In this document: positions 1-49,696 of the stretch, one piece after another
How the letters are laid out: every line of letters starts with the position of its first letter
Position numbering within the stretch: the stretch's first letter is position 1
Virus record (IMG/VR): IMGVR_UViG_3300048061_000071
Span: 1-49,696 of that record
Length of the DNA stretch: 49,696 nt
Reading direction: 5' to 3' (one strand)
DNA from: a virus
Program-made: the position numbers and the translations under genes
The notes under the pieces: model-generated
Seen by the model: the letters and a program-made list of their open reading frames with translations, nothing else
Database searches by the model: none
What the model was told of the DNA's origin: nothing

Positions 1-624
1 ATAGTCGTACATACCTTTTTCATGTTCGTCTGTAATCCATTTTGCAGAATTTTCTACGGAGTATATTTTATCTGTTACTAATCTATTAATCAAGGTTTTG
101 TTTGGGTCCACTCCCATGGAAGGATCATATATTTTTAATCTATTATTTGGCTGTATTGCATAGTTTCCGTCCTCTAATTCTATAACGTGTCCACATTTAT
201 GCTGGTCCGGCTTCTCTGAATAACCAAAATTTAACTCGTTAAAATCTCCTGCGCACCAATCTATTGTAAATAAATATTTACCTTTTCTTTTTACTTTACG
301 TCTAGATGTATATTGCATTGTACATCCTGCAATTTCATAAAAAGTTGTAACACTTACATTATAACTAAAACAATCCCACATAACTAATTCATCAAGTGGT
401 AATTCTTTTACCCCAGGTTTAGTACAAAAAGCTGATATAGGTGCTCTCCACCATAGACCACCATCTTCCATTAAAAAATGAAACATAGGTACTCTGTTTG
501 GTATAGAACTAAAACCAAATACACCTACTTCAAAATATTTATCGTGTGAGTCTTTTTGATCTCTTAGATAGTTACCTCGAACGTAACACTCTATTACAGG
601 TATGTTTGCATTAAGATAAGCCAT
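1..624 (-). CDS. Conserved phage hypothetical protein, 3' end cut by window edge
   Basis: The ATG is at 624 and the frame stays open for 208 codons to base 1, so the C-terminus lies outside the window. The protein starts MAYLNANIPVIECY and is rich in Trp, Tyr and Cys (an LWWRAPISAFC stretch near residue 62). I see no catalytic motif, signal peptide or membrane segment. The N-terminus resembles a hypothetical protein I recall from marine phage replication regions, but I know no function for it. The ATG overlaps the stop of the DNA polymerase gene by one base (TAATG), so it is the last visible gene of the replication operon and probably translationally coupled. The continuous frame makes it a confident gene; its role is unknown. 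Confidence 0.85.
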   Translation of the reverse strand, partial: MAYLNANIPVIECYVRGNYLRDQKDSHDKYFEVGVFGFSSIPNRVPMFHFLMEDGGLWWRAPISAFCTKPGVKELPLDELVMWDCFSYNVSVTTFYEIAGCTMQYTSRRKVKRKGKYLFTIDWCAGDFNELNFGYSEKPDQHKCGHVIELEDGNYAIQPNNRLKIYDPSMGVDPNKTLINRLVTDKIYSVENSAKWITDEHEKGMYDY

Positions 625-2480
625 TAACTATTAATCTCCCCCCAATTGTCGCCCCATTCATAGTCAACTTTGTTTGGTACTTCTAGACTAACAGCATGCT
701 CCATAATTTCAATTATCTTTTTTGCCTGTGCGTCATTCTCAATAGATAAATCTAACTCATCATGTATTTGAATATGTGGTATAATTCCTTCTTTATATAA
801 TTCTAACATAGATTTTTTTGTCATATCTGCTGCACTACCTTGAATTAATTTATTTAATGCTTTGTAAGTATATGCTCTTTTTATCCCTGGTCCGTGTTCC
901 GCCAACGCATCTTCATGTGTCATAGCTTTATGCATACCGAAACTGTTTGGTTCCCATAGATGAAACCTACATAGTCTGCCAAGTAAAGTTCTTATCTGAC
1001 CTCTGTCTTGCGCTCTGTTAGATGCTTTGTCCATCAGTTGTTTTACAAACGGTACTTTTGCGTGATATGTATTAAATAATTCTGCAGCTTTGTCTTTACT
1101 AACACCCAACTCTGCCTGAAGTTTAGCTTTACCCATACCATAAAATAATCCTAAGTTAATTGTTTTAGCTTGTGTTCTTGGTATCTCTGCCATGTCTGCA
1201 ACAGTTTGGTGAAAGTCTGCGTCAGGATCTGATTCATAAGAATCAACTACATCATACACTGATGGTAATTTATATAATGCTGCGTAGTGTACAACAAGAC
1301 GTGGTTCCTGTTGTGAATAGTCAAAGACTCCCCACTTACAACCTTCTTCTGGTATAAATAAAGATCTTATCTTAGGACCTAAGTCTTTGTTACGTGCTGG
1401 TATCTGCTGTAGATTAGGATTCTGATAAGAGAATCTTCCAGTCACTGTACCACCACCTGCATTTCTTAATTGGTTTATCTCTGCATGTATTCTACCTTTG
1501 TGTTCATAACGTAAAATAGAATCTATAAAAGTTGTATGCGCTTTGTTTACTTCTCTTGCCTTTGCAATCATATTTACAACAGGATGTTTATGTTCCTGTA
1601 AAAAGTTTTTTGTAAATGATGGTGCTTGTGTTTTTTCTGTTCTTTCAAATGGTATCTTTAAGTTCTCAAATACATCTGCTATACTACTTGCCGCCCATAT
1701 CTGTGGACGTACATTAGTTTCTTTTTCTATCGCAGTTAATATATCTTGTTCTTCTTTTACTAAAGTTTTTTTAAGATTGTGTGCTCTTTCTACATCTACA
1801 CGTACACCTTTAAATCTCATATCAACTAGACATGGAAATAAATCTGTTTCTAATTCCATAATAGATTGTAGGTCTTGTGATATAATTTCTTTTTTCATCT
1901 CTTGCCACAAACCATACGTTGCTTCTGCATCTCTTTCAGCATAGCTACCAACATTTAATGATGGCAATTTATACATTTCAGATTTTGGATCTATACCCCA
2001 CTCAGCTGCTGCCTCTGCAAGTGCTGCTTCGTTTTTACCAAAACCATTGTACTTCCATGACAAACTATTTAAATCATATCTAAATCTATTTTCATCAGTC
2101 ACAGCTGCCGCTATCATTGTGTCAACAATCATACCATTAATTGTTAGACCCATAGCTCTTATCCAACAAACATCATACATTGCATTGTGAAATATTTTTG
2201 TAGAGTTTGTTTTAAGAATATCTTTAAACCATTCTAAAACTTTCTTACGATCCATGTTACCACCACCCTCATGTGCAATAGGAAAGTATCCTTTGTAATG
2301 TGCAGTTGCTACAGCTATTCCTATAACTTCCCCATTACCTATTATAGATCCAGATCCTTTTTTAATTAAATCTGGGTCACGTGTTTCTAAGTCAATTGCA
2401 ATTTCGTCAACTTCTCTTAAGTCTGGAAATTCTTTAGGTATAACCCATTCTGTTTGTGCACTAAAGGTAGGTATCTTCAT
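624..2480 (-). CDS. polA: Family A DNA polymerase with 3'-5' exonuclease (T7/Pol I type)
   Basis: This is the replicative DNA polymerase, 618 aa. The 3'-5' exonuclease domain has Exo I D30/E32, Exo II N99/D103 and Exo III Y180/D184. The polymerase domain has motif A (D387, DYSQQEPR), motif B on the O helix (R435, K439, Y447, G448) and motif C (H573-D574-E575). There is no 5'-3' nuclease domain, as in T7 polymerase. The residue equivalent to E. coli Pol I Phe762 is Leu443. The start overlaps the upstream small gene by 4 nt (ATGA) and the stop overlaps the next gene by 1 nt, so expression is coupled to the primase and helicase operon. All catalytic residues are present. Confidence 0.98.
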   Translation of the reverse strand: MKIPTFSAQTEWVIPKEFPDLREVDEIAIDLETRDPDLIKKGSGSIIGNGEVIGIAVATAHYKGYFPIAHEGGGNMDRKKVLEWFKDILKTNSTKIFHNAMYDVCWIRAMGLTINGMIVDTMIAAAVTDENRFRYDLNSLSWKYNGFGKNEAALAEAAAEWGIDPKSEMYKLPSLNVGSYAERDAEATYGLWQEMKKEIISQDLQSIMELETDLFPCLVDMRFKGVRVDVERAHNLKKTLVKEEQDILTAIEKETNVRPQIWAASSIADVFENLKIPFERTEKTQAPSFTKNFLQEHKHPVVNMIAKAREVNKAHTTFIDSILRYEHKGRIHAEINQLRNAGGGTVTGRFSYQNPNLQQIPARNKDLGPKIRSLFIPEEGCKWGVFDYSQQEPRLVVHYAALYKLPSVYDVVDSYESDPDADFHQTVADMAEIPRTQAKTINLGLFYGMGKAKLQAELGVSKDKAAELFNTYHAKVPFVKQLMDKASNRAQDRGQIRTLLGRLCRFHLWEPNSFGMHKAMTHEDALAEHGPGIKRAYTYKALNKLIQGSAADMTKKSMLELYKEGIIPHIQIHDELDLSIENDAQAKKIIEIMEHAVSLEVPNKVDYEWGDNWGEINS

Positions 2481-2680
2481 CTTGTTTCCTTTTCATATAC
2501 GTGATTAATTTGTATTTGTTTTGTTAGTTTATCTTTGTTGCTAAATGCATACAAAGCAGCGTCGTAGTTGTGTGGAAATATTTCCCAGTCAACTAGTCGT
2601 GGATATATTTCTAAATTAAACTTGTGTTTATCTATTTTAATAGTTTTTCTAATTACACTTCTTTTCATATTAAGTAACAT
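2477..2680 (-). CDS. Small hypothetical protein upstream of DNA polymerase
   Basis: A small basic protein of about 67 aa, not recognised. The stop codon overlaps the polymerase ATG (ATGA, 4 nt), which is what a translationally coupled gene shows. The start is uncertain: GTG at 2695, ATG at 2680 and ATG at 2668 are all possible and none has a clear Shine-Dalgarno sequence. I chose 2680. The C-terminal half (LEIYPRLVDWEIFPHNYDAA) looks like a folded domain. There is no membrane segment and no known motif. Its position suggests an accessory replication protein or a protein with no direct replication role. Confidence 0.65.
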   Translation of the reverse strand: MLLNMKRSVIRKTIKIDKHKFNLEIYPRLVDWEIFPHNYDAALYAFSNKDKLTKQIQINHVYEKETR

Positions 2681-2725
2681 AAAACTAATAGGCACGTAAA
2701 CAAACCCATGTAATGTGGTATGTGA

Positions 2726-2944
2726 TTATTTGGTTCCATAGTCCCTTTCTTTTATCATTTCTAAATAATGTATTGCTTTATCTATGTCTTCTATTCCCCC
2801 TTTGCGAGAATGTCTGCATATGTATTTTATAGCATTCCCTTCTGCAAAAAGCAATTTGTTCTTGTTTATAAACTCTGCCGGCTGTATTTTCATGTACATG
2901 TAATGAGTTCCCGAAACTTGTTTATGCAATGCTTTCGATGTCAT
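2726..2944 (-). CDS. DUF3310-like small protein
   Basis: A 72-aa protein with the core pattern HY..MKIQPAEFI...LLFAEGNAIKYICR...KGGIEDIDKAIHYLE. This is the signature of the DUF3310 (SaV-like) family, found as a small protein or fused domain in many phages. The family has no established biochemical role that I can state. The ATG at 2944 lies 23 nt inside the 3' end of the helicase gene, a common arrangement for coupled phage genes. It sits between the helicase and polymerase genes, which suggests nucleotide or DNA metabolism, but that is inference from position. Confidence 0.85.
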   Translation of the reverse strand: MTSKALHKQVSGTHYMYMKIQPAEFINKNKLLFAEGNAIKYICRHSRKGGIEDIDKAIHYLEMIKERDYGTK

Positions 2945-4421
2945 AACCTTTGTCCTCCTGTTTAGCTGTCATTATATATAAATTTTGTTTTGTACGTGTG
3001 ACTCCAACGTACCAAACTCTATGCTCTTCATCGTGTTTGTCTTCACTCTTGTCCACTGCTTCTCTTATTTTTTTTGTGTTATCTAAAATAATTAAAACAT
3101 TTGTTGCTTCCCCACCTTTTGCTGCATGTATTGTAGACAGCCTTACTCTTGCAGGTTTAGATAATTGTTCTTCATTCCGTAACATTTCTCGGATGTACAA
3201 ACATTCTTCATAGTCTTGTGTAAATACTTCGTACCACTCATTTGATTTATCTAAATCAAACTCTGCTAGATCATACATTCTTTCTTCTGTAGGGAAAGGA
3301 TCTGGACTTTGTCCTGTCTGTTCTAAAACATCTTTTACTTCAGATAGAGATAGTAGATCTCCTTGTTGCCATCTAGTGTAATGTTTTACTGCTGTATACA
3401 ATCTTGTCTTATAACTCTTTCTACCTTTTAGTTCAAAGTAAATAGCCATATCTTTTAAAACAGATTTTAGTTTATTTAATTTATCATTAGTTCTGGATAG
3501 AATTAACCAATCTCCTTCATACAAAGGTACATCTTCTATTGCCGTTATATATTCCACGGTCCCTGATTCCGGACGCGGTGCCCATGTTTTTTTAATACGC
3601 CTATCATCTGGTATGCGACTTAGTATTTGATCTGCAACAAATTGCACTTGTTGTGGCACCCTGTAAGATTGTGGCAAAATTATGTTTTTTGCAGGCTCAT
3701 CTTGAAATCGTTGTACATCTGCACCTGCCCAGCCATAAATGGCTTGATCATCATCACCGGCTAGTATAACATGTTTAGAGTTTTTCTTAAGTATATCGTA
3801 CATTTTCCACTGTATTGGCGATAAATCTTGTGCTTCGTCAATGAATATTACATCATATTTCGGACACAATTCGGCCACATTAAATTTTTCAATCATGTCG
3901 GTAAAGTCTACTAGACCATAAGCTTGTTTATAATTTTCTACTTCTTCTTTTAAAATCTGTAATAGATGTTTATCTATGTCTTCTGAATACATGTCGGTGT
4001 TGTATTCTTCTTCTACAGTTACATTCTTTATTCTTGCTGCATTAATTATATTAAAATATTCACTATCAGAATCTACAAAACCTGTCTTCTCTTCACCATT
4101 AGAATAAACTGTAACTTCTATTCCTAATTTACGACCTATGTCCTGGTAGTGTTCGTCTTGCATAACCTGAGCTTTCTTCATACCTAATTGTGTAAAAGCT
4201 AAAGAATGTAGAGTTCTAAAATGTTTTAGATCTTTTTTCTGAAATGCTGAGTGATAGTCTAACATTCTATCTACTGCTTCACCTGCAGCTTTAGTTGTAA
4301 ATGCAAAGTATCCTATCTTATCAATAGGTGTCCCCAGTTTTAAAAATGTTTTAACATATCTTAATAACTTTGTTGTCTTACCTGTACCCGGTGGACCCAG
4401 TATTTTTCGAACAGCTTTCAT
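2922..4421 (-). CDS. UvrD/Rep-like SF1 DNA helicase
   Basis: A 499-aa superfamily 1A helicase, probably the replicative or recombinational helicase. Visible motifs are Walker A GPPGTGKTT (9-17), motif Ia FAFTTKAAGEA (39-49), Walker B VIFIDEAQD (191-199), motif III LAGDDDQAIYGWAGA (220-234), motif IV QSYR (251-254), motif V STIHAAKGGEA (429-439) and motif VI YVGVTRTKQNLYI (471-483). At about 500 aa it is shorter than UvrD or Rep (about 700 aa), as is usual for compact phage versions with reduced 1B/2B insertions. The ATG overlaps the stop of the preceding lipoprotein gene by 4 nt (ATGA). With the polymerase and primase it forms the replication module. Confidence 0.97.
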   Translation of the reverse strand: MKAVRKILGPPGTGKTTKLLRYVKTFLKLGTPIDKIGYFAFTTKAAGEAVDRMLDYHSAFQKKDLKHFRTLHSLAFTQLGMKKAQVMQDEHYQDIGRKLGIEVTVYSNGEEKTGFVDSDSEYFNIINAARIKNVTVEEEYNTDMYSEDIDKHLLQILKEEVENYKQAYGLVDFTDMIEKFNVAELCPKYDVIFIDEAQDLSPIQWKMYDILKKNSKHVILAGDDDQAIYGWAGADVQRFQDEPAKNIILPQSYRVPQQVQFVADQILSRIPDDRRIKKTWAPRPESGTVEYITAIEDVPLYEGDWLILSRTNDKLNKLKSVLKDMAIYFELKGRKSYKTRLYTAVKHYTRWQQGDLLSLSEVKDVLEQTGQSPDPFPTEERMYDLAEFDLDKSNEWYEVFTQDYEECLYIREMLRNEEQLSKPARVRLSTIHAAKGGEATNVLIILDNTKKIREAVDKSEDKHDEEHRVWYVGVTRTKQNLYIMTAKQEDKGYDIESIA

Positions 4422-4531
4422 TTATTTTGTCCTTTTATTATATGCTTTATTAAAGTAGTTGTAGGATTAAATTTATCATCAATGTGTGAACACCCTGTTA
4501 AGAGTGTTAAAATTATTAAATATTTTTTCAT
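4418..4531 (-). CDS. Very small lipoprotein (37 aa)
   Basis: This short gene encodes 37 residues beginning MKKYLIILTLLTGCSH. It has two N-terminal lysines, a hydrophobic stretch and a lipobox LTGC followed by Ser, so it is a candidate substrate for lipoprotein signal peptidase with Cys14 as the lipidated residue. The mature peptide would be only about 24 aa. Its ATG overlaps the primase stop by 1 nt (TAATG) and its stop overlaps the helicase start by 4 nt (ATGA), which argues for real translation. Small outer-membrane lipoproteins of phages are often Rz1-like spanins or superinfection-exclusion proteins, but those normally sit with lysis genes. Function here is unknown. Confidence 0.7.
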   Translation of the reverse strand: MKKYLIILTLLTGCSHIDDKFNPTTTLIKHIIKGQNK

Positions 4532-6156
4532 TACATTATCTCCGTATTATGTTTTAGTTTTGTATGATTTATAGTTACGTCTTTAAATTGTTCTATACTT
4601 ATGCAAACTATGTTCTTCGTAGGTGTATTGTATTTATTTTTTACTGTGCTTGGATATCTTTTTTGTTCTAAAAATTGTATGTCACAATGTTTGTAGTTAG
4701 TTTTCATCATAACACCTGTTTTGTCCTCACCATGTTTCCAGTTTTTAGATTTTAGTTTGTCATAAAATTTATCAAACTTAAAGTATGCATAACCATCTTC
4801 TACTAATACTGTGCCAGATTTAAATGATGCATCGTTCATAGCTTTAGGTCCATTTATTTTTGCATGTAATACATCATGTAATTTTTCTCTTGGTGATGTA
4901 CCTACTGGTGGATTAATTATTTTTTGTGTTTGGAATAACGCTTCTAAAACTGTTTGATCTTCTGGTGCTTTTATAATTGGTGGTGGAAACCCTGCAGCTT
5001 TTGCTATTGAGTTTCTACGTTTACGTTGGTCTGTTACATGTTCGATTGTTTTACAATGCACTGTTGCTTTACCAATGCCATCTGGTTTAGTAACGTCAAA
5101 TTCATATTCTGGATCTGGTTCTATGTCTATCTTTCTTAAGTTTGTTAATACAGGATACTGTCCTTTTGATCCTGCTAGTATACCAAATTTCTTTTTAACA
5201 CAGATACCTTTTTTACAAAAATCACTAATAGGACTTTGATTACAAGTGTAACCTTTTTCCGATCTGTTCCATGATCTTGTTTTTTGTTTTAATTTATTAT
5301 CATCCCATGCGTTAGCGTGTTCTCTTGCAAAGTATTTTACTGGTGCATTTTTTACTTTCTGTTCCCAATTGTCTGGGTATTTCATTTTAACAAACACATG
5401 GTAGTTATACATAAATCTGTCTTTACCATCAAAATTAGATTGATTAGATATTTTAGATATCAATCCAAGACAAGGAGGTCCTTCAACAAAATCTTCATCT
5501 ACGCCTTCCATAGATTGTTTTTCCATATCTTCTGTAATAGTTTTTAATTCATCTGCACTGGTTGTATTTGCATCTACAACTTTTATAAATTGTTCTAATG
5601 TAAAAAATGTACCATCAATATTAACGGCACGTCTTTCTCCGCCGTAGTATGGTAGATTAATAAATTGTCCTGGTTTTAAGATCCCTGTTTCCGGATCCTT
5701 TGTTAGTTGTGTTTGTTTAGGAAATATTTCACAGTCTGGTTTAAGATTAAATATAGGTAATAGGTTACTTAAGAATGATACAATAACTGTCGATTGTACA
5801 AATTCATTCATAAACAAATATAAATGTAGTCCGCCACTCTTAGACTCAACGGGCACTAATGGTAATTTATATTCTTGAATAGTTTCTAAATAAAATTTTT
5901 TGTCAAAGTCTTCATATTGTTTAGGGTCTACGTCTATGACCCCAAATACAGCAGTCCCTTTTTCATTAGTAGGCTGTATTCCAACAGATATGTTTCCGTT
6001 TAAATGTTCTTGATAAATTGCGTCAGTAAACTCTTCGTAGTTCCATCTGTATACAGGTTTCTTCTTACCACTTTCTGGATCAATAATAGCGTTAGTCCAA
6101 TCTGCGATACCATACGCATGTCTATAGCCATTAAATATCTTTATATATTCTTGCAT
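4531..6156 (-). CDS. Archaeo-eukaryotic-type (AEP/TOTE-like) DNA primase
   Basis: A 541-aa primase, starting at the ATG preceded by AGGA (a GTG at 6180 would add eight residues). The catalytic fold shows a DxD motif in GVIDVDP (D75, D77), the SxxGGLHLYLF motif containing His111, and an EIFPKQ strand near residue 143 followed by FINLPYY. This set is characteristic of AEP primases of the kind found in TOTE systems and phages. A second region carries four spaced cysteines (C229, C305, C314, C319) that could bind zinc or an iron-sulfur cluster, as in primase large subunits; that is inference. It heads the coupled primase-lipoprotein-helicase-polymerase row, with no separate hexameric helicase gene visible. 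Confidence 0.85.
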   Translation of the reverse strand: MQEYIKIFNGYRHAYGIADWTNAIIDPESGKKKPVYRWNYEEFTDAIYQEHLNGNISVGIQPTNEKGTAVFGVIDVDPKQYEDFDKKFYLETIQEYKLPLVPVESKSGGLHLYLFMNEFVQSTVIVSFLSNLLPIFNLKPDCEIFPKQTQLTKDPETGILKPGQFINLPYYGGERRAVNIDGTFFTLEQFIKVVDANTTSADELKTITEDMEKQSMEGVDEDFVEGPPCLGLISKISNQSNFDGKDRFMYNYHVFVKMKYPDNWEQKVKNAPVKYFAREHANAWDDNKLKQKTRSWNRSEKGYTCNQSPISDFCKKGICVKKKFGILAGSKGQYPVLTNLRKIDIEPDPEYEFDVTKPDGIGKATVHCKTIEHVTDQRKRRNSIAKAAGFPPPIIKAPEDQTVLEALFQTQKIINPPVGTSPREKLHDVLHAKINGPKAMNDASFKSGTVLVEDGYAYFKFDKFYDKLKSKNWKHGEDKTGVMMKTNYKHCDIQFLEQKRYPSTVKNKYNTPTKNIVCISIEQFKDVTINHTKLKHNTEIM

Positions 6157-6212
6157 AATTATCCTGTCTACATGGGCCACTTAGTCTCCCAATTGGCCCA
6201 TGCTGTGCACTT

Positions 6213-6227
6213 ATTCTCTTAGAGAAT
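6213..6227. repeat. Small inverted repeat at gene junction
   Basis: ATTCTC-TTA-GAGAAT, a perfect 6-bp stem with a 3-nt loop, lies at the 3' end of the 253-aa gene and just before the primase gene. No U-run follows on the minus strand. It could be a weak mRNA hairpin; significance is low. Confidence 0.3.
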
Positions 6228-6988
6228 TAGATAATGCTTTTACTTTCCGCTGGTTTTTCTTCACCATGCTTCGCTTTCACTGCACCCTTAGAGATGTTTT
6301 CAGAAAACGATTTAGCTTGTTGATAAAGACTTGCGTCAGTAATAGGACCAACTTTACTTACTTCCCAACCAAACCAAGTGCCTTTGTCATTAGACATTTG
6401 AGTAGTCTTTAGTTTGTAAATATGGCTAAAAGATGCCGGCGTATATAAACCGTTTTTACCTTTTAGTTTTATGCCCGACATCATTGAATTCCATTTTCTA
6501 CTAATTTTTAATTGAGTAGATTTCATAGAGATCAACGCAGTCGATGGACTGTCTCCATTTATAATCACAAAATGCGATGCAGTCTTTTCAATATAATTAC
6601 CATTTGGTAGTCTATCTTTATAGTTTGCATCTGCTTTTGTTTTGGACATGATATCAGAAGATGAATCATAGATTGCAACTGGTGCACCTGGTCCGTCTCC
6701 TCTATCTTTCCATTCGATGTACTCGAGTTTATAAAATGCAGGAATGACATCTAAGCCTTTCACTCCATCATACAACTCTCCAGTTACGGAATTAAAAATC
6801 ATTCCGGGTTCTGCACCTTCAACATACTTACCATCACGTTTATTAACTTCTGGTGAAAGTTGTCCTAGGATTTTAAGAAAAGGTAAGGCAAGATCATCTT
6901 GACCTATTGAACCCAAACCTTTTGCTGCGTCTTCTTCAAACATGTTAGCCGGAAGAGGAGCAGACTTTTTTTCTGTTACTTCATTCAT
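6227..6988 (-). CDS. Hypothetical replication-module protein (possible ssDNA-binding role)
   Basis: A 253-aa soluble protein. It has a low-complexity N-terminus, then a conserved-looking core (GLGSIGQDDLALPFLKILGQLSPEVNK at about 25-52) and a hydrophilic Lys/Glu-rich tail. I recall similar proteins next to phage polymerases and exonucleases that have been suggested to bind single-stranded DNA, and this window otherwise lacks an SSB. I see no OB-fold signature that proves it, and the C-terminus is not the acidic tip typical of T7 gp2.5. The preceding gene ends 2 nt upstream of its ribosome-binding region (AAGGAAT), so they are co-transcribed. Confidence 0.75.
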   Translation of the reverse strand: MNEVTEKKSAPLPANMFEEDAAKGLGSIGQDDLALPFLKILGQLSPEVNKRDGKYVEGAEPGMIFNSVTGELYDGVKGLDVIPAFYKLEYIEWKDRGDGPGAPVAIYDSSSDIMSKTKADANYKDRLPNGNYIEKTASHFVIINGDSPSTALISMKSTQLKISRKWNSMMSGIKLKGKNGLYTPASFSHIYKLKTTQMSNDKGTWFGWEVSKVGPITDASLYQQAKSFSENISKGAVKAKHGEEKPAESKSII

Positions 6989-6990
6989 GG

Positions 6991-7542
6991 TTATTTATTC
7001 CTTGTTATTTTTGTTCTGTTGCTCGTGAACAGGTTAAATAAGTCAGAAGGCATATCGAGTCCAGCCTCAACACGCTCTCTGACTAGTGCTTTAAGTGTCA
7101 TTGGTTCAACCTTTAGTTTCTGGATAGGTTCATACCCTTGACCTTGCGCAAGGACAGCGTATTGCTGTGCCTTGTTATCTTCGGAACGTCCAAAAGCAAC
7201 GGTTACCTCATTTTTGATAAGATCACCCAGTCCGTTCTCACGAAGCCATTCGTATGCTTCTTCCTTTTTATCTGCAGGTATAGAAGCACCGTAGACAGGT
7301 TTAACTTCTACCGAAGTCCCGTCTGATAATTTTAATGTAGAGATATTCATTTCTTGCATCATTGTAGGTATTACCTCAGCTGATACTAGTTCTACTTTTC
7401 TTTTCATCTCTTTGTATTCTTGTTCTTTAACTAAAAGTTCTGCTTCTAGTTCTTGTAGTTTTACTACTTGATCAGATAATTTTTTGGCATCATTAGCACC
7501 ATCCAACTCTTCTCTTTTTTCTTGTTCAAAGTCAATCGACAT
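6991..7542 (-). CDS. Coiled-coil hypothetical protein of the replication module
   Basis: A 183-aa protein. Residues about 15-60 form a predicted coiled coil rich in Glu, Lys and Leu. A small globular domain follows with LKLSDGTSVEVKPVYGASIP and YEWLRENGLGDLIKNEVTVAFG. I recognise this coiled-coil plus domain layout from many phage replication and recombination clusters, but I cannot assign an established function. Its first codons overlap the end of the upstream 120-aa gene by 11 nt. Together with the 253-aa protein it forms a pair that may handle single-stranded DNA or recombination intermediates; this is only context-based. Confidence 0.75.
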   Translation of the reverse strand: MSIDFEQEKREELDGANDAKKLSDQVVKLQELEAELLVKEQEYKEMKRKVELVSAEVIPTMMQEMNISTLKLSDGTSVEVKPVYGASIPADKKEEAYEWLRENGLGDLIKNEVTVAFGRSEDNKAQQYAVLAQGQGYEPIQKLKVEPMTLKALVRERVEAGLDMPSDLFNLFTSNRTKITRNK

Positions 7543-7894
7543 TGATTTCTCCTTTCTCGTATAAGTTAATTTTTAAAGGATAGTAGACTCTTTCTTGTCT
7601 ATCCCACTTCAACAAATTAAATTTGCCGTTAGTAATATCAGAAACAATAGAACACGCAATTCCAATTATAGCAGGATCACCTGTTAATAATAAATAGTCT
7701 TCTGGAGTATAGTCCTTTAAAAGTTTTTTTAATTTAAAAACTAATGGTCCAGGAGAAAATATTATTTGAGAAAATTCTGGTAATAAAAAATTAAATTCAC
7801 CATACTCTCTTGCACTCATAATATTTATTTTAGGAGTACCAGCTTTGGTTCCAGGCAATTCTTGTATTACATAAACTTTTCTTCTTTCTGACAT
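7532..7894 (-). CDS. Hypothetical protein, first gene of leftward replication operon
   Basis: A 120-aa protein beginning MSERRKVYVIQELPGTKAG, not recognised. The start is the ATG at 7894; a TTG at 7900 would add two residues. It is the promoter-proximal gene of the leftward operon. A candidate promoter (TTGACA, 16-nt spacer, TATATT) ends only about 9 nt before this ATG, so the transcript would have almost no leader and no Shine-Dalgarno sequence. The protein has alternating hydrophobic strands (INIMSAREYGEFNFLLP, DYLLLTGDPAIIGIACSIV) and no membrane segment. The GDPAIIG stretch is not enough to call a nucleotide-binding site. Confidence 0.8.
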   Translation of the reverse strand: MSERRKVYVIQELPGTKAGTPKINIMSAREYGEFNFLLPEFSQIIFSPGPLVFKLKKLLKDYTPEDYLLLTGDPAIIGIACSIVSDITNGKFNLLKWDRQERVYYPLKINLYEKGEINVD

Positions 7895-7922
7895 TGACAA
7901 ACAATATAAGATGTTCTATATA
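7894..7922 (+). promoter_or_regulatory. Sigma70-like promoter for the SNF2-type helicase
   Basis: TTGACA at 7894-7899 and TATATA at 7917-7922 are separated by exactly 17 nt, a near-consensus sigma70 promoter firing rightward. The helicase ATG lies 28 nt beyond the -10. It is interleaved with an oppositely oriented promoter. Confidence 0.75.
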
Positions 7923-7930
7923 GATGTCAA
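7903..7930 (-). promoter_or_regulatory. Sigma70-like promoter for the leftward replication operon
   Basis: On the minus strand TTGACA (7930-7925) and TATATT (7908-7903) are separated by 16 nt. It is interleaved with the rightward promoter, so polymerase binding at one should exclude the other. The expected transcription start falls at or within a few bases of the ATG at 7894, implying a leaderless or nearly leaderless mRNA. Confidence 0.65.
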
Positions 7931-7949
7931 CTAGAAAGAATAAAAAAAT

Positions 7950-9383
7950 ATGAAATATAAATTTAAGACCGAGCCTTACGCTCATCAATTAAAAGCATTA
8001 GAATTATCATGGGATAAATCTTACTTTGCTTATTTTATGGAGATGGGTACTGGTAAATCAAAAGTGTTAATTGACAACATTGCTATGTTGTATGACGCCG
8101 GCAAGATCAATGGTGTTCTAATTGTGGCACCAAAAGGTGTATATAAAAACTGGTATGATGGTGAAATACCTGACCACCTACCTGATCACATAGACCATAC
8201 TTCTGTATTATGGCAATCTATGATTAATAAAAAACAACAGACAGAATTAGATAAATTATTTGCACCTGGAGAAGATCTTCATATTTTAATTATGAATGTA
8301 GAAGCCTTCTCTACTAAAAAAGGTGTAGAGTTTGCAGCTAAATTTTTAAGATGTCATAGAACTATGATGGCCATTGATGAGTCTACTACAATTAAAAATC
8401 CAGACGCAAAACGCACTAAACATATTTGTACCCTAGGTGAGTATGCAGGATATAAAAGAATATTGACAGGATCTCCTGTAACTAAATCACCATTAGATTT
8501 ATATAAACAATGTGAGTTTCTTAAAAAAGAATTGTTGGGTCACACATCTTATTATACATTTAGAACAAGATATGCTGTTATGAAGACAGCAAACTTTGGT
8601 GGTAGGTCAGTACAAATTGTAACTGGCTATCAACACTTACCAGAACTGTCAGAAAAATTAAAACCTTTTTCATACCGTGTCTTGAAAGAAGACTGTTTAG
8701 ATTTACCTGCTAAAACATTTGTAAAACGTTTAGTTACTTTAACACCTGATCAAAAGAAACTTTATCTACAAATGAAAAATTTAGCACTTGCTCAAATGGA
8801 TGGTAAGATGATGACAACCTCTACAGTAATGACTCAATTAATGCGGCTACAACAAATAACTTGTGGTCACTTTACAGCTGATGATGGCACCATTCAAGAT
8901 CTAGACTCAAACAGATTATCAGAGCTTATGAATGTATTAGAAGAAGTAGAAGGTAAAGTTGTTATATGGGCCCATTGGCAACGTGATGTAAATAGGATTA
9001 TCCGGGAGATAGTTAAAAAATACGGCGAAAATAGTTTTGTAGATTACTATGGTCCTACCCCTATGAGTGACCGTCAAGAAAATATAAGAAAGTTTCAAGA
9101 TCCAGACTCACCGGTTAGATTTTTTGTAGGCACTACGCAGACAGGTGGTTATGGTATTACATTAACTGCTGCATCTACCATGGTATATTATTCTAATGGT
9201 TATGATCTTGAGAAAAGACAACAATCAGAAGCTAGAATAGATCGTATTGGTCAAAACTTTCCAATGACTTATATAGATATTTATTGTGAAGATACTGTTG
9301 ATGCTAGAATTGTAAAAGCCCTTAAGAAAAAAGTAAACATCGCCAGTCAAATTATGGGTGAAGAATTAAAAGCTTGGATCTAA
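7950..9383 (+). CDS. SNF2-type SF2 DNA helicase/translocase
   Basis: A 477-aa superfamily 2 ATPase of the SNF2/Rad54-like group. It has a Q-like motif (YAHQLKAL, 10-17), Walker A MGTGKS (32-37), motif Ia IVAPKGVYKNW (58-68), motif II DEST (143-146), motif III LTGSP (172-176), a C-terminal lobe with VVIWAHW (337-343), motif V TGGYGITLTAAS (398-409) and motif VI QSEARIDRIGQ (425-435). Phages use such enzymes in replication or recombination; which one applies here is not visible. It is the only plus-strand gene between 1 and 48 kb, has its own promoter, and its stop overlaps the convergent peptidase gene by 4 nt. All ATPase motifs are intact. Confidence 0.96.
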   Translation: MKYKFKTEPYAHQLKALELSWDKSYFAYFMEMGTGKSKVLIDNIAMLYDAGKINGVLIVAPKGVYKNWYDGEIPDHLPDHIDHTSVLWQSMINKKQQTELDKLFAPGEDLHILIMNVEAFSTKKGVEFAAKFLRCHRTMMAIDESTTIKNPDAKRTKHICTLGEYAGYKRILTGSPVTKSPLDLYKQCEFLKKELLGHTSYYTFRTRYAVMKTANFGGRSVQIVTGYQHLPELSEKLKPFSYRVLKEDCLDLPAKTFVKRLVTLTPDQKKLYLQMKNLALAQMDGKMMTTSTVMTQLMRLQQITCGHFTADDGTIQDLDSNRLSELMNVLEEVEGKVVIWAHWQRDVNRIIREIVKKYGENSFVDYYGPTPMSDRQENIRKFQDPDSPVRFFVGTTQTGGYGITLTAASTMVYYSNGYDLEKRQQSEARIDRIGQNFPMTYIDIYCEDTVDARIVKALKKKVNIASQIMGEELKAWI

Positions 9384-9856
9384 ATTATATCTCTTGCTGA
9401 ACCTAATATTGGTTTATATTTAGTTTTACCTTCAGATTTATAAGCATGTAAGAATGATGCTCTTGGTGTTTCTTCAATCCACGAGCAATGTATCCAGCCC
9501 GAGTTAGGTTCGCCTGGAGTGTAGTATTCGAGTATGAGCTGATCTGGCGTAAGGTTATTTTTAATCCAATCAAAAAGTTCAGCGTTGTCAACTCCAATAC
9601 ATTCGAAATCTGCGGCCTCGGCTTTGGCGTGCTGTGAATTTACAGAGCTGCCGATTGCAATACATAATTCTGCGTTACGAAAACCGCTAGTGATCTTAAC
9701 TCTGCCAAAGTGGTCACGTACTGGCTGTAAAATATTTTCACACAACGCTTTTAATTTATCTACTTGTTCTGCTGTAGGATTGTTATTAATCCCAAGTCTG
9801 ATAGCAGTGTCGCTTTTGGTAAGCTCTGATAAGGTGAAGTTACGTGAAAGATTCAT
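9380..9856 (-). CDS. Peptidase M15-family endolysin (D-Ala-D-Ala carboxypeptidase-like)
   Basis: A 158-aa enzyme of the Peptidase_M15_3 type, expected to cut the peptide cross-links of host peptidoglycan at lysis. The N-terminus (LSRNFTLSELTKSDTA) is the usual start of this family. The zinc site is visible as SSVNSQHAKAEAADF (H76, D83) and WIHCSW (H123). ITSGFRNAEL at 55-64 is also typical. There is no signal peptide, so release to the periplasm would need a holin. The gene immediately upstream encodes a small membrane protein overlapping by 1 nt (TAATG), consistent with a lysis pair. The stop overlaps the convergent helicase gene. Confidence 0.93.
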   Translation of the reverse strand: MNLSRNFTLSELTKSDTAIRLGINNNPTAEQVDKLKALCENILQPVRDHFGRVKITSGFRNAELCIAIGSSVNSQHAKAEAADFECIGVDNAELFDWIKNNLTPDQLILEYYTPGEPNSGWIHCSWIEETPRASFLHAYKSEGKTKYKPILGSARDII

Positions 9857-10044
9857 TATTTTGTTATTAACATAAATATCATATTAGCCATTCCCATTAT
9901 CAACATACCTGCTGAAACTAATACAATTTTTTCAAGTCTATTTATTTGTGACTCTATCTTATGTATCTTATCATGTGTTTGCTTTTGCATAATTCTGCAA
10001 AGCTTTTCATGATCTTCTATTTTTTGTAATGCGTTTTTTGCCAT
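9856..10044 (-). CDS. XhlA/holin-like small membrane protein
   Basis: A 62-aa protein. An N-terminal amphipathic, charged helix (residues 1-38, KIEDHEKLCRIMQKQ then HKIESQINRLEK) is followed by one C-terminal membrane segment (about 39-60). This layout matches XhlA/haemolysin-like holin accessory proteins. I use the ATG at 10044 because GAGG lies just upstream; a TTG at 10059 is less likely. The stop overlaps the peptidase ATG (TAATG). It could be the holin, a lysis regulator or a spanin-like factor. A second membrane protein at 38350-38736 is another holin candidate. Confidence 0.75.
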   Translation of the reverse strand: MAKNALQKIEDHEKLCRIMQKQTHDKIHKIESQINRLEKIVLVSAGMLIMGMANMIFMLITK

Positions 10045-10045
10045 A

Positions 10046-13000
10046 TTATCCTCGCCCAAACAGTATTTCTAATTTCTGTTGTGTTGTCAAGTTGTTAAAA
10101 TTACCGCCTTGTACTTGTGCTGACACAGCTTCCGCATTAATACTAGGTAAATTAAGTGTTGTAGGACCTAGTGGTGTGTCCTGCATGATAGGTTGTAATG
10201 GGTTTTCAAATACAGGGAATTCAGGTAATTTTAAACTTAAGTCTGAAAATTGAGATTGAAGTTCTGCGATAGTGTCTGCTGCTCTATCAAATGGATTAGC
10301 TATACCAATTCTGTCTGAGTTTTCTTGCATTGCATTTATAACTTCACGAGATACAACATAAGGTTTAAAAACATCTTCTTCTAAAGAATTTACTTCTCTT
10401 GAAGAAATTCTATCTAATGCGCTATAAAAACCAGGTTCAGATATATTTAATAATCTTGCAGCATCCATGTCACCTTTTAAAGTTTTCTTTACACCAAACA
10501 GTGCACGGTTAGCGTTAATGTATGCATCTACAACTTCAGTTGGATCAATGGGTCCACCTTTTAACACAACTCTAGTAAATAAACTTCTTGAATCCCTTAC
10601 ACCTTTTTGAAAGTTTGCAACTTTAAAATTCATAGCTCTTTCAGGATTTACATTGACAGCTCTAAAACCAAACAGTCCTCCAAATTCATCACCAAATTCA
10701 AACTCTTGTCCGTACTTGTCAAACTTACCTTTAGTAATTACATCGACAGATTCTATAGACCGATCTAATCTTTTTAATTGATCTAATGAAAAAGGCATTT
10801 GTGCTTTTACTAAGTGTGCAAATATTTTACTATTACGATCTCCAGCTGTGTCTTGATCACTGTAAACTTGAAAACCTTCTCTAGTTCTACCGCCTCTAGC
10901 TATAATATCTAATGCAGCTTCAGTCCAAATAGATTCTGATATAAAGGGCTGACCAAATTCTGACGTAGCTGTGAATAAACCTCTTGCAAAGTCATCCATG
11001 ATACCATCTTCATCTGTTCTACCATCTTGAACAGCATTAACTACCGTTTGTAATGGTCTAATTAATGTGTCGTATGCATTAGCGTGACTAAAATCTATGT
11101 ATTTAAAACTCCCATCTTCTTGTTTTATAGGTAGTAAAGTAGAGTTTTTTGACCATTGGGCTGCAAACCTTCGAATTGCCTCTCTTTCCTCGTCTGTGAC
11201 GTCGTATAGGGCCTGAAATGCTGCTGTTGTGGCTACTGGTATAGCTGCAACTGTAGTCGTAAATCCCATTAATCTGGTATATCCTATACCCTCCATAGGT
11301 TTTACAACTCTACCATCAGGTAAAGTTATAGTCTCGTTTATCTCTCTTAATGCACGTCTTACAATATTCGTACCTGTTCTAGCTATCTCTGCTGGAAACG
11401 ATACGAAATTACCGATAGGTAGTTTTCTTAAACCTTTTACAAAGTCAGATACATAATCATAGTTAGGTATATTATTTCTTACAATGTCAGCTGCTTCTTC
11501 TTTTAAAAATTTTTCATCTAGTCTTACATCAACACCATTACGTTTAAAAAATTGTCCTCTTGTTACACCAATCTTTTCATATGCTTTTTCTAATCTAGAT
11601 TTTTCTACAGCCCAAGAATATATTTTCCAGAAGTCATCTTCAGCTGTATATAAATCTTGTGATACAGATTTTAATTTTGATAAAGGTTTTAATAATAATC
11701 TCATACCTTTGTCAGATGTCATGGTCTCACCAAAATTTACATCTTGTAATAGTCTTGATAGATCTCCAAGTCTTACGTTAGAGTTTACGACACCAAGCTC
11801 TAATAGTTCTTGATATAAATCATTCTGCTGCCTTGTGCCTTTAAGTGGTGTTTGTAATGCTTGATATGCCTGTTTAATTGCGCCCACGTCTGCTGCTGGT
11901 AAAATGCCGTTTGCTGCAGCAAAGGCTCCAGCACTTACAAAGTTACGTAAGTGTGTTACCGGTGATAAAATTGTTTTAGCAATCTGTGATGTAGCTTTAG
12001 GATACAATACTAAACTTTCATATAGTCTTCCCAGTATACCAGGGCTTTGTGTATTTAAAGATGTGGCTTTCATAGCTTCAGCAACACCTGGTCTTGCAAA
12101 GAAAGGTTTTGCAATATCACCAAACGGATTACTTGCACCCGATGCAATGTTTACATTTAAAGTTTGTGCAGGATCAATCACTTCTATTCTTTGAAAGTCA
12201 TCACCAAAGAAAGCTCTCGCTTCTGCTTCTGATTTAGCAAACATAGGTTGTGCTACTGTAGTTTTATCTGTAGCGTTTCTAAAGTTAGCTACAACTTCGT
12301 CATTCTTTTTAATCAAATCATCATAAAATAAATTACGTCTTGTAATTAAAGATAGCTTAGCCATACCACCTATCATTGTTTGCATAGGATTTTTTTGTTT
12401 ACCAAACAAATCATTAAATACTTTTTGGTCTGCTTCCGATGCAACATCTCTAATTGATATTCTAGGTACACCACCTCTTTTGACTGCATCATCTAATGCA
12501 GTTCTGTTTACAAAAAAGTCTGGTATGTTAAATAGTGCGTCAGAAGGTTTGTCCATTCTTAAACCTTTTGGTAATCCAGAAGTTTTTAATACGTTGTTTA
12601 CAATTTGCTCTGCTTCTAAATCTGTAAGATCTTTACCTGCTTCTTTTGCACTTGCTTTAAATAAATCTTTAGCATTAGTTATTGCTTCTGCTGAAGGCTT
12701 ATATCTCATCCATGGTAAAATACTTTTATCTTGAAAAATGTCGTATGTAGAACCAAGGTAGTTTTTAAACTTACCACCAAATAATTGTTTAAAAGATTGT
12801 ATGTCTTGTGCATCTAGTGACCCACCAAGTTTAGAAAACAAATCAGACCATTTACTTCTCATGACAGACAAACCACCAAGAATAGATTTTTCTAATTCTT
12901 CTGCGACTTGTGCATTAGGTGCAAATTTTCTTATACCTTCAATTACTCTTTGTTTAGCTGCTGCATCTATCTCTCCAAAAGATGCAATACCATCGTCACC

Positions 13001-13954
13001 AAGTTTTGCCTCTCCTGATAACAACGCATCGTTTACGTCACCTAAAAATTTTGTTCTTTCTTTCGCAGACTGTTTGTTAAATACAGTACGCATAGGTGGA
13101 AATAGTTTATCTATGTCTACATCTAGTTCTCTTGATAAATTTCTTGCAACGTTTGCATCAGCTGCTTGTGCTCCAATAGATTGTCTTTCTATATCAAAAA
13201 ATTCTTGAGTCTTACCACTACGTGCTCTAAATTTTTCTGCAACTTTATCAATCCATCTATCTAATTGTGAGTTAGCTGTGTCTAATCCTTTGTTCCTGTT
13301 TGTTATTTTTTTAATAACCCTACCCGTACCTCCAAGAATGCCTGTAAATAATGCACCTTCTGTACCAAATTTAATTCTATTTAATATTTCTCTTGTTGCA
13401 TCTGGGTCTGTATCACTTCTATCTATTTCAGTTGGACCACCTAAAAGATCTCCAAACGTACCAATTTTTTCTGCATCACCAACAAATACACCTTCTGCTA
13501 CACCACCACCTAATGCACCGGCAACAAACTGTCTGCCTTTTCCTAATGTAGTAAGTTCTAATGCTTCGTCTGCCGCCTTCTGTAAATTTTTATTTCCTAA
13601 TCTAACGTATTTATTATTTTTACCTGCAAGCATAGCAGCTTTAGATAAACCACTAGCGGATTTAAATGCGATACCACCAGGGATACCTATATTTACTAAT
13701 GCTTCTGTAATTTTACCAGCAGCTGTTGCTTCTGCTTTCTCATCAAAATCTGTAAGGTCGTCAAAAAATTTTTCTACTTCTGCAGCTTTACCGCTGTTGA
13801 CTCCAAGGTCCATGAGGCTTGCACCTAAAGAAAAGAAACCTTTTGGTATAGCAATTAAACCTGATGCTATACCTGATAACATAGATTCAAATGTGCCTAC
13901 TTTATTATTCCTTTCCTCTGTAAAGAATTGTGAATAATCATAACGAGAAGCCAT
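10046..13954 (-). CDS. Large internal virion / DNA ejection protein
   Basis: The largest gene, 1302 aa. It has a hydrophobic, glycine-rich N-terminal segment (about residues 25-50), another small-residue hydrophobic stretch near 893-915 (AAIPVATTAAFQAL), and otherwise helical, charged sequence. Similar-sized proteins of podoviruses (T7 gp16, P22 gp16/gp20 class) are carried in the head and ejected to form a channel across the envelope; assignment here rests on size, composition and position behind the tail genes. I see no transglycosylase catalytic motif. It is followed after 1 nt by the holin-like gene, so structural and lysis genes share an mRNA. Confidence 0.75.
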   Translation of the reverse strand: MASRYDYSQFFTEERNNKVGTFESMLSGIASGLIAIPKGFFSLGASLMDLGVNSGKAAEVEKFFDDLTDFDEKAEATAAGKITEALVNIGIPGGIAFKSASGLSKAAMLAGKNNKYVRLGNKNLQKAADEALELTTLGKGRQFVAGALGGGVAEGVFVGDAEKIGTFGDLLGGPTEIDRSDTDPDATREILNRIKFGTEGALFTGILGGTGRVIKKITNRNKGLDTANSQLDRWIDKVAEKFRARSGKTQEFFDIERQSIGAQAADANVARNLSRELDVDIDKLFPPMRTVFNKQSAKERTKFLGDVNDALLSGEAKLGDDGIASFGEIDAAAKQRVIEGIRKFAPNAQVAEELEKSILGGLSVMRSKWSDLFSKLGGSLDAQDIQSFKQLFGGKFKNYLGSTYDIFQDKSILPWMRYKPSAEAITNAKDLFKASAKEAGKDLTDLEAEQIVNNVLKTSGLPKGLRMDKPSDALFNIPDFFVNRTALDDAVKRGGVPRISIRDVASEADQKVFNDLFGKQKNPMQTMIGGMAKLSLITRRNLFYDDLIKKNDEVVANFRNATDKTTVAQPMFAKSEAEARAFFGDDFQRIEVIDPAQTLNVNIASGASNPFGDIAKPFFARPGVAEAMKATSLNTQSPGILGRLYESLVLYPKATSQIAKTILSPVTHLRNFVSAGAFAAANGILPAADVGAIKQAYQALQTPLKGTRQQNDLYQELLELGVVNSNVRLGDLSRLLQDVNFGETMTSDKGMRLLLKPLSKLKSVSQDLYTAEDDFWKIYSWAVEKSRLEKAYEKIGVTRGQFFKRNGVDVRLDEKFLKEEAADIVRNNIPNYDYVSDFVKGLRKLPIGNFVSFPAEIARTGTNIVRRALREINETITLPDGRVVKPMEGIGYTRLMGFTTTVAAIPVATTAAFQALYDVTDEEREAIRRFAAQWSKNSTLLPIKQEDGSFKYIDFSHANAYDTLIRPLQTVVNAVQDGRTDEDGIMDDFARGLFTATSEFGQPFISESIWTEAALDIIARGGRTREGFQVYSDQDTAGDRNSKIFAHLVKAQMPFSLDQLKRLDRSIESVDVITKGKFDKYGQEFEFGDEFGGLFGFRAVNVNPERAMNFKVANFQKGVRDSRSLFTRVVLKGGPIDPTEVVDAYINANRALFGVKKTLKGDMDAARLLNISEPGFYSALDRISSREVNSLEEDVFKPYVVSREVINAMQENSDRIGIANPFDRAADTIAELQSQFSDLSLKLPEFPVFENPLQPIMQDTPLGPTTLNLPSINAEAVSAQVQGGNFNNLTTQQKLEILFGRG

Positions 13955-13957
13955 CTA

Positions 13958-15235
13958 TTACCTCGTTATGTCGAATACTTTATTATCCTTAACTGTAACT
14001 AAATATTCTCCAACTGTATAATCACCATCAGCAATACCATCTTTATTTTGACCAAGTAGGCCGTTAGTGTAAGATATTACAATAGTTCTTTCATCTAACT
14101 CACCTTCTTTTTTCTTAATTTCAAGAACATCAGCTATATCTGTTTTTGTAACTAAGTTACCTCTGAAATTTTCAGAAGTTAAAGAAGCTGCTCCGTCTAT
14201 TCCTGACTGACCTGTTCCACCAGATTTTGTCATTATAGCTTTGTTCTCTGCAAAATCAGGACCCTCTAAATTTTTTAATTTTGTTTTAATGTCGACTTCT
14301 CTAAGTCTATTAAGAATTTCATTAGACGGATCAGACGCTTTAATATCTTTTTCAATCTCACCTTTTAATATTAACGTGTCAATTGCCTCTTTAGTTTTAG
14401 ATGGTCTATCAAACTGTTTGCTAGTTGCTTGTATAACTTGATTAATTAATTTACCAGATTTAAGATCTCCTTTGAAATCACCAGACTCACCAATGGCTTT
14501 ACTAGCTGCAATCAAAGAATTATACGCAGCGTTTTTGTTCATACCTTTAATGTCCATAATGTCTCTGTATCTTTTTATTTTATCAGCTTTAGTTTCTGTT
14601 TTAGTATCTACAACTCCAGGAACTTTAGATTTGTTTTCTGATTCAGAAGACCCTAATTCTTTTGTAGTTTTTCCTGATGGTGCATCTATATTTTCAACCA
14701 CTTCTTCATCGACATCCCCAAAAATACTTGGTCCTGGTATTATTGCATCTACATATCCTTTAGCTAATCCCGGAATAGCACTAAGAGTTCCTTTTGCAGC
14801 ACTGTAACCTAAAGCACCAGCTTGTGGTAAAAGTGTTGCTGTTGTAATTGGGTTTTGTCTTAAGAAAGAACCAACTCTAAAACCTGCGCCAGCTCCTGAT
14901 GGAGCCATAGGTGCTGCTATACCGCTTCTAGGCATAAATATATTTTTTAATCTTCCACCTACTCCTAAAGTTTCTGACATTGGTTTGTAAGCTCTGGCCG
15001 CTTTGAAACCCCTATAAGCTGCAGGTAAAAATCTTGCTGCTGCCATAGCTGCTGGTGCTAAAAATGCAAAGTGATTTTCTCTACCATCGGTTTTAGGGTA
15101 TCTTTCATCACCAACTAATCCCGTATTAAATTGTTTGCTTAGACCACCATCTTTTTTTGGTTCTCTAATACCAGACATAACACCCTCTTTGATAGGGCCA
15201 CCGTATCTAAACATTGGTCTGTTTAATGGTTTCAT
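13958..15235 (-). CDS. Putative internal virion protein
   Basis: A 425-aa protein, not matched to a named family. The first 25 residues contain NRPMFRYGGP and GVMSGIREP, a Gly-Gly motif of the kind scattered through other virion proteins of this genome. Residues about 55-175 are Ala/Gly-rich and hydrophobic (FLAPAAMAAARFLP, TTATLLPQAGALGYSAA). The rest is Lys/Glu/Asp-rich with a Ser/Glu linker. A membrane-active N-terminal half with a soluble C-terminal half would suit an ejection protein. It lies between two other large virion proteins, which supports that reading without proving it. Confidence 0.7.
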   Translation of the reverse strand: MKPLNRPMFRYGGPIKEGVMSGIREPKKDGGLSKQFNTGLVGDERYPKTDGRENHFAFLAPAAMAAARFLPAAYRGFKAARAYKPMSETLGVGGRLKNIFMPRSGIAAPMAPSGAGAGFRVGSFLRQNPITTATLLPQAGALGYSAAKGTLSAIPGLAKGYVDAIIPGPSIFGDVDEEVVENIDAPSGKTTKELGSSESENKSKVPGVVDTKTETKADKIKRYRDIMDIKGMNKNAAYNSLIAASKAIGESGDFKGDLKSGKLINQVIQATSKQFDRPSKTKEAIDTLILKGEIEKDIKASDPSNEILNRLREVDIKTKLKNLEGPDFAENKAIMTKSGGTGQSGIDGAASLTSENFRGNLVTKTDIADVLEIKKKEGELDERTIVISYTNGLLGQNKDGIADGDYTVGEYLVTVKDNKVFDITR

Positions 15236-15243
15236 AATTTTTC

Positions 15244-16146
15244 CTAACTAAATATTTTTCCGTACAATCCACCAATACCTAACGCTGTACTAAGTGCTGA
15301 TTGTAAAGGATCTGGAGCTGCTTGCTCTTGATATTGTTGTCCTGATACACCACCCAATAAACCTGTTAATGTATTTCCGTATTGTGATAATCTTCCATAA
15401 GGTTCATAAGCTCCAGTTTGTGCTGCTTGTTGATCAGCAGATAATAAAGCTTGAGATTGACCTTGTCTTAATGCACCAAGAGATCCTAATGCAGAAACGT
15501 CTTGACCCATAGATCCTCTACCAAAATCAGATAAACCAAATTGTTGATTCATTTGATTACCAAACGCACCAGCTAAACCTTGTTGTGCTGTAGCAATAGA
15601 TCCTTGATTCATAAAATTTTGTTGTGCTAATTGATTTGCTTGATTAAAACCTTGTGACAATAATTTTGCCTGAAGAGCTGCTCTGTCGCCCAATACATCT
15701 GATTGGTATTGACCAAGTTGTGCACCTTCTCTACCACCACCAAAATTACCAGACATAGCTGCTTGATCTCTAATTTGTTGTGCACCTGCTTGACTTTGTT
15801 TGTCATACTCTGCAAGTGTTGCATCAATTACTTGTGTTTGATAAGGGGACATAAATGATTGGTAAGCTTGTGGTCCTGTTAACGCACCTAGTCCACCAAT
15901 TGTTGATGCTGATTGTCCTAGAGCCCCGGCCCCTGCTGCTTGTGCAGTTTGTGCTGCTTGCAAGAACGGTTGATAAGATCCAACACCTTGTTGTGCAAGA
16001 TTGATAGCTTGTGTTTGTAACGGGTCTTCACCTGCAACAAAACCTCTACCTGTAAATTTCGATGTGTCTATTGGTGCAGAGTATGTGGCTTTCGCCTGAT
16101 CTGCATAATCTTTTACCGCCGGTTCTAAATATTCTTGTACTGACAT
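15244..16146 (-). CDS. Ala/Gln-rich virion protein
   Basis: A 300-aa protein dominated by Ala, Gln and Gly (for example AQTAQAAGAGALGQSAS and GQSQALLSADQQAAQ). Such Q/A-rich helical proteins are common among internal core and ejection proteins of podoviruses. No catalytic motif is present. A conserved-looking patch DTSKFTGRGFVAGEDPLQTQA (residues 28-48) is followed by long repetitive helices and ends with a hydrophobic GIGGLYGKIF tail. Its start overlaps the stop of the 518-aa gene by 1 nt (TAATG). Likely a partner of the neighbouring internal virion proteins. Confidence 0.72.
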   Translation of the reverse strand: MSVQEYLEPAVKDYADQAKATYSAPIDTSKFTGRGFVAGEDPLQTQAINLAQQGVGSYQPFLQAAQTAQAAGAGALGQSASTIGGLGALTGPQAYQSFMSPYQTQVIDATLAEYDKQSQAGAQQIRDQAAMSGNFGGGREGAQLGQYQSDVLGDRAALQAKLLSQGFNQANQLAQQNFMNQGSIATAQQGLAGAFGNQMNQQFGLSDFGRGSMGQDVSALGSLGALRQGQSQALLSADQQAAQTGAYEPYGRLSQYGNTLTGLLGGVSGQQYQEQAAPDPLQSALSTALGIGGLYGKIFS

Positions 16147-17702
16147 TATATCATCCTTGATTGTAACATTTGTTGTTGTTCATACATAGCTTGTGCTCCT
16201 TCTAAACCTTGTGACTCTTCAGAAATTTCACCGCCTTGTTCTAAATTATTCATTAAATTTTCCATAACTTCTGCGCCTTTGTCGATATCTCCGCCTCCAG
16301 CATTTCTAACAGCATCTGCTGTAAATACAAATTCATTTTTAGATAGTCTAGCAGGCACATCATCAGCTCTTTCTTTTCTACCGAGATCTACAAAACCACC
16401 TGTTTCTCTGTAATCTTTTTCTTTACCACCCATATCAATTAAAGGCATAACTTCTTCCGCAACTTCAGTTTCCATTATACCGCCTTCTTGTCTACCTATT
16501 CTACCGCCGTTAGCTTTCATAGTTAATATGCTTAACATACTAGTTATAATTTCAGGATCTTGACCAGTTAGAGTAGAAATTTCGTCTACTCCTGCTCCTC
16601 TATTTTTCATATCTACGATCATAGAAAGTGTTTCCTCATTTATATCTGGAAACATATCTTGCACCATAAATTTATTTTTTTGTTCTTGGTTATCTCCTAA
16701 CATATTTTCAGTTTTTCCAGAAAATATTTGTCCAACTGCACTAGGGAAAGATTTTATTACGTCTAAAATTCCGATATCGGACTCACCTGCATAACCAGGT
16801 CTTGAACCATCACTACTTGGACTTACTAATTGTCCACCAGCGTAACCTATTCTTCCGCCATTAGCTGCCATAGCCATAGGTTGCTCCATACCCGCACCTT
16901 CTGGTGCTTGTTGTTGCATTACTGCTTTTACAAATTGTTCAAAAGATAAATCTCCACCTTTGTTTTTGTATTTAACATATTCCATCATAAGCATTTGTTC
17001 TGCTTGAGCTTGACCTGCGCCACCACCCATATTTAAAAATGTTTTTGGTTGTCTTCTAGACATACCTGCACCTGATCTTATAAATTCTTCTTCATCATCT
17101 TCTTCGACCATCATGCCGTTGGCATAACCTGCACGACCACCGTCAGCAGCATAAAAATTTTGCATTACATATTTTTTCTCTGGCATAAAATCTAAACCAG
17201 CACCTGCCTCACCTTTACCACTGTAAAAATTTTTAGCACGTTGAACTTGAAATCTTGGGTCCATAACTTCTACGTCTTCTTCTACTTCTTCATCACCACC
17301 CATCAAGAAAGGAGCTGCTAAAGCTGTAGCACCTAGGCCAGTTAAAGCTGTTCTGCCTAAACTAAAATCGCCTGCTTTATCATAAAACAAACTACTTAAT
17401 AATCCTTTTTTACCAGAAACATTTGTTGCAGCAGGTTTTACTAAATTTAATAAATTACTAAAACGACCAAGACCTTGACCACCTGCAAATATACCTTTAC
17501 CACCTAAAAACTTAGCACCACCTAGTCCATAACCAAGACCACCTATTAAAGCCATCTTACCTAGAGGACTTTTAACAACTTTCTTTACAGCACGACCAGC
17601 TTTCTTTACAAGTTTACCTAAGAAATAACCTTGTCTAGGGTCTTGTAGGGAACCTAATCCACCTTGCATTTGTTGTGGTTGTTGCATTCTAGATATAGCC
17701 AT
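16146..17702 (-). CDS. Virion protein with repeated GGRxGYAxG motifs
   Basis: A 518-aa protein. A basic, Gly-rich hydrophobic N-terminus (about 28-75) is followed by four copies of a short motif: DGGRAGYANG (187-196), NGGRIGYAGG (281-290), DGSRPGYAGE (298-307) and NGGRIGRQEG (398-407), each near Met/Ala-rich linkers. The C-terminal domain (about 440-491) reads ADDVPARLSKNEFVFTADAV, then a Gly-rich turn and a helix; I recall this domain in many marine phage structural proteins. Function is unknown. Position and composition suggest an internal or tail-associated virion protein. The start ATG has no near-consensus Shine-Dalgarno sequence. Confidence 0.72.
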   Translation of the reverse strand: MAISRMQQPQQMQGGLGSLQDPRQGYFLGKLVKKAGRAVKKVVKSPLGKMALIGGLGYGLGGAKFLGGKGIFAGGQGLGRFSNLLNLVKPAATNVSGKKGLLSSLFYDKAGDFSLGRTALTGLGATALAAPFLMGGDEEVEEDVEVMDPRFQVQRAKNFYSGKGEAGAGLDFMPEKKYVMQNFYAADGGRAGYANGMMVEEDDEEEFIRSGAGMSRRQPKTFLNMGGGAGQAQAEQMLMMEYVKYKNKGGDLSFEQFVKAVMQQQAPEGAGMEQPMAMAANGGRIGYAGGQLVSPSSDGSRPGYAGESDIGILDVIKSFPSAVGQIFSGKTENMLGDNQEQKNKFMVQDMFPDINEETLSMIVDMKNRGAGVDEISTLTGQDPEIITSMLSILTMKANGGRIGRQEGGIMETEVAEEVMPLIDMGGKEKDYRETGGFVDLGRKERADDVPARLSKNEFVFTADAVRNAGGGDIDKGAEVMENLMNNLEQGGEISEESQGLEGAQAMYEQQQMLQSRMI

Positions 17703-17724
17703 AATTTTACCTTAATTTCTATGT

Positions 17725-17892
17725 TTACTTGGTTTTGCTCATTAAATCAAGAGGCGGCATGACAACATTTACGTCCTGAGCCATATCTTCATTCTTATAT
17801 CCCTTGGCTTCCCAGTCTTTTCTTTCCTTAAAAAGCTCGCCTGTTTGCTTGTGTCTGTACGTAGTCTCTACTTTAGCTTCTTTTATTTCCAT
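17725..17892 (-). CDS. Small hypothetical protein in virion operon (55 aa)
   Basis: A 55-aa reading frame (MEIKEAKVETTYRHKQTGEL to MPPLDLMSKTK). The ATG at 17892 shares its A with the stop of the upstream 119-aa gene (TAATG), so it is very likely translated. It is charged and soluble, with a YRHKQTGELFKERKDWEAKGY core. I do not recognise a family. It fills the only gap between the 119-aa and 518-aa genes. Confidence 0.72.
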   Translation of the reverse strand: MEIKEAKVETTYRHKQTGELFKERKDWEAKGYKNEDMAQDVNVVMPPLDLMSKTK

Positions 17893-18251
17893 TAATCTAA
17901 TCTCTCCTTTTTGATATTTAGATAACTAATAGCAATATCGAACGAATCGGTAGTGCTAGATGTTATTTTTAGGGTAGTGTCACCCTCTACTATTAACGGT
18001 TGAGTTAATAATTCTTGTGTTACGTTGGCTGTTAAAGCCGCTGTTTTAATAGTCGTAATATCATTATTTGCGATAGTCACGGTCGGTGTGCCCGCAGAAG
18101 TAACTTTGATAGATTTAATAATATATGTTTCATTTATCAATGGGTTTTGTTTTGAAACTCCTTCTACAGTAGAGGTTCCAAACATAGTTTGTGCTGCAGT
18201 AGATGTTATATTGTCTACCCCATAAAATTTATATATGTTAGATACTGTCAT
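17892..18251 (-). CDS. Small beta-rich virion-like protein
   Basis: A 119-aa Thr/Ile/Val-rich protein with alternating polar and hydrophobic residues typical of a beta-sandwich (IKSIKVTSAGTPTVTIAN, LIVEGDTTLKITSSTTDSFDIAISYL). It resembles small head-tail or decoration proteins in composition only. It begins at an ATG that overlaps the stop of the 54-aa gene (TAATG) and ends overlapping the next start. No function can be assigned beyond probable virion component. Confidence 0.72.
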   Translation of the reverse strand: MTVSNIYKFYGVDNITSTAAQTMFGTSTVEGVSKQNPLINETYIIKSIKVTSAGTPTVTIANNDITTIKTAALTANVTQELLTQPLIVEGDTTLKITSSTTDSFDIAISYLNIKKERLD

Positions 18252-18415
18252 TATTCTAGAAAGAAACTTTTAGCTTCTATTTCCTGTTTAATTTCTTCTT
18301 GAAATGAAGTGTTTAATTTTGTTATTACTGAATCTAGATCTCTAACTAAAGACTGTAAATTTTCTTGACTATATTCACGATTAGCTTTGGTTAATGAATT
18401 TACAATTTTTGCCAT
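18251..18415 (-). CDS. Small coiled-coil protein (54 aa)
   Basis: A 54-aa, almost wholly helical peptide (MAKIVNSLTKANREYSQENL, then SLVRDLDSVITKLN) with heptad-like spacing of Leu/Val. Both ends are joined to neighbours by 1-nt TAATG overlaps, which is good evidence for translation. It could be a small assembly chaperone or part of a fibre or tail complex. I do not recognise a family. Confidence 0.72.
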   Translation of the reverse strand: MAKIVNSLTKANREYSQENLQSLVRDLDSVITKLNTSFQEEIKQEIEAKSFFLE

Positions 18416-19512
18416 TATAATATACTTGCTAGTCCTCCGTCCATATAATCCGTTCTTCCTCTACCAGTTCTATTACTTACAGGTCCACCAGTTGTTGCAC
18501 CCACACCAAACCCTAAATTTCCTGCTCCTATAGAATCACCACTATAAGATTGTTGACCATCACTTCCTTGCCCATAATTAGTTTCTCCATGTACAGCAGG
18601 GTCATAGCCTCCTTTTCCTAAATTTTTAATTCTTTCTATTTCTTTTGCTTTTTTTTCTGCTATTGTTTCATTAAATGCTTGTTGTTTTAATTGTTGTTGT
18701 CTAAAAATATATTTTTGTCTCATCATATTAGTCATTTTATTTGCTTTTTCTGCAGCTTTTATATCATCTGGATTTTCAAACATTCCTGTTTCAGGATTAA
18801 ATTGTACACCATATTTTTCAGACAATCTTCCTGTTAAACTTTTTTCAAGACTACTATAATCATCTTTAACTTTTTCCGCATAGTTACCAAATGCAGATCT
18901 AACATTAACACCAAAAGGATCTACATAATTTCCTCCAGTATTTTCACCAAATACTGTTGGACCTTTGTAACCCATGCTTTGTTTTATAAATTGTTGATCA
19001 AGTTCAGGTAATGTATTAAATCTATCCATTTTACTAAGAATAGCACTTATAGGACCAAAGCCACCTGCTTTATTCGCTAAATTTTGAATACCACCTGTAA
19101 TATTTCCTGCAATATTTTGAAGTTTACCAGCTGTAGTTAGTTCTAAAGGAATATCTGTACCTGATCCAATATACTCACCCATGTCTGCACCCGTTAATTG
19201 TCCAGTTTGGTAACTTGGAAAACCCATAAAAGTTTTATCAAGTTTACTTTGATACAGATCATCAACTAATGGTGTTGGTTGTCTTTTTGCATATGCATCA
19301 AAACCAGCGCTTGCAAAATCTTTGTAATTTATATCGCCAGCTTGTAGTGCTCCACCGCCACCACCGCCACTATTCATAAAAGCATTTGTATTTACAATAC
19401 CTGAATTAGTTACAGGTTCTTGATTTTGAGGTAATTGAAAAGGGTATTTTAAATACTGTTGTTCTGGAATATATTTAAAACCTGCGTCTCGTATCTCTTG
19501 GTCAGTAGCCAC
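18415..19512 (-). CDS. Putative virion protein ending in a GGLASIL tail
   Basis: A 365-aa protein starting with GTG that overlaps the stop of the tail protein gene (TAGTG). It is rich in Gln, Asn, Gly and Tyr, with a poly-Gly run (GGGGGG near residue 50) and a charged helical segment (about 255-300, many Lys/Gln). The last residues read YMDGGLASIL, closely similar to the C-terminus FAKGGLAKILEV of the 330-aa protein at 43853-44845. I know no function. Position after the nozzle-like tail gene suggests a tail or internal virion protein. Confidence 0.7.
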   Translation of the reverse strand: MATDQEIRDAGFKYIPEQQYLKYPFQLPQNQEPVTNSGIVNTNAFMNSGGGGGGALQAGDINYKDFASAGFDAYAKRQPTPLVDDLYQSKLDKTFMGFPSYQTGQLTGADMGEYIGSGTDIPLELTTAGKLQNIAGNITGGIQNLANKAGGFGPISAILSKMDRFNTLPELDQQFIKQSMGYKGPTVFGENTGGNYVDPFGVNVRSAFGNYAEKVKDDYSSLEKSLTGRLSEKYGVQFNPETGMFENPDDIKAAEKANKMTNMMRQKYIFRQQQLKQQAFNETIAEKKAKEIERIKNLGKGGYDPAVHGETNYGQGSDGQQSYSGDSIGAGNLGFGVGATTGGPVSNRTGRGRTDYMDGGLASIL

Positions 19513-21692
19513 TATCTTCTTCCTCCTGGTGATATATCTAATCTAAAAGTTCCTAACTTCCAGTCTTCATTTGCACCTGTATTTGCAACTTCTAATGCAA
19601 TTTGTCGTGCTCTTACTCTTACATCTTTTTTTGTTGTAGAGGAAGTACAATTGAAACTATTGGTAACTTGTGTGCTATTTGGATACAATCTTGTTTTAAA
19701 TTTAATAGCTGTTGTCCCTGTTTGATCTATAAAATCTGGTATAAATCTGCTTATCCTCATTATGAATTCTCCGTCTCCTCTTAAATCTGGCATACCTACT
19801 GTCTGTCCTGTGCTGCTTCTACGTTGTGTAATATCAAAATCACCAGAAGCTATGTTTGCTATTATAGCTGTAACAGCTCCGCCGGCGTCCACTTGATCGG
19901 TCCCTGTTTCATGCTCATAGTATATTGTACAGCCGTCGGTATTACCAACAACATCATAAGAACTATTGCTAGATGAATCATAAAAAGTTGCATGTGGTTT
20001 ACCAAACAAAGCAGAATCTTCCCACGCTGTCCTTGCTAATGTGCCGGTTGTCCAAATAGGTCTGTTAGCGGATGAGTCTAAATAATTATATGTGACTACT
20101 TTATTAATTAGGTTGGATGCAGAGCCACAATAAAACCAATTAACTTCTCCGAATAAATTATTTAAACCACAGTTTATTAAATCTCTTGCCGTAGTATTAA
20201 TATCGTCATATACAAAATCTTCTACTAGACAAGGTAATGATTTTAATTGTCCATCATAAGTAAAGAAACCATTTTCCGACATCCAATAAGCTTTACCATC
20301 TACTTCTACGCAAGCATTCTTACCTATGAGTCCACAGTTTGTACCTACTTGTTGAAAAGAAAAAGTAAAAGGCGCACCAACAAATTGCATTAAAAATAAT
20401 GCTGTATCTGTCCAAATATAAATTGCGTCTCTACCTTTAAGGGCTCCCATTATTCTTGATCCATCAGCCAATCTTTGTGTACCGGCGGTATTGTTTGCAG
20501 TTACAGTATAGGAGTCTGTTTGATCAATACTTTCTTGGTCAGAGAATCTAATAAACATATCGTCTTGAGTAGCACTATTACCTACTGTTGTTTCTGTGCC
20601 AAAAAATACTAAGTGTCTATCTGGTGTAGATACTAAAACATGTCTTGATGCCGTAGGTGCGTTAGGTAAAAGAGTTGCCCTAACGTTAACAGCATTTGTT
20701 GGAGATCCATCCCATTCAAAACAAGGACCATTATAAATAAGTGCTATTAGTTTTTGACCATAGTTATCTAAAATCCATAGTCCAGGGTCAATAGTAAAGT
20801 CTTCAGCTGTTGAAGATTCTCCCCATGCAACGTATTCAGAAATATTTGTAACCGTAGCACCTAAAGTATGTGTAGCTGCGGTCGTTCCATTAACTCCTCT
20901 TGCTCCTCCACTTAAAGTGTTGGTGCTGGTGTCATTCGCCGTGTAACTTATATCTTCATTATCTATTCTAATTTCTCCCGATGTTGGAAAAGCTGAAGTG
21001 CTAGATAAAACTATGTTTGTAGTAGTGGTATCAGTTAACGCTGTAGCAAGAGTAGTGGTTGCTGCTCCACTTGTTTGACCGCTCCAGTTACCTGCTCCGT
21101 ACCCAAAACCACCCAGTTGTTGAGAGGGACCAACATTGTAATAACATAAAACAGAAGCTGATCCACCATTTGTTACAGGAGTTCCTGCCTCTGCAGTGTT
21201 CATAGTAATTGTAAATGTAGTTGCACTTGGAACTGAGGCAACCATAAATTTTACATCTTCAAAGGTTGCGTTGGTAAATGTAGATCCGCTTAATCCTGTT
21301 ACACTATCAAATAAAACAATATCATCTTCTAATAATCCGTGAGTCCCGGTGCATGTTACGGTAACCGTTGTAGATGAAGCGGTGCTTGTAAAATTAGCTC
21401 CTGTTAAAGTTGCTCGAATGGGGTGAATATCATAATACTGACCACCAACATAAACATATAAAATTTTATTAGTGCCTATAACAGAATACTTAACACTGGC
21501 TTTGTTTTCAAATTGATGTATTGCTCTTGCAGAACCTGTTAATTTATCTTCACCTAATTGAGTCCAACCACCTATTTTCTCTGGTGTACCGTACCTAAAA
21601 CGTACATTGTCCCCATCAAACCATTGCCCTTCAGCTCCGGTTTCTGTGACTTGTTTATTAAATCCTGGTGCAAAGCCTAGTTTTTGTAGCAT
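19512..21692 (-). CDS. Podovirus tail nozzle/hub-like protein with inserted beta modules
   Basis: A 726-aa protein. Its N-terminus (LGFAPGFNKQVT, then WFDGDNVRFRYGTPEKIGGW, residues 24-43) is the hallmark of a large podovirus tail protein family that I associate with the tail nozzle or tube. The core beta-propeller-like sequence is interrupted by Thr/Ser-rich insertions at about 97-185 and 212-284. The second insertion is closely similar to modules in two connector-region proteins of this genome. Several conserved cysteines and GLIGKNACVEVDGKAYW (about 440-460) follow. A Shine-Dalgarno-like AAGGGA precedes the ATG. Assigned from family resemblance and from its place next to tail genes. Confidence 0.8.
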   Translation of the reverse strand: MLQKLGFAPGFNKQVTETGAEGQWFDGDNVRFRYGTPEKIGGWTQLGEDKLTGSARAIHQFENKASVKYSVIGTNKILYVYVGGQYYDIHPIRATLTGANFTSTASSTTVTVTCTGTHGLLEDDIVLFDSVTGLSGSTFTNATFEDVKFMVASVPSATTFTITMNTAEAGTPVTNGGSASVLCYYNVGPSQQLGGFGYGAGNWSGQTSGAATTTLATALTDTTTTNIVLSSTSAFPTSGEIRIDNEDISYTANDTSTNTLSGGARGVNGTTAATHTLGATVTNISEYVAWGESSTAEDFTIDPGLWILDNYGQKLIALIYNGPCFEWDGSPTNAVNVRATLLPNAPTASRHVLVSTPDRHLVFFGTETTVGNSATQDDMFIRFSDQESIDQTDSYTVTANNTAGTQRLADGSRIMGALKGRDAIYIWTDTALFLMQFVGAPFTFSFQQVGTNCGLIGKNACVEVDGKAYWMSENGFFTYDGQLKSLPCLVEDFVYDDINTTARDLINCGLNNLFGEVNWFYCGSASNLINKVVTYNYLDSSANRPIWTTGTLARTAWEDSALFGKPHATFYDSSSNSSYDVVGNTDGCTIYYEHETGTDQVDAGGAVTAIIANIASGDFDITQRRSSTGQTVGMPDLRGDGEFIMRISRFIPDFIDQTGTTAIKFKTRLYPNSTQVTNSFNCTSSTTKKDVRVRARQIALEVANTGANEDWKLGTFRLDISPGGRR
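20841..21059 (-). repeat. Inserted beta module, copy in tail protein
   Basis: Codons for residues 212-284 (TTLATALTDTTTTNIVLSS, FPTSGEIRIDNEDISYTA, then GGARGVNGTTAATHTLG). The same pattern, including FPTSG and RGVNGTTAATH, recurs in the proteins at 29906-30847 and 29085-29906. Confidence 0.75.
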
Positions 21693-21726
21693 AATAATCC
21701 CTTATATATTGAGATTTACTTAAAAT

Positions 21727-22233
21727 CTAGCCCTTATTACCATTCCAAACATCAAAGGAACAGTTAAAAGCTATCACAGTTTTACGCTTTTTAGAGTCAT
21801 TTTTTTTAGAACGGTGATACTTATATGATGGAAATATTAATATATCCCCCTCTTTTGCTTTTATTTTAGAACCATCTAAAAATTCTGTGACCATAGATTT
21901 ACTGGGCATTTCTAAATAATAAACTCCTGCAAATTGAGATTCTCCATGATTATGCCATCCATGGGCATCCCCTCGATGATATTGTTGAAACCAACTTGAA
22001 TGAATCCTCCAATTTTTTGAATGAAAATTTTCACATAACATAAGCATATGTTGCTTAATGTTGTCATAAAAAATATCTAAATATTCTCTTTTTACGGAAG
22101 CAGATAAATAAAAATCAGTATGAGATATTTTATTATTCTCATGTTCAGTTAATGAAAATTTAGGAACCTTGCTAATAGATTCTAATAATTTATTTTTTAT
22201 TAATGTATGATTCTTAAGAGGATGTACCCACAT
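21727..22233 (-). CDS. 2OG-Fe(II) oxygenase-like protein (copy 1)
   Basis: A 168-aa protein of the 2-oxoglutarate/Fe(II)-dependent dioxygenase superfamily. The jelly-roll signature is HGWHNHGESQFAGVYYL (91-107; candidate metal ligands H94/H96) and GDILIFPSYKYHRSKK (129-144; H140), then KRKTVIAFN (149-157). These enzymes hydroxylate protein, nucleic-acid or small-molecule substrates; the substrate here cannot be read from sequence. It is smaller than the other copies. It overlaps the next oxygenase by 1 nt (TAATG). The cassette is visibly more AT-rich than the flanking tail genes, suggesting acquisition. Confidence 0.88.
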   Translation of the reverse strand: MWVHPLKNHTLIKNKLLESISKVPKFSLTEHENNKISHTDFYLSASVKREYLDIFYDNIKQHMLMLCENFHSKNWRIHSSWFQQYHRGDAHGWHNHGESQFAGVYYLEMPSKSMVTEFLDGSKIKAKEGDILIFPSYKYHRSKKNDSKKRKTVIAFNCSFDVWNGNKG

Positions 22234-22892
22234 TATATTTTATATTGTCCTACTGTTTCTCCATTCTTTATTATTTCTCCATATTTACCTCTTAATATTA
22301 CATCAAATGCAATAGTTACCCTAGACTTATCGGACGTGTTTCTATCTACATAGTGATATAAATAAGATGGAAATAATATTAATTTATCTTTTTCCCATAT
22401 TGATTCTAAAACATTACAGTTTATTGGATTGTATTCTTCAATGATTGGTAAATTTGGTAAAGCGTATGGTCTTAAAAATTTTAAAGGAGAATATTCTTTA
22501 GTCTCCCCACCTAAATAGAATACACCACTTACGAAAGTATTCATGTGATTATGTGGAGGATGATTCATATTTTTTTCATTTGAATTTAACCACATAGACA
22601 CGATGTCTACTTTATACCCTTTTTTAATCTTAAAATAATTTTCTGCTAATATAGAAACGCTTAACTTTATTTTTTTTGTAAGATCGTTAAAGAAAGGATC
22701 TTTTTGTAAATTAATAGTTTGACCACCTTTTGAATTATAATATTTTGTTTTTTTAATGTTTAATTTATCAGATACCCCTGGATAAACTACTTCAAAGGTA
22801 GGTGTCATAAAATGACCACATAGTTTAGGATATAGCTCCACATGTTTTGGTAGAGGCACACTATACATAAATTGTTTAGCTTTTTTTGGCAT
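22233..22892 (-). CDS. 2OG-Fe(II) oxygenase (copy 2)
   Basis: A 219-aa 2-oxoglutarate/Fe(II) oxygenase resembling the pfam13759-type enzymes of marine phages. The first metal-binding segment is HPPHNHMNTFVSGVFYLGG (111-129) with H111, H114 and H116 as candidate ligands. The second is KLILFPSYLYHYVDRN (170-185; H180) followed by SRVTIAFD (190-197), where R191 would bind the 2-oxoglutarate carboxylate. There is an unusually basic N-terminus and Lys-rich linker. It sits 9 nt after the stop of the frameshifted copy and overlaps copy 1, so all are co-transcribed. Substrate unknown. Confidence 0.9.
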   Translation of the reverse strand: MPKKAKQFMYSVPLPKHVELYPKLCGHFMTPTFEVVYPGVSDKLNIKKTKYYNSKGGQTINLQKDPFFNDLTKKIKLSVSILAENYFKIKKGYKVDIVSMWLNSNEKNMNHPPHNHMNTFVSGVFYLGGETKEYSPLKFLRPYALPNLPIIEEYNPINCNVLESIWEKDKLILFPSYLYHYVDRNTSDKSRVTIAFDVILRGKYGEIIKNGETVGQYKI

Positions 22893-22901
22893 CTTTAAAA
22901 C

Positions 22902-23509
22902 TTATTTAAAAGGAGGACCTATTGTCCACATAACTAAACTCTTTCTAGTTCCTTTTGTTACTGGCGTTACTCTATGCCATACATAAGATGGAAATATTAT
23001 CAAGTCACCTTGATGAGTTAATTCAGTGGCCTTTTTAATATTATTACCTTTTTTATTATTTCTAAAATCAAACTCAAAATCACCACCCTCATATTTACTT
23101 GTATCATTTAGAAGTAAAGTACAACTTAGTTTTCTTGTCTTACCATTAAAATTAATATCATCGCTTTTATATATTTCACTTGATTGATCACAATGCCAAT
23201 CGTAATGTTGATTCTTTTTATATATAGTATATTGAGCCTCTTCTACCCAATCAAACTCATAATTCCAATTGGCTGCTTCATTTGCTTTTCTAACATAATA
23301 TATAATTTGATCATAAATAGCTTGATCTGAAAAAAATTTTATATCTGAATTTCTTTTTTTAAATAATTTTTCTTTTTCTTTCTTAGCATTATTTATTCCG
23401 GATATAGTTCCTTTTATTGGTTTTATTTTTTTACAATATCCTCAATCTTTTTACAAAAATCTTTATTAACAGCATTTTTAAAATACCAATATCCATTTTT
23501 ATGTATCAT
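22902..23509 (-). CDS. 2OG-Fe(II) hydroxylase read through a -1 frameshift (copy 3)
   Basis: Translation starts at the ATG at 23509, directly after the stop of the upstream gene, and runs 28 codons (MIHKNGYWYFKNAV, then IEDIVKK) to a TAA at 23425. A -1 shift at A_AAA_AAA (23432-23426) continues without a stop for 174 codons to TAA at 22904, giving 202 aa. The fused protein has a full prolyl-4-hydroxylase-type site: H106-x-D108 (HYDWHCD), H179 (FPSYVWHR) and R189. The downstream frame has no usable start codon of its own. GAGG lies 7 nt upstream of the heptamer. Programmed frameshifting, transcript slippage, a sequencing error in the A7 run or a recent pseudogene are all possible. Confidence 0.75.
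23423..23432 (-). other. Candidate -1 frameshift site A_AAA_AAA followed by TAA
   Basis: In the zero frame the codons are GTA-AAA-AAA-TAA, which is a perfect X_XXY_YYZ slippery heptamer with the stop codon directly after it. An SD-like GAGG lies 7 nt upstream. No strong downstream stem-loop is evident, only a short GGA/TCC pair. Confidence 0.6.
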
Positions 23510-24124
23510 CTAATCTAAGTCCCAACTTATAATAATTCTATCTTTTAATTTATTATTTTTTAATTCTACTTTATGAACTAAATACGATCTAAAAATTAAT
23601 AACATACCTTCTATTGGTTTATAAAAACATTCAGTAAAAGAATGATCTTTTTGTAGATGTTCTTTACTATTATTTGCAGTTACATCAAAAGGATTTTTCA
23701 TGTCTACTGGAACAGGAGAATTAAAAACTACTCTAGAATCATTGGGATCACTTTGAAGATAATAAATAACAGAAATAGTTCTACCTAAATGAACATGGGC
23801 GTCTGCTAAATTATTTTCTTTATACCAATGAAACCACGATTCAACTGGTTTATATTTTTTTGGAAAACCATAAAAACTTGTGTACTCATTTACTCTATTC
23901 TGAATCCATGAATTTAAATTTTTTAATTTTTTATCTTTGTGACAAGGATGAAGAAAAAAACTAGATTGACCAATAGACTTAGGACAATTAGATTTAATTT
24001 TTTCTAAATGTTTTATTATTTGTGGAGCGTCTTTATTATGATTTTTATAAAAACTAGCTCCTATCAATGTAGGAAACCAAGCATTTATTTCTAATTCTTT
24101 TGATCCTGAATTTAATTTAAACAT
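23510..24124 (-). CDS. 2OG-Fe(II) oxygenase-like protein (copy 4, first in cassette)
   Basis: A 204-aa protein starting at ATG 24124 (a TTG at 24139 would add five residues). The oxygenase fold is seen in SWFHWYKENNLADAHVHLGR (H110 and H112 in this numbering), TISVIYYL, then LLIFRSYLVHKVEL (H184) and KDRIIISWDLD (R196). The spacing is that of the pfam13759-type enzymes, with an inserted loop between the motifs. It is the promoter-proximal gene of the oxygenase cassette, 28 nt from the predicted transcription start, and its TAG is followed without gap by the ATG of the frameshifted copy. Substrate unknown. Confidence 0.85.
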   Translation of the reverse strand: MFKLNSGSKELEINAWFPTLIGASFYKNHNKDAPQIIKHLEKIKSNCPKSIGQSSFFLHPCHKDKKLKNLNSWIQNRVNEYTSFYGFPKKYKPVESWFHWYKENNLADAHVHLGRTISVIYYLQSDPNDSRVVFNSPVPVDMKNPFDVTANNSKEHLQKDHSFTECFYKPIEGMLLIFRSYLVHKVELKNNKLKDRIIISWDLD

Positions 24125-24158
24125 CTTTCTGTAATACAAAATTCTTCATTCTGAATTA

Positions 24159-24186
24159 CATATAGCATGTATAGGAAAATAATCAA
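24159..24186 (-). promoter_or_regulatory. Candidate promoter of the oxygenase cassette
   Basis: On the minus strand TTGATT (24186-24181), a 16-nt spacer and TATATG (24164-24159) lie between the glycine-rich tail gene and the first oxygenase gene. This would let the cassette be transcribed independently of the tail operon. The match is moderate and the region is AT-rich. Confidence 0.45.
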
Positions 24187-24196
24187 GTTATAGTGA

Positions 24197-25054
24197 CTAC
24201 TGAAACCTGTATTTAATGATCACTGTTCCAGAACCACCAGATGAACCACCAGGTGAATCACAAGATCCTCCAGCTCCACCGCCTAATCCGTTAGTTCCAC
24301 TTCCAACGCCTCCACCAATAGATGCTGCTCCATTACCGCCTCCACCAGCTCCTCCTGTTCCTGCAGGGGGACCAGATTGACGTGAACCTCCACCGCCTCC
24401 AGCGTAAGTAGTTGAATTTGGAGACCATTCTCTTCCAGCTCCTCCGTTACCAGGTGAGGATCCGTTTGCAGAAGCACCTCCGCCGCCGCCTGATACAGTA
24501 GTACCTCCAGATCCAGCTCCTCCGTTATTTCCAAAACCGGTTAATCCAGCACTATCACCTTGGTTTCCAGAACCTCCTCCAGCTCTAGCACCGCCTCCAC
24601 CAGAACCTCCAGAGAGACCAGGGCCTGAACCACCGCCTCCGCCGCCTCCGCCGCCATTAGCAGTTGCTCCATTAAAAGTTGAATTAGATCCACCAGCTCC
24701 ATTTTGGTTACCAGTTCTTGTAGCTCCACCTGAGCCAATACTTACTGGGTAAGAACCTTCTGTTAAATTTGTAAAATTACCCTCTAAAAAACCACCAGCA
24801 CCTCCAGCGCCACCGTTTCCTGTTCCGTCTCCACCGCCGCCGCCTCCAGCAACAACTAAAACTTCAACAGGGTAGGCAGAAGGGTCACTGTATTCTGTAG
24901 TTACTTCAAATGTACCTGATGATGTAAATGTATGTAGTTTGAAATCGCCTGATGTTGTAATAGTTCCACCTGTAGCTTCCATAAATGTTTCAGAACCTCC
25001 TGAAAATCCAAATCCTCTAGCTGCAGCTCCTCCTCTTGTTCCTAATAATGGCAT
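24197..25054 (-). CDS. Glycine-rich tail adhesin-like protein
   Basis: A 285-aa protein. A short N-terminal part (about 1-75, with HTFTSSGTFEV, typical of the entry to glycine-rich fibre domains) is followed by about 190 residues of Gly-rich, Ser/Asn-containing sequence with many GGGG, GGAGG and SGGSG turns, ending in SGTVIIKYRFQ. Such polyglycine-helix sandwich domains form receptor-binding tips in phage adhesins. The coding strand is locally much richer in GC than its neighbours because of glycine codons. It lies at the end of the tail fibre cluster. Host-receptor recognition is inferred from composition and position. Confidence 0.82.
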   Translation of the reverse strand: MPLLGTRGGAAARGFGFSGGSETFMEATGGTITTSGDFKLHTFTSSGTFEVTTEYSDPSAYPVEVLVVAGGGGGGDGTGNGGAGGAGGFLEGNFTNLTEGSYPVSIGSGGATRTGNQNGAGGSNSTFNGATANGGGGGGGGGSGPGLSGGSGGGGARAGGGSGNQGDSAGLTGFGNNGGAGSGGTTVSGGGGGASANGSSPGNGGAGREWSPNSTTYAGGGGGSRQSGPPAGTGGAGGGGNGAASIGGGVGSGTNGLGGGAGGSCDSPGGSSGGSGTVIIKYRFQ

Positions 25055-25443
25055 TATTCATCACCTCCTGTTAACGGTAGTTCCCATGATTGCGTTGATT
25101 CTTCCCAACGCCATTGTGTAATATTATTTGGTTTTGGAACTGGTGGGTTCCAATTAAAATCACTGTCTAATGTCCAAGAAGGCCACGGTTGTTCAATATA
25201 AAATCTATCTGCATCTGAAGACCAATTATCTCCTATTGATGGAGCTACTCCTCTCCATTCTCCTGTTCCTTCTTGATATAATCCTGCTGCTTTCCAAGTA
25301 CCAGTAGTTTCTCTAACTTTATTAGCAAAAGTAGTAGTTAATTCATCACTAATACCGTTTTCATCAGAAATATCTGTTTCAGCTACAATAATAACATCAA
25401 CTACAACATTATTTTCATCTATTTTTGCTGCACTATATAACAT
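25054..25443 (-). CDS. Tail fibre-associated protein of marine phage type
   Basis: A 129-aa protein. I chose the ATG at 25443 because AGGAGT lies just upstream; an upstream TTG at 25539 would overlap the fibre gene. It starts MLYSAAKIDENNVVVDVIIV and ends with a Trp/Pro-rich segment (PWPSWTLDSDFNWNPPVPKP, then QWRWEESTQSW). This N- and C-terminal pattern occurs in small proteins beside tail fibre genes of marine cyanophages and relatives, where they are thought to decorate or help assemble fibres. Its stop overlaps the adhesin start by 1 nt (TAATG). Confidence 0.78.
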   Translation of the reverse strand: MLYSAAKIDENNVVVDVIIVAETDISDENGISDELTTTFANKVRETTGTWKAAGLYQEGTGEWRGVAPSIGDNWSSDADRFYIEQPWPSWTLDSDFNWNPPVPKPNNITQWRWEESTQSWELPLTGGDE

Positions 25444-25513
25444 ATAATTCCTACTCCTTTTTATCTCTTCTGGATCTTGTTTGGAATAATAATCCCATAG
25501 CCCAAAACTATCC

Positions 25514-26806
25514 TTATGCAAACTGCGTTTGTGAAGCAAACGCTGTAAATGCTGCGTCCCCAGTTTTTATAATAGTGTACTGGTACACGTCAACTGAGTT
25601 AATGTTTCCCGCAGTAGGTGCTGCACCCCCCTGCCATTCAGGAGTTACACTTGAACCATCAATTGTAAAAGCATTGTTGTAGTAAGCAGTGCCGCCTTGT
25701 GTAACTAAGTGAGCAATTGTGATAGACTCACCGGCATCCATAATAGTATTTAAAGTTGTAGAACCGTCTCCTCTAATATTTAAAGTATAGTTGCCTGAAG
25801 CATTTGAAGTAAAGTACCATACTGCTTGTGTAAGAACATCGTAGTTAACAGTTCCTGTAGCAGCCGTAGCTTCTACTGTAACTTTTTCTGCAACACTTTC
25901 AATTTTACCTTGACCATCTACAGTAAATCTTCCGTAACCGTTAGGGGCTACAGTCATATCAGCGTTAGCGCCATCTGTAATAGTAACTGTTCCTGAGTTA
26001 GTTCCGCTGTTTGTACTTAAGACTAAATCAGTTGCTCCGCCAGTAGTTAATGTCAGAGTTCCAGCACCATTAGATGTTAAAACTGCTGCCGCTCCTGAGT
26101 CTCCAACTTTTACAGTATCACCTGCAAGAACAACATCTCCAGTTCCTTTTGGAGTTACGTTAATATCAATATTTGTATCACCACCAGTAGATGAAAGAGT
26201 AGGTCCTGCACCTGTGGCTGCGTTTGCAATTGTAAATTCATTAACTGCAGAACCCGTAGCTGTTAAAAGCGCAAGTTCATTTCCGTTAGTATCTAAAATT
26301 GAAGTTCCAATTTTAGGACTAGTTAAAGTTTTGTTTGTTAAAGTTTGAGTTCCAGTAAGAGTTACATCACCAAAATCTAGAGTGTAAATGTCTGGGTTAG
26401 TTCCATCGTTTGCTGTAGCAAACACAAGTTGATCACCTTTGTCTGTTGCACTAAAAGTAAATGAATCTCCTGAACCAGAAGCATATTTAAATTGTACTGT
26501 GTAAGCACCTGATGTTGAATTTCTTAAAAAATAAAATGTTTGTGCATCTAAAGGAATTGTTACAATTCTATTTCCTGTAATACTTCCTGTGAATTCAATC
26601 ATTCTGTGAGACATTACTGCCCCAGTTGCTCCATCAGATACAGATAAAGCTGTAGTTCCGGCACCACCTGCTATAGATTGTGCAGAATATCCACCAGCAA
26701 TTTGCTCGATGATATTTAAATTCGTATTTGTTTTTGTTCCCCAAGTACCGGCATTTTCACCGGTTGCCATTAATTCTACGCCAAGCGCTGTGTATGTTGA
26801 TGCCAT
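25514..26806 (-). CDS. Tail fibre protein
   Basis: A 430-aa protein rich in Thr, Gly, Ala, Ser and Asn with short beta-repeat sequence. It contains LTGTQTLTNKTLTSPKIG (150-167), a motif commonly seen in trimeric tail fibres and spikes of marine phages, followed by repeats such as VTPKGTGDVVLAG and LTLTTGGATDLVLST. The C-terminal 100 residues form a distinct domain (VWYFTSNASGNYTLNIRGDG). It lies between a repeat-containing structural protein and the fibre-associated protein. Role: distal tail fibre or tailspike for host attachment. Confidence 0.82.
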   Translation of the reverse strand: MASTYTALGVELMATGENAGTWGTKTNTNLNIIEQIAGGYSAQSIAGGAGTTALSVSDGATGAVMSHRMIEFTGSITGNRIVTIPLDAQTFYFLRNSTSGAYTVQFKYASGSGDSFTFSATDKGDQLVFATANDGTNPDIYTLDFGDVTLTGTQTLTNKTLTSPKIGTSILDTNGNELALLTATGSAVNEFTIANAATGAGPTLSSTGGDTNIDINVTPKGTGDVVLAGDTVKVGDSGAAAVLTSNGAGTLTLTTGGATDLVLSTNSGTNSGTVTITDGANADMTVAPNGYGRFTVDGQGKIESVAEKVTVEATAATGTVNYDVLTQAVWYFTSNASGNYTLNIRGDGSTTLNTIMDAGESITIAHLVTQGGTAYYNNAFTIDGSSVTPEWQGGAAPTAGNINSVDVYQYTIIKTGDAAFTAFASQTQFA

Positions 26807-26829
26807 AATTTTTTGTTCTCCTTAATCAA

Positions 26830-27861
26830 TTAAGCAGCATGATTTACATCTGTATAAGATGTATTGCCGGTTATGTCAATATCTTTGTAACCTATTGTTC
26901 CAAAGCCAGTTGTACCTATTTCTGCGGTTGCTTCAACCCCTGTTAATCCCACAACGTCCGCAGGAGCAATAGCTCCTACACTTGCTGTTACAGCAGATGG
27001 TGCTGTTAATAGAACTCCTATTCCTGAAACAATAGATCCAACTGCAGAAGTTAAAATAGCCGGTGTAGTTACACCATCACTACCAATTATAATTAATTGT
27101 GTTTCTGTAACCTCTATTGATCCTACACTTGCTGTTGCTTCAACCCCTGTTAATCCCATAACGTCTGCAGGAGCAATAGCTCCTACACTTGCTGTTGCTG
27201 ATACTCCTGTTAATGGAACACCTATAGCAGGTACAATTGCTCCAACACTTGCTGTTGCTGATTGCCCGCTTGGTACATATGAAAATTCTAAATTAATAGA
27301 TCCAACACTTGCTGTTGCTGCACTAGGTGCAGTTAGTCCTACGACGTCCGCAGGTAACAAAGATCCAACACTTGTTGTTGCTACTGGTAGTGCCGTTAAT
27401 TGAACTAATTTATTAAATGAGTCTCCATAAGGTTCTTCACCCCAACCATTTCTACCCCAACCAACTAAAGTACCGGCATTATCAAAGTCTCCGACTTGAG
27501 AAGTCATTTGACTTGGAGCCGTTAAATCTGCAATTGAAAGTTGAGTTGTTGTTAAAGACCCTAATGAAGATGTTAAATTAGTAGGCGCAGTTAAAGGGGC
27601 ATCTATAAATTGTTCAGCAATTAAAGATCCTAATGAAGTGTTTAAAGCAGCAGGTGCAGTTAAAGCGACAGCAAAGTTTACACCCCAACCATCATTACCC
27701 CATTGAGCTCCACCCCAACCGTTTTGATTAAAGGCTGTTAAAGAACCAACTGAAGTTGTTGATGCAGATGGTGCTGTTAAAGAAATTGAAACAGTATTTG
27801 ATTGCCAGGAGTTATCTCCCCAGGCTACTGAAGGACTATCACCACCCCAGATAGATGCCAT
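26830..27861 (-). CDS. Repeat-containing virion/fibre protein
   Basis: A 343-aa protein built from about a dozen degenerate repeats of the form LTAPSAxTxSVGSI, separated by Trp/Gly-rich segments (WGGAQWGNDGWG, WGRNGWGEEPYG). The repeats suggest a fibrous beta-structure. DNA for two of them is nearly identical (63 bp, two mismatches), so repeat number may vary by recombination. The first residues MASIWGGDSPSVAWGDNSW are also Trp-rich. I do not know a named family. Position next to the fibre gene suggests a fibre or collar protein. Confidence 0.78.
   Translation of the reverse strand: MASIWGGDSPSVAWGDNSWQSNTVSISLTAPSASTTSVGSLTAFNQNGWGGAQWGNDGWGVNFAVALTAPAALNTSLGSLIAEQFIDAPLTAPTNLTSSLGSLTTTQLSIADLTAPSQMTSQVGDFDNAGTLVGWGRNGWGEEPYGDSFNKLVQLTALPVATTSVGSLLPADVVGLTAPSAATASVGSINLEFSYVPSGQSATASVGAIVPAIGVPLTGVSATASVGAIAPADVMGLTGVEATASVGSIEVTETQLIIIGSDGVTTPAILTSAVGSIVSGIGVLLTAPSAVTASVGAIAPADVVGLTGVEATAEIGTTGFGTIGYKDIDITGNTSYTDVNHAA
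26927..27196 (-). repeat. 63-bp direct repeat inside the repeat protein gene
   Basis: Bases 26927-26989 and 27134-27196 are the same but for two mismatches and are offset by 207 bp (69 codons, in frame). They encode the GVEATASVG and APADVMGLT part of the protein repeat, so unequal recombination would change repeat number without breaking the frame. Confidence 0.85.
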
Positions 27862-27875
27862 AAGGATTTACCTCC

Positions 27876-28316
27876 TTATGCTATTCTAACTATAGCCGTT
27901 GTCGCTGCTTTAGCTGGGAATTGAATAGTAAAAGTTCCACTTGAAACTGTTTTGTCTCCACCAAAAGCTACTGCACAAACAGCAGGATCACCTGTTGCAG
28001 TGTCATTGTAGATTAAACATCCATTCGCTGTGAATGATGCTGACGTAAAACTAACGTCATCAAAATCAGCACAAGCTGTTGATCCATCTAAAGATGGAGT
28101 AATGTTTGTTAAAGCTTTTCCGCCTGCAGTGTAAGCAGATCCAGAAGAGTTAGTGATTTCATTTGATGTAGAGTAAGCAGTAGTTGATGCACTTAGAGTT
28201 GCAGAACTTGTGTATAATGCAATTTTAAAAGTATTTCCTGTAGACGCTGTAAAGTTATGAGTCGCAGTCATAAGTTCGTTTTTAAAACTGTTACATATTG
28301 CCGATGTTATTGCCAT
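27876..28316 (-). CDS. Virion structural protein
   Basis: A 146-aa Thr/Ser/Ala-rich protein (MAITSAICNSFKNELMTATH, then FKIALYTSSATL and a C-terminal FTIQFPAKAATTAIVRIA). The IALYTSSA motif with a FDDVSFTSASFTANGCLIYN segment recurs in small structural proteins of marine phages. It is probably beta-rich. An SD-like AGGAG precedes the start. No enzymatic features. Likely a minor tail or fibre-base component. Confidence 0.78.
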   Translation of the reverse strand: MAITSAICNSFKNELMTATHNFTASTGNTFKIALYTSSATLSASTTAYSTSNEITNSSGSAYTAGGKALTNITPSLDGSTACADFDDVSFTSASFTANGCLIYNDTATGDPAVCAVAFGGDKTVSSGTFTIQFPAKAATTAIVRIA

Positions 28317-28332
28317 AATTTTTTCTCCTTAT

Positions 28333-29082
28333 TTATGGAGACGGTGACTTAACTGGTATTCTAACTGTTCCGTCAGTATAGTCGTCTCGTCTTCGTCTAC
28401 CCAGTTGCATTCCTGCGAACTGTTGTAGTGCATTTTTATACTTATTTTCATACAGTGTCAACATATCTATTGGACCTTTTAAAAATCCATATGCCTCCAC
28501 CAAACAAGCATACAACAAACCTTGTGGGAAATATGTGCTTAAATAAGTCTCCGAATTTCCATCACTCCCAGAACCTAATCCTGTAGGATATTTATTATAA
28601 TATACTCTAAACATATAATTTGCGTCAGGTGTAGGAGCTAGATACATCCCTCCAGATGTTGTGCTAGATGTGCCAGTTGCCCCACCAAACATAGCATAAT
28701 ATTTAGGTAAACCGGTTACATCTTGTGATGTCAAATCCCCTTCTGGTCCTGTTAATCTATCTACATATTCTGATAAATACGTTTGATCCTTTTTCTCTAA
28801 CCAAGTTCCTTTTCCTTGTGTGTTAGCTGTAGAATCAAAAACTTCTATACCTCTTATAAATAAAGCACCTGCTGGCGCATTAATCGTATTATCATCTGCA
28901 ACTAAAGTCCCTTCTTGAACTTTTCTATCAGCGTCCATTGGAAGTTCTTGATTGATTCTCATTTCGGCTGCCATGATAATTCCATCTACAATAGTTGTAG
29001 ATAAAACATCTGAACTTACTTCTGTGTAATCCCTAATCGCATTGGTTAATGTAGTATATGTATATTTTGAAATTCCTGACAT
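28333..29082 (-). CDS. Head-tail adaptor-like protein
   Basis: A 249-aa protein with an N-terminal helical pattern (YTYTTLTNAIRDYTEVSSDV, IVDGIIMAAEMRINQELPM) and a C-terminal helix pair (LLYACLVEAYGFLKGPIDML, YENKYKNALQQFAGMQLGRR). I associate this pattern with phage adaptor proteins that attach to the portal. A basic RRRR patch near 229 could contact DNA. It lies in the connector cluster, ahead of the tail genes. The family call is from recalled pattern and position, so moderate. Confidence 0.68.
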   Translation of the reverse strand: MSGISKYTYTTLTNAIRDYTEVSSDVLSTTIVDGIIMAAEMRINQELPMDADRKVQEGTLVADDNTINAPAGALFIRGIEVFDSTANTQGKGTWLEKKDQTYLSEYVDRLTGPEGDLTSQDVTGLPKYYAMFGGATGTSSTTSGGMYLAPTPDANYMFRVYYNKYPTGLGSGSDGNSETYLSTYFPQGLLYACLVEAYGFLKGPIDMLTLYENKYKNALQQFAGMQLGRRRRDDYTDGTVRIPVKSPSP

Positions 29083-29084
29083 AA

Positions 29085-29906
29085 TTATGCTCTATCATTT
29101 ATGGGTCCAATTGTACATTGAAAACCACCTCCCGTTTCTGTGCTTGATGCAGCGTTAGTTAGTGTAACATTTATACCATCAAATTGTGTAGTTGTAGATG
29201 GTTGACCTGTACTTGGAACCGATGTCTCATTTAAAGAAACAACCTTATAACAACCAAAAACTTTTGCTAAATTAGCATGAGATCCAGCAACTGTAGATAC
29301 AGGAGCTGTTCCTCTATAGGGTGCACTTGTTCCTCTAGTACAACCTGTTAATTGATTCGTAGATCGTCCTGTATATTTTATAACTTCATTTTGATACATT
29401 CCAACTTTTAAAGGATCGTTTGTATCTTGAGCAGTTAATACTTTTTCAATTACTATAAATCCAGAAGTTGGAAATTCAGAACCATCTGTTAAATCAATTG
29501 TAGTAGCGCTATCTGTTATTGCTCCATTTAAGGTAGTAGACATTTGTAATGTTGAAATTGCTACACCACCTACAGGAGATTTAACATTTCTAAATCTTAC
29601 AAAGTCATTTACTTGTAAAGCGCCATTTGGAAAATTAATTTTTAAAGTAGTATTGGATGCAGTTACAAAAGGGTTTTCAGGTAAAAAATCTTCTGTTGGA
29701 AATTCTGTTCTTGCAGTTCTTGCTCTTTGTAAAGCTTGCGGATCTGCACTTGTTGGTTTAGGTTCTAATTGTGGTTGTTTAGGCTCGTATTCTGAAATAT
29801 GAACCAGGGCGCCATTCCATTCTCTAACCATTTCGTTGTATGGAAAAGCCATACCAGATCTGTCTGAAATTGCTAAAGCGTATTTACCTTGTGAAAAAGT
29901 AGTCAT
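29085..29906 (-). CDS. Connector/tail protein with inserted beta module
   Basis: A 273-aa protein. The N-terminus (FSQGKYALAISDRSGMAFPY, then MVREWNGALVH) is characteristic of a conserved marine phage structural protein. Residues about 122-212 carry the shared module (STTLNGAITDSATTIDLT, FPTSGFIVIEK, YTGRSTNQLTGCTRG). The remainder is beta-rich. Its ATG overlaps the stop of the gp4-like adaptor gene by 1 nt (TAATG). Function unknown, but the fixed association with adaptor genes suggests a head-tail joining or tail-collar role. Confidence 0.72.
   Translation of the reverse strand: MTTFSQGKYALAISDRSGMAFPYNEMVREWNGALVHISEYEPKQPQLEPKPTSADPQALQRARTARTEFPTEDFLPENPFVTASNTTLKINFPNGALQVNDFVRFRNVKSPVGGVAISTLQMSTTLNGAITDSATTIDLTDGSEFPTSGFIVIEKVLTAQDTNDPLKVGMYQNEVIKYTGRSTNQLTGCTRGTSAPYRGTAPVSTVAGSHANLAKVFGCYKVVSLNETSVPSTGQPSTTTQFDGINVTLTNAASSTETGGGFQCTIGPINDRA
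29271..29543 (-). repeat. Inserted beta module, copy in 273-aa protein
   Basis: Codons for residues 122-212. It shares STTLNGAITDSATTIDL, EFPTSGFIVI and TGCTRG with the other two copies, with an additional loop between strands. It is the most divergent copy. Confidence 0.6.
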
Positions 29907-30847
29907 TAACTAACACCGGGATAATATATTTTAGGAGAGATGTATGTGGAGTTAGAAGAACCATCTTCATCTTCTGCTCTTAATAACTCATCTTCATATA
30001 ATAATTTTAATTCTTGAACTCTTTGTGGTGCATATTTTACAGCTAAGTAATATGACAGTCCTGCAATCATACATGGTATAAATCTATAAGGAACATCAGT
30101 TGCATTTGTGTAAGCACCCACATCATCAATTCTTTTTGTATAATAAAAATTTATAAAATCACCAGCTTGTGAAGTGCCCGGTGTTAAATATAAAGTAACA
30201 GTTGTTTTATCAATAAATCTTTGAACCCAATATTGTGTGGGTAAACCTTTACTTGTTTTATTAGAAAACCCTTGATACTGTGATCTACTAATTTTTGTCA
30301 TAGGTGTATCTACATTTGTAGATGCAACCCTGTAATTTAATTCTTGTATGTCAGTCATTCCGTTTGGAAACTGTAAAACAGTATCACCACTGCTGTGTGT
30401 AGCAGCTGTGCTTCCGTTAACACCTCTAACACATCCTGTTAGGTTCAATGAGGAGATTCCAGAATAAGTAATCTGTTCTGTTCCAATAATAATTATACCG
30501 CTTGTAGGCAATCCTGTAACCGAAGCAACACCAATAGTTGTTACAGTTGCATTTATACCTGCAGATAAAGTTGTGCTGATACCATCTGAAGAACCGTCAG
30601 ATGGTGATCTAAAAAATGTATATACTGCTTGACCATCTACTAAAGTTACACTTTGATTTTTAACTTCCCAAAAATGTAATCCTCTATTTCCCCATTCGGA
30701 AAATAAAATATTTAAAGATCTCTTAGCAGTTTTTAACTGATAACCAGAGACACTTTGCATACCAATACGTTCGTATGCATCTTCAATAATCTCATCTATT
30801 CCAAGGTTTTTATCAAAAACATAAGAACTCGAAGTAACATTAGCCAC
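29906..30847 (-). CDS. P22 gp4-like tail accessory / head-tail adaptor with inserted module
   Basis: A 313-aa protein. The first 75 residues (IDEIIEDAYERIGMQ, LKTAKRSLNILFSEWGNRGLHFWEVK) match the pattern of P22 gp4-type tail accessory factors, which bind the portal and start tail assembly. A module at about 90-158 (STTLSAGINATVTTIGVA, LPTSGIIIIGTEQITYSG, TGCVRGVNGSTAATH) interrupts it. The conserved fold resumes after about 160 with TDIQELNYR and a helical C-terminus (YAPQRVQELKLLYEDELLRA). The context, between capsid and tail genes, supports the role. Confidence 0.8.
   Translation of the reverse strand: MANVTSSSYVFDKNLGIDEIIEDAYERIGMQSVSGYQLKTAKRSLNILFSEWGNRGLHFWEVKNQSVTLVDGQAVYTFFRSPSDGSSDGISTTLSAGINATVTTIGVASVTGLPTSGIIIIGTEQITYSGISSLNLTGCVRGVNGSTAATHSSGDTVLQFPNGMTDIQELNYRVASTNVDTPMTKISRSQYQGFSNKTSKGLPTQYWVQRFIDKTTVTLYLTPGTSQAGDFINFYYTKRIDDVGAYTNATDVPYRFIPCMIAGLSYYLAVKYAPQRVQELKLLYEDELLRAEDEDGSSNSTYISPKIYYPGVS
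30374..30580 (-). repeat. Inserted beta module, copy in gp4-like adaptor
   Basis: Codons for residues 90-158. It shares STTL, LPTSG, IxYxGxSxxxLTG and RGVNGSTAATH with the copies at 20841-21059 and 29271-29543. Confidence 0.75.
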
Positions 30848-30856
30848 TCAGACCTC

Positions 30857-31174
30857 CTAGCTTAAGTTTGGACCAGAAAATTTGTCTGTCAATAAAGTAT
30901 AAGCAGCGATATTTGTTTTAGTTTTACAAAAAATTCCTTTTGGAAATAAAATTCCATCTTCAGGAAAGTTAAAATTAATTACATCACCTGTTGGAACATC
31001 TGCAAGAAATAAAGTTGTTCCTGAATTCGATGTTGTTGTAAGTTCTAAAACACCTGCGCCCCCACCATCAGAAGCAATAATTATACCTCTTAATCTTATT
31101 GGTGGTTCTACAATAGCTGTTGCACCTGCAGCTGCATCGGATCTCGTTGCTTGTATATCATTTTTAAATCCCAT
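30857..31174 (-). CDS. Small virion protein
   Basis: A 105-aa protein (MGFKNDIQATRSDAAAGATA, then PPIRLRGIIIASDGGGAGVLEL). The beta-strand-rich middle and the ILFPKGIFCKTKTNI segment resemble small head- or tail-decorating proteins of marine podoviruses, but I cannot name the family. AGGAG lies upstream of its ATG, just after a strong UUCG hairpin that separates it from the 177-aa gene. Likely a minor structural protein. Confidence 0.75.
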   Translation of the reverse strand: MGFKNDIQATRSDAAAGATAIVEPPIRLRGIIIASDGGGAGVLELTTTSNSGTTLFLADVPTGDVINFNFPEDGILFPKGIFCKTKTNIAAYTLLTDKFSGPNLS

Positions 31175-31193
31175 TTGTTCTCCTTATATTTTA

Positions 31194-31213
31194 TGTGGGG
31201 CCGAAGCCCCACA
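31194..31213 (-). terminator. Strong hairpin with UUCG tetraloop
   Basis: On the minus strand TGTGGGGC-TTCG-GCCCCACA forms an 8-bp perfect stem with a C(UUCG)G loop. It lies between the stop of the 177-aa gene and the start of the 105-aa gene. No U-run follows, so it is better read as an attenuator or mRNA-stabilising hairpin than as a full terminator. Confidence 0.65.
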
Positions 31214-31224
31214 CTAATTATTTA

Positions 31225-31758
31225 TTAAACTGCCGCGCTAAACGGAGTTGCTGGTGTACCAGTACAACCAGACTCTACATCAACTTTCCATTGAGTAGAA
31301 CTAATTGCAGTACATGTAACTTTTGCAAAAGTTACACCACCAGTTGTACTACCGTTTAAAGTAATAGTGTCTGATGCTGCAACAGTTTCAAAACCAACAA
31401 CGTTATCAGAAGAGTCGTCAATAAATTTTGCGCCTCCAACCATAACATCGTTAGCATTTGCAACTTGTACAACAAAATCTCCAGTCTTAGTAATTGATGC
31501 AAAAATTTCAAAACTTGCACCTATGTTACTTAGATTGTTTAGATCTGCTCCTGGTCCTGCAACTGCAGAATCAGCGTTAGCATTAATTGCTGGTAATGTG
31601 TAAGTTACTGCACCTGCTGCATTATTGTGTACAATTCTACCCGCATGAGTAGCAACTGTTAATGAAACGCTAGCGTCAGCGTCTACAACATTAGCTGGAC
31701 CTGTAGTAATAAATCCATTTTTAGATGTTACTGGTCCTTGAAACGTAGTGTTTGCCAT
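31225..31758 (-). CDS. Abundant-type virion protein (decoration/fibre-like)
   Basis: A 177-aa Ala/Thr/Val/Asn-rich protein beginning MANTTFQGPVTSKNGFITTG. The pattern of short strands with GAVTYTLPAIN and SFEIFASITKTGDFVVQVAN is that of a beta-sandwich head or fibre protein found beside capsid genes in marine phages. It has an exceptionally strong ribosome-binding site (AGGAGG), its own near-consensus promoter upstream and a UUCG hairpin downstream, so it should be highly expressed. That fits a decoration or other high-copy virion protein, but no family is certain. Confidence 0.8.
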   Translation of the reverse strand: MANTTFQGPVTSKNGFITTGPANVVDADASVSLTVATHAGRIVHNNAAGAVTYTLPAINANADSAVAGPGADLNNLSNIGASFEIFASITKTGDFVVQVANANDVMVGGAKFIDDSSDNVVGFETVAASDTITLNGSTTGGVTFAKVTCTAISSTQWKVDVESGCTGTPATPFSAAV

Positions 31759-31842
31759 ATTATTATCCTCCTAGTTATTTGAATACCGTCTCTAGGCCGT
31801 CGACTATACGCGTCGATATTCAATTTTATGTATAGTGTGAGT

Positions 31843-31871
31843 ATTATATGTTATTTTTTAGTAGAGTGCAA
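31843..31871 (-). promoter_or_regulatory. Sigma70-like promoter for structural genes
   Basis: On the minus strand TTGCAC (31871-31866), a 17-nt spacer and a perfect TATAAT (31848-31843). The start of transcription would lie near 31836, giving a leader of about 78 nt before the 177-aa gene. The leader contains a 5-bp inverted repeat (TCGAC/GTCGA). Confidence 0.75.
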
Positions 31872-31919
31872 GAGAGCCTGTAGTGTGGAGTGGATTTTTT
31901 CCAACGATGTAGCTTTTTA

Positions 31920-32129
31920 TTAAGTAGCTACTGAAACTTGTGGAGCTGATCCTTCGACAGTATTCTGTCTGTGGGCAATAGCTGCTTCTTCCAGCTTGAT
32001 CTTTGTAATGACTTCTCTAACTTTGTCATCAATTCTGACCATTTCAAGAGTATACTTATCATTAGATAGATGCTCTTGTTCCCACTTCAACTCCAAGGAC
32101 CTTTTTTGTTTGTAAAGGTCTTGTATCAT
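31920..32129 (-). CDS. Small coiled-coil protein after the capsid gene
   Basis: A 69-aa protein, largely one charged amphipathic helix (LYKQKRSLELKWEQEHLSND, VRIDDKVREVITKIKLEEAA) with a short disordered tail. GAGG lies 7 nt before the ATG, supporting this start. It overlaps the 84-aa upstream gene by 68 nt in another frame, longer than usual. Function unknown; small helical proteins here could help capsid assembly. Confidence 0.65.
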   Translation of the reverse strand: MIQDLYKQKRSLELKWEQEHLSNDKYTLEMVRIDDKVREVITKIKLEEAAIAHRQNTVEGSAPQVSVAT

Positions 32130-32316
32130 TTATAACCTCTTCATAAGTTATTCGATAAGGAAAGTTTCTAAACATTCCCGATTTTTCCCAAACTATACTA
32201 TTTTCTCCTAGCTTGTCAACTATTGATTGCTCTAAAGAAATGGCATCATCTTTAGATTCTACTTCAAATCTACCGTGATGATCATAAGCATATATGTTTA
32301 TTAGGAATTTTTTCAT
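32062..32316 (-). CDS. Small hypothetical protein downstream of capsid gene
   Basis: An 84-aa protein (MKKFLINIYAYDHHGRFEVE, then DDAISLEQSIVDKLGENSIV). The alternating hydrophobic first strand and a following helix look like a small alpha/beta domain. The ribosome-binding site is weak (AGAAAG), and its last 22 codons overlap the next gene. I do not recognise a family with confidence. It is separated from the major capsid gene by a strong hairpin, so it may be made at lower levels. Confidence 0.68.
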   Translation of the reverse strand: MKKFLINIYAYDHHGRFEVESKDDAISLEQSIVDKLGENSIVWEKSGMFRNFPYRITYEEVINDTRPLQTKKVLGVEVGTRASI

Positions 32317-32339
32317 GGTTTTATCTTTCTATTTATTAA

Positions 32340-32366
32340 TTGTGGCGAGACTATGTCCCGCCACAA
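32340..32366 (-). terminator. Hairpin after the major capsid gene
   Basis: On the minus strand an 8-bp stem (TTGTGGCG with CGCCACAA) with an internal 3-bp extension and a small loop lies 11 nt after the capsid stop codon. It is followed by ATTAATAAAT, not a U-run, so it is likely a partial terminator or 3'-end stabiliser for capsid mRNA. Confidence 0.6.
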
Positions 32367-32376
32367 AAATTAAGTA

Positions 32377-33285
32377 TTAAGCTCCTGGAGAACCGAAGAT
32401 ACCTCTAGGGTCAGATACGCCAAATACGTATCTTTCTCTAGCTTTGTATCTAACATTACCAGTATCGAAATCACCTTCCATTTTAGTAGTCAATGGAGAT
32501 CTTTCGAAATGTTTCATACCATTTGGCACATCTGTAGTAATGAAAAACGCGTCAGTGTCTGTTAAGAAATTATTAACAGAGTATCCTTGAGGAATCATCC
32601 CCATAGATCTGATTGCGTTGATATCATTATCAGCAGTTCCAACTCTACCAGCAGAAGCCATAAGTCTTTCCGCTGTGAATTGTAGTGCAGATGGGATGAT
32701 CATCTTAACAGCTTTTGCAGCGATCTTTAAACCTCTTTCATCAGTAAGAGCAGCAATGTCAATCATTGATTGCTCTAGTGAAGTTTCGTTTAAGTCCGCA
32801 GCAGTTGTCAACGTATTCTGGAAAGTTCCAGCAATAGTTGGGTGAGCTGTGTTGAAAAGAGTTACACCATCACCAGAAGTGAAAGTACCGCCAGGCATTC
32901 CATTATTTAGTGGGTTAACTGCTTTAACTTGTTTAGTTTGAGCCATAGATCTTGCTAAAGCTTTTGTGTATCTAGAAGCAAGTCTGTCATACAGGTTGTC
33001 TTCAATAGCTTCCTCAGTGATAGCAAACGCTAACGCAATTGTTTCGTTAGTGTATCTAGCTGTGAAAGTTTCTTGAGCTTGATCGTATCTTACACCAGAA
33101 CCTTCCGGTTTAACTGATGCTTGAGCGAATCCTGATAACATAACTTCTTCTTCAAAAGCTCTGTCAGATGACTCAGTAGTATAAATTTCAGCTGACTGAT
33201 TTTCATACTGTTTATATTCCAGGCCGAATAAAGCATTCAAACCTGGCTCTAGTTCTTTAACTAGTTGATTACGTGATATAGCCAT
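32377..33285 (-). CDS. Major capsid protein
   Basis: A 302-aa protein with the layout of an HK97-fold major capsid protein: N-arm with YKQYENQSAEIY, then FEEEVMLSGFAQASVKPEG, a spine-helix region (IALAFAITEEAIEDNLYDRL), DITALT-type helix and a C-terminal RYKARERYVFGVSDPRGIFG strand. The style is similar to Mu gpT-like/marine phage capsid proteins. It has a strong ribosome-binding site (AGGAGG) and lies directly downstream of the decoration-like gene and the scaffold. No long N-terminal prodomain is visible, consistent with a separate scaffold protein. Confidence 0.88.
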   Translation of the reverse strand: MAISRNQLVKELEPGLNALFGLEYKQYENQSAEIYTTESSDRAFEEEVMLSGFAQASVKPEGSGVRYDQAQETFTARYTNETIALAFAITEEAIEDNLYDRLASRYTKALARSMAQTKQVKAVNPLNNGMPGGTFTSGDGVTLFNTAHPTIAGTFQNTLTTAADLNETSLEQSMIDIAALTDERGLKIAAKAVKMIIPSALQFTAERLMASAGRVGTADNDINAIRSMGMIPQGYSVNNFLTDTDAFFITTDVPNGMKHFERSPLTTKMEGDFDTGNVRYKARERYVFGVSDPRGIFGSPGA

Positions 33286-33297
33286 AGTTATTCCTCC

Positions 33298-33870
33298 TTA
33301 TATCCCTGCTACGTTGTTCCCTAAGATATGTTCACAAATCATAACTCTAAGAGCAAAGCCCTCAGCAGTTGTATCAGAATGATCAGGATCTCTAGAAACA
33401 CCGATTATTTTTAATTGTGCGATACCTGCATCTGTTGTAGCCGAAATTTTTGATTTCGAAATAAACAGAGGAGATACCCCAACATCGTTAACTTGGTCTG
33501 CACACTCGCCTACTTCGTTCTGATTGAAAGCTGTATCAGCAGACATAACCTCATACATTTGTTGAGGATTGTCTGTAACATAAGCTACGATATCAGTCGC
33601 AGTATTAGACGCTGGTGAGAAGTTACTAAACGTTGGTTTGTTTGAAGTTGCATCAGTATAGAATACTCCATTCAGTGTACCGAGGTTATTCGCCCCTCCG
33701 TTTCCTGAAGCAAGTACAACTCCGTCTGCAGTTAATTGCACTAAACATGCGTGCGAAATTAAAGCAGAAGAAGCCGCAACACTGTACTCTGACATAGCAG
33801 CGTTGTTATATGCCTGACCAACCATTTTAATGGGTCTGAATCCAAACCCAGTTGTTGACGCATTAGCCAT
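33298..33870 (-). CDS. Capsid-associated (decoration-like) protein
   Basis: A 190-aa protein (MANASTTGFGFRPIKMVGQA, then AASSALISHACLVQLTADGV). The GFRPI opening followed by beta strands is shared with a conserved protein next to capsid genes in marine phages. It lies between scaffold-region genes and the major capsid gene with 12 nt spacing. It has an AAGGAG ribosome-binding site, so expression should be high. It is most likely a head-decoration or minor capsid protein; the exact role is not provable from sequence. Confidence 0.75.
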   Translation of the reverse strand: MANASTTGFGFRPIKMVGQAYNNAAMSEYSVAASSALISHACLVQLTADGVVLASGNGGANNLGTLNGVFYTDATSNKPTFSNFSPASNTATDIVAYVTDNPQQMYEVMSADTAFNQNEVGECADQVNDVGVSPLFISKSKISATTDAGIAQLKIIGVSRDPDHSDTTAEGFALRVMICEHILGNNVAGI

Positions 33871-33886
33871 ATTGTTTTCTCCTTAT

Positions 33887-33915
33887 GTGACCTACCCTTG
33901 CGGGCCTCCAGTCAC
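33887..33915 (-). other. mRNA hairpin with GCAA loop
   Basis: On the minus strand GTGAC pairs with GTCAC around an inner CCC-GCAA-GGG hairpin (a GNRA-type loop). It lies between the 164-aa gene and the capsid-associated gene, just before the ribosome-binding site of the latter. It may act as an RNA-processing or stabilising structure. Confidence 0.5.
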
Positions 33916-33955
33916 GGTTTAATGTTCAATCGCTGGTTTGATTCGTTAAAAATTT

Positions 33956-34450
33956 TTAACTTTTCTTGCCACCGAAGGTTGTACGAGTTTGCATATCGAT
34001 ATCGATAGGCATTCCCCTATGCTGTTCCTTCATAAGATCGTTGTCGATTGCGGTCTGTTGATCTTGAGCTTGTTTCTCAAAATACTCTTGTCTTGACCTT
34101 GCGATCTCTTCCGGTACCCTAGTCAGCACTAGGCCTCCGTGCCCGATAACCCCTGCGTATTTGCCGTCGGCGATTGCTGGAAAGTCCTCTTGAGGATATT
34201 CGTCTGCTCTTACTAACTCATACCCGGACCTTAAGCGTCCTTGTATGTTTTTCGTATCAACAAATCCTAAGACTTCTATTCTGACCCATCTGTGTCTGAA
34301 TCCGTCTGGCGCGTTGGGCGTATCTAAGTACGATGGTGGAGTCCAAACTTTTGGTCTCTCTTTTGGAGCTACCGTTTTTGATTGTGTTTCAACTTTTGTC
34401 GAATCACTTTTTCTTGTTTGGCTCGCACGAGTTGGTGTTTTATTTTCCAT
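33956..34450 (-). CDS. Hypothetical protein between scaffold and capsid genes
   Basis: A 164-aa protein. The first 35 residues are Lys/Thr/Ser-rich and disordered. A compact domain follows (WTPPSYLDTPNAPDGFRHRW, VRIEVLGFVDTKNIQGRLRS, GYELVRADEYP, VIGHGGLVLTRVPEEIA) and a Gln-rich helical C-terminus. I recall this domain between scaffold and capsid genes in marine podoviruses but know no experimental function. It may be an assembly factor or minor capsid protein. Confidence 0.75.
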   Translation of the reverse strand: MENKTPTRASQTRKSDSTKVETQSKTVAPKERPKVWTPPSYLDTPNAPDGFRHRWVRIEVLGFVDTKNIQGRLRSGYELVRADEYPQEDFPAIADGKYAGVIGHGGLVLTRVPEEIARSRQEYFEKQAQDQQTAIDNDLMKEQHRGMPIDIDMQTRTTFGGKKS

Positions 34451-34454
34451 ATGC

Positions 34455-35513
34455 CTATACCTCCTTCGTGTTTATAAGTTGTTTCGCATACTCTTCTAGT
34501 GGCACACCTAATTTTCTCGCTATTGCGACTTGAGAAGATGTGAGTCTCACTTGCTTGCGACCAGTCTTTGTACTACGCGTTGCAGAGGCAACGTTTTGTG
34601 TAGGTTTACTAGTCTGTTTTTCTTCTACTGGTCTATCAAATTTGTGGGGAAATTCAAGTCTTATTCTTCTGTCAACTTCCTCATAATATTCGTCAGACTG
34701 AGGATCCATACCTTCTTCTTCGGTAAGTTTCCTGTGTAGATCGAAAGCTGTGTAGGTCATGGCATTATCTTTACCAAACCATTCATTTTTTTCAGCCCAT
34801 GCCTCTGCTTTAGGATCTCTAGCAGGGGGTGCGGCCTGTTGTACTGATTGTTGTCTAGGTTGTGTAGGTTGTTCTTTAGCTGCAGTTTCCTGTACTTGAT
34901 GTTGAGTTTTTAACTCAGCTAACTTACCTTGTTCATAACCTAATTGAGATATTTGGGTTAAAGCTTCTACTTCTGCTTTAGAATCTTCACTTTGTCTTGC
35001 TGTTGCAAGTTTAGCTTGCGCTGCTGCAATAGACGACGAAATTCTCCCTTCCATTTCAGTAACATAATTTTTATCTAAAGATGTTGCTTGAGTTTGAAAT
35101 TGATCTCTTTCTTGTTTTATACTTTGAGCATAACGTAAAGCTTCTTCTTTTTGTCTTTCAGCTTCACGCATTTTCTTTGTGAGTTTAGCTATTCTTTTCT
35201 TAACTCCTTCAGAATATTCTTCAACTGCTTGACTGTTGTCTTGTTGTTTATCACTTTTTTTCTCGTCAGAGCTCTTCTCAACAGTTCCTCCCTCGGCACT
35301 GACTTCCCTGCTATCAGACTGCTCGTTAGATTTCTCAGTTGTGTCAGAGGGCTCATTATCGAACGTAACACTTGCTTCATCTTTTTTTACCTCTTTTTCA
35401 TAAGTCTTATCTGTTTCTTTTTCTACTTCTGGTAACTCTACTTTTGCACCCGGTCCGGATGTATCTAAATCAACCATTTGCTCATTAGATAATTTTTCTT
35501 CTTTGTCTGGCAT
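34455..35513 (-). CDS. Capsid scaffolding protein
   Basis: A 352-aa, very hydrophilic protein. Residues about 1-100 are acidic and disordered (many Glu, Asp, Ser). About 105-200 form a long coiled coil (RIAKLTKKMREAERQKEEAL and following). A Gln/Pro-rich linker is followed by a basic C-terminus with a small helical domain (RLTSSQVAIARKLGVPLEEY), matching scaffolds whose C-terminal basic helix-turn-helix binds the coat protein. Position immediately upstream of capsid genes supports the assignment. No protease motif is seen. Confidence 0.82.
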   Translation of the reverse strand: MPDKEEKLSNEQMVDLDTSGPGAKVELPEVEKETDKTYEKEVKKDEASVTFDNEPSDTTEKSNEQSDSREVSAEGGTVEKSSDEKKSDKQQDNSQAVEEYSEGVKKRIAKLTKKMREAERQKEEALRYAQSIKQERDQFQTQATSLDKNYVTEMEGRISSSIAAAQAKLATARQSEDSKAEVEALTQISQLGYEQGKLAELKTQHQVQETAAKEQPTQPRQQSVQQAAPPARDPKAEAWAEKNEWFGKDNAMTYTAFDLHRKLTEEEGMDPQSDEYYEEVDRRIRLEFPHKFDRPVEEKQTSKPTQNVASATRSTKTGRKQVRLTSSQVAIARKLGVPLEEYAKQLINTKEV

Positions 35514-35531
35514 AGTTTTTCTCCTCTATGA

Positions 35532-35972
35532 TTAAAATTCGTGGAAGATATCTTCGGGGTTTTCCACGGTCGCTAAAACTTCATCATCATTGAGAAGTCT
35601 TATCTCACCCCCATCTATTTTGATACGTGATCCGGCATATCTTGCGAATATAATCCAATCACCTTTCTTGCACCATGGACCTTCTGGATATCTCTCTTTG
35701 TCGTAACAATGAGGACCCATGTCCAATACTAAACCACAAGTAGATGCAACTTGTGATCGTTCGATAGTGTCTTCTGCTAATATGATTCCACCTTTAGTTT
35801 TTTCTTTTTGTTTAAAAGGTAAAACTAAAACTCTCCAACCTGTTGGAGAAGGTAATTTTGATGATTCGTCAATTTCTTTTTTCTTAGTAGGTTCAACGCC
35901 TACTAGTTTTTTATTTGGTAACTCAATTTTCGGTTTTTGAGTTGATGTTGATAATGGTTCCGTCTTTGTCAT
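35532..35972 (-). CDS. groES: GroES-like co-chaperonin
   Basis: A 146-aa protein with a Cpn10 domain from about residue 44: GWRVLVLPF, mobile loop KEKTKGGIILAEDT (57-70), LVLDMGPHCY, KKGDWIIFARYAGSRI and LLNDDEVLATVENPED (127-141). The mobile loop binds GroEL and the rest forms the GroES barrel. The first 43 residues are an extra disordered extension not found in bacterial GroES. It sits directly before the scaffold and capsid genes, so its likely job is to help host GroEL fold the capsid protein, as T4 gp31 does. No GroEL gene is present in the window. Confidence 0.88.
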   Translation of the reverse strand: MTKTEPLSTSTQKPKIELPNKKLVGVEPTKKKEIDESSKLPSPTGWRVLVLPFKQKEKTKGGIILAEDTIERSQVASTCGLVLDMGPHCYDKERYPEGPWCKKGDWIIFARYAGSRIKIDGGEIRLLNDDEVLATVENPEDIFHEF

Positions 35973-36159
35973 TTTGCTCCTTTTTATTTAGCAGGGTGGA
36001 TATTTCCTGATTTAAATACTGATACGTTCGTATCTGACCTAACATATACTGATATTTCTCCATATTGTCAACACCACCTGATGCCATTGAAGATACAATA
36101 TCGTCATGTCTCATTTTTATTATTTTTCTTATCTTATCTATAAAAGTTAGTTCATCCAT
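35923..36159 (-). CDS. Small helical hypothetical protein
   Basis: A 78-aa protein (MDELTFIDKIRKIIKMRHDD, then KYQYMLGQIRTYQYLNQEIS). It is helical with a short disordered, Lys/Asn-rich tail. It resembles a small conserved phage protein with the pattern DKI...I...M..GG...YQ...GQI..., of unknown function. Its 3' end overlaps the co-chaperonin gene by 50 nt. The ATG overlaps the stop of the upstream 39-aa gene (TAATG). Confidence 0.75.
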   Translation of the reverse strand: MDELTFIDKIRKIIKMRHDDIVSSMASGGVDNMEKYQYMLGQIRTYQYLNQEISTLLNKKEQNDKDGTIININSKTEN

Positions 36160-36278
36160 TATTTCTTTTTCCTTTTCTTTGGTTTTATTTTGCCACCATA
36201 TTTTTTAGTCCATTTTTTTGCAATGGCAGGCTTTTTTGCAAATAAATATTTACGTTGTTTTTCAGATTTAAAGGGCAC
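36159..36278 (-). CDS. Tiny basic protein (39 aa), GTG start
   Basis: The frame reads PFKSEKQRKYLFAKKPAIAK, then WTKKYGGKIKPKKRKKK after the initiator. GGAG lies just upstream of the GTG at 36278 and the stop overlaps the next ATG (TAATG). The pattern PFKSEKQRKYL..KPxIAKKW is one I recall from small proteins across marine phages. The tail is almost pure Lys/Arg/Gly. A DNA-binding or head-internal role is possible but unproven. Confidence 0.72.
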   Translation of the reverse strand: MPFKSEKQRKYLFAKKPAIAKKWTKKYGGKIKPKKRKKK

Positions 36279-36483
36279 TTCTGTCTCCTCTATAATCCTT
36301 AATTGCTTCTAACTTTTCTTGAGCATCAGCAATTTTTTGAAACAACTTATCGATTTCATCTATGTGTTGTGGGTGTTCTCCGATGCCTACAGAATTTTCT
36401 AAATATATTTTTATTGTAGCATCTGCTTCTGAAATTTGTGCTGCGTATCTATCTTCTAAAGCGTCTAGTATTGCATTTTTCAT
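36268..36483 (-). CDS. Small helical hypothetical protein (71 aa)
   Basis: A 71-aa acidic helical protein (MKNAILDALEDRYAAQISEA, DATIKIYLENSVGIGEHPQH, then IDEIDKLFQKIADAQEKLEA). I recall similar short proteins in the structural region of marine podoviruses but no function. It starts one base after the stop of the 93-aa gene. Unlike its basic neighbours it is acidic, so it could partner with them. Confidence 0.75.
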   Translation of the reverse strand: MKNAILDALEDRYAAQISEADATIKIYLENSVGIGEHPQHIDEIDKLFQKIADAQEKLEAIKDYRGDRSAL

Positions 36484-36765
36484 TTAACATTTCCATCTTC
36501 TACGTGCCTGTCTCAGTCTTGAGTTAGGATCTTTTGCAGCTTTAGGAAATTGTTTCATTTGTCCTGCACTTCTTGCGCAGTATGATTTTCGCCTTTTAGC
36601 GGCAGCGGACCCTTTTTTAACTTTACCAGTCACAGCTGTTTTTAGTTTTGAACCGGGATTTTTTCTTTTATAGGCAGCGACACCGGCTCGTGTCATACCT
36701 GCGCCCTTTTCTGTAGGACGAAAATTTTTTTTATTTCTTGCTGGCATGTTATCTTGCTTCCGCAT
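36484..36765 (-). CDS. DUF6321-like basic small protein
   Basis: A 93-aa strongly basic protein. The C-terminal pattern KRRKSYCARSAGQMKQFPKA, then DPNSRLRQARRRWKC matches small phage proteins I associate with DUF6321 (conserved C-A-R and a terminal R-x-W-x-C). Two cysteines frame this domain. The ATG at 36765 overlaps the upstream stop (TAATG); an internal Met at residue 7 is another possible start. It belongs to a run of Lys/Arg-rich proteins and may bind DNA. Confidence 0.8.
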   Translation of the reverse strand: MRKQDNMPARNKKNFRPTEKGAGMTRAGVAAYKRKNPGSKLKTAVTGKVKKGSAAAKRRKSYCARSAGQMKQFPKAAKDPNSRLRQARRRWKC

Positions 36766-37040
36766 TATACCCTGCCTCCCATACTCATTTTTTTTCTTTT
36801 AGTAAATGTTGAAACGTTAGTTGGCTTACCGCCTGGATTACCGGCTGCTCTTTTTCGTTTGACAGCAGAGGCCTTTTCGCCTTTTGTCATCCGAGTGGCT
36901 TTTGCAAGTGGAACGCACTTGGGGTACTTGCGTTTCGATCCGCTCGCAGATTTCCTTCCACAAGGTTGATATTTTCCATCTTTCTTTGGAGCGCCAATGT
37001 CTACCCATTTTTGATTGACCCATTTTTTTAAATCACCCAT
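36765..37040 (-). CDS. DUF5872-like basic small protein
   Basis: A 91-aa basic protein: WVNQKWVDIGAPKKDGKYQP, CGRKSASGSKRKYPKCVPLA, KATRMTKGEKASAVKRKRAA. This matches the DUF5872 pattern with two conserved cysteines (C27 and C42). It ends in KMSMGGRV, one of the GGR-type tails frequent in this genome. Both gene ends are fused to neighbours by 1-nt overlaps. Function unknown; its charge suggests nucleic-acid contact. Confidence 0.82.
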   Translation of the reverse strand: MGDLKKWVNQKWVDIGAPKKDGKYQPCGRKSASGSKRKYPKCVPLAKATRMTKGEKASAVKRKRAAGNPGGKPTNVSTFTKRKKMSMGGRV

Positions 37041-37240
37041 TAGACTTCTATAATTGTAGACATGTCCTCGATAACCATGCCACCTACACGCATTGGTTTT
37101 CTAATTTTACCACCATTCTTTGCACTAGCTCTTACTTTGCCCTTGCATACTTTTGAAGCATACATATTGGCATAGGCCGATGGATACACTTTAAATTTAC
37201 GCTTCGCTGCGGCTTTACCTTTTGGACAAAGCTTTGCCAT
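37040..37240 (-). CDS. Small basic Cys-containing protein (66 aa)
   Basis: A 66-aa protein with CPKGKAAAKRKFKVYPSAYA, NMYASKVCKGKVRASA, then KNGGKIRKPMRVGGMVIED. The KFKVYPSAYANxxASKVCKG core is widespread in small phage proteins of unknown function. Two cysteines (C5, C32) may pair or bind metal. It overlaps neighbours by 1 nt at both ends, in the basic-protein cluster. Confidence 0.8.
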   Translation of the reverse strand: MAKLCPKGKAAAKRKFKVYPSAYANMYASKVCKGKVRASAKNGGKIRKPMRVGGMVIEDMSTIIEV

Positions 37241-37380
37241 TATTTTTTCTTCCTTGCTCTACCACCTTTTTTAGCAACCATTCTTTTTGGATTGTATCCA
37301 AATTTCTTTGCTAACTCAGGTTTCTTTTTAGCTAGTTTAGCTAGACCAGGATTTTTACTTTTACTTATCGCTTTCGCCAT
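37240..37380 (-). CDS. Tiny basic protein (46 aa) with KKGGRA tail
   Basis: The 46 codons give MAKAISKSKNPGLAKLAKKK, PELAKKFGYNPKRMVAKKGG, RARKKK. The ribosome-binding site AAGGAG lies 6 nt before the ATG and the stop overlaps the next ATG (TAATG). The protein is almost entirely Lys, Ala, Gly, Leu and Arg, so it is a likely nucleic-acid-binding peptide. Not recognised as a named family. Confidence 0.75.
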   Translation of the reverse strand: MAKAISKSKNPGLAKLAKKKPELAKKFGYNPKRMVAKKGGRARKKK

Positions 37381-37389
37381 AACTCTCCT

Positions 37390-37719
37390 TTATTTATTGA
37401 TCTTGCCTTTTTTCTTCATTGCAGAACCAAACTTACCATAAGACTCATCTCTAGAAGCTTTTAATTGCTTTTTAGTTCTTTTCTTTTTGATTCTCATAGC
37501 GATTGATTCATCTTTTCTATCTTTGTAACCTTGTTTCTTTTTTTTAACTCGGCCACCTTTTTTCATCATAGCACCACCTTCCATGCCCATGTCTGATGGA
37601 TAATAACCAGATCTCATATCTCTTCTCATCATTCCACCACCCATAGCTTTTGTTCTTCCGCCAGAAGCTAGTTTTTTTCTTGGGTTAGTTGTTTGTGTAT
37701 TATAGTTTGGATTTGCCAT
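37390..37719 (-). CDS. Lys/Met/Gly-rich basic protein (109 aa)
   Basis: A 109-aa protein with SGGRTKAMGGGMMRRDMRSG, then GMEGGAMMKKGGRVKKKKQG and a Lys/Arg-rich C-terminal half (SIAMRIKKKRTKKQLKASRD). It has two GGR motifs and clustered methionines. No fold is obvious. Charge and context suggest a DNA-condensing or internal head protein. Confidence 0.72.
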   Translation of the reverse strand: MANPNYNTQTTNPRKKLASGGRTKAMGGGMMRRDMRSGYYPSDMGMEGGAMMKKGGRVKKKKQGYKDRKDESIAMRIKKKRTKKQLKASRDESYGKFGSAMKKKGKINK

Positions 37720-37720
37720 A

Positions 37721-38350
37721 TTATTTTCTCCCTTTTTTTAATGCTCTTCCGAAGCCACGTTTTGCAGCTCCGCAACCTACACGGCCACCTTTTTTCATTT
37801 TTGCACGTCCGCCATCTTTAGCTGCAAAATCATTTTGACCTAATCCAGACATCATACTATAATCTGGTACAAAGTTATTTCGTTCAGCTCTCTTAGCTGC
37901 TCGTTCGGCTTTCATAGCTGCTGAGTAAGCTGCTTTATTTGGATATGTAGCTCCACCACTTTGAATGCTACCATCACTTAAAACATTAATAGATTTTTGA
38001 TTTAAACCACTGACTTTTTTACCACCTTGATAAATTCCAGCACCGTCGCCTAAGTTTTTATTTGTATTTCGAAATTTAGTATTTTTGTTTCCAACACCCT
38101 TATCTACCCCGTTTTTATAAACAGTACCTATTGAGTCTACTTTTAATCTTGGAATTGGATTAACGTCAGGTTTAGGTTTAGGTACAATTTTTTCTTTAAA
38201 CTCCATCATATCAGAACCTTTGTCATCTTCTGCTGATCTAATTCCAGAATCAATAGCCGCATTTCTTTTATTTCTTGCAGCTAGTCCTAATCCACCTAAT
38301 AGAAGTGCTCCTAAAATTTTTTTATTTCGTCTTCTAGATTTTTTGCTCAT
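37721..38350 (-). CDS. Basic protein with GGR motif tail (209 aa)
   Basis: A 209-aa protein. The N-terminus is basic, then has a short hydrophobic stretch (ILGALLLGGLGLAA, 12-25). A Lys/Asn/Pro-rich middle follows, and the C-terminus reads KDGGRAKMKKGGRVGCGAAK then RGFGRALKKGRK. It is not recognised. A membrane-active N-terminus plus a nucleic-acid-like tail would fit a virion protein. Its ATG overlaps the holin-like gene's stop (TAATG). Confidence 0.72.
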   Translation of the reverse strand: MSKKSRRRNKKILGALLLGGLGLAARNKRNAAIDSGIRSAEDDKGSDMMEFKEKIVPKPKPDVNPIPRLKVDSIGTVYKNGVDKGVGNKNTKFRNTNKNLGDGAGIYQGGKKVSGLNQKSINVLSDGSIQSGGATYPNKAAYSAAMKAERAAKRAERNNFVPDYSMMSGLGQNDFAAKDGGRAKMKKGGRVGCGAAKRGFGRALKKGRK

Positions 38351-38736
38351 TATTTTTTACCACCGTTTTTAAATATTTGTGTTCCCTTTATACCATAAAT
38401 ACTCGCCACGACAAGGATCCATAAATTTGTGAACCATGATGGGAGCGACTGGAAATGCTCGAAGAAGACTTTAATCTTGTCCATCGCCTGTACGTCGTCT
38501 GAAAAGACTCCATATGCAAGCACCAAAATGGGCAGTGTCAATATTATGAGAACTGCCTCGTCCTTATAATCCGATTGACGTGCTTCTAGCAATTTACCCT
38601 GGTAAGCTTCCTCACCTCGAGCTTGACGCTCTGCATGTAACAGTTGTGCGTCGGACATTGCTACTTTCGCCTTCTGCTTATTAGCATAAATTTTACTACC
38701 AGCAGAAACGGCTAATTTAATTGCCGAGAACCACAT
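38350..38736 (-). CDS. Holin-like membrane protein (GTA_holin_3TM-like)
   Basis: A 128-aa protein. The N-terminal 55 residues are a helical, Ala/Gln-rich region (KIYANKQKAKVAMSDAQLLH) ending in SDYKDEA. Two membrane segments follow at about 61-78 (VLIILTLPILVLAYGVF) and 101-117 (WFTNLWILVVASIYGIK). This N-helix plus S-x-KDE plus two or three TM layout is that of GTA-type holins in marine phages. It lies far from the M15 endolysin, beside the portal operon. It could be the main holin or a virion membrane protein. Confidence 0.75.
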   Translation of the reverse strand: MWFSAIKLAVSAGSKIYANKQKAKVAMSDAQLLHAERQARGEEAYQGKLLEARQSDYKDEAVLIILTLPILVLAYGVFSDDVQAMDKIKVFFEHFQSLPSWFTNLWILVVASIYGIKGTQIFKNGGKK

Positions 38737-38737
38737 G

Positions 38738-38917
38738 TTAGTACCAAGTAGCCTTTACAGGTTTTTTGTCAGCTCTAAGTCTTTTAGTGCCTCTTACATC
38801 CACAACTTGTGATTCAAAAGGTTTAGTTGCTTCAATAACGATTCCGCCTTGTTGCATACCATCTTTATCAGCACCCAGCTCTGGAGTAACATTTGGGTTT
38901 TTATTTTTTTTAGTCAT
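38738..38917 (-). CDS. Small hypothetical protein (59 aa)
   Basis: The frame gives MTKKNKNPNVTPELGADKDG, MQQGGIVIEATKPFESQVVD, VRGTKRLRADKKPVKATWY. AAGGAG lies 7 nt before the ATG. It is a short, mixed-charge protein that I do not recognise; the GGIVIEATKPFESQVVDVRG part looks like a beta hairpin. It fills the gap between the portal and holin-like genes. Confidence 0.75.
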   Translation of the reverse strand: MTKKNKNPNVTPELGADKDGMQQGGIVIEATKPFESQVVDVRGTKRLRADKKPVKATWY

Positions 38918-38931
38918 AGTTTCTCCTTATA

Positions 38932-41445
38932 CTATCTTTTAGGACCTTTCAAGATCCTAACATCTGTTTGTTTAATCATGTCATTGACCATTTTTGAGTC
39001 AATTCCCATTTGTGTTTTTGTTAGCGATGTATCGGCTCTTAGTTCTGCCAATTCTTCGTTCTGTTGTAACTTCTCATCAAACTGCTGTTGACCCATTAAT
39101 TGCTTAGATCTATCTAAATTAATCTTTTCTTGTGCTTGATCACGTTTTGCAGCGTCATCCATAGCTCTTAAATCAAGTTCTCTTGCTTTTAATGCTGCAA
39201 CAGGGTCTCCGTTAAAGCCACCCATGATTTTATTTTCTTCATTTTTAAATTCTTCAGTCATTTCTGCAATTAATTTAGCTTTTCTAGACTCTAAACTCAT
39301 AGACATTTGCATAATTTGTTGTTGATACTGCGGATCTTGCTGTAACATTGGATTTTGTTGCGCCATTTGTTGCATTTGCATCAATTGTTGTATCTCATCT
39401 CTAAATTCTACCTCTAATTGCTCTTGTGCCATCAAAGAAATGTGTTCAAAAATGTTTTTTTCGAGTGCACCCATTACAACCGGACTATTTCTAGCAATAT
39501 TCGTCGCCATAAAGTTTAAATGAGTCGTAATATGCGCTTGATGGTCCTGTCCTTTGAAAGCTTGAAATGGTTTGTTGCTCATTGCAAGAATATTTTCAGT
39601 TGCAGGGTCCATTGGTTGTGGTTGTTGCGGTGGTGGTAAAATTTTATCAATATTTTTTATACCAATCGCTGTGTACATTGAATGAAATGCTTCATACAGG
39701 TTATGCATTTGAGGATTTGACATCGCAAGTTGTAGTTCTGTTTGTGCTAAACTAATTCTTTGTGATTGAGAAAAAATGTTTGGATCTGCAACAGGTATAA
39801 TATCTATTTTATCATCAAAATCTGCAACTTTAATATTTCTTTGACCACCCACTACATCATATGGATACTCTTGAGGTAGGTAAGTTTTAAAAACACCAGC
39901 TAATAATTTAAATTCATTTTTCATCGCCACATACAATCTTTTATGTATGGCTGACATGACCCTGGAGCCTCGCTCTAAGAGGGCAATAGTCGTTCCAACA
40001 GCTGCCTGCTGGTTGCCGTCACCGACCTGCATGTCAGCTATGGCGGCAAATCGTTGCCCTGCCGAAACCACTACTCCCATCAACTGTAATAATGTTGGTG
40101 AAGGTTCTTTAAATGGTAATGGCATAAATGCATCTTTAATACTTCCTCCAGGTGCATCTACATCTCTGAATTCTCCAGGTTGGATTGCCTGCGCTTCGTC
40201 TCTTACTCTTATTCCTCGTTGTTTAAATCCTGCAGGTAAATTACTTAGTGTACCTGCGTCTAGTAGTTGTCTTAGTGCAGTAGTTGCCGTTCTAGACAAA
40301 CCACCGATCATATGAATTAAACCAAAACCGTAAAAACCCATACCCGGTAAAAATTTAAAATGAACAAAATAATCTATTTTAGATTTTGTCGGATCTTCAG
40401 CTTGAAAGTTTCTTCTAATTGATAATATTTCTCTACTACCCATTTCAAGAGTTACAATGTATGGAAGTTTAATTCCTGTTGGTTCTCCTGCTGAGTCTTT
40501 ATCTTCAAAACCATCTAAATCTAAATCAGTGTGTATTTCTAAAATAGTAAAGATGTCTTCGTCTTTTCCTTTTGTAACACCTTCTAGTTCTCGTTCTTTT
40601 TTCTGTACTTCTGTTTCTTCATTGTAACCTGGTGTTAGTTCTATGTCTTTGTAAAAACCTGATACTTGTTTTTTTCTAACTTCGTTTTCAGACATTTTAA
40701 TCATGTGAATAACAGACTCTGCATCTTCTAAAGAAGTTGCAGTGTATGGAACAACTAAATCATCAGCCGGTACAAATTTAGACACGGCTCTGCCAAGTAG
40801 TTCATCGTAATAAACTTTCTTGAACGCAGAGCCGGCAAGAGGGAGATAAAAAAGCATTTGATCGAACTCGGGTTCATACTCCTTCATCACATCCATGAGT
40901 TGATAGTTCATGAATTCTTTAACTCTGTTTGATTGATCTTCTCTAGCTCTATCTGCTAGTCCAACTATTCTAGTATGTACTGGACCATTAGCCGGTAATA
41001 ATTCTTTGTAAGCTTGTGCTTGAAATTGTGTTACTGCTTCTGCAAGAACAGGATGCGTTGCACCACTTGCTCCTTGAAAAGGTTGAGTTGGGTTTTCATA
41101 TTTAAATCCTAAAAGATCTAAACCTTTTGTGTAACTATCTTCCCAATCTTTTCTTGAAGATTTATATTGATTATAATTTTCTGCAAGTTCAGAACCTAAT
41201 TTACCTAAAACATCTTCTGGTAAAAGTTCTGCTAAATTATCAAAATGAGATTCGCCTCCACCTGCATTAACTGCTTCTGGATCAAAATTAATTGTTGCTC
41301 CACCATCTTCGTCTTGAGTTATTTGAATATCATCTGGTCCAACTTGTTCTTTAATATTTTCTTGTTGAGCTTCAACAATTTCGTCTTCTCCAGGTATTTT
41401 AATTTCAGTCTCTACGTTTGGTAGGGCTTTGTCTATATCTGCCAT
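38932..41445 (-). CDS. P22-type portal protein
   Basis: An 837-aa portal, the size class of P22 gp1 relatives. The acidic N-terminal 75 residues are followed by the conserved start (YNQYKSSRKDWEDSYTKGLD), the wing and stem region (GAAGATHPVLAEAVTQFQAQ-type sequence near 135), FLPGMGFYGFGLIHMIGGLS (about 365-385) and a Gln/Met-rich helical barrel region near 690-735. It forms the dodecameric DNA channel at the head vertex. Large C-terminal helices fit a barrel. It is followed by the holin-like and basic-protein cluster and preceded by DNA-packaging genes. CGGAGA precedes the ATG. Confidence 0.9.
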   Translation of the reverse strand: MADIDKALPNVETEIKIPGEDEIVEAQQENIKEQVGPDDIQITQDEDGGATINFDPEAVNAGGGESHFDNLAELLPEDVLGKLGSELAENYNQYKSSRKDWEDSYTKGLDLLGFKYENPTQPFQGASGATHPVLAEAVTQFQAQAYKELLPANGPVHTRIVGLADRAREDQSNRVKEFMNYQLMDVMKEYEPEFDQMLFYLPLAGSAFKKVYYDELLGRAVSKFVPADDLVVPYTATSLEDAESVIHMIKMSENEVRKKQVSGFYKDIELTPGYNEETEVQKKERELEGVTKGKDEDIFTILEIHTDLDLDGFEDKDSAGEPTGIKLPYIVTLEMGSREILSIRRNFQAEDPTKSKIDYFVHFKFLPGMGFYGFGLIHMIGGLSRTATTALRQLLDAGTLSNLPAGFKQRGIRVRDEAQAIQPGEFRDVDAPGGSIKDAFMPLPFKEPSPTLLQLMGVVVSAGQRFAAIADMQVGDGNQQAAVGTTIALLERGSRVMSAIHKRLYVAMKNEFKLLAGVFKTYLPQEYPYDVVGGQRNIKVADFDDKIDIIPVADPNIFSQSQRISLAQTELQLAMSNPQMHNLYEAFHSMYTAIGIKNIDKILPPPQQPQPMDPATENILAMSNKPFQAFKGQDHQAHITTHLNFMATNIARNSPVVMGALEKNIFEHISLMAQEQLEVEFRDEIQQLMQMQQMAQQNPMLQQDPQYQQQIMQMSMSLESRKAKLIAEMTEEFKNEENKIMGGFNGDPVAALKARELDLRAMDDAAKRDQAQEKINLDRSKQLMGQQQFDEKLQQNEELAELRADTSLTKTQMGIDSKMVNDMIKQTDVRILKGPKR

Positions 41446-41554
41446 TTATATTCTCCGAGTTCCTTATGTTTGTAGCTTGTTTTGTTTGAACATTCAACCC
41501 TTGTGAGTCAGGTCCTTTTAAAGGTGGGATTTCCTTCCATTTGACGTGTTGCAT
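41405..41554 (-). CDS. Possible small basic protein overlapping portal start (49 aa)
   Basis: From ATG 41554 the frame reads MQHVKWKEIPPLKGPDSQGL, NVQTKQATNIRNSENINGRY, RQSPTKRRD. The KxIPPxKGPxxQGL pattern is one I recall in short proteins upstream of marine phage portal genes. There is no clear ribosome-binding site; a GTG at 41581 overlapping the previous stop is an alternative start. It overlaps the portal start by 41 nt. Moderate to low confidence. Confidence 0.45.
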   Translation of the reverse strand: MQHVKWKEIPPLKGPDSQGLNVQTKQATNIRNSENINGRYRQSPTKRRD

Positions 41555-41570
41555 ATTTACAACAAGAGTT

Positions 41571-43853
41571 TTATTCTTCACGGAACATACCTCTTTTGTT
41601 TCTGTAGTCATCAAACATTTCGTATCCACTAATACCAGCAGATAACGCAAGACCTGGTAAACCAAATCTTCTTGATACAGTTTTCAACACACTTGGACTA
41701 ATTCCAAGTCTCATAGTTTTTGCAATTGTAGGACTTAATCCTTTGGTAGCAAATTCAGTTGCAGGACCTGCAAATGCAGCCCCCAAATAATTCATTGGAT
41801 TAGTTGCAATGTCAGTCAATGAATCACCTTGTTGTACTTGACCTGCAATAAATAAAGGTTCAGTTGCAAGTAATGCAGCCGGTGTACCTAAAGCACTTAA
41901 ACCTCTTCCTAAAGTTTTTAATGCAGTCTTTGTAATTCCAGATTTTTTTGCACCTAACGCTCCACTTCTCGCAGCCTCAATAGTTGATGGTGCGACTGCT
42001 GCAGTTCCTGCTACAGCACCAGCTCCAATAACAGGTAACTGATAATCTAATATTGCTGGTCTTTCTTGTGGTGTATCATCTAACGATCCTGTCACCATAT
42101 CTATTAATAAATTTTTTTGTTGTTCTTCGTTTGATAAATAAGTTGTTGGATCATCATTCATAAATGTTTTAACAGCACCAGTTGCTGCTGCACCAACTGC
42201 AGCTAGTGCACCAAACTTACCAGCCCCTCTTGTCAAAGGACTTTGTAAAAATTTTGTTGCTGAGTTTTTAAATTTGTCTAACCTACTTGCGTCTTGTGCT
42301 AATTTTTCTGGTTCCTTTTGTATTGCTTCTTCAACAGCATCAACACAACTTATTGTTCCACCATTTGCTTTTTTAGTTCTAACAATTTTACATATAGGTC
42401 CATTTGCTGCTGCATCTTCTCTTATATCAGAAAAAAGTTTGTAAGGGTCTGTATCAAAATCTAGTTGTTTTAAATTTTGTGATACTTTAGTTATTTCACT
42501 TTTTGGAATATTAGCCTGAGCCTCTTGAACGGCTTTAGCATTTTCTATAAAAAAATATCTATCAATAGGGTCAGGTATTATTTTATCTATTGCTTTTATA
42601 TTACCTCTAAAATTTTTTGGTGATACCTCCTGTATACTTTTACCTTCAAAAAGACCAAAAGGGTCGACTGTTTTTGAAGGATCTAATCCTAATCTATACG
42701 TGTTTCTTGTGATAGGTTCTTCTACTTTAAAACTTTTATAACCTTTAGTTGCATAAGCAACAGCCGCCCCTTTATCATTAATCTTGTTTATTTTATTTAC
42801 ATATCCTTTTGATTTATTTTTAAAAAGCTTGTCTCTTTCTTTGTAAAGCTGGTTTAAATAAGGATCTACATTTTTTAATATCTCTTGGTTTATTCTTTGT
42901 GGAGAATAACCAAGTGTTTCAAACTTAACTATCTGACTTCCTAAATCGTCCATGTGTGATAATTGAGATGTTGTACTACCTTCCATGGCTCTTTCAAAAG
43001 CAGGAACACTAAATTTTTTAATTTTTTTCTTCCTAATCTCTTGAACTTTTTTTGCAGACTCTTCTGGGTTAAAACCTTTTTCTTCTCTGTATTCTTCAAT
43101 TAATGCAGCGGGAATTGCTTTTATGGTTTTTTCATTGATTAATTTAGAAACTAGTTTACGAACTCTCGACTCTTGAGTTGATGCCGGTAAATCAGGATAA
43201 AGTTTTTTACCCATCGTTTCACCTTTTAGTTTTCCATAATTTTCTTTTACATATTTTAAAGATTCTGCATCTTCTAAATATGAAATATTAGGAGTGAGTG
43301 CACTATAACTTGTATTGTTATCTCTTAAAAGTTTTGCAATAGGTCTTGTGCTGGATTTATATGTTTCTGCTATTTCTTCTAATGTATCACCAGCTATAAT
43401 TTTATTTTTAATTTTTTGTAAATCACCTTTTGGAATTTTAGTGTTAGCATCGTATTTTGCTTTTTTTGCATCAGCCTGTGCAGCTAGTGCTTCTTTTTCT
43501 GAAGCAAAATATTCTATACTTGCTTTTGCTTTACCATCCCCTCTTGTACTTCCAGATTTTTTATATCTCCAAGGTTTTTTTGGATCAGGTGGGTTTGCAA
43601 CTTTTTTAACAGCAGGATCAAGGGCTCCTTGTTTTTTTATTTTATCTTGAATAATTTTATCTGTTTTTTTAACCCACTCATCTCTTTCTCTTTTTGCTGT
43701 TTTTAATCCTGTAAATGTAAAAGGAAAATATTGTTTCTTTCCTGGAGCTCCTGTTCTTGATCCTCTAATCACATATTTCTTAGTGCCGCTTGGATATGTA
43801 GCCTCGTATAAATAAGGTTCGCCTTCTATTTTTTTAAAGGTTGGTTGAGCCAT
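41571..43853 (-). CDS. Virion protein with N-terminal DNA-binding-like modules
   Basis: A 760-aa protein between portal and terminase. Residues about 1-70 (YEATYPSGTKKYVIRGSRTG, then QYFPFTFTGLKTAKRERDEW) resemble the AP2/arm-type DNA-binding domain of tyrosine recombinases; 93-135 may be a second, degenerate copy. Residues about 150-180 (IIAGDTLEEIAETYKSSTRP) look like a resolvase-type helix-turn-helix, and 210-245 like another. No recombinase catalytic residues follow. The C-terminal half holds a CKIVRTKKANGGTISCVD segment and long Ala/Gly-rich hydrophobic stretches (about 565-595, 620-650), as in internal virion proteins. It could be an ejected DNA-binding protein or a packaging factor. 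Roles are inference. Confidence 0.7.
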   Translation of the reverse strand: MAQPTFKKIEGEPYLYEATYPSGTKKYVIRGSRTGAPGKKQYFPFTFTGLKTAKRERDEWVKKTDKIIQDKIKKQGALDPAVKKVANPPDPKKPWRYKKSGSTRGDGKAKASIEYFASEKEALAAQADAKKAKYDANTKIPKGDLQKIKNKIIAGDTLEEIAETYKSSTRPIAKLLRDNNTSYSALTPNISYLEDAESLKYVKENYGKLKGETMGKKLYPDLPASTQESRVRKLVSKLINEKTIKAIPAALIEEYREEKGFNPEESAKKVQEIRKKKIKKFSVPAFERAMEGSTTSQLSHMDDLGSQIVKFETLGYSPQRINQEILKNVDPYLNQLYKERDKLFKNKSKGYVNKINKINDKGAAVAYATKGYKSFKVEEPITRNTYRLGLDPSKTVDPFGLFEGKSIQEVSPKNFRGNIKAIDKIIPDPIDRYFFIENAKAVQEAQANIPKSEITKVSQNLKQLDFDTDPYKLFSDIREDAAANGPICKIVRTKKANGGTISCVDAVEEAIQKEPEKLAQDASRLDKFKNSATKFLQSPLTRGAGKFGALAAVGAAATGAVKTFMNDDPTTYLSNEEQQKNLLIDMVTGSLDDTPQERPAILDYQLPVIGAGAVAGTAAVAPSTIEAARSGALGAKKSGITKTALKTLGRGLSALGTPAALLATEPLFIAGQVQQGDSLTDIATNPMNYLGAAFAGPATEFATKGLSPTIAKTMRLGISPSVLKTVSRRFGLPGLALSAGISGYEMFDDYRNKRGMFREE

Positions 43854-44845
43854 TAGACCTCCAGGATCTTAGCTAGTCCGCCTTTTGCAAAGTTTTGAGT
43901 GTTGTCAATAAACGTTGCAGTCAATCTATCGAACCTTGGATCACCTGGACGTAAGCCATTTGCATCTACGACATTGTTTAAAACTCTTTGCGTGAAGATT
44001 GCAATCTCCTCTGAACTTGCTCCTGATGGTAATGCTTCTGCAATCCTTGGACCAAAATATTTATTAACTAATGCTATAGGGTCTCCAGAAATTCCACCGC
44101 CACCTTCTGTAATATATTTAACATCAACTTCAGAAACTATGTCTGCGAATGTAGTATCATTAGGATTTTCTTTTTTTAATGCTTCTACTAAAAATTCTCT
44201 GGCACTTGCACGTTTAACGGGTACATCACCTTTGTTACTCATTACTGTTCTGTATTGTGCAGCGAGTTCAGGGTCTTGTTTTGCTAAAGATCTAATTGTT
44301 TTTTCAAATCCTGCAAAGCCTTGTTCAAGTGGAATATCCTCTATGACACCTGAGCCTGGAGGTGGTAGATCATCTTGCAATGCTCTAATATCCTCTTGCA
44401 TGACTTCTTTCATTGCAGGGTTACCTGTTTTTTGACCTGCTTCAAATCTTTTTATTTTTTCTGTTTCTCTTAACGAACCTAAACCTTCTTGATCCAGGTT
44501 CCTGGTCCCTGTTGCCAGGTCCGTGATGTTTGCGACTTGTTTCGGACTGAATACTTCATCAACCTTTTGCATGTTCTCTAATAACTTATTGGCCTGAACA
44601 TCGTTAAGCTTGCCAGCTGTTAGATAGCCGATAGAACTTTCTAGTTCTTCTAAGATTTTATTTTTACCTAAAAAACCGATTGCTTCGGTATTGATGTCAG
44701 CGTCGATGAACCCTTCAGGATTTTTACCCTTTCCTAAAAAAGTAATGTTGGATCGGGAACCGAGGACATTGTTCATATTCCCACCTAACTTATTAAATAA
44801 TGCTAATATTGCTTCTCCAGCTTTTGGTAATATTTGTTTAACCAT
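43853..44845 (-). CDS. Putative virion protein ending in GGLAKILEV
   Basis: A 330-aa soluble, helical protein (MVKQILPKAGEAILALFNKL, later DPELAAQYRTVMSNKGDVPV, REFLVEALKKENPNDTTFAD). It ends NFAKGGLAKILEV, the same type of tail as the 365-aa protein at 18415-19512. I do not recognise a family. It overlaps the terminase gene by 8 nt and the 760-aa gene by 1 nt (TAATG), so it is part of the packaging operon and might be a small-terminase-like or head-completion protein, without direct evidence. Confidence 0.68.
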   Translation of the reverse strand: MVKQILPKAGEAILALFNKLGGNMNNVLGSRSNITFLGKGKNPEGFIDADINTEAIGFLGKNKILEELESSIGYLTAGKLNDVQANKLLENMQKVDEVFSPKQVANITDLATGTRNLDQEGLGSLRETEKIKRFEAGQKTGNPAMKEVMQEDIRALQDDLPPPGSGVIEDIPLEQGFAGFEKTIRSLAKQDPELAAQYRTVMSNKGDVPVKRASAREFLVEALKKENPNDTTFADIVSEVDVKYITEGGGGISGDPIALVNKYFGPRIAEALPSGASSEEIAIFTQRVLNNVVDANGLRPGDPRFDRLTATFIDNTQNFAKGGLAKILEV

Positions 44846-46322
44846 AATACTTTACTTCTCCTCGTACAATAGGTTCATCTTGATAATCTTCAGGATGTCG
44901 AACCAAACCACCCTGTCTAATTCTCATAATGGCTTGTGTCGTACTATCGACATAGTCATCATATTCTCCAAATGGGAAAGAAGCACATTCTTCAATAACT
45001 TCCTGTGCAAAGTGTTCATGCATAGGGGCCCAAATTTTACCACTCTCGAAGAGAGGGGCTACGGAGTTTAATCTTGTATGTTTATCATTTCCTCGGCTAG
45101 GAGTAAAGTTAATTACTGGGATATCCATCTGTCTCAATTCATGTGTCAGAGGTAGTCCAGAAGCTTTGGCTTCAACGATTACCATGTCAGGATTCCAGTC
45201 TCGATACTCTTCCAGGGCTACTCGCCGGAGTTCTGGAAAGTCATAACGGTCTTTAAATGCATTTAGGAGTATAATATTCTGTCCTGAATCCTCGGTCGTA
45301 AAGACACCCCACGTGGTTATAGCACTAAAGTCAGCAGATGCTTTTTTAGTAAATGCTGTATCATAACTTTGTATAATATAATCTAAAGGTGGTGGATACT
45401 TAGCCTTCCAATCACGCCACCATTCTCTTTTTAATATTGCTCCTTCCTCAGCAGTCGGGTTCTGCATATATTGAGCCAACCAGTTTGAAACAGGAATTGA
45501 TGCTTTAGTTTTAAGTAATTCTTCCGATGTCCAAAATTCTGGCCACACAGGGTTGCCATCAGGTAATATCGCAGGCAGTTCTACAACTTCCCATTGATCA
45601 CTTCCTTCTTCGGATTGAGCTTTTAATAATTGACCCGTTATATCTTTTGTAGACCATCTAGTCATTACAACCACAATTGCACCACCAGGCTGTAAACGTT
45701 GACGTGGACCTGACGTGTACCAATTCATTGCTTTGTCAAAAGCTTTACTGTCTTTTCTAATATCTTGTTCTTTGTGTGGATCATCAATAATTAATAGGTT
45801 CGCACCACGACCTGTGATTGCTCCACCAACACCGGCTGCAAAGTATTCTCCGCCTTGATCGGTTTTCCATTTTCCTGCTGCCTGGGAATCTTCTTGTAGT
45901 CTAGTTGTAAAAAGTTCTTTGTAGTTTGGTTGATCAACTAAGTTTTTAGTTTTACGACCAAAGTCTATCGCAAGATCTGCTGTGTGTGTTGCTTGAATAA
46001 TTTTTAGTTTAGGATCTTTTCCAATCATCCATGCCGGAAGTAAGTATGAAGCAAACTCCGACTTCGTATGTCTTGGCGGCATATTAATGATCAGACGTTT
46101 AATTTTCCCGTTAGCGAGATCATTAAATTTTTTATTAATAATTTTATGATGGGACCCCTCTATAAACTCAGGCCACACATACTTAACAAAACTTAAAAAA
46201 TTTTTTGTAATATTTGGTCGGGCTTCATCTAATGCTACACTACGCTCAAGTTCGATTAGATTAGCGGTTTCGTCTGGGGTCAAACCCTGATATTTTTTTT
46301 CTAAAATTTTTTTGCTAGGCAT
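44838..46322 (-). CDS. terL: Terminase large subunit
   Basis: A 494-aa DNA-packaging motor. The ATPase domain shows an unusual Walker A (MPPRHTKS, 81-88), Walker B LLIIDDPHKE (176-185) and a coupling segment VVVMTRWSTKDI (217-228). The nuclease domain has QSYDTAF (D321), VIVEAKASG (E384) and YDDYVDSTTQA (D456/D459). It cuts and packages concatemeric DNA into the prohead through the portal. The start is the ATG at 46322, but the same frame stays open about 28 codons further upstream. It is the first gene of the packaging operon next to a 305-nt noncoding region. Confidence 0.95.
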   Translation of the reverse strand: MPSKKILEKKYQGLTPDETANLIELERSVALDEARPNITKNFLSFVKYVWPEFIEGSHHKIINKKFNDLANGKIKRLIINMPPRHTKSEFASYLLPAWMIGKDPKLKIIQATHTADLAIDFGRKTKNLVDQPNYKELFTTRLQEDSQAAGKWKTDQGGEYFAAGVGGAITGRGANLLIIDDPHKEQDIRKDSKAFDKAMNWYTSGPRQRLQPGGAIVVVMTRWSTKDITGQLLKAQSEEGSDQWEVVELPAILPDGNPVWPEFWTSEELLKTKASIPVSNWLAQYMQNPTAEEGAILKREWWRDWKAKYPPPLDYIIQSYDTAFTKKASADFSAITTWGVFTTEDSGQNIILLNAFKDRYDFPELRRVALEEYRDWNPDMVIVEAKASGLPLTHELRQMDIPVINFTPSRGNDKHTRLNSVAPLFESGKIWAPMHEHFAQEVIEECASFPFGEYDDYVDSTTQAIMRIRQGGLVRHPEDYQDEPIVRGEVKYYG

Positions 46323-46463
46323 ATCTACTAATATGTTTTCAAAACTTATACCATAATCGTCTAAATCTTCAACTTTAGTATGACTTAGGATCCCTATCTT
46401 TATTTAGGGGGTATTGCCTTTTTGTTTTGCAATCTAGAATGCCTACCCGTCTGGTACCTCTAT

Positions 46464-46497
46464 GGGTGGGCCCGCCAGGGAGGGGGTGGGCCCGCCC
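46464..46497 (+). repeat. GC-rich repeat GGGTGGGCCCGCC, two copies
   Basis: Copies at 46464-46476 and 46484-46497. Each is nearly self-complementary (GGGTGGG/CCCGCCC). Three more copies occur at 49150-49217 in the same orientation. The sequence stands out in an AT-rich genome. Confidence 0.85.
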
Positions 46498-46526
46498 GGT
46501 ATATCTTGAAAAATTTTTTTCTTGAC

Positions 46527-46542
46527 ACACTACATGTAGTGT
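46527..46542. repeat. Perfect 16-bp palindrome (operator-like)
   Basis: ACACTACA followed by TGTAGTGT, a perfect two-fold symmetric site, directly after a TTGACA hexamer (46522-46527). A dimeric regulator could bind here. No matching -10 box is placed correctly, so I do not call a promoter. Confidence 0.65.
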
Positions 46543-46554
46543 ATGCAATTTTAG

Positions 46555-46573
46555 CTATGCAGTTTTTGCATAG
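46555..46573. repeat. 7-bp inverted repeat CTATGCA/TGCATAG
   Basis: CTATGCA at 46555-46561 and TGCATAG at 46567-46573 with a 5-nt loop (GTTTT). A further TATGCA lies at 46542-46547, so this hexamer occurs in direct and inverted form within 31 nt. Confidence 0.6.
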
Positions 46574-46585
46574 GATGTTGTAGGA

Positions 46586-46611
46586 TTTGTGGCTCATGCC
46601 TAAACCACAAA
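46586..46611. repeat. 7-bp inverted repeat TTTGTGG/CCACAAA
   Basis: TTTGTGG at 46586-46592 and CCACAAA at 46605-46611 with a 12-nt loop. There is no U-run after it on either strand, so it is not an ordinary terminator. Confidence 0.5.
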
Positions 46612-46627
46612 CCCTAGCGAGATTAAA

Positions 46628-46888
46628 TCAGAAAGGCATTTCCGATTGTTCTGTTTCTTTCACTTCATCAGTTAACACCAAAGGTTCTTGAACCTCGCTG
46701 AATGAAACCTCTTGCAAGTGATAAGAATATCGTTCTCTATCCTCGATCAATGTATCAAGTGCCAACAACTTTTTTATTGCTGTTGTTAAATCATACATCA
46801 TTGATTTATGAATAGAATATTTTGGAGTTCCCAAAAATATTTCTTTTTCTATAATCATAAATTTTTTATCTTTTGTTTCTTTTGTCAT
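46628..46888 (-). CDS. Small hypothetical protein (86 aa)
   Basis: An 86-aa protein (MTKETKDKKFMIIEKEIFLG, TPKYSIHKSMMYDLTTAIKK, LLALDTLIEDRERYSYHLQE) with an acidic, Glu/Thr-rich tail ending EQSEMPF. The ribosome-binding site AGGAGT lies upstream. The helical middle and the acidic C-terminal tip ending in Pro-Phe recall acidic tips of single-stranded DNA-binding proteins, but the fold does not look like one. Function unknown. Confidence 0.7.
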   Translation of the reverse strand: MTKETKDKKFMIIEKEIFLGTPKYSIHKSMMYDLTTAIKKLLALDTLIEDRERYSYHLQEVSFSEVQEPLVLTDEVKETEQSEMPF

Positions 46889-46889
46889 A

Positions 46890-46970
46890 TTATATTACTC
46901 CTAGTATTGTTAATATTATGTAGCCGTACAAGAGTACGGCTACATTAAAGATTGCTAGTTTAACTGTCAT
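46890..46970 (-). CDS. Possible 26-aa membrane peptide
   Basis: MTVKLAIFNVAVLLYGYIIL, TILGVI is a single hydrophobic helix. Its ATG overlaps the stop of the 63-aa gene by 1 nt (TAATG). A 12-bp perfect hairpin (46918-46945) lies within it, so the coding potential may be incidental to the hairpin. Low confidence. Confidence 0.35.
   Translation of the reverse strand: MTVKLAIFNVAVLLYGYIILTILGVI
46918..46945. repeat. Perfect 12-bp inverted repeat with 4-nt loop
   Basis: ATGTAGCCGTAC and GTACGGCTACAT flank AAGA (TCTT on the minus strand). This is one of the strongest stems in the window. No U-run follows, so it may be an RNase site, attenuator or regulator-binding structure between the 63-aa and 86-aa genes. 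Confidence 0.8.
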
Positions 46971-47161
46971 TACAATCTAACTTTCCAACTATCCGACGCA
47001 GTTCTATATCCGTCTTGATCTACATCAAAATAAGTCATTAATAATCTGCCTTGTTTAGATACCCAATATCTGCATTTATCTGTCCACAAAGCCGATCTTG
47101 TTATGTGTTTCTTATCACTTGCTGAGTAGTAAGTGATTGTGAAAGGTTTATTATTTATCAT
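46970..47161 (-). CDS. Small hypothetical protein (63 aa)
   Basis: Starts at ATG 47161, which has AAAGG six bases upstream (a TTG at 47176 is less likely). The protein (MINNKPFTITYYSASDKKHI, TRSALWTDKCRYWVSKQGRL) is basic, with aromatic residues and repeated short strands. It overlaps the 76-aa gene by 11 nt. I recognise no family. Confidence 0.68.
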   Translation of the reverse strand: MINNKPFTITYYSASDKKHITRSALWTDKCRYWVSKQGRLLMTYFDVDQDGYRTASDSWKVRL

Positions 47162-47381
47162 AACAACCTTTCTCAACTAAATACTTGTATAAATTTTTAC
47201 AAGTTTTAGGTGCTTTCTTGTCGTCTATAAAATGCAACACAGCTTTAGTAAAACTTGAAAACCCAGTCACTCTTGGATTTGTCATAAGCATACCAGTTGT
47301 TGCTTGTCTTTTTAATGCTTGCAGTAATAATTCTTGTTGGAATGTAAAACCACTCGGCATTATTGTGTTTGCTATTGTCAT
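47151..47381 (-). CDS. Small hypothetical protein (76 aa)
   Basis: A 76-aa protein (MTIANTIMPSGFTFQQELLL, QALKRQATTGMLMTNPRVTG, then KAVLHFIDDKKAPKTCKNLY). It is probably helical with a basic C-terminus. The ribosome-binding site is weak. A 30-bp palindrome lies just upstream, so it may be transcribed or translated under separate control from the 333-aa gene. No family recognised. Confidence 0.68.
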   Translation of the reverse strand: MTIANTIMPSGFTFQQELLLQALKRQATTGMLMTNPRVTGFSSFTKAVLHFIDDKKAPKTCKNLYKYLVEKGCYDK

Positions 47382-47412
47382 TTGTTTTCTCGCTTTCTAT
47401 AACCTTAATTGG

Positions 47413-47442
47413 TTATGGGATTAATATATATTAATCCCATAA
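47413..47442. repeat. Perfect 30-bp palindrome
   Basis: A 15-bp arm (TTATGGGATTAATAT) is directly followed by its exact reverse complement, with no spacer. It lies between the 333-aa and 76-aa genes, both leftward. There is no U-run. It could form a cruciform, bind a large dimeric protein, or give an mRNA hairpin between the two genes. Confidence 0.85.
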
Positions 47443-47453
47443 TTAAACAACAA

Positions 47454-48455
47454 TTAATTTAGGTTATTCACTTTTTTTTCTTCTTGTTGCATATATGCCA
47501 CACGTTCTGCTATCTTTTGTTCTCTAGTTTTTTCAGTATTTTTCATACCTTTTATTCTTTCAGCTAGATTTTTCGGATTGTAAATAACAAGCCCTGTACT
47601 ATTAGTTCTTATTATTTCGTGGTCAGTAATTTGAACACCGAGTTCATTTGCTAACTCAATCGCCTCATCTAACCATTTGTAGCCCTTTAATCCAATCTTG
47701 ATTTCTTTCATTTGTTTTAAGACACTATCAATCCATTTTGAATGTGCCACAACAAATTGACCTTTACTCGCTTTCCAAGAAACAAGAAAATTAAATTCTT
47801 GTTCGGTGCAAGCAATAGACCTATCACGACAATAATCACGACCAATTAAATCAAGATTATATTTTTCGTTCCACTCTTTACCATACTTGGTTTCATTATC
47901 TCGACCACCACTCAATCCAAGATACTCATTGTTATTATCAACAAATTTTCTTTTGTGTGGATTGTCGTCTTTGTCAGCTTGTTCAATCAAGATATCAGCA
48001 TTACAATTTTCTTGCGCGTTTATCTCATCTCGAAACAAGGCAAAGCCATAACTACTATCACGACTAGAAGAATAATTGTTTTCAGCCTCGATAGAGCCAT
48101 TTAATCTAAAATCAAAATGTTTTTCTATTGGTTTCTCAACCATTGATACATTTCCATTATAGTCTTTTTCCTCTGCTAGACCTTGATAGTGAAAATGAAA
48201 ACAACTATCTTTTGCAATAGTTGAAACATTTTCAAACTTGTTTTGTAAGTAGTAAGCTTTCTCTACATCTTCTTCGGTATAGTGTCGTCTTACTATGTCT
48301 TTAGCGACAGACCAAGCTTTGTCATTTATATCCACTTGCTCAGCTTTTAGAGTGTCATACTTTTTCTTCTCTTGGGTGTCCTCTTGAAATAAAGATTGCT
48401 TTATACGATTTGCAACTTTGTTTCGGTACTCTTGGTTTAGTCTTATACGTGCCAT
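47454..48455 (-). CDS. Hypothetical protein (333 aa)
   Basis: A 333-aa soluble, highly charged protein. It has a basic N-terminal helix (LNQEYRNKVANRIKQSLFQE), a Cys/His-containing middle (KDSCFHFHYQGL, residues 82-93; RDYCRDRSIACTEQEFNFLV near 207-226) and a long Glu/Lys-rich C-terminal coiled region (EKTREQKIAERVAYMQQEEK). I do not recognise the family, and it is not one of the usual phage core genes. It is the longest gene of the right-hand region, transcribed left from the divergent control region at 48.46-48.72 kb. An early, host-interaction or DNA-binding role is a guess. Confidence 0.75.
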   Translation of the reverse strand: MARIRLNQEYRNKVANRIKQSLFQEDTQEKKKYDTLKAEQVDINDKAWSVAKDIVRRHYTEEDVEKAYYLQNKFENVSTIAKDSCFHFHYQGLAEEKDYNGNVSMVEKPIEKHFDFRLNGSIEAENNYSSSRDSSYGFALFRDEINAQENCNADILIEQADKDDNPHKRKFVDNNNEYLGLSGGRDNETKYGKEWNEKYNLDLIGRDYCRDRSIACTEQEFNFLVSWKASKGQFVVAHSKWIDSVLKQMKEIKIGLKGYKWLDEAIELANELGVQITDHEIIRTNSTGLVIYNPKNLAERIKGMKNTEKTREQKIAERVAYMQQEEKKVNNLN

Positions 48456-48493
48456 GTGTCCTCTTTCTTTTTTATTGGTTAATGTTTATCGGC

Positions 48494-48522
48494 TCGTGGG
48501 GTTTATTCAGATTGCCCCACGA
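48494..48522. repeat. 8-bp inverted repeat TCGTGGGG/CCCCACGA
   Basis: TCGTGGGG at 48494-48501 and CCCCACGA at 48515-48522 with a 13-nt loop, between the start of the leftward 333-aa gene and the rightward promoter. It would sit in the leader of the leftward mRNA. Possible attenuator. Confidence 0.6.
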
Positions 48523-48585
48523 CACCTTTGCAAATTGTAAAATTGCTGAATTTATTTTTATTTGCATAAATATTCTTTTAAACTA

Positions 48586-48613
48586 TTGACTTTTAAAGTC
48601 AAGGGATTATATA
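48586..48613 (+). promoter_or_regulatory. Promoter with palindromic operator for the zinc-finger-like gene
   Basis: TTGACT (48586-48591), a 16-nt spacer and TATATA (48608-48613) form a sigma70-like promoter firing right. The -35 is part of a palindrome TTGACTT-TTA-AAGTCAA (48586-48602), which could be an operator site, so binding of a regulator would block RNA polymerase. The predicted start lies near 48620. Confidence 0.6.
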
Positions 48614-48656
48614 AGATATTATATTAATTTATAAAAACTTTAATATCATTAAAGCT

Positions 48657-48694
48657 AACTTGCAGTTGGCAGTATAAAAACGCAACTGCAAGTT
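48657..48694 (+). other. 12-bp hairpin in the leader of the zinc-finger-like gene
   Basis: AACTTGCAGTTG (48657-48668) and CAACTGCAAGTT (48683-48694) are exact complements around a 14-nt loop. The hairpin ends a few bases before the AAAGGA ribosome-binding site of the 119-aa gene, so it may influence its translation or bind an RNA-binding protein. Confidence 0.75.
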
Positions 48695-48716
48695 GCATAA
48701 CAAGAAAGGACAGAAA

Positions 48717-49076
48717 ATGGCGTTAAAATATTGCCAAAGTCATAAGTGCCATACTTACGACACAAAGGACAGGAAACGAGGCTCGAAAGATAATCGAGTT
48801 AATCAAACTAGAAGAAGATCAACTCTCTATTATGGAAAGGGAAATTTTTGCTCAATGAATTGTTATAACGATTGGGCAGAAGATTTTATTGATAGAGCAG
48901 TAGATCAAATTAGTGGCAGACTACACGAACCAATGACATTAACAGAAGAAAATGCGTGGCGACGAGTTTGGAACCCAAATAGATATGATCGAGATTATAA
49001 TAGGGTTGAAAGTCAACCTGATTATATTGAAAGGAATATGATTACCAATGAGGTAAGACCATTACAGAATACATAG
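48717..49076 (+). CDS. Small zinc-finger-like protein
   Basis: A 119-aa protein, starting at the ATG at 48717 with AAAGGA just upstream (a TTG at 48693 lies inside the hairpin arm). The cysteine and histidine pattern CQSHKCHTY at 6-14 and GNFCSMNCYNDW at 42-53 resembles a TRASH/MYM-type zinc finger (F-C-S-x-x-C-x-x-x-W). Basic stretches (DRKRGSKDNRVNQTRRRS) and a long polar C-terminus follow. Metal-dependent nucleic-acid or protein binding is plausible. It is a rightward single-gene unit with its own promoter, operator, leader hairpin and terminator, so it may be an early regulator or host-takeover protein. Confidence 0.78.
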   Translation: MALKYCQSHKCHTYDTKDRKRGSKDNRVNQTRRRSTLYYGKGNFCSMNCYNDWAEDFIDRAVDQISGRLHEPMTLTEENAWRRVWNPNRYDRDYNRVESQPDYIERNMITNEVRPLQNT

Positions 49077-49095
49077 TTTCATCTGTCCTTGATGA

Positions 49096-49150
49096 TTTCC
49101 TAGTTTAGATTAATTCTAAACTAGGAAAAATTTTTTTGTTTTTTTTTTTG
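49096..49150 (+). terminator. Rho-independent terminator after the zinc-finger-like gene
   Basis: A perfect 14-bp stem (TTTCCTAGTTTAGA with its complement at 49115-49128) and a 5-nt loop, followed by a T-run interrupted once (T7, G, then T12). This is the clearest intrinsic terminator in the window and works on the plus strand, 20 nt after the stop codon. Confidence 0.92.
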
Positions 49151-49217
49151 GGTGGGCCCCCGCCCTAAGGCTACAAGCGATGGGTGGGCCCGCCCTATTA
49201 GGGTGGGCCCCCGCCCC
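49150..49217 (+). repeat. GC-rich repeats GGGTGGGCCC(CC)GCCC, three copies
   Basis: Copies at 49150-49165 (GGGTGGGCCCCCGCCC), 49182-49195 (GGGTGGGCCCGCCC) and 49201-49217. The same word occurs twice at 46464-46497. Similar short spacers (CTACAAGCGATG and TTTCAAGCTGTG) flank two of the copies. Confidence 0.85.
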
Positions 49218-49229
49218 ATGGTTTCAAGC

Positions 49230-49238
49230 TGTGGATAA
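49230..49238 (-). other. DnaA-box match TTATCCACA
   Basis: TGTGGATAA on the plus strand is the exact complement of the E. coli consensus DnaA box TTATCCACA. It is a single 9-mer next to an AT-rich stretch; only one box is seen, so its use as an origin is uncertain. Confidence 0.45.
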
Positions 49239-49270
49239 ACTAAATTATTTTTAAACTAGCTATTGTAATT

Positions 49271-49285
49271 ATAGGATTATCCTAT
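49271..49285. repeat. 15-nt palindrome ATAGGATTATCCTAT
   Basis: Two 7-nt arms around a central T. It lies between a TTGTAA-like hexamer and TATATC/TATCTA, so it could be an operator within a weak promoter for the last gene. Confidence 0.5.
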
Positions 49286-49292
49286 ATATCTA

Positions 49293-49442
49293 TATCTGGA
49301 TCCTGGCAGGTGATAACCTGTTAAGCCTGTCGCTCGAGCTATTAAAACAAAGCACGCCGGCTTCAACCCAGGGTCCAGATAACAGCTGGCGCGTCATTAG
49401 CTTAATCAGGGCCGACGGGACCTGGACGCGTGCACCGCCAGC
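49293..49442 (+). ncRNA. Candidate structured RNA / 5' leader of the last gene
   Basis: The outer stem is TATCTGGATCCTGG (49293-49306) with CCAGGGTCCAGATA (49368-49381): 14 pairs with one U-G. Inside are a hairpin CAGGT-GATA-ACCTG (49307-49320) and AAGCC/GGCTT (49323-49327 with 49359-49363), which together make a junction. A second stem GCTGGCG/CGCCAGC (49385-49391 with 49436-49442) follows, with CGTC/GACG inside. The region is GC-rich compared with the genome and leads into the AGAGGA ribosome-binding site of the gene at 49462. I cannot assign it to a known RNA class. Length near 89 nt suggested a tRNA, but no valid T-arm or D-arm fits. Confidence 0.6.
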
Positions 49443-49461
49443 ATAACCAGAAAGAGGATAA

Positions 49462-49689
49462 ATGAAACTACCGTTTAAAATAATGATGACAGACCCAAAG
49501 TCTAAGCACGCGCTGGAGACTGTAACTAATCCCTACAGCGGCCAGAGCTGCCAGCTGCCCCGGTACGCCGTGGCGGTCTATGATGTGATCAAGGGGGCTG
49601 AAGTAACAGGTGACGCGCAGCTAATGCGCAAGGGCCTGGACTGGTTCCAAAAACATTTTACCGATCAATATTATGTGTTGCTGGATTAA
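49462..49689 (+). CDS. Small hypothetical protein with GC-rich codons
   Basis: A 75-aa protein (MKLPFKIMMTDPKSKHALET, VTNPYSGQSCQLPRYAVAVY, then GLDWFQKHFTDQYYVLLD). The ribosome-binding site AGAGGA lies upstream. The alternating pattern suggests a small alpha/beta domain that I do not recognise. Its codons are GC-rich (many CTG, CAG, GGC, AAG), unlike the rest of the window, and its leader is also GC-rich. That difference suggests the right-hand end was acquired separately or is under different selection. Gene ends 7 nt before the window edge, so downstream context is missing. Confidence 0.78.
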   Translation: MKLPFKIMMTDPKSKHALETVTNPYSGQSCQLPRYAVAVYDVIKGAEVTGDAQLMRKGLDWFQKHFTDQYYVLLD

Positions 49690-49696
49690 CAGCAAC

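Follow-up and report, generated by a model that had tools for sequence, protein, structure and literature searches.

The window analysed here, a 49.7 kb viral record taken at its full length of 49 696 nucleotides, carries on its minus strand a tandem of four 2OG-Fe(II) oxygenase genes that lie back to back at positions 21727–24124, between the gene for a glycine-rich PF21722 protein (upstream) and that for a phrog_3287 nozzle protein (downstream). The initial annotation, made from the letters of the sequence, had described a cassette of four different but related oxygenases in the nozzle–adhesin interval, and domain searches bear this out. The products of ox1 (23510–24124; 204 aa; E = 2.8e-13), ox3 (22233–22892; 219 aa; E = 3.8e-16) and ox4 (21727–22233; 168 aa; E = 1.3e-13) exceed the curated domain cut-off for PF13759 (2OG-FeII_Oxy_5), and ox2 (about 22902–23509) exceeds that for PF13640 (E = 7e-18 at 22923–23234). 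A match of ox3 to TIGR02466 is also above the family cut-off. Outside the block, the domain search returned no match to PF13759 or PF13640 anywhere in the 49.7 kb record. Alignment favours the ATG at 24124 over the TTG at 24139 as the start of ox1. PHROG names include ‘DNA endonuclease’, but a nuclease is not what the domains found would indicate.

Upstream of the block, on the same strand, are the glycine-rich adhesin-like protein (24197–25054; PF21722, Gly_rich_2, E = 1.7e-17), which is the substrate proposed below, and g161 (25054–25539; phrog_7759, E = 9e-19), a small protein paired with the glycine-rich one and adjoining Gly-rich genes in most loci. The name adhesin is given to the PF21722 protein, putatively, from its family and position. 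Next comes adh430 (25514–26806, minus strand; phrog_31104/phrog_5906), a tail protein of the phage backbone that precedes the adhesin module. The downstream boundary is formed by the nozzle-like virion protein (19512–21692, minus strand; phrog_3287, E = 4e-92), which is 46–47% identical to its homologues in the cultured pelagiphages HTVC027P, 023Pt_psg01 and HTVC023P; g161 is 25–28% identical to the copies in HTVC033P, 023Pt_psg01 and HTVC023P. A SAR11 host for this uncultured record is suggested by its relatives alone.

All four oxygenase genes are present, as annotated, but ox2 is not open in this record, a frameshift that had been overlooked. Its reading frame from the ATG at 23509 breaks after 28 codons and the remainder runs in the -1 frame. 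Within this stretch is a run of seven adenines (A7; 23426–23432, minus strand), with TAA directly after it, that is A8 in near-identical contigs. Because those contigs (L006–L009) are 99.5–99.9% identical to the window in DNA over the block and have A8, comparison indicates that the A7 is a read or consensus error, or else a rare allele; indeed L006 differs from the window over the whole block by one mismatch and this one gap. The gene is intact in L006–L010, and the L006 copy matches PF13640 with E = 5e-16. It is also predicted that a -1 slip on the A_AAA_AAA run could restore the frame.

The genes probably encode enzymes, as had been annotated, with conserved His residues as putative metal ligands. 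Alignment (A1) gives the invariant residues of ox1 as H110-x-H112, H184 and R196; the corresponding residues are H114-x-H116, H180 and R191 in ox3, H94-x-H96, H140 and R150 in ox4 and, in aligned intact copies, H106-x-D108, H179 and R189 in ox2. The H-x-H...H pattern with its Arg is thus common to ox1, ox3 and ox4, and, since the aligned PDB entries 3BVC and 2RG4 (both uncharacterised, of the same family) carry the same H-x-H, it appears to be a family trait and not a phage-specific loss. By sequence match, ox2 resembles PKHD-type hydroxylases, with a weak match to 5C5T; no PDB sequence match was found for ox1, and the AlphaFold model of ox4 has a pLDDT of 38. Wherever divergence suffices for measurement, dN/dS is 0.11–0.26 (ox1 0.11, against L013; ox3 0.21–0.26; ox4 0.16), which places the genes under purifying selection, and the four are likely, as predicted from sequence, to be active-type enzymes. 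Orthologues in other phages are approximately 55–87% identical, whereas paralogues within the block share 25% or less; the four are old, distinct paralogues, and an origin by recent tandem duplication is rejected on the same figures. A search for a bacterial source of ox1, which reaches close relatives only, gave no confirmed relative among genome contigs.

The oxygenase genes are, as had been observed, poorer in GC (0.25–0.29) than their flanks (adhesin gene 0.50, nozzle 0.38) and than the window as a whole (0.36). This had been taken as a sign of recent acquisition, a reading that we reject because GC is just as low (0.20–0.34) at this place in relatives and in cultured phages. The candidate promoter assigned to the block at 24.16–24.19 kb is not supported either: no sigma-70-like site was found there on the minus (coding) strand, and the block region as a whole holds 21 promoter-like sites against 17.5 ± 4.5 in shuffled sequence, which is no excess.

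Related loci were retrieved with ox3, ox4, g161, the nozzle and exD (phrog_2954, a gene of related islands discussed below) as queries; those retrieved with the nozzle form a set chosen without regard to oxygenases. A block of four such genes in a tail region had been thought unusual; for this family that is wrong, oxygenases being present in 78 of 82 islands, usually two to nine of them and most commonly three to five, always upstream of the nozzle and with shuffled content. Across these relatives the site is fixed and the content variable. Of the 76 nozzle-retrieved loci, 67 have an oxygenase among the three genes that precede the nozzle, and none has one among the three that follow it. The 82 non-identical islands comprise 413 genes, of which 326 are 2OG genes; ad hoc HMMs assign distant members loosely, so that ‘2OG’ is a safer label for them than any sub-family name. 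The remaining island genes include 20 gp64-like genes, 13 Trp-halogenases, six carbamoyltransferases, three sulfotransferases and two methyltransferases, and island representatives match Trp_halogenase (E = 1.5e-108), Carbam_trans_C (E = 8e-49) and Sulfotransfer_3 (E = 7e-14) in Pfam. No central-metabolism gene was recognised among the island clusters examined. One such island, that of L030, reads DUF6445, phrog_274, ox1, ox2, phrog_2297, phrog_2954, phrog_274, ox3, ox4, giving nine oxygenases. exD is present in L022, L024, L026 and L030, and absent from the window and its closest relatives; in some loci the orientation of the island can be inverted. The Trp/Tyr content of the adhesin does not differ with the presence of a halogenase. 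For His content p = 0.02, uncorrected for six tests.

Comparison of sequences shows that the island is swapped independently of the flanking tail genes. In L204, the nozzle is 88% identical to that of the window, but g161, the Gly-rich protein, ox1 and ox2 are only 24–43% identical; in L022, adh430 and the part of the nozzle that is held are 44–49% identical, compared with 69–87% for ox1–ox4 and 61–75% for g161 and the Gly-rich protein. Across loci, the identity of adh430 tracks that of the nozzle (rho = 0.58) and not that of ox2. In 28 anchored nozzle-retrieved loci, g161 is accompanied by ox2 in 18 cases and lacks it in none, whereas loci devoid of g161 have ox2 in two cases and lack it in eight (p = 1.4e-5, a value that overstates independence, the loci being related by kinship); the two loci with ox2 alone are the only exceptions to joint presence or absence. 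A 65-locus table, in which some contigs are counted twice, agrees on this pairing, and its sole g161-positive, ox2-less locus is the window, whose ox2 is frameshifted. A partial Mantel test, run on 38 loci, gives co-variation of g161 with ox2 once the nozzle is accounted for (r = 0.37, p = 0.0005), but none of the nozzle with ox2 (r = -0.15). For the Gly-rich protein and ox2 in the same 38 loci, co-variation is not significant (r = 0.07, p = 0.25), the Gly-rich alignment being of low complexity and weakly informative. Physical adjacency alone could account for part of the co-transfer.

Comparable clusters occur in cultured pelagiphages. HTVC023P has the Gly-rich protein, g161, ox2, a PF13759 protein and exD together at gp62–gp67, away from the nozzle (gp72), and HTVC033P and 023Pt_psg01 carry the same set. 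Like the window, the HTVC023P-type phages have several non-orthologous 2OG genes nearby (PMC9599517), a related nozzle (46–47% identity) and the adhesin module. They differ in having phrog_2954 ‘ferrochelatase’ partners, for which the window has no gene, and in 2OG genes described as ‘not adjacent’ (PMC9599517), those of the window being strictly tandem; ox1, ox3 and ox4 of the window also differ from the HTVC023P set. In HTVC027P, three other 2OG genes lie on the opposite strand, with no Gly-rich protein there.

The partner gene itself deserves comment. exD has an invariant H-x-D...H motif and no match to ferrochelatase in Pfam, and a model built from alignment rows of IMG/VR loci is closest in fold (Z about 17) to PHD2 and to a Pseudomonas putida P4H whose structure was solved with EF-Tu. 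Its identification as a ferrochelatase is rejected, because it lacks the Pfam match and has a P4H-type fold; for the same reasons, taken with the motif, published statements on phage ferrochelatases probably concern another 2OG enzyme. The P4H fold class is one that exD has in common with the viral collagen prolyl hydroxylase vCPH of PBCV-1 (5C5T) and P. putida P4H (4J25, 4IW3), although these are only about 10–15% identical to the phage enzymes. For the halogenase of related islands (the window has none), the best match of solved structure is VirX1, a flavin-dependent viral halogenase from cyanophage Syn10 (PDB 6QGM; E = 2.6e-116), the substrates of which, as given in a review, are test substrates only.

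A similar arrangement is found in cyanomyoviruses. Syn9 gp38 and gp39, which bear the name ‘tail fiber assembly’, belong to PF21722, and after them come two halogenases and then several 2OG genes in a row. The same pattern is seen in Sf-CH11, S-RIM44 and S-CAM8, with Gly_rich_2-type proteins directly before clusters of halogenase, 2OG and carbamoyltransferase genes (HMM matches to the same families), S-CAM8 also matching g161, ox2, exD and the carbamoyltransferase, and in S-CREM1 a ‘collagen-like’ gene precedes the halogenase/2OG run. These five were found via the halogenase or carbamoyltransferase and are not a random sample. The clusters of Syn9, S-RIM44, Sf-CH11 and S-CAM8 share with the window family the order of Gly_rich_2-type proteins and then 2OG genes, often adding exD, a halogenase or a carbamoyltransferase; they differ in belonging to T4-like phages, with clusters of two to ten genes and many 2OG genes elsewhere in the genome. 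Ten cyanomyoviruses were chosen without regard to the island, and in the six that had a Gly_rich_2 match 11 of the 73 2OG loci are no more than 7 kb from one, compared with 6.1 expected (p = 0.09, not significant). Among such unselected genomes, S-SM1 and S-SSM7 have a clear island, and P-SSM2 and Syn1 do not. The association of Gly_rich_2 and 2OG genes in cyanomyoviruses is thus recurrent but not general.

It is tentatively proposed, with a confidence that falls just short of even, that the block is an exchangeable island whose enzymes hydroxylate, and elsewhere further decorate, the Gly-rich adhesin and/or g161. The adhesin is suggested as substrate because of the position in the tail operon, the near-exclusive content of hydroxylases and group transferases, the exchange together with g161, and the recurrence beside Gly_rich_2 proteins in a second phage family; the step from genomic context to substrate is ours. 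Two further points speak for it: HTVC023P has kept the adhesin pair and the oxygenases in one group even though this group is remote from the nozzle, and there is a likeness to protein hydroxylases, in the match of ox2 to the PKHD type and in the fold of exD, which is that of prolyl hydroxylases with protein substrates. Modification of virion or adhesin proteins, one of several roles that had been envisaged for the cassette, is in our opinion the best current reading, although beyond the family oxygenases are missing beside most adhesin pairs: of the 68 g161 loci not in the nozzle family, 49 have a Gly-rich neighbour and no detected 2OG gene, from which it follows that the enzymes would be an added layer and not a general requirement of the adhesin. 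The non-significant co-variation of the Gly-rich protein with ox2, the non-significant proximity in unselected cyanomyoviruses and the Trp/Tyr content that does not change with a halogenase also weigh against this reading.

The converse case, of oxygenases at the locus without a Gly-rich neighbour (L230, L260, L274 and HTVC027P), would be expected if these were auxiliary metabolic genes, acting on host metabolites, 2OG levels or regulators, with the tail site merely tolerating cargo. The variable content of the island and its possible inversion fit this too, and it is how the literature files such genes. For HTVC023P-type phages, Wittmers et al. (PMC9599517) reported 2OG genes, eight of them and all non-orthologous, together with ‘ferrochelatase’ partners, and called them auxiliary metabolic genes, in a main text that mentions neither glycine-rich proteins nor tail fibres; seasonal enrichment of these pelagiphage 2OG genes has been described, again under the auxiliary metabolic label (PMC11561400), and cyanophage 2OG enzymes have been linked to 2OG/NtcA signalling (PMC3037559). 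However, a generic cargo site should hold other auxiliary metabolic genes, whereas the islands consist nearly entirely of 2OG enzymes and group transferases, and the co-variation of g161 with ox2 exceeds what the nozzle background explains. We regard this explanation as unlikely, while giving it real weight. Pelagiphage 2OG clusters are, then, already published (PMC9599517); within the part of the open-access literature covered, no proposal was found that links phage 2OG clusters to tail fibres or adhesins.

It might also be supposed that the targets of hydroxylation are proteins of the host, either at its surface (such as outer-membrane proteins) or in translation (such as EF-Tu), and that this favours infection, given that the folds closest to exD include the bacterial P4H solved with EF-Tu. 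Such hydroxylases are more likely to be early genes, and neither a location in the structural module nor travel with g161 is predicted on this basis, which makes it improbable. A role in DNA or nucleotide modification or repair has been proposed for cyanophage 2OG genes near uvsX/uvsY/uvsW (cited in PMC9146016) and might be read into the PHROG endonuclease name, but is very improbable here: by Pfam and NCBIfam the four fall into PF13759/TIGR02466 and PF13640/PKHD, with no AlkB or TET/JBP match, and there are no replication genes in the neighbourhood of the block. Equally remote is the ‘Ferrojan Horse’ idea raised for HTVC027P (PMC12753301), in which the products would be iron-carrying tail components of the virion with no enzymatic role, as the tail-operon location would allow, since the proteins have a conserved Arg and full 2OG domains under purifying selection, and their companions in related islands (halogenase, carbamoyltransferase and sulfotransferase) are enzymes and do not serve to carry iron.

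Returning to tailoring of the adhesin, we envisage a tailoring island that is exchangeable and has its fixed site in a podovirus-like tail operon (HTVC023P-type relatives), the cassette being one of its versions. The enzymes would be made late, together with the tail proteins, and each would hydroxylate certain residues in the Gly-rich adhesin, in g161 or in both; other phages might go on to sulfate, carbamoylate or halogenate the hydroxyl or aromatic groups. By swapping enzymes, a phage could change the chemical character of its receptor-binding surface more quickly than through sequence change alone. A wider and more doubtful proposal is that marine phages with unrelated tails use exchangeable islands to hydroxylate, halogenate, sulfate and carbamoylate a Gly-rich adhesin, which would also be the native substrate of VirX1-like halogenases.

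Few unexplained genes of marine phages are as common as those for 2OG-Fe(II) oxygenases, which are usually labelled metabolic. The present proposal, drawn from genomic context and directly testable, is that such enzymes belong to the tail and modify its adhesin. If it is true, there would be a role for the phage 2OG enzymes, for those misnamed ‘ferrochelatase’ and possibly for the viral halogenases; chemistry would add to sequence as a source of diversity in receptor binding, and covalent modification would join the known ways in which phages vary it.

The phage 'ferrochelatase' family phrog_2954 is, as judged on motif and fold, a predicted 2OG-Fe(II) oxygenase; its members include L015:4873-5463, L042:12528-13148 and NC_008296 gp54, amongst others. 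Two ecological papers have handled this family as a ferrochelatase AMG (PMC9599517, PMC11561400). Other labels within the island, the variable oxygenase block that lies between the pair formed by the glycine-rich adhesin and g161 and the nozzle gene, are also doubtful. The genes assigned to phrog_274 ('DNA endonuclease V') and phrog_1644 ('minor coat protein') match 2OG or DUF6445 domains (L278:15406-17113; L013:2424-4214), and for these island genes both labels appear, from the sequences, to be wrong.

In ox2, one of the four oxygenase genes of the window, an A7 run (23426-23432) is found where contigs nearly identical to it carry A8, with TAA directly after it. Because these seven A's fit a –1 slippery heptamer perfectly, it is conceivable that some full-length ox2 product would be made even if the A7 allele is real.

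The oxygenase block is on the opposite strand to the tail genes in L059, L064, L214, L225, L259 and the cultured pelagiphage HTVC027P (gp72-74), as if it had been inverted, or inserted as a unit. Two other genes recur in the islands as well: one of ~110 aa, often immediately before the nozzle gene (L057:7189-7536 and 15 similar cases), and, in many islands, a protein of ~170-184 aa after g161 (L266:2460-3014, L042 gp64), for which searches of Pfam and NCBIfam gave zero matches. By alignment, g161 homologues whose islands hold extra oxygenases are extended at the C-terminus; the g161 of the window (25054-25539, minus strand) lacks this extension.

Only the first 72 residues of the gene next after the nozzle gene (18415-19512 in the window) are conserved when compared with the otherwise near-identical relatives L007, L010 and L020. 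On this sequence comparison, the gene is a putative second variable site within the tail operon.
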